Shown here: positions 1 to 34,510 of the stretch, one piece after another | Numbering within the stretch: position 1 is the first letter of the stretch | How the letters are laid out: each line of letters begins with the position of its first letter | NCBI GenBank assembly: GCA_019748215.1 | Contig: JAIEPV010000264.1 | Location: forward strand, 1-34,510 | DNA: 34,510 nucleotides | From: Hyphomicrobium sp. | GTDB lineage: Bacteria; Pseudomonadota; Alphaproteobacteria; Rhizobiales; Hyphomicrobiaceae | Direction of reading: 5' to 3' | Notes under the pieces: generated by a model | What the model was told of the DNA's origin: nothing | Database searches by the model: none | The model's input: only the letters and a program-made list of their open reading frames with translations | Position numbers and translations under genes: made by a program

Positions 1-1098
1 CTGCAAAACGGCCTCGCGATCGAATTCGACACCTATCAGAATGCTGGACCGTTTCGCGATGCGAAGGGCGACCGCACATCGATTGCCAGCACTGCGCTCG
101 GCGTCGCCGCTGTCGATCTGTCACCGCAGCAATCGCTCGGGGACTTTACCGACGGACGTTGGCACCAAGTTGGCGTCCATTGGGATGTCGACACGCAAAC
201 GCTCGCCTATTGGGTCGACGGCAATCGAACTGGATCGCTATCCGGCGACATTGTGACGAAATATCTTGGCGGACAATCGACGGCATTCTTGGGTTTTACC
301 GGTGCGACTGGCGGAGCCACCGGCATCCAGCAGCTGCACGTTACGGCCGTCGATGCATTTTTCAAGGACTACGACGACATCCACAATTGCATCAAAGATC
401 CGTTTGCTACAGCTGATGCTGCTGTCGTGAACGGCAACGCGTCCTACGATGCGTCGACCCACATCTTCACATTGACACCCAACGAGCAAGGTCAAGCCGG
501 CAGCGCGTTTCTCGGCGAAAGAATAGACATCACCGACGATTTCTCGATTTCATTCCAAGCCAATTTCGGCACGAATGCGCAAGGGGCCGACGGCATCGCT
601 TTTGTTCTACAAAATGACGTTCGCGGCTCGAACGCCGTCGGATTCGGTGGCGGCAATCTCGGTGCCATTGGCATCGACAACGGCTTGGCCATCGCCTTCG
701 ATACGTACCAGAATGGAAACTTTGGCGATATTCAGCAGGACCACACCAATTTCCTCGATACGTCTGTGGATCTAGCCAATGCCCGTGTTGGGGAACAGTT
801 CGCACTTGGCAATGTCCAGGATGGTGCTTGGCATGCCGTAACAGTGACTTGGAACCCGGAGACTTTGACGCTGCAATATTGGATCGACGGTCGTCAGTCA
901 TTATCGCTGAATGAGAATATTCAGCAGGCCTACCTTGGCGGCTCGCAATACGCATACCTCGGCTTCACGGCCGGCACCGGCGGCACAAGCAATTTGCAGC
1001 AGGTCCACATCGATGCCGTTTCGGTGCTTTATGAGGGGCAGTCGCATGACGAAACCGGCCAACATGGCCACCTCGCCAGCAACGATCTGCACGCTTAA
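1..1098 (+). CDS. Tandem L-type (legume-like) lectin domain protein, 5' truncated by the window edge
   Basis: The frame is open from base 1 to a TAA, giving 365 residues; the ORF-track start at 253 is internal. Two homologous carbohydrate-binding modules are visible. The first is partial (about residues 1-118) and the second complete (about 140-345). Each has the FDTYQN motif that in L-type lectins lies on the metal/sugar loop. Each also has a later GRWH/GAWH plus V-x-W segment, a YWVDG/YWIDG strand, and a closing YLGF-TG-GG-QQ-H-DAV unit. The second module also has ADGIAFVLQN, matching the DG-AF-L strand of the family, and downstream D and DH residues in the metal-loop position. No RTX nonapeptides or membrane segment are visible. 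Known family: extracellular or periplasmic glycan binding. Inference: a secreted multi-lectin adhesin or glycan-binding surface protein, possibly exported by the type I system about 4 kb downstream. The signal peptide or upstream repeats would lie outside the window. Confidence 0.85.
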   Translation: MQNGLAIEFDTYQNAGPFRDAKGDRTSIASTALGVAAVDLSPQQSLGDFTDGRWHQVGVHWDVDTQTLAYWVDGNRTGSLSGDIVTKYLGGQSTAFLGFTGATGGATGIQQLHVTAVDAFFKDYDDIHNCIKDPFATADAAVVNGNASYDASTHIFTLTPNEQGQAGSAFLGERIDITDDFSISFQANFGTNAQGADGIAFVLQNDVRGSNAVGFGGGNLGAIGIDNGLAIAFDTYQNGNFGDIQQDHTNFLDTSVDLANARVGEQFALGNVQDGAWHAVTVTWNPETLTLQYWIDGRQSLSLNENIQQAYLGGSQYAYLGFTAGTGGTSNLQQVHIDAVSVLYEGQSHDETGQHGHLASNDLHA

Positions 1099-1278
1099 CG
1101 GCGGGCCACAATCCCGTCCGTCGGCGGCAGTCGTCTGGCAGTGGGAAAGATGCGTGTGGCCAAGCGTGGCGCCGCCCTGGGCTCGTGGCGTTGATCTTTG
1201 CGGTCGATGTTGAGATAAGGTCTGCATGGTCTAAGCGGGCACACGATGATGTTCGCCGCCATTGGAGGGGGACCTTTC

Positions 1279-2622
1279 GTGGCGGCAATTCCGATTTTGG
1301 TCGACGGCTTTCAATTTTTGCGCCCGTCAGGCACCGGAATCGCTTCCTACGTTCGGTCCCTTACTGCGATGCTCAAATCGTCGGGCTGCTCCGTCAGTGT
1401 CCTGTACGGGCAGGCATTCCGGCCAAGCGCAAAAACGTCGCCGGGCGCGGCGGCCGCGACGGTCTTCTCTCGCGAAATTATCAAGCATGGCCGGGTTTTG
1501 GGAAAAGCTCACAACGCGTCCCTCGCTTTCGGGCTCATCACAGGTCAAGCATATCGAGCCAAGGCGGTGGTGATTGACACTTCGCAGATCGACATGCGCG
1601 CGATCGAGCCGACCTTGCCGGCAGCGGACAGACTGCTCAATGCAAATCGCCTGTACGCTCGCGCGAGCACGGCGTTTAATTTGACGGGAAAGTTCACCGA
1701 AGTTTCAGCTGATGTCGATGACTGTGTCTTCGCGGCCAGCCATTGGACTGGGCCGATTCCGGTGCGCATGCGTGGCGTCCCGAACATCTACACCCTCCAT
1801 GATCTCATCCCGTTGCAATTTCCGTATTTCGTTACGGGCTACGGCGGGCGGATGTACCAGATGCATGAGACGATCGCCCGTGAGGCCGATCACATCATCA
1901 CCGTTTCGGAATGTTCCAAACGCCACATTGTTGAGATGCTCAATGTGCCGGACGAGAGAGTAACAGTCACCTATCAGCCCGTTCCGCCATTACCCGATCT
2001 TGATATGGCCGACGCCGAGCGACTAGTACAAACGATCTATGGTGCGACACCTGGACAGTACGCCCTGTTTCTGGGTGCGATTGAGCCCAAGAAAAATATA
2101 AAACGTTTGGTCGAAGCTTTTCTTCTGGCGGATCTTGGCATTCCACTACTGATCGCTGGGCCGCTCGGATGGTTGTTTGACGACGATGTCGCGCTCATGC
2201 AAACGGTCAACCAGGCCAATCAGACAGAACAAAAACTCCGGCAGCTCGGCTTTCTGCCGCGCCGGCACGTCGTAGCACTTCTCAAGTGCGCCAAGTTCTT
2301 TGTCTTCCCATCCATCTATGAAGGCTTCGGCTTGCCAGTGATTGAAGCGATGCAGCTCGGCATACCTGTCCTGACGTCAAATAATAGTTCCCTACCTGAG
2401 GTGGTTGGGGATGCTGCGGTCCAGATTGATCCCTTCAGTATCTCCGAAATGACGAGCGGCCTTCGCCGGATCAACGGCGACATCGACCTGCGTAACGACC
2501 TGCGCACGAAAGGACCGCTGCAAGCGGCGCGATTTTCTCCAACCTATTGTCAGGGCCTTCTTGCACAGGCCTACAAAAAGGTCGGAGTTACGCTCGACCA
2601 ACCTGTCGCGAAGGTGCTGTGA
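1279..2622 (+). CDS. GT4-family glycosyltransferase (mannosyltransferase-like)
   Basis: This is a GT-B fold retaining glycosyltransferase that would transfer a sugar from a nucleotide-sugar donor during surface polysaccharide assembly at the cytoplasmic membrane. Visible features are the glycine-rich N-terminal acceptor loop (RPSGTGIASYVRSL), the HDLIPLQFP strand found in bacterial mannosyltransferase-type GT4 enzymes, the inter-domain FLGAIEPKKN motif, and the donor-site E-x7-E motif in YEGFGLPVIEAM followed by G-PVLTSN-S-LPEV. I prefer the GTG start at 1279 over the tracked ATG at 1246: GGAGGGGG lies seven bases upstream of the GTG, and the family's first beta strand (PILVDG) follows at once. 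The product is then 447 aa, normal for GT4. It follows the lectin gene and precedes a methyltransferase on the same strand. Donor and acceptor cannot be told from sequence. Confidence 0.88.
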   Translation: MAAIPILVDGFQFLRPSGTGIASYVRSLTAMLKSSGCSVSVLYGQAFRPSAKTSPGAAAATVFSREIIKHGRVLGKAHNASLAFGLITGQAYRAKAVVIDTSQIDMRAIEPTLPAADRLLNANRLYARASTAFNLTGKFTEVSADVDDCVFAASHWTGPIPVRMRGVPNIYTLHDLIPLQFPYFVTGYGGRMYQMHETIAREADHIITVSECSKRHIVEMLNVPDERVTVTYQPVPPLPDLDMADAERLVQTIYGATPGQYALFLGAIEPKKNIKRLVEAFLLADLGIPLLIAGPLGWLFDDDVALMQTVNQANQTEQKLRQLGFLPRRHVVALLKCAKFFVFPSIYEGFGLPVIEAMQLGIPVLTSNNSSLPEVVGDAAVQIDPFSISEMTSGLRRINGDIDLRNDLRTKGPLQAARFSPTYCQGLLAQAYKKVGVTLDQPVAKVL

Positions 2623-2781
2623 CAATCGCATTCGGAGCATTTTCGAGGACATGAAATCCGTCTAAACATAACAAATATTGCGCCAGTCCGCCGCCTTCTT
2701 ACGGTTGCCGGCCTGCACATTCACGTTGCTTTCGTAGCACTGCTGAGGGAAGCGTTAGACGCTCGAACAAGGAGAGTTTGA

Positions 2782-4260
2782 ATGGCTGACTTCAACACGT
2801 ATTGGGCGACACGTCGCGCCAGACCCGGCACTTGTCTTGGCGACGTGAGCGAACTCGACAGCCGCAAATTATCGTCCTTCGACGCAGTCATGCCGCAAGA
2901 CTATTTTGTCAGAAAGCTGCCGCGCAAATGGTGGGAATGGGAGTACATCGCCGAATGCGCCGAGACGCTCGATCTTCTAAATTCCAGCACGACGGCATTA
3001 GGTCTTGGCGCGGGATTTGAGCCCTTAATCTTCCACTTTGCTAACTCCTGCAAAGCCGTCATTGCGACTGATCTCTACAGCAGCGACACAGCTTGGAGCG
3101 AAGCCAGGTTTGCGACGACGAAACAGGTTATTGAATCGGCGCCAATCCGTTTTCCGACAGACCGGGTTGAAGTGCGCAATGCGGATATGCGTCAAACCGG
3201 AGCCGCCGACGCCTCAGTTGACTTCGTCTGGTCATGCTCAAGCATCGAACACATTCCAACCTTGAAAGATCTGTTTCTCGTTTTCGCCGAGATCGACCGG
3301 ATATTGAAAGTCGGCGGCCACGCAATCCTGACGACCGAGTTCACCGTCACCGGAAATCCGTACCTGCTGCCTGGCGTCAACGCTTGGAACGACGAACTGT
3401 TCGAGGCCATCAAACCGGCACTCAGAGGATTTGAATTTGTCGGTCCTACAGATCTGAGTTTCAATGCTCTCCACCCGGGCAATGCCGCGCGGCCACGACG
3501 TTACCTGCCTGCGTCCTCACTTCCAGGCAGCTCACCGCAATTGTCGTATTATCACCGCGCCGGAACTCTGGCCAATCCCGTCGGGCTTTCGATCATCGTT
3601 CCAATCGCCTTTGTCCTTCGCAAAACCTCGAATGCCGGCGTCGCCGCATGGAATGAAATCGCCATTTCTCCCCTCGTGCGCATGTATGCCGACGGGCTCG
3701 ACGCGTTTTTTGCCGATCGCCTTCCGGAAGCAATCGAGCTACTCGGCAATGTGTACCGCAGCCAAGACTGTGATTTGCAGATGAAGCATCTTGCATTCCG
3801 CTTCATGATCGACGCGAAAGCAAAATCCGGCCAAATGGCGCAGCCCGAAACTTTTGCCGATGCCATCGAAGAATTTACAACCCAAGTCCCGTCAGGCCCG
3901 GTCCAAGATGCCGATTGTCTGGATTTGTGCGCCTATTTGCTTGGCGAGTGCGGCAGGGTTGCGCAATCACTGCGTCTATACGAAAAGTGCATCAAATCAC
4001 CGAGCACCAGCCGCGAGCATCTTTTCGAATTATTAGGAAGCTATCTCGTCTTGGCTGACAAGCACGGCGCGAAATCTCATTCGGATGAACTCGCCGCGTC
4101 GATCATAAGCGATCTGGTGCAATTCGGGTTGTCTGGCGTGGAATTGATGCAGATGTCGAAGGCACCGATAAGTGAGAAGATCGGAAAACCTCGCACGGCT
4201 GACATCAAAAAGCAGGCGCGCAAACGCTTGGAAGTGGCGATCAAATCGATGACAATCTAA
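2782..4260 (+). CDS. SAM-dependent methyltransferase (class I) with C-terminal helical repeat region
   Basis: The 492-aa protein has an N-terminal Rossmann methyltransferase domain. A glycine-rich SAM loop (LGLGAGFEP) lies near residue 75, followed by an acidic strand (VIATDLY), then DASVDFVWSCSSIEHI and a LKVGGHAILTTEF strand near residues 150-195; these are motifs I, II, IV/post-II and V of Methyltransf_11/25-type enzymes. From about residue 295 the sequence becomes helical and TPR-like, with repeated A/L/Y spacing such as DADCLDLCAYLLGECG. A clear Shine-Dalgarno (AAGGAGAG) precedes ATG 2782. Such two-part proteins are common in polysaccharide loci, where they methylate a sugar or terminate a chain. 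That role here is inferred from the flanking glycosyltransferase and from the ABC polysaccharide exporter on the other strand. The true substrate is unknown. Confidence 0.8.
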   Translation: MADFNTYWATRRARPGTCLGDVSELDSRKLSSFDAVMPQDYFVRKLPRKWWEWEYIAECAETLDLLNSSTTALGLGAGFEPLIFHFANSCKAVIATDLYSSDTAWSEARFATTKQVIESAPIRFPTDRVEVRNADMRQTGAADASVDFVWSCSSIEHIPTLKDLFLVFAEIDRILKVGGHAILTTEFTVTGNPYLLPGVNAWNDELFEAIKPALRGFEFVGPTDLSFNALHPGNAARPRRYLPASSLPGSSPQLSYYHRAGTLANPVGLSIIVPIAFVLRKTSNAGVAAWNEIAISPLVRMYADGLDAFFADRLPEAIELLGNVYRSQDCDLQMKHLAFRFMIDAKAKSGQMAQPETFADAIEEFTTQVPSGPVQDADCLDLCAYLLGECGRVAQSLRLYEKCIKSPSTSREHLFELLGSYLVLADKHGAKSHSDELAASIISDLVQFGLSGVELMQMSKAPISEKIGKPRTADIKKQARKRLEVAIKSMTI

Positions 4261-4363
4261 CATGCGCATTATAGGGCGCGGGCGCTATGGCCGAATGCTA
4301 GGTGCTGTCCGCTTTTAAAGGGCTCATTGACCGACCCTAGCTCTTTGTCTGATCGTGGTTCTG

Positions 4364-4395
4364 TTCGGAAACCTGGTTCCCACTTATCCGGAAGC
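4364..4395 (-). repeat. Degenerate dispersed palindromic repeat, copy A
   Basis: The stretch starting TTCGGAAACCTGGTTCC and ending ACTTATCCGGAAGC aligns, with a few substitutions and compensating single-base gaps, to the reverse complement of the hairpin at 22186-22230. Both share TTCGGAAA, CC, TTC, ACTT and TCCGGAAGCA in the same order and spacing. The consensus resembles an abundant intergenic palindrome I recall from Rhizobiales genomes (GGAAAA...CCGGTT...TTTTCCGGA). The outer arms are poorly preserved here. Function unknown. Confidence 0.6.
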
Positions 4396-4452
4396 AGCCT
4401 TACGGCGCAATTAACCGGCCATTAACGACATTTCTCCTAGGCTCACCGGGCT

Positions 4453-4484
4453 GCGGCAACGCCAACGTCGCTGACGTTTGCCGC
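4453..4484. repeat. Imperfect inverted repeat / hairpin
   Basis: GCGGCA pairs with TGCCGC and AACGTC pairs with GACGTT around a GCT loop. Five unpaired bases (ACGCC) sit on the 5' side. It lies about 190 bp after the methyltransferase stop and has no T-run next to it, so a simple rho-independent terminator is doubtful. It could be an mRNA leader structure or an operator ahead of the secretion genes. Confidence 0.35.
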
Positions 4485-4901
4485 ATCGCCGTGTTGCATC
4501 ACCCTGTTTTCTTAGGTGTCGCTTGGTCGATTTTCACCTCACCATTGCCGTCCATCTCTGGCGTTGGGCGACGCATGCCGACTATCGCAACTGCTTGGCG
4601 GCAAAATTCGGCCCACGGCCACTGTCTTGGCTTGACGCCAGTTGATCTGCAGGCATTAACACCCGCCGGCCAACGACAAGATCACTTAAAGCGGGGCGTA
4701 GCTCACGGCGGCAATTTTTGCGCCGCTGTATCACGATGGCGCACCGACAAAAAACGCCTCGCGCTGCGGCGCTTAGCATACGGCGAAAGGTGAGCAATCT
4801 CTTTACGCTGCGGCCGCACCGGTGCCATTTTGAGCCACTGCCGGTGGTACGATTGATGCTGTTAGACAGCCAGTAGGTCAATTGAACCATGGCTGCAAAA
4901 C

Positions 4902-6665
4902 GTGTCCCTCCTTTCAAAATCAAAGACGTCCCCGCACGCCTCCGCATCGCCCGGCTTCGCCGAATTGATAGGCGACATCCGCCGACCGCTGGCCATGTGC
5001 GTTGCGCTGAGTTTGGCAATCAATCTGATGCTGTTGGCCAGCCCTCTGTTCATGCTGCAGGTCTATGACCGAGTTTTGAGCAGTCGCAGCATGCCGACAC
5101 TGGTGACACTGCTAGGCTTGCTCGCGGCAGTGTTCGCGGCCGCGACCCACCTCGACCTTATCCGGGCTCGCATTCTCAACCGCGTCGCGGCTCACTTCGC
5201 AACCAGTCTCAGCGAGAAAATTTTCGGCACGGTTCTCAATCAGGAGATTGAGAAGAGTGCGCATTACGGCAACCAGCCCTTGCAGGACCTTCAGTCGCTT
5301 CGTCAGTTCGCGACTGGCACCGGCTTGGGAATTTTCTTCGACATGCCTTGGGTGCCGATCTACCTGCTGCTCGCCTATCTGTTGCATCCGATGCTCGGCC
5401 TGCTAACGGTGACGGCCGCGATAATTCTGATCGGTTTGGCGATCGCGAATGAGCGCCGGACGGCCAAGCTTTCAGTCGTCGCCAACGCTCAGCTTGCAAA
5501 ATCCAATAAGGTTTTCGAGAGCGCGCGGCGCGGCGCTGAAGTCCTACGCTCCATGTCGATGGAACCTGCATATTTTCGGCGTTGGTCACAGACGTTTTCG
5601 GCGGGCCACCAAAGCTTGGTAACCGCAACCGATCGCTCAAGTTCATTTCACATGAGCGCCAAATATCTTCGCCTTTTCCTGCAATCAGCGTGTCTTGCTC
5701 TCGGCGCAGCGCTTGCCATTCGCGGCGAGGTATCTGCTGGAAGCATTATTGCCGCAACGATTATCCTGTCGCGCGCTCTGGCACCCGTTGAACAGGCGAC
5801 AGGCCAGTGGACCCATCTGCAGGGCGTGTACGCGGCTTACCGCCGCTTGCAGCAACTTCTCGAAACCTCGCCATCGAAGTTGGAGCCGTTGCGATTGCCC
5901 GATGCAACTGGCGCTTTGACCGTCGAAAACCTGACAATGGCAGCGCCCGGCGCTCAACGCCCCATCTTGTCTGGCATCAATTTCTCGCTCTCGCCGGGAG
6001 ACTCAGTCGCCATCATCGGACCGACGGGTTGCGGAAAGTCGACTCTCGCCAGAGGCATTGCTGGCGTTTGGGCGCCCGTCGGCGGGGCTATTCGGCTCGA
6101 CGGCGCGACCTTGGACAATTGGCCAAAGCATCAACTCGGCATCGCGACCGGATACGTTCCGCAAGATATCGAACTGTTTGCAGGCACGATCAGTGAAAAT
6201 ATTTCGCGCTTTACCGACAGCCCCGACGCCGAGGCGGTCGTGAAGGCAGCGAAGCGCGCCAACGTCCACGACATGATCCTGCAGCTCCCGGACGCCTATA
6301 TGACTGAAATTGGTGAGGGTGGAGCCAAGCTTTCAGGAGGGCAACGCCAAAGAATTGCTCTGGCCCGTGCGCTTTTCGGCGACGTGCGGTTGGTCGTTCT
6401 GGACGAGCCCAATTCAAACTTGGACGACGCCGGGGAAACCGCATTGAGCCAAACGCTGGCGCAATTGCGCGCCGAAGCCATCACCGTGGTGATCGTCTCG
6501 CATCGGCCACAATGCCTAAAGGCCGTCGACAATATTCTTGTTCTCAGCAATGGCCAGCAAGCCGCATTTGCGCCACGCGACAAGATCCTGACACCCGTCC
6601 CAAGGCCTGCGCAGCAGCCGGTCTACGCCAACGCAAGCGGCTTCCATTTCCAACCTAGAACGTAG
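4902..6665 (+). CDS. Type I secretion system permease/ATPase (PrtD/RsaD/AprD family)
   Basis: The 587-aa inner-membrane ABC exporter half-transporter is the normal length for the PrtD family. The N-terminal membrane domain opens with the family-typical SPLFMLQVYDRVLSSRS segment (about residues 47-63). There is no N-terminal C39 peptidase domain. The nucleotide-binding domain has Walker A GPTGCGKST (about 373-381), an ABC signature LSGGQRQRIALARAL (about 477), Walker B LVVLDEPNSNLD (about 496) and the H-loop VSHRP. The start is a GTG with little Shine-Dalgarno support, but upstream frames do not offer better and family alignment needs this N-terminus. It sits 26 bp before an HlyD-type adaptor, so the two form an operon. 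No TolC gene is present in the window. Substrates of this family carry uncleaved C-terminal signals; the lectin at the left edge is a candidate (inference). Confidence 0.93.
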   Translation: MSLLSKSKTSPHASASPGFAELIGDIRRPLAMCVALSLAINLMLLASPLFMLQVYDRVLSSRSMPTLVTLLGLLAAVFAAATHLDLIRARILNRVAAHFATSLSEKIFGTVLNQEIEKSAHYGNQPLQDLQSLRQFATGTGLGIFFDMPWVPIYLLLAYLLHPMLGLLTVTAAIILIGLAIANERRTAKLSVVANAQLAKSNKVFESARRGAEVLRSMSMEPAYFRRWSQTFSAGHQSLVTATDRSSSFHMSAKYLRLFLQSACLALGAALAIRGEVSAGSIIAATIILSRALAPVEQATGQWTHLQGVYAAYRRLQQLLETSPSKLEPLRLPDATGALTVENLTMAAPGAQRPILSGINFSLSPGDSVAIIGPTGCGKSTLARGIAGVWAPVGGAIRLDGATLDNWPKHQLGIATGYVPQDIELFAGTISENISRFTDSPDAEAVVKAAKRANVHDMILQLPDAYMTEIGEGGAKLSGGQRQRIALARALFGDVRLVVLDEPNSNLDDAGETALSQTLAQLRAEAITVVIVSHRPQCLKAVDNILVLSNGQQAAFAPRDKILTPVPRPAQQPVYANASGFHFQPRT

Positions 6666-6691
6666 CTCATCGTTTTCAGGGCCATCACACC

Positions 6692-7993
6692 ATGACATCG
6701 CCGTATCTAGCTTCCATATCAAAATACGAACGCTTCGCCCTTGCGCTGCTTGTAACAATCGTTTTCGGCGGAGCCGCGAGCCTCGCGTATGCAGAGATTT
6801 CCGGGGCGGTTGTCGCGCAGGGAACTGTGGTTGTCGAAAAAAATTCGCGAAAGATTCAACATCTCGATGGCGGCATCGTTGCCGAGCTCCGTGTCAAGAA
6901 CGGTGACACGGTCGCGGCAGGCGATGTGTTACTCAAGCTCGATTCGACTGAAGCGGCCGCAATGTTCGATATCGCGGAGGCGCAACTCGATGAAATCAAC
7001 GCCCACAGGGACCGGCTGATCTGCGAAAGCATTGGATGCGCGCAGCTGCAGCAACGAGCCGCCGTCACGGCAACAGCCAGCGCGACGACGCGCAACGACG
7101 CATTGTGGCTCGGGCAGTCGAAACTTCTGGATGCCCGGCGCGATCTACGTCTCAACAAGAAGAATCAAATCAACACGCGCATGGAGCAGCTGGATCGCGG
7201 TCGGGCGGCGATCCATGCGCAAATTCAATCTCTAAAACGCCAACTTGATCTCTCAGAACAGGAATTGCGCGCCATTGCCCCGCTCGAGAAGAGTGGATTG
7301 GTTTCATTGACGCGCACATTGACCGCAGAGCGTGAACACGAGCGGTTGTCAGGCGAAATTGTGCGTCTGGAGGCGGAACTCGAGCGCCTCGCGGCTCAAA
7401 TGAGCGAAACCCGCCTGCAACTCAGCGAAGTCGATCAATCCAACCTTGGCGAGATATTGTCGGAGTTGCGCGACGTCGATTCCAAACGCTCGGAACTGAT
7501 AGAAAAGGTGACGGCACTTCGGGCCCGTCGTGATCGCGCCACCGTTGTCGCGCCGTCGAGCGGCGTTGTGCACAATCTGACCGCCACAACGATCACCGGC
7601 GTTATCAAGCCGGGGGAGACGGTCGCGGAGATTGTACCGCAGAACGAAGATTTAATTCTTGAAGCGCGCGTTGAAACGTCCATGGTCGATCAGCTCTCGC
7701 TGAATCAATTGGCAACAGTGCATTTCAACGGCTTTGATCAGCGTACCACGCCAACTTTGATGGCGACTGTCAGCATGGTAGCGCCGGACGCCAATCAGGA
7801 TACGCGCAGCGGCCAGTCTTATTATATCGTGCAGGCGCGGCTATCGCCCGGCGAAGTGGGACGGCTTGGCGGGCAAGCCATGCGGCCCGGGATGCCGTGC
7901 GAACTTCATTTCAGCACCGGCGAACGAAGCGTTCTCAGTTATCTGACCAAGCCGTTCACGGATCAGATGTCCCGCGCCATGCGCGAGCGCTAA
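6692..7993 (+). CDS. HlyD/PrtE-family membrane fusion protein of the type I secretion system
   Basis: This 433-aa periplasmic adaptor links the ABC transporter to an outer-membrane TolC-type channel. It has a short cytoplasmic N-terminus and one membrane segment (about residues 14-32). A split lipoyl/barrel-sandwich domain begins at VVAQGTVVVEKNSRKIQHLDGGIV, with the family-typical IQHLDGGIV, and a VKNGDTVAAGDVLLKLD strand pair follows. A long coiled-coil hairpin covers about residues 85-270, rich in E, R, Q and L heptads. The second lipoyl half contains APSSGVVHNL and GVIKPGETVAEIVP, and a beta-barrel C-terminus with SYYIVQARL follows. These match the AprE/PrtE/RsaE group. The gene follows the ABC transporter with 26 bp between, and ends 17 bp before a convergent glycosyltransferase. 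Confidence 0.93.
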   Translation: MTSPYLASISKYERFALALLVTIVFGGAASLAYAEISGAVVAQGTVVVEKNSRKIQHLDGGIVAELRVKNGDTVAAGDVLLKLDSTEAAAMFDIAEAQLDEINAHRDRLICESIGCAQLQQRAAVTATASATTRNDALWLGQSKLLDARRDLRLNKKNQINTRMEQLDRGRAAIHAQIQSLKRQLDLSEQELRAIAPLEKSGLVSLTRTLTAEREHERLSGEIVRLEAELERLAAQMSETRLQLSEVDQSNLGEILSELRDVDSKRSELIEKVTALRARRDRATVVAPSSGVVHNLTATTITGVIKPGETVAEIVPQNEDLILEARVETSMVDQLSLNQLATVHFNGFDQRTTPTLMATVSMVAPDANQDTRSGQSYYIVQARLSPGEVGRLGGQAMRPGMPCELHFSTGERSVLSYLTKPFTDQMSRAMRER

Positions 7994-8010
7994 CTCCGGC
8001 GAGGGAGCTT

Positions 8011-9252
8011 TCACCGAGGCAATTGGGGCGGTGTCTCCAAAAGTTGTCGAAGCACGTTCGCGTAGGTATTCGCGCTGAAAGTCGCCATCGCGAAATGACG
8101 CGCCTGGTCGCCCAAGACATTGGCCCACTCCGGCTGTTCGCGGAGAGCGCGCAGTGCTACGGCGGCTTGCGCAATATCGGGTTCCGCCCATGACATCTCT
8201 GAGAAATTGTACGTCAGCTGGGGGTCCAGCGCTGAAACCAACTGATATCCAACAGGGATACTTGTCGCCTCAGATGTAAAATCGACATTGCCCGACCACT
8301 GCGTACATATTGTTGGCAATCCGCGCAGCATGGCCTCCGCAATCACCAATCCGAAGCCTTCTGCGCGATGCAGAGAAATCAGGACGTCGGCATTGGCGTA
8401 CATGGCCGCGAGTTGCCCGGGACTCATGTGTCGATCGACCAAGGTGATGTTGGGAACCCCGTCGCAGGCTTCTCTCAACTGGCGAGCACCGACGTCATAG
8501 CAGTCAATATTTGCACATTTGATGATAAGCCTCGCACCAGCATCTTGATCAAACGCGCAGCGAAACGCTGCGATGGCAGCAAGCGGATTTTTCCGTTCAA
8601 AGCTCGACGCCATATCGAAGATATTCAGCACAACGAACGGAGCATCCGACGAACGCACGGGTCGTCGCCGAGTGTCAGAACACCGGATAGCGACAGGATG
8701 CGGGACGACGCGCACCGGAATGCGCCCTGACATGGACGCGAGCGCATCGGCTGTAAATTGGCTCGGCACCCACACTTCGTGCACGTAGTGCAATCCGAGC
8801 TTCCAATCGCGTGGGACTTCCGGCAACTCCCACGCCCAATATCCGGCGACATACTTGTTGCGCGCAAAGGCGCGCGTCAGCGCCGAAATCGCAAGCGCCA
8901 TCAGCGGCCCATTGACGTGCACGATCAACGTACCGGGCCCAACAAGATGCCGCCCGTCCGTGAAGTCGAACGCGACGTCGTCGACGGGTTGCATGAGCTG
9001 CGCCGCTATATCGATGCCGAATACCGGCACCCCCAGCGCCTTGATCGCGTCATGACACAGCCTGGCGGACTCCCCCAAGCCTGAGGCCGTCCGCAGCGCG
9101 CCAACAACGATCACGGGCGCAGACAACATCGCGCTTGTCGTGATTCTGGGCGCTATCAGGTGCGCACCACTAAACAATAGAGACCGGCGCACAGCCCGCG
9201 GAAGCCGCCGCCAGACATGTCGATGTAAACCTTCGCGCAAGGAGCGTGTCAT
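8011..9252 (-). CDS. GT4-family glycosyltransferase
   Basis: This 413-aa GT-B glycosyltransferase probably adds a sugar to the polysaccharide exported by the adjacent ABC transporter. The N-terminal half has VVGALRTASGLGESAR, the glycine-rich acceptor-side loop seen in many GT4 enzymes, followed by VHVNGP and GYWAWELPEVP motifs common in proteobacterial O-antigen glycosyltransferases. The C-terminal half has the FDMASSFERKNP domain-start strand, LISLHRAEGFGLVIAEAML with the donor-binding E-x7-E, and GLPTICTQWSGN. It is the last gene of a reverse-strand cluster and starts three bases after the stop of the ATPase gene, implying translational coupling. Sugar specificity cannot be read from sequence. 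Confidence 0.87.
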   Translation of the reverse strand: MTRSLREGLHRHVWRRLPRAVRRSLLFSGAHLIAPRITTSAMLSAPVIVVGALRTASGLGESARLCHDAIKALGVPVFGIDIAAQLMQPVDDVAFDFTDGRHLVGPGTLIVHVNGPLMALAISALTRAFARNKYVAGYWAWELPEVPRDWKLGLHYVHEVWVPSQFTADALASMSGRIPVRVVPHPVAIRCSDTRRRPVRSSDAPFVVLNIFDMASSFERKNPLAAIAAFRCAFDQDAGARLIIKCANIDCYDVGARQLREACDGVPNITLVDRHMSPGQLAAMYANADVLISLHRAEGFGLVIAEAMLRGLPTICTQWSGNVDFTSEATSIPVGYQLVSALDPQLTYNFSEMSWAEPDIAQAAVALRALREQPEWANVLGDQARHFAMATFSANTYANVLRQLLETPPQLPR

Positions 9253-9255
9253 CGA

Positions 9256-10011
9256 CTAAGCGGCTTGGTTGGCCGAGTAGAATGCAACGGCATCGTCGAC
9301 TGAACCGCAAAAGGCAATTTGTCCGCCATCAATGACGATGGCCTTGTTACATAAATTCTGCAACAATTGAGGGTGATGGGACGCGAGCACCAAAACCTGC
9401 GTCCGACCGATCAAGTCTCTCCTCAGCCGCGCATCGGCTTTTGCAGTGAATGACTGATCGCCCGTTGCAATCCATTCATCCATCAAAAGAATATCCGACT
9501 CGATGCTGGTTGCTATCGCGAACAGGAGACGAAATGTCATGCCGCTCGAATACGTCCGCACCGGCAGGTTCAGAAACGAACCCAAGCCGCTGAAGGCTTC
9601 GATCTCCGGCAGTCGTGCTGCGATCTGCGCGCGCGTCTGCCCGAGCAGCAGGCCTCTCAAAGTGATGTTTTCGTAGCCGGTAGCATCCTCGTCAAAGCCC
9701 ATGTGAATATCGAATAGAGGCATCACACGTCCGCGACACTCGATGTCTCCGGACGAGGGCGAGTAGATGCCGGCCAGCACGCGCAGCAGCGTCGACTTGC
9801 CCGCACCATTTGGACCGATGAGCGCGAGACGGTCGCCAGCATGGATTTCTAGATTGATGTTTCGAAGAGCATTGACTTCGACGGGCCCGCGATCGGAGAT
9901 CGACTGACGTCCGTCGCCGACGCTCGACCGCAAGAGTGCCCGCCGCAAAGACCGCGACGCCTCGTAGATCGGAAAACTCACTGACACGTTTTTTAGTGTG
10001 AGACTCGACAT
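9256..10011 (-). CDS. Polysaccharide ABC exporter ATP-binding protein (Wzt/KpsT family)
   Basis: The 251-aa cytoplasmic ATPase would power export of a lipid-linked polysaccharide (O-antigen, capsule or teichoic-acid type). Visible motifs are Walker [10 protein letters not shown] (residues 66-74), a divergent signature TYSSGM (153-158) and Walker B DILLMDEW (173-180) followed by IATGD, which is characteristic of the KpsT/Wzt/TagH group. The segment [17 protein letters not shown] is also typical of this group. It ends about where the nucleotide-binding domain ends. It therefore lacks the extra C-terminal carbohydrate-binding domain of Wzt proteins that recognise a capped O-antigen terminus, so substrate recognition is probably KpsT-like and less terminus-specific. 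It lies between the matching permease gene (39 bp upstream) and a glycosyltransferase (3 bp downstream). Confidence 0.92.
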
Positions 10012-10050
10012 CGATTACTACCTGCCAACACCGCTTACGTCATGAGATGA

Positions 10051-10869
10051 TCACAGCCAATAGGGAATACGCTTCGAAAAACGGCCAAACACCGTGAGCC
10101 CGACGAGCAGCATCGACACCGCCGCGAAAGAAGCACCGAACCAATGGAGCGCGGTGGTTTCCTGACCCAAGATGGGTGATCGGATAACTTCTATGAGGTC
10201 GTAAATCGGATTGGCGTAAAAAAGTGCTTCGGCCAAAGGGCTCGTGGAAACTCTTGCGGGATGCCAAATGATAGGCGTCACTAGAAAAAGTACTTGGAGA
10301 ACGGATGTGACAAGCTGCGGAATATCGCGAAACCGAGCACACAGCGTTCCAAGAGCGAACACAGCACCCAGCAGAGCGATCACGAGCAAAATCAGCCCCG
10401 GAATCGCCGCGAGCGCGCCGACAGGAACAGCCCGTTGAACAACGATCCACAAGATGGCTAGAAAAAGCAGATTATGCGCAAGACAGATCAGCTGCCGAGC
10501 GAGCAATCGCCAAACATAGAGTGAAATTGGGTTTGGCAGCGATTTGATCACGTGATGCGCGTCGAGAAAAACGCGGCATCCTTCGGTAACGGTCGAGCTA
10601 ATGAAGTTCCAAACGACCATCCCGAGCGCAAAGTAGGGAAGATAGTCGCGCATGGGCATCTGAAAGACGTAGCCCCAGACAAGGCCGACGGATAACACAA
10701 AAAAAGCAGTGTTAAGCGTCATCCAGAACGGACCGAGTTTTGTCCGTCGATAGCGCAGTCTGATGTCAGTCCAAGCAAGTGTACACCAGCGATCGAACTG
10801 AAAAAATACAGTGATCGCGCTCAGGGTGCCGTCTTTGAGATAGGAATACAGCAAGCGGCACTGCCTCAT
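10051..10869 (-). CDS. Polysaccharide ABC exporter permease (Wzm/KpsM family, ABC-2 type)
   Basis: The 272-aa inner-membrane protein has about six hydrophobic segments. The family-typical N-terminus LAWTDIRLRYRRTKLGPFWMTL, an interface helix with the R-YRRT-LGPFW motif of the Wzm/TagG group, precedes the first membrane helix. A conserved FLVTPIIW and a NPIYDLIEVIRSPILG stretch appear before the last helices, as in O-antigen permeases. It pairs with the ATPase just downstream to form the exporter. It lies 38 bp after an upstream glycosyltransferase on the same strand, so the four reverse-strand genes look like one operon. The start ATG is the track's choice; a Met further in, nearer the VFFQFDRW segment, cannot be excluded. 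Confidence 0.92.
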   Translation of the reverse strand: MRQCRLLYSYLKDGTLSAITVFFQFDRWCTLAWTDIRLRYRRTKLGPFWMTLNTAFFVLSVGLVWGYVFQMPMRDYLPYFALGMVVWNFISSTVTEGCRVFLDAHHVIKSLPNPISLYVWRLLARQLICLAHNLLFLAILWIVVQRAVPVGALAAIPGLILLVIALLGAVFALGTLCARFRDIPQLVTSVLQVLFLVTPIIWHPARVSTSPLAEALFYANPIYDLIEVIRSPILGQETTALHWFGASFAAVSMLLVGLTVFGRFSKRIPYWL

Positions 10870-10907
10870 GAATGCACGGATGAGCCATCGCTCACGACGG
10901 CCACCGT

Positions 10908-12233
10908 CTACATGTTGCCGCCGACCTTCGCTACCCCCTGCGCATACCCAGTGGTTTCATGGATGCAGGCCAGAATGCTCGACAGGAACGCACTGAATGA
11001 CTTTTGCTTGTAATCTGCTTGCAGACTGGCAGCGATGCCATCGTACAGTTGCCGATCGCCTGCCAACTTTGCCAGAGCGTCACCAAATGCCGCAGCCGTC
11101 GGCATTGCCGCCATGACTCCGCTTTGACCATCGACGATTTGCTCAACGAGCCCGCCGACCGGATTAGCCACCACTGGCACGCCATGCCCTGCGGCCAGCG
11201 CCGCGATACCCGATTGGCTTGCCTCAGTATGCGACAACGCTACGGCATGATACCTATTCAGTGCTGCGGACATCTCTTCCGTCGAAAGCCAACGGTTTTC
11301 AACCTCTGCGCCAAGGCCTTTCAGCCGTTCCATGTATGGCGCGATAGCGCCATCGCCAAACACCCCAAGCGCAAGATTAACGCCGCGCGCGCGCAACCCT
11401 TCGATAGCGTCAATCAATAAAGCGAGACCTTTGTAGGGCAAAATGCGCCCAAGAAACAGGACGCGAAACGGCTCCGATGGCGTAGGCCAGTCTGGCCGTA
11501 CAGATTCGGCAAAACGAAGATTGGGATGAAACAGCGTCCGCACGATCGACGGATCGACCGTGTCGCTGTCATGCAGCGATTTCGTCACGTGCTCGCTTAG
11601 TGTCAACACGAGATCTGAATGTACCAAATCGCGAAAGGCCCAACTCGCGACCCAACTTTTCAGATCGCCGGGATGGGGCTCGGCGTCGTGAATAATGGAC
11701 ACAAATTTCACACCCGCGGCGCGAATGGCGGGCGCAATCAAAGGGCTCCAGACATGGGGCATGAGCGATACGACAGTATCGATGCGATCTCTGCGGAGAC
11801 GTTTGAGAATTTGTGACCGCGCTTTATTGACACGCGCGATCGACAGCAGCGCGCCGAGGTTACTTTCAAACGTCGTGACTGGCTCCATGCATTCGCCCAG
11901 CATCTCGAAATCGCTGAATTTTTCGTTCTGGCGAGAGACGGTGAAGAACGCCTCGATGTCCGACCGGGCGCGAGCGGCGTCGGCCAGCATGAGCGAGAAT
12001 TCCGAAAGCCCGCGCCGTCCCCAATAGAGAAACAGGACGCGCTGACGTGGCAATGTGGTTTGCGGCGCAACGCGGCTAGCGTCGGCGGACCGCGCCTGCA
12101 CAATGTCGCTAGAGAGCGGCGCTTGACGCGTGCCTCGGTGCACAGCGGCGAGACCCACGTCGGCGCGAGGAGTGATGTCAGGGAAAGCGAGTGAAAGTTC
12201 AGGAGGTGACCATTTGGCAGACGAGGCTGGCAT
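10908..12233 (-). CDS. GT4-family glycosyltransferase, first gene of the polysaccharide export operon
   Basis: This GT-B glycosyltransferase has an N-terminal LFLYWGRRGLSEFSLML acceptor-domain loop, a central SIIHDAEPHPGDL segment, the inter-domain strand RVLFLGRILPYKGLALLIDA, and a C-terminal VALSHTEASQSGIAALAAGHGVPVVANPVGGL donor-site region. The usual E-x7-E is altered to E-x6/7-A at its second position (TEASQSGIAALA), which is worth noting. I prefer ATG 12233 (441 aa), which has an AGGA nine bases upstream, over the tracked GTG at 12290, which lacks a ribosome site. The first roughly 60 residues are low in pattern and may be unstructured. It is followed by the permease, ATPase and a second glycosyltransferase. 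A region of about 300 bp separates it from the divergent MOSC gene and probably holds its promoter. Confidence 0.83.
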   Translation of the reverse strand: MPASSAKWSPPELSLAFPDITPRADVGLAAVHRGTRQAPLSSDIVQARSADASRVAPQTTLPRQRVLFLYWGRRGLSEFSLMLADAARARSDIEAFFTVSRQNEKFSDFEMLGECMEPVTTFESNLGALLSIARVNKARSQILKRLRRDRIDTVVSLMPHVWSPLIAPAIRAAGVKFVSIIHDAEPHPGDLKSWVASWAFRDLVHSDLVLTLSEHVTKSLHDSDTVDPSIVRTLFHPNLRFAESVRPDWPTPSEPFRVLFLGRILPYKGLALLIDAIEGLRARGVNLALGVFGDGAIAPYMERLKGLGAEVENRWLSTEEMSAALNRYHAVALSHTEASQSGIAALAAGHGVPVVANPVGGLVEQIVDGQSGVMAAMPTAAAFGDALAKLAGDRQLYDGIAASLQADYKQKSFSAFLSSILACIHETTGYAQGVAKVGGNM

Positions 12234-12551
12234 GATGGTAGGTCCTAATCCGTGATAGAACGCAGTAGTTCGCGCCACGTCGTGCGGCACTCAAGTTTTA
12301 ATAGTGACGGGAGACACCTGACGCTGCAGCGACTTCACAATGCGTACATATGATAACGTTTATCAGATTCTAGGACGTCACGACGTGTCCGCAACAGCCC
12401 TGCCAATCGACTGCCGGTTTTCCACATGCTGCCAACACGTTTGTTCACAGCATCTTCAGAATGGCACACGACGACTGGCTTTAGTTTTCATTGGCCAAAA
12501 CTGTCACTCTGAACACGCTTGAGCAGCACCGAATCACTTGGAGATAATATT

Positions 12552-13058
12552 GTGACGCGTTTGTCTGACACGCCTCTTGGCCGGCTTTTGGACGGGCCCA
12601 TTCAACCTGGAGAGCTCGCGTGGATCGGACTTCGACCAAGTCGCAAGGCGCCGATGCAAATTGCGAATGTGGCGGCACTGATTGCCGGCCGCGGCATTGA
12701 AGGCGATCATTACGACACACAGCGAAATGGACCGCGCCAGGTTACGATCATTGCTGCCGAGGACATTGTAGCGATCGCCGCATTTCTTGGAAGAGACTGT
12801 ATCATGCCAGATGTGGTACGCCGCAATCTCGTGACCCGCGGGATCAATCTGATCGCGCTCAAAGGCCGTCGTTTTCGTATCGGATCAACGCTGCTTGAAA
12901 CGTCTGGCGAGTGTGCGCCGTGCAGCCGCATGGAGACCGATCTCGGACCGGGCGGCTACAATGCAATGCGCGGTCGGGGAGGCATCACGGCTCGCGTTGT
13001 TGATGGCGGCTCCATTCGACTCGGTGACGTCGTCGAACGGATAGGCCACGACCTGTAG
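12552..13058 (+). CDS. MOSC domain-containing protein
   Basis: MOSC domains (molybdenum cofactor sulfurase C-terminal) bind molybdopterin or transfer sulfur/hydroxylamine-type substrates through a conserved cysteine. Visible motifs are GIEGDHY, GPRQVTIIAAED, RRNLVTRGINL and GECAPCSRM, which holds the conserved C in the E-C-PC pattern, and RGGI-ARVV-GG-I--GD near the C-terminus. This is the YiiM/MosC-type domain as a stand-alone protein of normal size. The tracked start is TTG 12519, but GTG 12552 has GGAG eight bases upstream and gives 168 aa, so I use it. The exact reaction of stand-alone MOSC proteins is often unknown. It is divergent from the polysaccharide operon and convergent with the caspase gene, with no visible functional link to either. 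Confidence 0.85.
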   Translation: MTRLSDTPLGRLLDGPIQPGELAWIGLRPSRKAPMQIANVAALIAGRGIEGDHYDTQRNGPRQVTIIAAEDIVAIAAFLGRDCIMPDVVRRNLVTRGINLIALKGRRFRIGSTLLETSGECAPCSRMETDLGPGGYNAMRGRGGITARVVDGGSIRLGDVVERIGHDL

Positions 13059-13114
13059 CCAAATCCTCCAATCGTCGATGAACTTTGCGGCTCTACGGCG
13101 CCACAACTGCTGAC

Positions 13115-13139
13115 ACCGATCGCCGCTTAGTGCGATGGT
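13115..13139. terminator. Possible bidirectional hairpin between convergent genes
   Basis: ACC(G)ATCGC pairs with GCGATGGT over eight base pairs with one bulged G and an eight-base loop. It lies in the 122-bp gap between the convergent MOSC and caspase genes. There is no strong T-tract on either side, so assignment as a terminator rests mainly on position. Confidence 0.35.
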
Positions 13140-13180
13140 TGAGCTTTGAAAATCTCGCACGGCCAACACATTGCATTTGT

Positions 13181-14569
13181 CTACTGAGCAAAAAGTTTTG
13201 TCGCCCAATCCGGATCGATATGATCCTGCGGCTTCTTTTTCAGTGGCCGTGATCGAGCTATTTTCGCTCCAGGCTTTGGTGCCGCCGCTTGAGTTTTCGC
13301 AGCGACGTCAGGTTTTGCGGCAGTGGTCGTCTCTGGTACCTCGATAGTCGATGGTTTGTTTTCGTTGACACCCGGAGCAACGAATTCCGACGGCGTCTCA
13401 AGCGTAGACAGACTTCGTGTCGCCCCTCGGTTTTGCGACCCATCGTCGGCTTTGGTCTGTTGCCCGAGGCTTTTTTCTAGGCGCTCGATTTCAACTTTCA
13501 GTTCTTCGCGTTGCTTACTGCGCCGCACCACGCCAATTTGCAGTTGGCCGATTTCCCGGTAAAGGGAACCGATCTTCGCCGAATTGGCCTCGCCCGACGT
13601 CGATCGTTGCAGCTGGAACACCCGGTCCCAATCGCGGCGATTTTCGTCGCTCATCTGGTCGACGCGTTGTTTCAGCTGCACCAACGCGGCGTTGGCAGCG
13701 GTATTGGCAGACTCAGTCTTGAGTTTGATTTCATTTTCAAGCAGCCGCACGCGACCCTGCAACTCGGCATCGTTCGTTGTTTTTGCGGTTGGATCGAAGA
13801 AGAATTCGCCCGTCAACGCCGAGTGATCCCAAGGCACCTGTTTGCCAGACGTCGCGGCCACCACGTCTTTGCGCACGTCGATCATAACCGAGGTCAGGCT
13901 TTTGCCAGGTTGGCGCATGTATTTAAGAAGCGCCGACGCGAACGGAGAGTTTCGCCCATCGCCATCGAGCGCCACATTGCCCGGCTGAGTCGAATAAGAA
14001 ATAAAAGTGCCGATCCCAGCAATGGTTTCCGCCAATCCGCTGCCGATACTCGTCGATCGCGTCCCCATGCTGCGCGCCAGATTTCGGGACAGCGGGTTGT
14101 TGCGGCACGCATCGAGAAAAACGATGTTGGTTTTGGTTTCTCGATCGATTTCCATCTGCTTCAAAACGAAATCAAGACTGACCGCTTCGAATTCGACATC
14201 GCGTTCGCGCTCGAGTTGGGCGTCGATCGGAACCAGGTAATTGCGTCCCGCAATCTGCAGGCCATGACCAGCATAGAAGAGCAAGGCAGCATCAGCGCTT
14301 TCCAAAGAGCGCGAGAATTCACGCAGCTTGGCGTCGAAGGCCACCTTGTTGAGATCAACGCCGAGCATGACCTCGAAACCGGCTTGCTGCAGCTTGGCCG
14401 CGATATCTCGCGCGTCATTCGACGTGTTGGCAAGCGGAGTGGCGTGCACGTAAGCCGAATTTCCCACGACAAGGGCAACGCGCTTGCTCGCCGCGGCAGG
14501 CTGTAGCCCGCACAGCAAAATTGCCAAGCTAAGAATTAGCCGACTTGGACTGCGCATTGTCCGACCCAT
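13181..14569 (-). CDS. Secreted caspase-like protein (peptidase C14 family) with coiled-coil and Pro/Lys-rich tail
   Basis: This is a caspase-fold cysteine peptidase of the prokaryotic C14 type. After a signal peptide (LILSLAILLCGLQPAAA) the p20-like domain begins at KRVALVVGNSAYVH, with LANTSNDARDIAAKL following. The catalytic histidine lies in YAGHG (residue 102 with this start) and the catalytic cysteine in FLDACRNNP (residue 155). An SYSTQPGNVA-DG segment typical of the family follows. After about residue 265 the sequence changes to a charged coiled coil (LLENEIKLKTES... EELKVEIERLEKSL) and ends in a low-complexity Ala/Pro/Lys tail. The start is uncertain: ATG 14593 adds eight residues and a Met further in gives a shorter signal peptide; none has a strong ribosome site. 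Both catalytic residues are intact. Substrate and role are unknown, and the gene stands alone. Confidence 0.85.
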   Translation of the reverse strand: MGRTMRSPSRLILSLAILLCGLQPAAASKRVALVVGNSAYVHATPLANTSNDARDIAAKLQQAGFEVMLGVDLNKVAFDAKLREFSRSLESADAALLFYAGHGLQIAGRNYLVPIDAQLERERDVEFEAVSLDFVLKQMEIDRETKTNIVFLDACRNNPLSRNLARSMGTRSTSIGSGLAETIAGIGTFISYSTQPGNVALDGDGRNSPFASALLKYMRQPGKSLTSVMIDVRKDVVAATSGKQVPWDHSALTGEFFFDPTAKTTNDAELQGRVRLLENEIKLKTESANTAANAALVQLKQRVDQMSDENRRDWDRVFQLQRSTSGEANSAKIGSLYREIGQLQIGVVRRSKQREELKVEIERLEKSLGQQTKADDGSQNRGATRSLSTLETPSEFVAPGVNENKPSTIEVPETTTAAKPDVAAKTQAAAPKPGAKIARSRPLKKKPQDHIDPDWATKLFAQ

Positions 14570-14599
14570 GTCACTCGCTAACGACGTCGCCATTTAATT

Positions 14600-14646
14600 A
14601 AGTCGAAACCGAGGACTAATCCTCCTCGACCGAACCGGTCCGACTT
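14600..14646. repeat. Imperfect inverted repeat upstream of the caspase gene
   Basis: AAGTCG at the left pairs with CGACTT at the right, followed inward by ACCG/CGGT and then GAGGA/TCCTC, with small bulges, over about 47 bases. It sits just upstream of the caspase-like gene and about 30 bases before IS3-type OrfA debris. It could be an operator, an mRNA leader hairpin or mobile-element residue. Confidence 0.35.
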
Positions 14647-14678
14647 GAAGTATGGATTTTCCTTCGATGAGCACAGAA

Positions 14679-14860
14679 ATGGCGAGAAGGAATCACGGGC
14701 CGAAAGAGTTCGTCTCGAAGCTGCGGCAGGCGGACGTTCTTATAGCTCAAGGCCTGAAAATCCCGGCTGTTGTGCTCCTTGCGCTGAAAAGACGGATACG
14801 GCAGGCCTTAAATCGTCCAGTGAGCGCCGCAAAGTCAGGACTTATTCGAAGGCTGCCTAT
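14679..14860 (+). pseudogene. Remnant of IS3-family transposase OrfA
   Basis: From ATG 14679 the frame encodes MARRNHGPKEFVSKLRQADV and continues LIAQGLKI. This matches the start of IS3-family OrfA helix-turn-helix proteins I know (MxRKRHxPEEIVAKLRQVDVLxSQG). The frame then loses similarity. The +2-shifted frame (track ORF 14645) has KTDTAGLKSSSERRK, resembling the later OrfA motif RxEYGGLKSDQxKRLK, so the gene appears frameshifted and internally deleted. No OrfB (DDE domain), intact terminal inverted repeats or target duplication are visible. The rest of the gap to 15129 shows no gene. This marks an old insertion next to the atypical gene at 15130. Confidence 0.72.
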
Positions 14861-15129
14861 GTCGGGTGCTTGCGATCGACGCGCCTGCGTCTCCTCTAAC
14901 CGCCCACTGACGTCAGGTGAGCCGGCAGACGTGCAAATCAGGCGTCGTTATGTCGTGGACGGGTGAAGCATCTCTTCCCGGCGTCAGTTGAGGCCCAAAG
15001 CGCAAGCTTGGCGTCAGCAATGAGTCATATCTTCGTCCGATGTTATTGGCCTTCGCGCAGTCGAGCAGCCTGCTTTCGAACCGCGCTTCAGGCTCCTCAA
15101 TCGATTTCAAGACAACCATATGGTGCGAG

Positions 15130-15669
15130 ATGACAGTAGAAAACCTTAAGTCGCCGCCAAAATCTGGGAAAGTGAACTTCCAGGAGTTAGCGGTGCTGCT
15201 GAAGACCGACGAATCTCAGATATCATTGAACCACCCAGTGCGCCTGATAAATGATGAGTATAAAGCCTTAAAGGCGATGTGTGCGCCAGAATTCTTGCCA
15301 GATTTCAATGAATTGATGACCTCGATCGGCTCTGATTTGGCCGAGTACTGCATTAGTCTTAGTCCAGTCGAAGGTGACCCGTTTATAGATTTTGAAGTAT
15401 TGAGTAGAGGGAGCAAAGTGATCGGTGGAGATTCTTTCATTTCTGGACGGCTTTATGCCGAGCAGATCGTGCTAGAAATGTTACAAGAGAGATTGATGGA
15501 ACTTGCCAGCTGTATCGCTCTGAAGCGCTCACGTCTCACGATCACGAAATCGGCTTTCAGGACTGCGATGAATATCAAGGTCTATCGAGGTGCTTTCCCA
15601 GTCTGGAACCCTCAGCTTGGACGTCACATTGTTTTGTTGGCGATTGCGCCAGTGTATGTAGCGCTTTAA
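15130..15669 (+). CDS. Hypothetical protein, AT-richer than its surroundings
   Basis: I do not recognise this gene. From ATG 15130 (MTVENLKS) it gives 179 aa; the tracked start at 15040 adds 30 residues with a composition like translated noncoding DNA. The protein is soluble, with no signal peptide or membrane helix. The middle part (PFIDFEVLSRGSKVIGGDSFISGR) and the end (KVYRGAFPVW... IVLLAIAPVY) alternate strands and a helix in a way reminiscent of PAS-like sensory folds, which is only an impression. Codon use is visibly AT-richer than in neighbouring genes (GAT, AAT, TTG, ATT frequent), suggesting horizontal acquisition. It lies between an IS3 remnant and a tRNA-Ser. No partner gene is adjacent. 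Confidence 0.6.
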   Translation: MTVENLKSPPKSGKVNFQELAVLLKTDESQISLNHPVRLINDEYKALKAMCAPEFLPDFNELMTSIGSDLAEYCISLSPVEGDPFIDFEVLSRGSKVIGGDSFISGRLYAEQIVLEMLQERLMELASCIALKRSRLTITKSAFRTAMNIKVYRGAFPVWNPQLGRHIVLLAIAPVYVAL

Positions 15670-16315
15670 GCCTTCCTCATTTTGGTGGCGCCCTAGGAAC
15701 CATCAAATTTATTCGCCAAGTTGAGTAGAGGCTTACAAACTCGTCGTGTTTCATCTCGTGCTTTCGCAGAGACTATTCCCGCATTAATGAGAAGATCGGC
15801 AAAACGCGAGGGCGCGCTTGGCTGTCGCCATCTACCGCACGGGGTCAGTCTTGTTGTGCGCTGATTGTCGGCTTCCTGCAAATACCTGCCATCACCATTT
15901 AAGGTCCTTGCCGTGATGGGTCGCTAGTGATCGTTCGCCGGGGGCGTAAGGACGACTGCTTTCCACAACTCATCGGTTTTTGGTCTGCACGTGGCCGAGG
16001 CACGAACCGTGACGCGGACGATGTCTGCTGTTGAGATCGAGCTGCTGTTTACAATGCGGCAGCCAACGGCCAGATGCGAGTCCGACGTTTCGAGTCGACA
16101 CCAATTTGCGAGCTCACAGCCCCGCCACCCATCATGCAAAATCTATGGGGCCTGTTAGTCCAACTAAGCCAAATCAGTAAATTTTCTTACTGTGTGCTTC
16201 GAGCCAATCAAAACGGTCGTTATTGGCCGCGATGTAGCACTCGCCTCATCACTAGGGCGCAGGGTTGGGCGCTTGCGCGCAAAGCCAAACATCTGTTGCT
16301 TTGACAATAAGGGTA
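15670..16315. other. 646-bp region without a supported gene
   Basis: The tracked ORFs here (15693-15881 -, 15924-16139 -, 16074-16304 +, 16192-16524 +) have no recognisable motifs; two of them run toward or into the tRNA gene. The segment lies on the 3' side of the reverse-strand tRNA-Ser, the usual site for integrative elements. I see no duplicated tRNA 3' end that would mark an attachment site, and no integrase. It may be eroded island DNA. Confidence 0.5.
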
Positions 16316-16405
16316 TGGCGGAGGGAGTGGGATTCGAACCCACGAGACCCTTACGAGCCTACACGCGTTCCAGGCGAGCGCCTTCAACCACTCGGCCATC
16401 CCTCC
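16316..16405 (-). tRNA. tRNA-Ser (anticodon GGA)
   Basis: Read on the reverse strand, the gene starts GGAGGGATGGCCGAGTGG and ends with an encoded CCA, 90 nt in all. The acceptor stem GGAGGGA/TCCCTCC pairs perfectly. The anticodon loop is CTGGAAC with anticodon GGA (serine, UCC/UCU codons). The anticodon stem CTCGC/GCGTG has one T-T mismatch. A long class II variable arm (GGCTC GTAA GGGTC) confirms a serine-type tRNA. The T arm is GTGGG TTCGAAT CCCAC. Confidence 0.97.
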
Positions 16406-16428
16406 GCAAATTGCCTGGAATGGCGCGC

Positions 16429-16456
16429 ACTATACCGATCCACCGCTTCGACGCAA
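16429..16456 (-). promoter_or_regulatory. Sigma70-type promoter of tRNA-Ser
   Basis: On the reverse strand TTGCGT (-35) and TATAGT (-10) are separated by 16 bases. The -10 box ends 23 bases before the mature tRNA 5' end, leaving a short leader for RNase P removal. Position and match to the consensus support this, but it has not been tested against alternatives. Confidence 0.55.
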
Positions 16457-16585
16457 CTCGCACCGCGAGAACGTGGTCGCCAGCAGGAATTTATCCGGCT
16501 TGGCGCATCACATCCCGAGCCTGAGTGACAAACTTGACGTCGTGCACGCTGCGCCCCACAAACTGGCTGCGGCTAACACACCGCT

Positions 16586-17101
16586 ATGCCACGCACGCGA
16601 GTACGAACGATGACCGCTCAGCGCCTGTTGAACGTTATTGCACTCGCGGCCCTTGTGGTCACAATCGCCGCGCTGCTCATTTGGCAGCAAAGCGGTGAAC
16701 CACCGCCGGTCTGGCTTCGGCGCATAGCAATCGCCGGATGGATCGCGGCTCTTGTCATTGCCAGTATAGGCGCCAAAACGCGGCCGCGCCTCATGTTGCG
16801 TTTCTTGTCGGCCTTATTTGCGCTCATCGCTGTCGTCGCCGCCATTGCTGACTGGTCGCGCCCCCCGCTGCCCGGTGGCGCGCTTGGTGCGACGACGCTG
16901 CTCGATTACCTCACAAACTTCACACCCTCTCTGATATCCGCCATTGAAACAGCCATCAGCCGGACAACGAGCCCGAAGCTGTGGAGCCCGGTTCTGACCT
17001 CGGTTCTTGACTTGCCGGCATGGTTGATTTTCGCAGGTTTCGCCGTTTTGACCGGCTACGCCGGTAGACCACGACGCGACGTTCGCGTTTTCGTGAACTA
17101 A
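16586..17101 (+). CDS. Small integral membrane protein of unknown function
   Basis: The protein has 171 aa (163 if it starts at the internal ATG 16610, MTAQRLLN). Four hydrophobic segments are visible: about residues 17-33, 47-63, 71-88 and 142-159. A longer polar, probably extracytoplasmic loop (RPPLPGGALGATTLL... SRTTSPKLW) separates the third and fourth. It ends in a basic tail (AGRPRRDVRVF), consistent with a cytoplasmic C-terminus. I do not recognise a family. It is preceded by the divergent tRNA-Ser and followed by msrA about 150 bp downstream. No strong ribosome site decides the start. Confidence 0.6.
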   Translation: MPRTRVRTMTAQRLLNVIALAALVVTIAALLIWQQSGEPPPVWLRRIAIAGWIAALVIASIGAKTRPRLMLRFLSALFALIAVVAAIADWSRPPLPGGALGATTLLDYLTNFTPSLISAIETAISRTTSPKLWSPVLTSVLDLPAWLIFAGFAVLTGYAGRPRRDVRVFVN

Positions 17102-17253
17102 GAGGCGGCGAGCGACGACGCGATGGCTCTACGTTGATGAAACACTCGGCGAGTGGCGAGCGTAAGAGCAGTATCGCAATTGCGCACACGAATATCAGCG
17201 AGCGTTTCGTCGGTTCCATAGAAACGACGCGCTTGGAATAAGGAAACATCGAC

Positions 17254-17931
17254 ATGTTTTTACGTCGCAGCAAAGCCATGGCAACCGCCGACTCCGCCCC
17301 AAAAGGCAGATCAACTCCGATCCTCGCCACATCCGCAGAGCATTATGTATTGTCACGCCCGCTGCATCCACCTTATCCCGAAGGCATCGCCCACGTCGAT
17401 TTTGGCCTCGGTTGTTTTTGGGGTGCTGAGCGTCTGTTCTGGCAACTTGGCCGCGGAATTTGGATTACTGCAGTCGGATATCAGGGTGGATTTACAGTCA
17501 ATCCTACGTATGACGAAGTCTGCACGGGGACGACGGGGCACGCGGAAACGGTGCGCGTCGCGTTCGACCCCGCCGCCATAAGCTTTGAAACGCTACTCGC
17601 AACGTTCTGGGAATCGCATGATCCGACCCAGGGCTATCGCCAGGGCAATGACGTCGGAACGCAATACCGTTCGGCAATTTACACGTCGACGGCCGAGCAA
17701 CTTGCGGCTGCAGAGGAGTCACGGTCAGCCTATGCGGCAGCTTTGCAATCGCGGGGCTTTGGATCGATCACGACCGAAATCCGCGATGCGCCGCCGTTTT
17801 ATTTTGCTGAAGCCTCCCATCAACAGTATTTGGCGAAGGTTCCGCACGGCTATTGCGGACTGGCCGGCACGGGTGTTGCCTGTCCGATGCCGGGAACGGG
17901 TCCGCTTGGTCGGCAGACTGTCGCCGGTTAG
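17254..17931 (+). CDS. msrA: Peptide-methionine (S)-S-oxide reductase MsrA
   Basis: MsrA reduces methionine-S-sulfoxide in proteins or free form, using thioredoxin, to repair oxidative damage. The catalytic cysteine is in [10 protein letters not shown] (Cys54). Further family motifs are [29 protein letters not shown] and [11 protein letters not shown]. The C-terminal recycling cysteines are in [14 protein letters not shown] (Cys201 and Cys210), so this is the three-cysteine, E. coli-like long form (225 aa). AAGGAAA lies upstream of ATG 17254 at a good distance. The N-terminus is not a secretion signal, so the protein is likely cytoplasmic. It converges on the endopeptidase gene, with a hairpin terminator between them. 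Confidence 0.96.
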
Positions 17932-17970
17932 ACGCGGAGAACGGGCCGTAGATTGCCGATTGACCAAAAC

Positions 17971-17998
17971 GCGCGCTGCAGTGGAGACAGCAGCGCGC
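17971..17998. terminator. Bidirectional hairpin terminator between msrA and the mepA-like gene
   Basis: GCGCGCTGC and GCAGCGCGC form a perfect nine-base-pair stem with a ten-base loop, midway between two convergent genes. On the reverse strand the stem is followed by GTTTTGG, and on the forward strand by AGCTTGTTT. Both give short T-rich tails that fit a shared terminator. Confidence 0.65.
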
Positions 17999-18005
17999 AG
18001 CTTGT

Positions 18006-19520
18006 TTAGTCGCTCTTCGCCGCAGCTTTTAAGCTCGTGATATGCGGTCTGAGCGCTGTACCAGCGACAAACGCACCCGCCTTGGCCTCGCCGAGGCCGC
18101 CCATCGGAACGTCGTCCTTTATTGCGGTGAGGGGCTGGCGAACGCCGTCAGGCCCGCTTTCGAGCACGGCGCTACATTCTTTGGGAAGTTGCGCCATCGT
18201 GATAGGTGGCGCGGGTGGTGGCGGCTTGTACCCTGGAGGCTTTGGCGGCGGTGGACCTTTGGGCGGAGCCAATCTTGCCAACCATTCTTGCACTTCCTTG
18301 CCACACCCATCGTCACCGGTGGGCGGCACTTGAGGTTTGCACACCGTCGAGCCTGGCGGGCACCCGATCCGGATGTGGAAATGGTAGTAATGACCGCCAA
18401 TCGGACGGACTTTGCCGAGCCATTTGCGGTCAGTCCCGGCGGCTTCGCAAAGCGCCTTTTTGATCGCCGGATGCACCAGCACGCGCTCGACCTCAGGATA
18501 AGACGCAGCCCGTTTGATCAGCTTGACGTGTTGCTCGGTAAATATTTTTGGATCAACCGCGAGATCGGTCTGATCGAGCATCGACGTGGCGGAAATCTCT
18601 TCACGCTCTTTCCGCGTCAGTCGCTTGCTTGGCATCGGAGTGAGCCAGACATCCGCATCGAGCCCGACTTGATGGCTGGCGTGCCCCGTCAACATTGGTC
18701 CTCCGCGCGGCTGCGAAATATCGCCGACCAAAAGACCTGGCCAATTGTCGTGCTTTTGCGCGTCGAGGGCTAGACGTTCAACCAAGGCTACAAGCTTGGG
18801 ATGCCCCCAATTGCGATTGCGAGAAAGCCGCATGGCTTGCCAAGCCGGACCGTCCACTGGCAACGCCACGGCGCCAGCGAGGCATCCGCGCGAATACGTG
18901 CCGATTGCGCGCGACGCCAAAGGTGCGGCAGTTGTTGCAGCACCAAAAAGCGCCTTCGCGGGGATAGGTGGCGGTGCCAATGTCGACGCCGAAGGCGCGA
19001 TGGCCGCAGTTGCAGAATTTGCCGATCCGTCACGGGGTGGAATAGGCTCAACGCTGAGGACGAATGGCGTTGGTTCTTTTTCGCCCGTCACGGCCTCCAC
19101 TTGGCGAGGGGGGGCGCTTGCTGCGGATGACGAGGAAGCTGGCTGTAGGGATGCCGTCGCGGATTGCAGCGCCTCCGTTTTGGCGTCTTCAGGCCCAGCG
19201 GCCGATTGGCCAGCAGACTCTGCGCCGGCCTTCGCGCCGAAGACCAAATTTGCGGCACCCGGTACGAAACTCGGTAAATTTACTTCTGACCGATCGGCTG
19301 ACAAACTGCTTTCGCTGCCCTGCGAGGATGCCGCACCAGCCATCGGTTCGGGCACGTTAATTTTATGAGCCGGCTCCGCCACGGCAATCGCCGACGTTGT
19401 GGCAGCAATCGTCCATAGGGCATACGTTCTCACAATGGGCAGCACAACGCCGGGACGCGCCGCGACGATGCCCGCAGCGGTCAAAAACGTCAGCAATACA
19501 AAAAGGCTGCCTGCCCGCAT
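18006..19520 (-). CDS. mepA: Penicillin-insensitive murein endopeptidase (MepA/M74 type) with long extensions
   Basis: This LAS-type zinc peptidase would cleave D-Ala-mDAP cross-links in peptidoglycan in the periplasm. The catalytic domain covers about residues 205-410. Zinc and catalytic motifs are GHASHQVGLDADVW (equivalent to His110/His113/Asp120 of E. coli MepA) and GGHYYHFHIRIGCP (the HxxHxH cluster), with family segments SRNRNWGHP and GDISQPRGGPMLTG between. The 504 aa far exceed the 274 aa of E. coli MepA. An N-terminal signal or anchor is followed by about 170 residues of Ala/Ser/Pro-rich linker. After the catalytic domain comes a Cys-containing segment and a proline-rich stretch (PPPPKPPGYKPPPPAPP) ending in a further conserved-looking tail. 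ATG 19520 has AGGGAAG upstream and is preferred to ATG 19541. Confidence 0.88.
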   Translation of the reverse strand: MRAGSLFVLLTFLTAAGIVAARPGVVLPIVRTYALWTIAATTSAIAVAEPAHKINVPEPMAGAASSQGSESSLSADRSEVNLPSFVPGAANLVFGAKAGAESAGQSAAGPEDAKTEALQSATASLQPASSSSAASAPPRQVEAVTGEKEPTPFVLSVEPIPPRDGSANSATAAIAPSASTLAPPPIPAKALFGAATTAAPLASRAIGTYSRGCLAGAVALPVDGPAWQAMRLSRNRNWGHPKLVALVERLALDAQKHDNWPGLLVGDISQPRGGPMLTGHASHQVGLDADVWLTPMPSKRLTRKEREEISATSMLDQTDLAVDPKIFTEQHVKLIKRAASYPEVERVLVHPAIKKALCEAAGTDRKWLGKVRPIGGHYYHFHIRIGCPPGSTVCKPQVPPTGDDGCGKEVQEWLARLAPPKGPPPPKPPGYKPPPPAPPITMAQLPKECSAVLESGPDGVRQPLTAIKDDVPMGGLGEAKAGAFVAGTALRPHITSLKAAAKSD

Positions 19521-19734
19521 TCGGCTTCCCTGGAATGACATCTCGACGTCGATTATACCTGAATTTCAGGCAAAATTCAGCTACGCATTTCTCGTCGCAA
19601 ACGAATGCTGTAAAAGTATTTTTTCGATGCTCTCTCAGACTGATAGCCCAAGCCGACTAGTCATTGGGGCAACGGCATTTTTGTTCGATCGCAATGCCGA
19701 AAACGTCGGCAGTGATGCGCTGAGAGAATTTTCC

Positions 19735-20406
19735 ATGACCGAAACAATCGTAGCGCGAGCTTTGACCCTGGATAGCGGCCCAGGATCGGCAACCGCGCGA
19801 CTTATCCTCGCCCACGGCGCCGGCTCAGGCATGAGCGCAACAATTCTCGAGGTCGTCAGCGAACTGTTGGCGGAGCGCGGCGTCGCCGTGACGCGCTTCG
19901 AATTTCAATACATGGCGCAACGGCGCCAAGGCGGGTCGCGCCGGCCACCGCCACCCGTTGAAAAACTCGCGGCCGAATTCGTCGTCTGCCTGGAAGAAGT
20001 GAGGGCCGGATCAGCCCGACCCCAGCGGATTTTCATTGGCGGCAAGTCACTCGGCGGCAGGGTCGCCAGCCTGATCGCCGACCGGGCCTTTCGCGACCGC
20101 CACATCGAAGGGCTGATCTGCCTGGGCTATCCGTTCCATCCCGTCGGCAAACCAGCGCAACTGCGCATTGCGCACCTGACCGAATTGACGTGCCCCACCC
20201 TGATCGTGCAGGGCGTCCGCGATCCGTTCGGATCGAGAGGTGAGGTCGAAGCCATGCCGCTTTCAGATCGTATCAGGTTTCACAGGGCGGCTGACGGCGA
20301 TCACGATCTCGGCCCTCGCGGCAATTCGGGTTTTACGCGCAAACAAAACCTGACCGCTGCGGCAGATGCCGTAAAATCATTCATGGCAAGCCTGTCGGAC
20401 GCTTGA
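19735..20406 (+). CDS. Alpha/beta hydrolase of the Tex30/KANL3 type
   Basis: The 223-aa cytoplasmic protein carries the short alpha/beta-hydrolase fold of the KANL3/Tex30-like group. The LILAHGAGSGM strand-loop forms the oxyanion region, FEFQYM and RRPPPPVEKL follow, and the nucleophile elbow is GGKSLGG (G-x-S-x-G). Later come GLICLGYPFHP, the acid residue in VQGVRDPFG and the catalytic histidine in DGDHDLGPR. The tracked start at 19399 would add 112 residues that merely run antisense to the endopeptidase gene. ATG 19735 has GAGAGAA upstream and begins at the first fold strand. Substrate unknown. It lies divergent from the endopeptidase and upstream of lysK. Confidence 0.85.
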   Translation: MTETIVARALTLDSGPGSATARLILAHGAGSGMSATILEVVSELLAERGVAVTRFEFQYMAQRRQGGSRRPPPPVEKLAAEFVVCLEEVRAGSARPQRIFIGGKSLGGRVASLIADRAFRDRHIEGLICLGYPFHPVGKPAQLRIAHLTELTCPTLIVQGVRDPFGSRGEVEAMPLSDRIRFHRAADGDHDLGPRGNSGFTRKQNLTAAADAVKSFMASLSDA

Positions 20407-20466
20407 CGCCCCGCGCGTTGACGCTTCAAAACGGCAGCTTATCGTGCCGCCCTTCATTCGCGCTCC

Positions 20467-22185
20467 TTGGCCCCGCCAGTGGATGCTCCAACCGAAAAGC
20501 TCTCAAGTCCGATGCCGACGACACAAATCGTAGCGCCGCTATTGTCAACTGGGCAGGCAGCAGCCCTCAATGATGCCCGGGCATGGCCATTTGAAGAAGC
20601 GCGCCGGCTAATCAAGCGCCTCGATCAATTGCCTGGCGGCGACGCAAAGACCGTTCTGTTTGAGACCGGCTATGGGCCTTCGGGGCTTCCGCACATCGGC
20701 ACCTTCGGAGAGGTGGCGCGAACGACGATGGTGCGCCACGCGTTCGAGATACTGACCGAAGGCCGCCGCGCGACCCGACTGATCTGTTTTTCCGACGACA
20801 TGGACGGCCTTCGGAAAGTTCCAAGCAACGTGCCGAACCAGGATCTGCTGCGCCAGCACCTCGACAAGCCGCTGACCGTCGTGCCCGATCCATTCGAGAA
20901 ATTCGAGAGTTTTGCTCACCACAACAATGCGATGTTGCGCGATTTTCTTGATCGCTTCGGTTTTTCTTACGAATTCTATTCTGCTACTCATTGCTACACG
21001 TCCGGCATGTTCGATGCCGCGTTGCTGAAGATGCTCACAACCTACGATAAGGTCATGTCCATCATGCTGCCGACGCTCGGCAGTGAACGACAAGCGACCT
21101 ACTCGCCGTTCTTGCCGGTTTGTCCGCGAACCGGGCGAGTGCTCCAAGTTCCGATGGTCGCTCGCGACGTTGACGCCGGGACGATCACGTACATTGACCC
21201 AGAGACCGGAGATAGAGTCGAAACGCTCGTCACAGGCGGCCGGGTCAAATGTCAGTGGAAAGCCGATTGGGCGATGCGGTGGACGGCGCTCGGTATCGAC
21301 TACGAAATGGCCGGAAAAGATTTGATCGACAGCGTCGCGTTGGCGTCCAAGATCTGCCAAGCATTGGGCGGTACGCCGCCGGAAGGTTTCAACTACGAGC
21401 TTTTTCTGGACGAGAATGGCGAAAAAATTTCGAAATCGAAGGGCAACGGCCTGACGATTGAGGACTGGCTGACCTACGCATCACCCGAGAGTCTCTCGCT
21501 CTACATGTTTCAAAAGCCAAAAACGGCGAAGAAGCTCTTCTTCGATGTGATCCCGCGCGCGGTCGATGAATATTTGCAGTTCCTTGCGAGCTTTGAAAAG
21601 CAAGACGGCAAACAGCAACTCGACAATCCGGTGTGGCACATTCATAGCGGTCATCCGCCACAGCCCGAATTGCCCATCACGTTTGGCTTGCTGCTGAACC
21701 TCGTGTCCGCCTCCAATGCCGCAAACAAAGACGTGCTTTGGGGCTTTTTGCGCCGTTACTCGCCGGGCGCGACGGCGGCGGCAAATCCGATTCTCGACAG
21801 GCTGTCGGACTACGCCATTCGGTACTTCAATGATTTTGTCAGGCCGTCTAAGAAATATCGATCACCCGATGACGTCGAGGCAGCGGCGCTGGCGTCTCTT
21901 GACGTCACGCTTGGCCGGCTGCCATCGACTGCGAGCGCCGACGAGATCCAGAACGCGCTTCTTGATGTTGCGCGAGCCATTCCACGCTATCAGGATACCG
22001 CCAAGGTAGGACCGCACGGTGGCCCGGGCGTCAAACTCGAATGGTTTCAAGCGGTTTACGAAACGTTGTTGGGTCAGGAGCGCGGGCCGCGCCTCGGCAC
22101 ATTTATCGCCCTGTACGGGATCGCCGAAACCCGCGCGCTCATTGCCCAGGCCGTCGCCGGCACGCTTGGCTCAGCAGCCGCATAG
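20467..22185 (+). CDS. lysK: Lysyl-tRNA synthetase, class I (archaeal type)
   Basis: The enzyme charges tRNA-Lys with lysine in an ATP-dependent two-step reaction. It is the class I form, unrelated in fold to the bacterial class II LysS, and typical of archaea, alphaproteobacteria and spirochaetes. Motifs seen are the HIGH-equivalent PHIGT in [15 protein letters not shown] (about residues 69-83) and the KMSKS-equivalent ISKSKGNG (about 321). [10 protein letters not shown] and [12 protein letters not shown], both characteristic of the family, also appear. The length of 572 aa with the tracked TTG start, or 557 aa from ATG 20512, is normal. Neither start has an obvious ribosome site, so the exact N-terminus is open. 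It is followed by a palindromic repeat and a convergent DUF262 gene. Confidence 0.96.
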
Positions 22186-22230
22186 CGTGCTTCCGGAAAA
22201 GTCGAATTCGGTTTTCCGAAAAGAAGCACG
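22186..22230 (+). repeat. Dispersed palindromic repeat copy B, possible terminator of lysK
   Basis: Immediately after the lysK stop, CGTGCTTC plus CGGAAAA pairs with TTTTCCG and, after four unpaired As, GAAGCACG, leaving an 11-base loop. The hairpin is strong and could end lysK transcription. Its reverse complement aligns with the sequence at 4364-4395, so it also belongs to a dispersed repeat family resembling known Rhizobiales intergenic palindromes. Confidence 0.65.
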
Positions 22231-22374
22231 ACAGAACAAGGAGCTAGGGTTGGTCCATCAAGCCGCTAAAAACGGACACCCTCTAGCTCAAGCCTGTCGT
22301 TCGTTAGCATGATCCTATTTTCGGAGTGGATAATCGATCCCGATGTCGTCAGCATTGCCGCTGAAGGTTCGCCG

Positions 22375-24159
22375 TCAGTGCGAGATGGGGCGATCTGCCG
22401 GTAACGATGGCGACGCCAGCGTGTCCCCATCATCCAGGCGCCCGACCGACTTCCGCAAGGCCGTAAAATCGGTCCGCCACAAGCGGTCAATCATGCCGAT
22501 GAGTTTTTGCTCACGAGCGTCGACATCCTGTGGCCGCCATTCGGCCGTGTCCAACACGTCGTCGGTGATGGCCAGCAGCGGTGCCCTGACATTGGCGGCA
22601 GCATAGATGTCTTTTTTCGCATTCCACGAGGCGTTTCGCGCGCGATCGTTCTGTTGCTGGGTAATCAGCACCAAGTTGCCAAGACTTTCGGTGGCTCTGA
22701 CGCGCTCCTCGGATATTGGGAACCACCGTCGCCATTCGCTGGTCGCGGAGGGACGCTGCGGCAGCACGTGCTCGATGGTGTAGTCATCCGGTTTCACATT
22801 CGAAATATCGCCGCTCATCTCGTCACTCAATCGCAGCAGCAGCAGTTTGCACGCTTTGGGGTTTCGTTTGTGGAGATCCTTGAGATGAAACGCGATACTT
22901 CGTGTCTCCTCGCGGGTGAGTTGGAATACCGGGTGCGAGGCATTGACATTTGTATCCGAGCGAAGTGCCGCGATGATATCGCCAAAGCGACGGACCCGTT
23001 TGCCCGTACCTGCGCATAGCAATCGCATGAGAAGCGCAAACCGCTCAATTTCGCCAAGAAGTGCTGCGACGCGGACCGGGTCGCTTTCCAAGTCCTTCAT
23101 CACCAACATGGCAGCCGGCGCCCAATCGCCATCGGCCATGCGATTCAAATAATGTAAATGCCTTGCGATCGCTGGCGGAATGGCGTGTGTGCGACGCTGC
23201 CGGATGACGGCGTATGACTGCGCCAGCGGCACGAAAACCAACTTAAAAAACGCTTCCGCGCCGCCCGCTTGGCGAACGACGGCCCGCACCCCGGAGACAA
23301 TTTGCGGCCTCGTGTTGCCATAGATGGCTCGAACATGGGTGAAGAAATGCTCGAAATCCGCTCCGAGAGCTTGCCCAACTTCGTCCCACTTCCGCGATGC
23401 CCATTCAATATCGATAGCGGGCATCCGGCTTAGAACGTCGGCTTTCAGAATATCATTGCGCTGAAGTTTTTTGCCGCGTTCGTTCAACACGATGAACAGA
23501 CGGTGGGCGCGATCGATATCGCTACTGGCAATGACGACGACATGAACTTTGTCAGCCACGTAGGCGAACAAGCGTTCGCGATCATCTTCGGCGAGATCGC
23601 TGACCAAGGCTTTAAGCTTATCGCGCACAGCGAGCAGCGTTGATGGATTGCTCAACGGGTCGGAAAAAATCGGGTTGCTCAGTGTTCCGCCGACTTTAAG
23701 AATGTAGTCTTCAAGAATTTCGCGATCTTGGCTTTGCGCATGCAGGCGGTATCGCTCAGTGCGAAAAAAACGGCTACCCATTTGCGCGATCAGCATCGAC
23801 TGGGCGCGGCGCGCGAGCGGTCGTCGCGGATTGGTTTCGAAGTCGCGCAATACCGCAAACAGTGTCATCAGCGAGACGAGGCGTTGCTGGCCGTCGACGA
23901 TGTCGAACTCCCGCATCGGAATTTTTGACGTGAGACGTTTCAGTTCCAAGCCTGACCCGTCCATGAGCAGGATTGTGCCGATGAAGTATCCGGGATCCGC
24001 TGAACTTTCGCCGTCGAGGGTCATTGCCTCCAGCAAGTCGTCAAAGAGCTGCTCGGCCTGATCGCCACCCCATGAGAAAGGCCGCTGGTACACCGGCACA
24101 TTCAACAGAAATGGGGTCGACAAGAGGTTCGAGATTGTCAATGAAGCAGCCGGTAGCAC
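22375..24159 (-). CDS. DUF262-DUF1524 protein (GmrSD/SspE-like, candidate type IV restriction or phage-defence nuclease)
   Basis: The 594-aa protein combines both halves of the GmrSD architecture in one chain. At the N-terminus are PVYQRPFSWGGDQAEQLFDDL and FDIVDGQQRLVSLMTLF, the Y-QR-W and DGQQR motifs of DUF262, a ParB/Srx-like NTP-binding domain (DGQQR at residues 89-93). Near residues 462-515, YTIEHVLPQ, ESLGNLVLI and QQNDRARNASW form the HNH-like DUF1524 nuclease motif, with the catalytic His in IEHVLPQ. Known members cleave modified phage DNA (GmrSD) or act in phosphorothioate defence (SspE). The GTG start is backed by GGAGAG nine bases upstream. Both key motifs are intact. No methylase, phosphorothioation or other defence gene is adjacent, so defence is an inference from architecture. 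It is convergent with lysK. Confidence 0.87.
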   Translation of the reverse strand: MLPAASLTISNLLSTPFLLNVPVYQRPFSWGGDQAEQLFDDLLEAMTLDGESSADPGYFIGTILLMDGSGLELKRLTSKIPMREFDIVDGQQRLVSLMTLFAVLRDFETNPRRPLARRAQSMLIAQMGSRFFRTERYRLHAQSQDREILEDYILKVGGTLSNPIFSDPLSNPSTLLAVRDKLKALVSDLAEDDRERLFAYVADKVHVVVIASSDIDRAHRLFIVLNERGKKLQRNDILKADVLSRMPAIDIEWASRKWDEVGQALGADFEHFFTHVRAIYGNTRPQIVSGVRAVVRQAGGAEAFFKLVFVPLAQSYAVIRQRRTHAIPPAIARHLHYLNRMADGDWAPAAMLVMKDLESDPVRVAALLGEIERFALLMRLLCAGTGKRVRRFGDIIAALRSDTNVNASHPVFQLTREETRSIAFHLKDLHKRNPKACKLLLLRLSDEMSGDISNVKPDDYTIEHVLPQRPSATSEWRRWFPISEERVRATESLGNLVLITQQQNDRARNASWNAKKDIYAAANVRAPLLAITDDVLDTAEWRPQDVDAREQKLIGMIDRLWRTDFTALRKSVGRLDDGDTLASPSLPADRPISH

Positions 24160-24368
24160 GAGACGTCGCTCTCCAAGGATTTATTCAGCGAATTCTTCCC
24201 ATCGCAGGTATCGAAATCGGTGACCGTTAAACATAGCATGCCGCACACTGCACTTGTGCTCAAAACTGAGCCGACCGGACATTTTTTTGGCCGCGGTTGC
24301 GACGCGATGCGGCAACGATAATTGAACGGTGTAGTGGAGATGTGGCGAGTGGCGGGAATGGGAAAGCG

Positions 24369-24773
24369 ATGACCCCGATTGTGAACGACGAACTAAGTGC
24401 GTCACCCGATCGCAGCGCCACGCGCGTGTGTGTGTACAAAATCGTCGCGCACGGCGACTGGAGTACGGCGCAGGCGGCGGGCATGTTCGCCGGCTCTGCG
24501 GATGATCGCCGCGATGGCTTCATCCATCTCTCGACAGCCGATCAAGTGGCAAGCACGCTCGAACATCATTTCACCGGCGCATCAGACCTTTTACTTGTCG
24601 CATTCGATGCGGCCGGCCTTGGTGCCGCTCTTCGTTTCGAGGCATCCCGGAACGGTGCGATGTTCCCGCATTTTTATGGGGCCCTGCCAACGTCCGCAGC
24701 TTTGTGGCAGAAAAGCTTGCCGATGACGATCAACGGCAACCCCACCTGCGATCCGGCATGGTACCTATGTTAA
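24369..24773 (+). CDS. DUF952 domain-containing protein
   Basis: The 134-aa soluble protein matches the DUF952 pattern: VYKIVAHGDW, AGMFAGSADDRRDGFIHLST, ADQVASTLEHHF, DLLLVAFDA, LRFEASRNGAMFPHFYG and a final LPMTINGNP. The conserved DGFIHLS and FPHFYG are complete. The biochemical role is unknown; the fold has been compared with ADP-ribosyl-related enzymes. ATG 24369 is chosen because the ORF-track start at 24297 adds unrelated residues and GGGAAA lies just upstream of the chosen ATG. Its stop overlaps the pyrD start by seven bases, so the two are translationally coupled. I recall this DUF952-pyrD order from other alphaproteobacteria. Confidence 0.88.
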   Translation: MTPIVNDELSASPDRSATRVCVYKIVAHGDWSTAQAAGMFAGSADDRRDGFIHLSTADQVASTLEHHFTGASDLLLVAFDAAGLGAALRFEASRNGAMFPHFYGALPTSAALWQKSLPMTINGNPTCDPAWYLC

Positions 24774-25858
24774 ACGGCCTGTATTTTCTCGCCCGGCCGG
24801 CCTTATTCGCCATGCAGCCGGAAGATGCTCACGAAGCGACGCTCAAAGCGCTTGAAGCCGGTCTTTATCCTCGTCAACTCGGTATCGACGATCCATGCCT
24901 GTCCCAGCTCGTGATGGGTTTGTCGTTCTCGAACCCGGTCGGCATTGCCGCAGGGTACGACAAGGATGCGCGCGTGCCCGATGCGGTCATTGGTCTTGGC
25001 TGTGGGTTCGCAGAAATCGGCACCGTCACACCTAGGCCGCAGGATGGAAATCTAAAGCCTCGCGTCTTTCGCCTTGTTGCCGAGCACGGCCTGATCAACC
25101 GGCTCGGCTTCAACAACAAGGGCCACGCCGCAGCCCTTGCCAAGTTGCGCGCGCGTCAGAATCGCGGCGGCATTGTCGGCGTCAACATCGGCGCCAACAA
25201 AGAGAGCGCCGACCGCGGGGCCGATTACGTCGCAGGGCTTGAAGCATTTAACGGGGTCGCGAGCTATTTCACCATCAATATTTCATCGCCAAACACGCCG
25301 GGCCTGCGCGATCTCCAAGCGCCGGCCGCGCTCGACGAACTCCTTGGCCAGATCATGGCCGCACGATCCAAGCTGGTTGCCAGCGGAGCGCCGCGCCGCC
25401 CGATCGTTGTCAAGATCGCGCCCGATATCGCTGAAGATGACATCGCTCCAGTCTGTGAACGCCTTCGCGCTCATAACGTCGATGCGATCGCTGTCTCGAA
25501 TACGACACTTGGCCGCGGCGGGATGACGAGTGATGGCGCCCACGAGCAGGGCGGGCTATCGGGCCGACCACTTTTCACGCGGTCAACCGTTCTGCTGGCG
25601 CGTATCTACCGGCAAACAAACGGTGAAATTCCGCTTATCGGAATTGGTGGCATCGACAGTCCCGAAACCGCCTTGGCGAAAATCGAAGCCGGGGCCTCGC
25701 TGCTCCAGATTTACACCGGGCTGATCTATGAAGGCCCGGGGTTGATTTCTCGCATCAAGCGGCACCTAGCTGCCAGTGTTCGCCGCGCGGGCGTCAGTAA
25801 CCTCGGTACAATAACAGGACGTGATGCTGCAGCGTGGGCCGCTCGGCCATTAGTTTAG
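24767..25858 (+). CDS. pyrD: Dihydroorotate dehydrogenase, class 2 (quinone)
   Basis: PyrD oxidises dihydroorotate to orotate with FMN and passes electrons to the quinone pool at the inner membrane, in de novo pyrimidine synthesis. An N-terminal amphipathic membrane-association helix (LNGLYFLARPALFAM) marks class 2. Family motifs are NPVGIAAGYDKDA, EIGTVTPRPQDGN, NRLGFNNKG and GVNIGANKES. NISSPNTPGLRDLQ follows, with the catalytic serine of class 2 enzymes, then AVSNTTLGRGG and the FMN-phosphate loops IGIGGIDSPE and LLQIYTGLIYEGP. ATG 24767 gives 363 aa, normal for the family; the tracked start at 24704 reads through the DUF952 gene. It overlaps DUF952 by seven bases. Confidence 0.96.
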   Translation: MLNGLYFLARPALFAMQPEDAHEATLKALEAGLYPRQLGIDDPCLSQLVMGLSFSNPVGIAAGYDKDARVPDAVIGLGCGFAEIGTVTPRPQDGNLKPRVFRLVAEHGLINRLGFNNKGHAAALAKLRARQNRGGIVGVNIGANKESADRGADYVAGLEAFNGVASYFTINISSPNTPGLRDLQAPAALDELLGQIMAARSKLVASGAPRRPIVVKIAPDIAEDDIAPVCERLRAHNVDAIAVSNTTLGRGGMTSDGAHEQGGLSGRPLFTRSTVLLARIYRQTNGEIPLIGIGGIDSPETALAKIEAGASLLQIYTGLIYEGPGLISRIKRHLAASVRRAGVSNLGTITGRDAAAWAARPLV

Positions 25859-25876
25859 CGAGAGCCGCGCGACGGC

Positions 25877-26185
25877 TCAGTCGGGTGACGATCGCCCGCT
25901 CCGTAAGACGCGGATGACCACCCAAATCGGCACCACAAGCATCGCGCCGAGCGCTAAGTATTCAAAAATCCAGACTACGGCATCGAAGCCCATATCGTAA
26001 ACGTAGCGAGCGAAATTATCGACAACGTAAAAAAAGTTGCGCGGTGTAATCCCGAAGACTGAGAGAATCAGACCGACGAGGATCGAGATGATCGCCAGCC
26101 GGATGGCCACAGCGACAGGGTGCCCACCAAGAAAATCCCTCAAATTCATCTCTCGAATCCATTTCTTGTAAGACGACGCTGACAA
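25877..26185 (-). CDS. Small integral membrane protein (DUF6460-like)
   Basis: The 102-aa protein has two clear membrane segments (about residues 27-46 and 71-92) separated by a polar loop, with a basic N-terminus and C-terminus. The stretch LAIISILVGLILSVFGITPRNFF resembles a small uncharacterised alphaproteobacterial family I associate with DUF6460, though I am not certain of that name. ATG at MNLRDF, 12 codons in, is an alternative start. It is convergent with pyrD (18 bp gap) and divergent from the helicase gene. No function is known to me. Confidence 0.65.
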   Translation of the reverse strand: MSASSYKKWIREMNLRDFLGGHPVAVAIRLAIISILVGLILSVFGITPRNFFYVVDNFARYVYDMGFDAVVWIFEYLALGAMLVVPIWVVIRVLRSGRSSPD

Positions 26186-26266
26186 TTTCGCGAGCTATGA
26201 TGCTCGCCTACCATGGTCTGCCATCAATAGGCGAGCCAAACACCGAGCGTGAGCGTACATTCCTGC

Positions 26267-28831
26267 ATGGCAGAAGCACGGCAGACTTCGCGACGTCAGA
26301 AACGCGCAGCTCTTTCGAGCGCCGCGCCACTTGCGACTGAAGCGCCATCACTGCCGCCAGTGATCGACGACTGGTTTCACCGCAAAGGTTGGCAGCTTCG
26401 CCCGCACCAGGTGGCGTTGCTGAAAGCAGCGGAAGCCAGGCAATCGACACTTCTCGTGGCGCCAACTGGAGCGGGCAAAACGCTCGCCGGATTTTTGCCG
26501 AGCTTGATTTCTTTATCGCGACCGAGATTTGAAAAACGCGGAGCCGGTCTTCGCGTGCTCTACATCTCTCCGCTCAAGGCGCTCGCGGCCGATGTGGCTC
26601 GCAATCTCATCACTCCGATCGACGAAATGGGCCTGAAAATTCGCACCGAAACCCGTTCGGGCGATACCAGCGCCGCTCGCCGGCAAAGGCAGCGAACACA
26701 CCCGCCGCATATCCTTTTGACGACGCCGGAGCAGGTGGCGCTATTGCTCAGCCACCCCGACGCAGGCTTTCTGTTTGCTGATCTCGAGACCATCATTCTC
26801 GATGAGCTGCACGCGCTCGCTGCTTCAAAGCGGGGCGATTTGCTCGCGCTCGACGTGGCGCGTCTGCGGACACTCGCCGACGGCGTCATGACCATAGGCC
26901 TGTCGGCGACCGTCGCGCGGCCAAGCGAATTGCGCGCGTATCTCGTCCCCCAGCCGCAGCCAGACACCCACATTTATCTCGCCCATCTCGTCACAGTTTC
27001 CGGCGGCGCGCCGCCGGACATCCGCATTCTCGAAGCTGAAACGGCGGTCCCGTGGTCCGGCCACACCGCGCGCTACGCGATGCGCGAAATCTACGATGTC
27101 ATCCGATCGAACAAGCTTGCCATTGTTTTCGTCAACACGCGAATGCAAGCGGAATACTTGTTTCAAGAACTATGGCGCGGAAACGACGACAACTTGCCGA
27201 TCGGCCTGCACCACGGTTCGCTTGACGCAAAGCAGCGCAACAAAGTCGAAGCTGCGATGGCGGATGGGAGCTTGCGCGCCGTTGTCGCCACGTCGACGCT
27301 CGACCTCGGCATCGATTGGGGTGACGTCGACATTGTCATCAATATTGGTGCGCCGAAAGGCGCCAGCCGGCTGTTACAGCGCATTGGCCGATCCAACCAC
27401 CGATTGAACGAAGCCTCGCGCGCAGTTCTTGTGCCCGGCAATCGCTTCGAAGTTCTTGAGTGTCGCGCGGCCCTCGACGCCGCCGAGGCAGGATCTCAGG
27501 ACGCATTCCTCAGCCGATCTGGGGCGCTCGACGTGCTCGCACAGCATATCCTAGGCATGGCCTGCGCAGCGCCGTTTTCGCCGGATGCATTGTTCGCTGA
27601 AGTTCGCTCGGCGCTCCCCTATTCCGATCTGACCCGACTGCAGTTTGACCGCGCCGTCGATTTCGTCGCGACCGGCGGCTACGCGCTTCGCGCTTATGAT
27701 CGATTTGCCAAGCTGAAAGCCACAGACGATGGCCTGCTGAGAGTCTCGAACGCTCGGGTCGTTCAGCAATATAGGCTCAATGTCGGCACGATCGTCGATA
27801 CGCCGTTGCTCAAAGTTCGTCTCATATCCGGCAAGCGTACGCGCGCGGCATTGCAGGGCGGACGCCCACTTGGCGACATTGACGAATATTTCGTCGAACA
27901 GCTGACACCGCGTGCAACGTTCGTGTTCGCTGGCGAGGTGCTTCGTTTTGAAGGCTTGCGGGACACCGAAGTGTTTGTCTCACGCGCCACAGCGAGCGAT
28001 CCGATGATCCCCAGCTATGGCGGCGGACGCTTCCCGATGTCCACGCACTTAGCGGCGCGCGTGCGCGGCATGTTGGCGGATACATCGTCGTGGTCGGCAC
28101 TACCCGAACCGGTCGCAGACTGGCTGCGCTTGCAAGCTCATCGATCGGTTATTCCCGAAGCCAATGAAGTGCTCGTTGAGACATTTCCGAGAAACAGCCG
28201 TCATTATCTGGTCGCCTATCCGTTCGAGGGCCGGCTGGCGCATCAGACGCTCGGCATGCTGCTGACCCGGCGCCTCGATCGCGCTGGCGCCAAGCCCTTG
28301 GGGTTCGTTGCCAACGACTATGCGCTGTCGATTTGGGGCCACGGCGACATGTCGGACATGATTGCGACGGGCCGATTGTCTCTTGCCGATCTTTTTGAGC
28401 AGGACATGCTCGGCGACGACCTCGATGCTTGGCTGGCGGAAAGCAGCCTGATGAAGCGGACGTTTCGACACGCGGCCGTCATTGCCGGCTTGATCGAACG
28501 GCGCCATCCAGGCAAAGAAAAATCGGGCCGCCAGGTCACGATGTCGACCGATCTCGTCTATGACGTGCTGCGCCGCCACGATCCGGGACACCTTCTGCTC
28601 GAAGCCTCATGGGCCGATGCCGCATCAGGATTGCTGGATATCGCGCGCCTCGGCGAATTTCTTGCGCGCATCAAAGGACGAATCAGCCATCAACCATTGA
28701 GCCGTGTGTCGCCGCTATCAGTTCCCGTCCTTCTCGAAATCGGCAAGGAGCAGGTGTATGGCCAAGCGCACGACGCTCTGCTGCGGGATGCCGCTGACGC
28801 GCTAATCCGCGAAGCGATGGGGGATATTTGA
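26267..28831 (+). CDS. Ligase-associated DEAH-type helicase (Lhr-like, superfamily 2)
   Basis: This ATP-dependent DNA helicase of the Lhr family is the type found with ATP-dependent DNA ligase, an exonuclease and a phosphoesterase in bacterial repair clusters. Motifs are a Q-motif-like RPHQ, Walker A APTGAGKTLAGF (about residue 65), motif Ib YISPLKALAADV, TTPEQ, a DELH box in place of DEAH (ILDELHA, about 180), SATVARP (III), IVFVNTRMQAE (IV), ATSTLDLGIDWGDVD (V) and QRIGRSNHR (VI). The large C-terminal part carries Lhr-type winged-helix and DUF4145-like segments. The tracked GTG 26249 and ATG 26267 are both possible; I use the ATG (854 aa). The gene ends one base before the phosphoesterase start, indicating coupling. 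Confidence 0.92.
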   Translation: MAEARQTSRRQKRAALSSAAPLATEAPSLPPVIDDWFHRKGWQLRPHQVALLKAAEARQSTLLVAPTGAGKTLAGFLPSLISLSRPRFEKRGAGLRVLYISPLKALAADVARNLITPIDEMGLKIRTETRSGDTSAARRQRQRTHPPHILLTTPEQVALLLSHPDAGFLFADLETIILDELHALAASKRGDLLALDVARLRTLADGVMTIGLSATVARPSELRAYLVPQPQPDTHIYLAHLVTVSGGAPPDIRILEAETAVPWSGHTARYAMREIYDVIRSNKLAIVFVNTRMQAEYLFQELWRGNDDNLPIGLHHGSLDAKQRNKVEAAMADGSLRAVVATSTLDLGIDWGDVDIVINIGAPKGASRLLQRIGRSNHRLNEASRAVLVPGNRFEVLECRAALDAAEAGSQDAFLSRSGALDVLAQHILGMACAAPFSPDALFAEVRSALPYSDLTRLQFDRAVDFVATGGYALRAYDRFAKLKATDDGLLRVSNARVVQQYRLNVGTIVDTPLLKVRLISGKRTRAALQGGRPLGDIDEYFVEQLTPRATFVFAGEVLRFEGLRDTEVFVSRATASDPMIPSYGGGRFPMSTHLAARVRGMLADTSSWSALPEPVADWLRLQAHRSVIPEANEVLVETFPRNSRHYLVAYPFEGRLAHQTLGMLLTRRLDRAGAKPLGFVANDYALSIWGHGDMSDMIATGRLSLADLFEQDMLGDDLDAWLAESSLMKRTFRHAAVIAGLIERRHPGKEKSGRQVTMSTDLVYDVLRRHDPGHLLLEASWADAASGLLDIARLGEFLARIKGRISHQPLSRVSPLSVPVLLEIGKEQVYGQAHDALLRDAADALIREAMGDI

Positions 28832-28832
28832 C

Positions 28833-29555
28833 ATGGCAGGGTTGAAGCCAGAGCGATTGGGCCTCGATGATTTCGCCGATCAGCCGATATCGATATGCGG
28901 CAAAGCGTTTCGCGCGCACAAGTCAGGCGCGCTTTACTGGCCTGCTGAGCGCGCACTGATCGTTGCCGATCTCCATTTCGAAAAAGGGTCGTCCTTCGCC
29001 ACGCGCGGTCAAATGCTGCCGCCCTACGACACGCGCGAGACGCTCGCAAAGCTTGCCCGCGCTATTGATACTTACGACGTCGAGACCGTCATCGCCCTAG
29101 GCGACAGCTTGCATGACGTGCGGGCCGTTGAACGCATGAACGCGCGCGACCTTGAGGGTCTGGCGATATTGCAGGAGGATCGCGATTGGATCTGGATCAC
29201 GGGCAATCATGACACCGTTCTCGACAAGCGTCTTGGCGGCGTCGTGCTCAACGATGTGACTGTCGAAGGCATCACCTTCCGGCATGAACCGGCCGTTGGA
29301 GCGGTGACGCATGAAATTGCCGCGCATCTGCATCCAGCGGCACGCTTGAAAATGAATGGCACGGTGTTGCGCCGGCCGTGCTTCGTCGGCAATGGACTAC
29401 GGCTCGTCATGCCGGCATTTGGATCCTTTACCGGCGGCTTGAACGTTCTTGATGAGGCGTTCCATCCGCTCTTCGACTCTGACGGCATTGCCGTGTGGAT
29501 GTTGGGCCAAGAAGGCTTGTATCCTGTCGCATCACGGATGCTCTGCGGCGATTGA
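28833..29555 (+). CDS. pdeM: Ligase-associated DNA damage response endonuclease/phosphoesterase PdeM
   Basis: The 240-aa calcineurin-like metallophosphoesterase belongs to the ligase-associated DNA repair set. Metal-binding motifs in order are ADLHFEKGS (Asp46, His48), LGDSLHD (Asp91), TGNHD (Asn125-His126), then HEP (151) and HLHPA (165-168). The dimetal centre therefore appears complete. Tail motifs FTGGLNVLDEAF and MPAFGSF are family-typical. ATG 28833 follows the helicase stop by one base, with GGGGGA upstream. The usual cluster partners (ATP-dependent ligase and ligase-associated exonuclease) are not beside it: helicase-upstream and PdeM-downstream genes are unrelated, so they must lie elsewhere or be absent. 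Confidence 0.93.
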   Translation: MAGLKPERLGLDDFADQPISICGKAFRAHKSGALYWPAERALIVADLHFEKGSSFATRGQMLPPYDTRETLAKLARAIDTYDVETVIALGDSLHDVRAVERMNARDLEGLAILQEDRDWIWITGNHDTVLDKRLGGVVLNDVTVEGITFRHEPAVGAVTHEIAAHLHPAARLKMNGTVLRRPCFVGNGLRLVMPAFGSFTGGLNVLDEAFHPLFDSDGIAVWMLGQEGLYPVASRMLCGD

Positions 29556-29581
29556 GATAGACCTCAAGGGCCGCTGACCCG

Positions 29582-30400
29582 TCATTCCCGGCGGAATGCA
29601 AAAGCGGACGCCAATCCCGCGGCAACTGCAAAAAAAACAACACCGAGACCGTAGAGCAAGCCGTGGCGATAGGCGACATCATGCAGAACGCGTTCGATCC
29701 CCGCCCGCGCCAGCGCCACTTCGCTTTTGTATTCGCCGAGTAGCCGACCCTCGCGAAACAGATAGACTTTGGCCTTTAAAACCCCGATCGGCACGTTGGG
29801 CGGCACTTTGATTGTGGTGCGAAACAAGCTTCGGCCAACGAATGCGACGGCGTAATCCGATTGGATGTAAAGCCCGTCGCGTTTTTTAAGCCGGACCACG
29901 GCATCACGGAATTCGGCCAGGTCCTCAGCATCCGTCGGCTGCGTGCGTCCACTGCCTGACTTCACCATGCGCACGTGCTCGAAGCCGATTTGGTTCTGAG
30001 TCAGAATAGGCAACTCAGCGATGTCTTGGATCGGTCGCGTCGATGCAATCGCATAGTAACTCGGCAACGATGCGAAGCGGACCGATGTTGTGTTCATCCA
30101 CAACCCGCCAAGGTTGGATTTACGGCGGACGACGTGGGGAACGGACGTGCCCTCGACCACAATAATGATGTCATAAGTGCCGGCTTCCGCACTGGGCTGA
30201 CGGCTATTCTCTACGGTTCCGAAAACAACGATCTCGGTCCCCGTAAAATCAGCTTGCACCGAGACACTTCGCGCCGACACATCGGCTTCAATAGCTTCCG
30301 GCAATGTCGCGGTCGCGCCAGCTATTGCTGCGCCGTGTGATGCGACGACGCAGAGCCAAACGACGAGTGACAGCCTCAGCAAAAATTGCCCAACCCTCAT
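29582..30400 (-). CDS. TIGR02186-family membrane-anchored periplasmic protein
   Basis: The 272-aa protein begins with a signal peptide (about residues 1-28, FLLRLSLVVWLCVVASHGAAIA), has a long beta-rich periplasmic part, and ends in a membrane helix (about 246-266) with a short basic tail. Family-like features are LPEAIEADVSARSVSVQADFTGTEIVVFG near the start, RRKSNLGGLWMN, the LPSYYAIAST stretch and FRTTIKVPPNVPIGVLKAKVYLF near the end. The family is known to me mainly from its habit of sitting beside TauE/SafE permeases. The tracked start at 30916 reads antisense-like sequence inside the permease gene; ATG 30400 overlaps the permease stop by four bases (ATGA). A partner role for the permease is inferred from this pairing. 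Confidence 0.87.
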   Translation of the reverse strand: MRVGQFLLRLSLVVWLCVVASHGAAIAGATATLPEAIEADVSARSVSVQADFTGTEIVVFGTVENSRQPSAEAGTYDIIIVVEGTSVPHVVRRKSNLGGLWMNTTSVRFASLPSYYAIASTRPIQDIAELPILTQNQIGFEHVRMVKSGSGRTQPTDAEDLAEFRDAVVRLKKRDGLYIQSDYAVAFVGRSLFRTTIKVPPNVPIGVLKAKVYLFREGRLLGEYKSEVALARAGIERVLHDVAYRHGLLYGLGVVFFAVAAGLASAFAFRRE

Positions 30401-31323
30401 TTCGGCACCTGTGACGGCCCGAAGTTGAAAAGTTCGGCCGGCGTGACGACGAGATCGTAGGCTACGCGAAGCGCAACCAGCAGCACCAGTGCGGCCAGTA
30501 AGCCGCGCAACTCTTCGCCCTTGAATCTGCGTGCCGACATCGCGCCAATCTGCGCGCCGATCACTCCGCCCGTAATCAGCAATGTCGCCAAAACGACATC
30601 GACGCTCTTGTTTTGGACGGCCTGCAGTATTGTGGCGAGCACGGCGACGAACAGGATTTGGAAGAGCGATGTACCGACGACGACCGATGTCGGCATGCGC
30701 AGCAAATAAATCATCGCCGGAATGATGAAGAACCCACCGCCGACGCCCATGATGGCTGCCATAAACCCAACGAACATGCCGATGATCGCCGGTGGAATGG
30801 CGCTCATGTAAAGCTTCGATCTCTGAAAGCGCATCTTCAACGGCAGACCGTCGATGAAGCTGTGTTGGCCGGATTTCTTGCGTTTTTTGCCGCCCGTCGA
30901 TTGGGCATGCCGCCACGTGTTGATGCTCTCGATCAGCATCAAGGTCCCGACGACCCCGAGAAAAATCATGTACGTCAGCGACACCGTGACGTCGAACAAT
31001 CCGGCCTTGCGCAGCAACCGAACGGCTTCAACGCCGATGATCGTCCCAATGACACCGCCCGCCAGCATCACGCCGCCCATTTTGAGATCGACGTTGTTGC
31101 GGCGGTATTGCGTCACGGCGCCTGAGACCGATGTGGCTACGATGTGGGCGGCGCTGGTACCGACGGCGACGGCGGGTGGAATGCCGAGAAAAATCATCAG
31201 CGGCGTCAGAAGGAAACCACCGCCGACACCGAACAATCCGGACAGAAATCCGACCATGCAGCCGAGCGCGAGAAACAACGGCACCTGAACCGGTAACTCT
31301 GCGATCGGCAAATAAACATACAT
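30397..31323 (-). CDS. TauE/SafE-family sulfite/organosulfonate-type exporter
   Basis: The 308-aa inner-membrane permease has eight or so hydrophobic segments in two homologous halves. Each half carries the family's glycine motif: GFLSGLFGVGGGFLLTPLMIFLG near residues 25-47 and GFMAAIMGVGGGFFIIPAMIYLL near 187-209. Each is followed by a GTS segment (AVGTSAAH and VVGTSLFQ). A charged Lys-rich cytoplasmic loop (GGKKRKKSG) separates the halves. TauE/SafE proteins export sulfite, sulfoacetate or related anions, but substrate cannot be read here. It is transcribed with the TIGR02186 gene (four-base overlap). A 231-bp gap upstream, with no gene I can support, probably contains the promoter. Confidence 0.92.
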   Translation of the reverse strand: MYVYLPIAELPVQVPLFLALGCMVGFLSGLFGVGGGFLLTPLMIFLGIPPAVAVGTSAAHIVATSVSGAVTQYRRNNVDLKMGGVMLAGGVIGTIIGVEAVRLLRKAGLFDVTVSLTYMIFLGVVGTLMLIESINTWRHAQSTGGKKRKKSGQHSFIDGLPLKMRFQRSKLYMSAIPPAIIGMFVGFMAAIMGVGGGFFIIPAMIYLLRMPTSVVVGTSLFQILFVAVLATILQAVQNKSVDVVLATLLITGGVIGAQIGAMSARRFKGEELRGLLAALVLLVALRVAYDLVVTPAELFNFGPSQVPK

Positions 31324-31554
31324 TGCGGCGGTCCGCTGGCTTGATCGATGTGACGCATGGTGAGTGATGCGCGCATCTCGGCTACGTAAGCCACGTCATC
31401 CGACACCAACTTGTCCGCCATCACAAGTCGGCAAAAGGCTGCATGTTGGGACTACGTTCGCGACAGCAGCGCGGACCCCAGCCGTGTCCAGACTTTCGAT
31501 CGAGATCGACACCCATTCGCCATCGATCGGACTGAGCTGCGAAACTCAGCTCGT

Positions 31555-34510
31555 TTAGCCATTAACGCCGTTTTGCGGATTTTTCTTCCACGCGTCGCCC
31601 GCCGTACGGGCATCATTGGTCAATGCGTCCGTCGCTTTTGGCTTCCAAGCGCGAAGCAAATCTTCCGCCTTGTTGAGATCGTCGGCCGTCAACTTGCCTT
31701 TAAGAATGTCTCGGCGGCGGACCGCTTCTTTGTCTCCGCCGCGCGCAGCAAGCGACAGCCACTTGTAGGCTTGCTGCAGGTCAGCCGGTACGCCGAGGCC
31801 GTTTTCGTTCAAAACTGCCAGATTGAATTGGCTATCGGAAAGCCCCCGCTCTGCCGCCTGCGTAAACCACCGGGCCGCCGTCGCGTAGTCCGGCGAACCT
31901 TGATTTTGATTGGCGCTCAGAACGGCCAAATTGTGCATGGCTTTGGTGTTGCCGAGTTCTGCTGCACGTTGATACCATGATTGCGCCCGGGCAGGATCGG
32001 CTTTCAGGCCTAGACCGCGTTCATATAGCGTTCCGAGACGGTATTGCGACTGCGCAAATCCGCGGTCAGCCGAGCGCTGATACCATTTCGCGGCTTCTTT
32101 GTAGTTCGGCAAGCCACCTTTGCCTTCGGCAAGCCGCGCCCCAACATCGAACTCCGCCGACGGGTCGCCATTGGCCGCCGCGAGCCGAAGCGAAAGCGGG
32201 CCGACGACCGCTGGCGGCAAGTCCAGCGCGGCCGATTGCGCGGCGCCGCCCGTCAAGGCAGACGTCTGCCGATCGGAAAAAATCGACGCTGCGCTTTGCG
32301 ATGGCGGTGCTTTGGGAGACACCAGCGCTGCAGATCCGTTGGGCACGGCCGCCGCGTATTCGGCCTCGGACGGGACGAGTGAGATCGGCGTTGAGATACC
32401 ATTATTGAGCGACGCCGCGGCGCGACCGAGCTTGCTCGACATGGCGGCCATCGATTGACGGCGCTGCGCTCGTTCCATTTCGCCAGCTGACATCGGAACT
32501 TGGCTATCGACGGCGATGCCAAGCATCGGTACCTGCGTCTGACCCACTGTCACGCTATCTGGAACAATTTCGCCGCGCGTCCCCTCAGGCACGACCATGC
32601 TGTCGGGTTCGTTGCGGCTGTCGTTCAAGGCCGGCGGAGTTTCACCGCTGCTGGCTGCTGTGCCTTCGACTGGCACATCCGTGAGCTTGACTGCGCTGCC
32701 GGGCGTAGCAGAGCTGTCCGTCTGGGGCGCTGCGCCTGAACCAGCGTCCGACACGCCATCTGGCGCCGTCGCAACAGTGGGAGTTGCAATCATCGGCTGG
32801 CTGTTGCCCGCATCGAGTGCGACCCAAAGTCCACCGACGACGGCCATCGCACCTACCGCCATCGCGACGAGCCGCCGGGCCGATGTGGGCTGCGCCGATT
32901 TTTTCGACGAAACTTTCGAGCGACGGGAAGATTTTCCGGGTGCGACCGGTCGACTGGCGGCCGTATCGAGGCTGGGACTATCGCCAGCAACCGTGTGCGC
33001 AACAGCAATATCGCCCGCGTCATCAGCTGCGGCGAGACGCAATTTTGCGCGGCGCGCATCGGCGATAAAATCCTGGCGGATTTTATCCGGTCCGCGCATC
33101 GGCTGTGCCGGCGCCGATTGTTCATCGGCGGTAGCCGATGGGCGAGCCGCATAGTCGTTCATATAAAAGTCTGGCCCTGGCGAAGGCGCTGGCTGGGCCG
33201 ACGCGACAGCCGCGACGGCGGCATTCAGCGCTGCGCTCGACGGCGGCTGTGCATTGAAATGCAAATTTTCCCGCGGAGTATCGAGCGGCCCGGCGTACGG
33301 ATATGCCGTGTGGTTGTGCTGCGCATCTTCCATCGCATCGACGCGATCCAGGAGGCGAATCATGGCTTGTTGCAACGTGTCGAGCAGCGCGTTGGTCGTT
33401 TCCTCACCCTGGCGGCTCTCAGACATGAAGGTCTGCATCAGGTGGCGCATGTCATCGTTGCCGGGCGCCGGCGCAGCGGGAACGATATCGGCAAATCGCC
33501 GCATCGCCTGCTCGACAGCGGCGTGGGCCACAGCGTGGACATCTGCATTGAGCGGCCTCATGCCGTCTGACGCCATGTCCATCGACGCGCTCTGCGAACC
33601 GGCAAGACGCTCCGCAATTTCATGCAATTGCGTTTCGATCATATCCAGACGCGAGAGCTGCCCACTCGTATGATCGAGATGATTTGCAATCTCGCCGATG
33701 TGCGATTCGATGATCCGGATGGCGTCGATATCACCGCGTCCTGCGACGTCCTGCAGTGCCTGGGAAACGTGCTGCTCGACGCTTTCAAGACGTTGACCTA
33801 GGGCAAAAAATGCCTGGTCTGGCCGGATGTCGGCTATGCTTTCGTCAAGCCGGCGCGCAATGTCGGCGAACCGCATTTCGAGCCACGCTGCATCGACCGT
33901 TGTTGCAAGGTCTGAGACCGACAATGACGGGGTGGTCGGGTGCGGTTCGTCGGTCAGGCAGAAATCATCGCCATTTGACGCATAGAGCGTTTTCAATACG
34001 TCAGCGGCATCGTTCTGCCACGGATTGCCGTCTGCGTCGGGCAGACTGGATTCGATAACATCGAACGCATCATCATTATTCGTTTGACGAGGTGTTGCGA
34101 CAAATCCGTGCTCCGCCGAGCGCAACGCCTTGGGGCTTTCGCCGTGCTGATGCGCAAACCGTGCGGGTGTCACCGGGGCCATGCCATAGCTGATGGACAA
34201 CGCCGAGGTCATGTCGGCATCGGACGTCAGGGACGAATGAGACGATGACTCGGATATCCGGTGTGCAAGTTCCGCGACACCGGATTCAATCCGCTCGAAG
34301 GCCGGCGCAAATTGATCTGGAATGCGGTGACGCATCGTCGTCGCATCTTTACCCATCAACGCCAATTTTTCCTGCATGTGTTGCAGGGCGTCAGTGTGGC
34401 GGCGATCGGCGTCGCTGAGTTGGTCGACGATCGACGACAACAGCCCTTTCAGACCGCCAGACTTGTCGTGAGACGTGCCATCAATGCCAATCGCGCCGCT
34501 GACGTCGCCG
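31555..34510 (-). CDS. PodJ-like SEL1-repeat protein, N-terminus cut by the window edge
   Basis: The frame stays open past the tracked TTG at 34440 to the last base, so the true start lies outside. At least 985 residues are visible. The N-terminal half is acidic, with coiled-coil or helical segments (HTDALQHMQEKLALM, RLESVEQHVSQALQD, IETQLHEIAERL) and is probably cytoplasmic. One membrane segment (LVAMAVGAMAVVGGLWVAL) lies near tracked residue 527. After it comes an Ala/Ser/Pro linker, then four SEL1-type repeats at about 755-920 (AAKWYQRSADRGFAQSQYRLG, QSWYQRAAELGNTKAMHNLA and similar). The layout matches PodJ-like polar organising proteins and related Rhizobiales SEL1 proteins, but no C-terminal peptidoglycan-binding domain is present. 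A role in polarity or envelope organisation is inferred. Confidence 0.85.
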   Translation of the reverse strand, partial: GDVSGAIGIDGTSHDKSGGLKGLLSSIVDQLSDADRRHTDALQHMQEKLALMGKDATTMRHRIPDQFAPAFERIESGVAELAHRISESSSHSSLTSDADMTSALSISYGMAPVTPARFAHQHGESPKALRSAEHGFVATPRQTNNDDAFDVIESSLPDADGNPWQNDAADVLKTLYASNGDDFCLTDEPHPTTPSLSVSDLATTVDAAWLEMRFADIARRLDESIADIRPDQAFFALGQRLESVEQHVSQALQDVAGRGDIDAIRIIESHIGEIANHLDHTSGQLSRLDMIETQLHEIAERLAGSQSASMDMASDGMRPLNADVHAVAHAAVEQAMRRFADIVPAAPAPGNDDMRHLMQTFMSESRQGEETTNALLDTLQQAMIRLLDRVDAMEDAQHNHTAYPYAGPLDTPRENLHFNAQPPSSAALNAAVAAVASAQPAPSPGPDFYMNDYAARPSATADEQSAPAQPMRGPDKIRQDFIADARRAKLRLAAADDAGDIAVAHTVAGDSPSLDTAASRPVAPGKSSRRSKVSSKKSAQPTSARRLVAMAVGAMAVVGGLWVALDAGNSQPMIATPTVATAPDGVSDAGSGAAPQTDSSATPGSAVKLTDVPVEGTAASSGETPPALNDSRNEPDSMVVPEGTRGEIVPDSVTVGQTQVPMLGIAVDSQVPMSAGEMERAQRRQSMAAMSSKLGRAAASLNNGISTPISLVPSEAEYAAAVPNGSAALVSPKAPPSQSAASIFSDRQTSALTGGAAQSAALDLPPAVVGPLSLRLAAANGDPSAEFDVGARLAEGKGGLPNYKEAAKWYQRSADRGFAQSQYRLGTLYERGLGLKADPARAQSWYQRAAELGNTKAMHNLAVLSANQNQGSPDYATAARWFTQAAERGLSDSQFNLAVLNENGLGVPADLQQAYKWLSLAARGGDKEAVRRRDILKGKLTADDLNKAEDLLRAWKPKATDALTNDARTAGDAWKKNPQNGVNG

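What the first reader, a model, noticed from the sequence alone, without database searches (positions are those of the whole stretch)
22375..24159. Single-chain DUF262-DUF1524 protein as a stand-alone defence candidate
Both the DGQQR nucleotide-binding motif and the IEHVLPQ...N nuclease motif are intact in one polypeptide, as in fused GmrSD and SspE proteins that act against phage DNA. It sits alone between housekeeping genes lysK and DUF952-pyrD, with no modification genes, so it may recognise modified foreign DNA directly (type IV logic). Its long central part (about residues 200-450) may set target specificity.
Basis: partly seen in the sequence, partly recalled or inferred. Interest (0 to 1): 0.6.

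Follow-up and report, generated by a model that had tools for sequence, protein, structure and literature searches.

The report
Restriction-type nuclease fixed in Hyphomicrobiaceae
This gene encodes a nuclease of a family known for destroying phage DNA, but instead of coming and going like a normal defence gene it sits at the same chromosomal spot, between two housekeeping genes, in almost every member of the bacterial family Hyphomicrobiaceae and evolves as slowly as its housekeeping neighbours.

Summary
In detail: window 22375-24159, minus strand, encodes a 594-aa protein with intact GmrSD_N (DUF262) and GmrSD_C (DUF1524) domains and invariant catalytic motifs. By sequence and predicted fold its nearest solved relatives are SspE, DndI and BrxU. 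The picture of a variable, stand-alone defence gene is not supported. All 22 genomes of the genus (Hyphomicrobium) carry it, and 99 of 103 family genomes carry a homologue. In 85 of 97 loci examined it lies next to pyrD and/or lysK. Its dN/dS (about 0.06-0.10 within the genus) matches pyrD and the Lhr-type helicase. Its tree disagrees with its neighbours no more than they disagree with each other. In contrast, HsdR and other DUF262 genes in the genus are patchy, and DndC is absent. Other genera hold up to three GmrSD paralogue types at this locus, alone or in tandem. The stretch proposed to set specificity is not fast-evolving. Best reading: a core, vertically inherited, NTP-gated HNH nuclease. 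Its likeliest job is constant surveillance against foreign or modified DNA; a domesticated DNA-maintenance role is the main rival. No phenotype is known, so the biological role is inferred.

The parts
22375..24159 (-). Single-chain GmrSD-family protein (DUF262 + DUF1524), 594 aa, GTG start; locus-type clade A
24070..24087 (-). Conserved N-terminal Q25-R26...W30 motif (in YQRPFSW); aligns with the PT-sensing patch of SspE/DndI, but Y24 is F in many relatives
23881..23895 (-). DGQQR NTPase motif (residues 89-93); D, G, second Q and R invariant in 47 relatives
23452..23496 (-). Second conserved NTPase-domain block F222..N226..G229..D236 (FIVLNERGKKLQRND); lost in paralogue clade B
22759..22773 (-). 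HNH motif, first element E463-H464-V-L466-P467
22615..22680 (-). HNH motif, remaining elements G494-N495 ... N504 ... N509 ... K515
20467..22185 (+). lysK, class I lysyl-tRNA synthetase; conserved convergent neighbour
24297..24773 (+). DUF952 protein; conserved divergent neighbour
24704..25858 (+). pyrD, dihydroorotate dehydrogenase; conserved neighbour across the family

Best explanation
It is a single-chain GmrSD-family enzyme that has become a core gene of Hyphomicrobiaceae, held between pyrD/DUF952 and lysK and inherited vertically. Inferred mechanism: the DUF262 domain binds and hydrolyses an NTP (DGQQR plus the F..LN.RG..L...D block) when it meets a recognised DNA feature; this releases the C-terminal HNH (DUF1524) domain to nick or cut that DNA, as shown for DndI, SspE and BrxU. 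Most likely role: constant surveillance against foreign or modified DNA (phage, plasmid), with no self-modifying partner. Shown here: architecture, motif invariance, fold, fixed locus, purifying selection, vertical inheritance. Inferred: NTP gating, cutting, and the defensive role.
For: Both Pfam domains intact. Catalytic residues invariant across 47 relatives down to about 20% identity. AlphaFold model, pLDDT 86, matches only SspE, DndI and BrxU in the PDB at E<=0.001. DndI with this architecture is an ATPase and nickase whose phage protection needs both activities (PMC11662687). The one free-standing chromosomal protein of this architecture with a phenotype that I found in the literature, PFLU4242 of P. 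fluorescens, causes plasmid-dependent SOS induction and has no detectable effect in plasmid-free cells (PMC8544851). Core status: 22/22 genus genomes and 99/103 family genomes have a homologue; 85/97 loci adjoin pyrD or lysK; dN/dS 0.06-0.10 in genus pairs, against 0.05-0.17 for pyrD; tree discordance no greater than among the housekeeping genes (14/24 shared splits against 13-15).
Against: Near-universal presence and slow evolution are unusual for defence genes; HsdR is in 8/18 good genus genomes and the extra DUF262 genes are also patchy. No defence island or mobile gene adjoins it. Some genera keep only clade B at this locus, which has DGHQR and has lost the N..G block while keeping the HNH motif, so NTP gating may not be needed at this locus everywhere. 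No activity has been measured.
Confidence: 0.5

Rival explanations
1. Domesticated housekeeping enzyme: a former restriction nuclease now used in normal DNA maintenance (for example removing abnormal or damaged DNA, or a repair or replication-stress role), so loss is selected against even without phages.
For: Fixed locus across the family, dN/dS like pyrD/lysK/Lhr, congruent inheritance, no fast-evolving specificity region, a GmrSD of one type or another retained at the locus. Neighbourhood includes an Lhr-type helicase and a metallophosphoesterase; in one genus the relocated copy sits beside a protein that reads as AddB (by eye).
Against: Patchy outside the family (18 of about 238 non-family genomes of the order sample; 4 of 288 other genomes in the class sample), so the function is not general. 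One isolate (G036) has a frameshifted only copy. PFLU4242 deletion has no effect in plasmid-free cells.
Confidence: 0.33
2. Ordinary accessory type IV restriction gene, present by recent acquisition in this strain.
For: Domain architecture and PADLOC matches (Orf5, HEC-06, SspE); homologues on plasmids at about 30% identity.
Against: Present in every genus member at the same site; identities track the neighbours (r 0.84-0.96); no mobile genes adjoin it; only three weak partial matches among 50,697 phage records.
Confidence: 0.05
3. PT-sensing effector (SspE/DndI type) that reads phosphorothioate marks.
For: Closest solved structures are SspE and DndI; the aromatic YQR patch aligns.
Against: No DndC-type protein in any of 22 genus genomes, even below the curated cut-off; no dnd or ssp gene was identified next to it. 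Reading PT on incoming foreign DNA is not excluded.
Confidence: 0.05
4. The pyrD-lysK interval is a recombination site into which different GmrSD alleles are exchanged, so locus conservation does not mean gene conservation.
For: Three paralogue clades (A, B and a C group) occur there in different combinations.
Against: Within the genus and the sister genus g10 all locus copies are clade A, with no well-supported conflict against neighbours; dS is like that of neighbours; a decayed A remnant beside an intact paralogue points to differential loss from an ancestral array.
Confidence: 0.07

Closest known systems
DndI (PDB 9JFL), DUF262-DUF1524, 596 aa
   Same: Same length and domain order, DGQQR and HNH; best global TM-score (0.46)
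   Different: About 15% structural-alignment identity; DndI works with dndBCDE-written PT marks, and no DndC was found in this genus
SspE (PDB 7DRS, 6JIV)
   Same: Same two domains and motifs; best Foldseek E-value (3.9e-13)
   Different: About 770 aa, part of the sspABCD-sspE system; PT-dependent
GmrSD / Eco94GmrSD / BrxU type IV restriction enzymes
   Same: All the sequence motifs that define the family (Machnicka 2015, PMC4619093); BrxU among structural matches
   Different: Known members tend to lie in defence or mobile regions; this one is fixed between housekeeping genes and its DNA target is unknown
PFLU4242 of Pseudomonas fluorescens SBW25
   Same: Chromosomal DUF262-DUF1524 protein; by inference the same kind of nuclease
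PADLOC Orf5 (PDLC02686) and HEC-06 models
   Same: Full-length matches, E 4.9e-75 and 4.5e-46
   Different: Model names only; no tested function found in the papers searched

Membership tests
GmrSD family (DUF262-DUF1524) | GmrSD_N domain with DGQQR motif | tested here: met
GmrSD family (DUF262-DUF1524) | GmrSD_C domain with (E/D)H..PQ, L(G/A)NL....N, N..F/W..K motifs | tested here: met
GmrSD family (DUF262-DUF1524) | Fold of solved members | tested here: met
   AlphaFold model matches SspE, DndI, BrxU
GmrSD family (DUF262-DUF1524) | Modification-dependent, NTP-stimulated DNA cleavage | not testable with these tools
   needs purified protein
GmrSD family (DUF262-DUF1524) | Location in defence or mobile region (typical, not strictly defining) | tested here: not met
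   fixed between pyrD and lysK across the family
SspE/DndI PT-sensing systems | PT modification genes (DndC-type) in the genome | tested here: not met
   0 of 22 genus genomes
BrxU | Encoded within a BREX island | tested here: not met
   neighbours are housekeeping genes
Accessory phage-defence gene | Variable presence among relatives | tested here: not met
   22/22 genus, 99/103 family; contrast HsdR 8/18 good genomes
Accessory phage-defence gene | Protects against phage | not testable with these tools
   no experiment

The most novel reading that the evidence does not exclude
A GmrSD-type nuclease has been domesticated as an essentially obligatory core gene of a whole bacterial family, kept at one locus as an ancestral array of up to three paralogue types with at least one usually retained, and serves a DNA-quality or self/non-self function that is part of normal physiology rather than optional immunity.
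Probability: 0.3. Interest if true: 0.75.

Novelty: new member of a known kind. Interest (0 to 1): 0.45.

Why it matters
GmrSD enzymes are treated as mobile defence genes. A lineage in which one is vertically inherited, under housekeeping-level constraint and nearly always at the same site gives a natural case for asking what free-standing DUF262-DUF1524 proteins do when they are not optional. It may also help explain PFLU4242-type chromosomal genes that decide whether plasmids are tolerated. Automated tools that match this gene (for example PADLOC models) would report a defence gene that is in fact a core gene here.

Tried and rejected
SOS control: no alphaproteobacterial LexA-type box (GTTC-N7-GTTC, GAAC-N7-GAAC or similar) within 230 bp upstream in 26 relatives. 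Phage origin: only three weak partial matches in 50,697 phage records. PT partner: none. An AU test alone rejected the neighbour topology for the gene, but the same test rejected every housekeeping gene against the others, so it does not show transfer. A fast-evolving central specificity region was tested for and not found. Streptomyces homologues (about 23% identity) share only part of a neighbourhood of their own; not pursued. Literature searches for a Hyphomicrobium or core-genome type IV enzyme gave nothing relevant. PFLU4242 could not be compared because its sequence was not held.

Full report
OBSERVATION. Window 22375-24159 on the minus strand encodes a 594-aa protein from a GTG start. 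The homologous start in relatives ([V/M]YPTASL...) supports it. Pfam gives GmrSD_N (residues 10-242, E 2.5e-28) and GmrSD_C (425-554, E 8.2e-22) and nothing else. PADLOC gives full-length matches to its Orf5 and HEC-06 models and weaker ones to SspE. The gene is the only DUF262 gene found in this 3.0-Mb genome.

STRUCTURE AND MOTIFS. An alignment of 47 relatives, down to about 20% identity, leaves these residues invariant: Q25, R26, W30, G61, D89, G90, Q92, R93, F222, N226, G229, D236, E463, H464, L466, P467, G494, N495, N504 and K515, with a few others. They are the GmrSD-family motifs described by Machnicka et al. 2015 (PMC4619093) plus the second NTPase block. An AlphaFold2 model (pLDDT 86.4, pTM 0.75) matches only SspE, DndI and BrxU chains in the PDB at E<=0.001. 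DndI has the best global TM-score (0.46) and the same length; the modest TM with a large rmsd probably reflects different domain placement (inference). Sequence search against the PDB agrees.

IS IT A VARIABLE GENE? No. The organism is a Hyphomicrobium: the closest named relatives are 93% and 64% identical. All 22 genomes of the genus have a copy, and 99 of 103 genomes of the GTDB family have a homologue at E<=1e-20 (75 of 76 good-quality ones). In the genus the neighbourhood Lhr-pyrD-DUF952-GmrSD-lysK-hydrolase-murein endopeptidase is conserved. Across the family, 85 of 97 loci examined place a GmrSD within 1.5 kb of pyrD (83) and/or lysK (53). Of the other 12, seven end within 2 kb of a contig edge, three (genus g8) are clearly relocated, and two (G071, G073) hold only a different, accessory clade there. 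So the 99/103 count slightly overstates presence of the locus-type gene. As contrast, in the same genus HsdR is in 8 of 18 good genomes, second DUF262 genes are in a minority, and DndC is in none. Outside the family, homologues are patchy: 18 of about 238 non-family order genomes and 4 of 288 other genomes in a class sample. Three order genomes of other families (G137, G124, G117) also have a distant GmrSD beside DUF952-pyrD, so the position may be older than the family. In several outgroups lysK lies near DUF952-pyrD without a GmrSD hit.

SELECTION AND INHERITANCE. Between the window and its nearest relative, dN/dS is 0.067 for this gene, 0.061 for lysK, 0.132 for pyrD and 0.073 for the Lhr helicase. 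Nine of ten clade A pairs within the genus and g10 give 0.06-0.10; the tenth, a very close pair, and the clade B pairs are mostly higher, as are their neighbours. dS is like that of neighbours. The least conserved parts are 111-200, 521-565 and the C-terminal tail. Pairwise identities correlate with neighbours at 0.84-0.96. Topology tests reject the neighbour tree for this gene, but the control shows every housekeeping gene is rejected in the same way, with 13-15 of 24 splits shared in all cases and no well-supported conflict for GmrSD. It is therefore inherited vertically as much as its neighbours are.

PARALOGUES AT THE LOCUS. Three groups occur in the family. A is the window type, with DGxQR (Q91 is L or F in some genera), the N..G block and the HNH motif. 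B has DGHQR in most members, has lost the N..G block and keeps the HNH motif; it is the only copy found in genera such as that of G062 (g11) and in g14. A third group (C, genera g7 and g5) keeps DGQQR. Tandem pairs run in the order pyrD-A-B or pyrD-A-C on one strand. In G022 the A copy has stop codons beside an intact paralogue, and in G023 only a weak A remnant was detected. One isolate, G036, has its only copy broken by a one-base insertion, which may be real or an assembly error. This looks like differential loss from an ancestral array, but it was not reconciled formally.

MECHANISM. By homology with DndI (ATPase and nickase; mutants in either activity lose phage protection; PMC11662687), SspE and BrxU (PMC10952713), the likely working is NTP-gated DNA nicking or cutting. 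PFLU4242, a chromosomal gene of this architecture, shows what such a protein can do: it has no effect alone but produces SOS and fitness cost when certain plasmids are present (PMC8544851, PMC11637435). I therefore favour constant DNA surveillance (0.5) over a domesticated maintenance role (0.33). Universality and slow evolution favour the latter; patchiness outside the family, a possible pseudogene and the PFLU4242 precedent favour the former.

VERDICT. The anatomy in the finding is correct; the evolutionary picture is not. It is a genuine GmrSD-family member in unusual circumstances: a core gene rather than an accessory one.

Noticed in passing
L056-L060, L063, L065, L153-L158, L164, L179 (family loci): Tandem GmrSD paralogues (A with B or C) on one strand beside pyrD; clade B has DGHQR and has lost the N..G block while keeping the HNH motif, so it may be an NTPase-altered partner.
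   Followed up: partly
L067, L160, L161 (genus g8): The relocated clade A copy sits just upstream of a large protein that reads as AddB (double-strand-break repair) in all three genomes; identity judged by eye, not by a family search.
   Followed up: partly
window 26249-29555: Lhr-type helicase followed by a metallophosphoesterase, next to pyrD; this resembles a DNA-repair pair and is part of the conserved neighbourhood.
   Followed up: no
about 70-130 bp upstream of the gene in L035, L036, L038, L040-L044, L046-L049: A recurring stretch like GTTGCTATCACG...GCAACC with inverted ends (GTTGC/GCAAC) in many genus members, not obvious in the window; possible promoter or operator, seen by eye only.
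   Followed up: no
plasmid records, e.g. H3-H20: Homologues at about 30% identity lie on Klebsiella and Enterobacter plasmids; 75 of 166 plasmid records with a match are predicted conjugative.
   Followed up: no
L109-L137 (Streptomyces): Streptomyces homologues share a partly conserved neighbourhood, including a ParB-like ORF about 1 kb upstream in 11 loci (named by eye).
   Followed up: partly
window 13181-14593, minus strand: Protein that reads as a secreted caspase-like (peptidase C14) protein; not searched.
   Followed up: no
L167 (G036): The clade A gene is broken by a one-base insertion in this isolate, with intact flanks; pseudogene or assembly error.
   Followed up: partly
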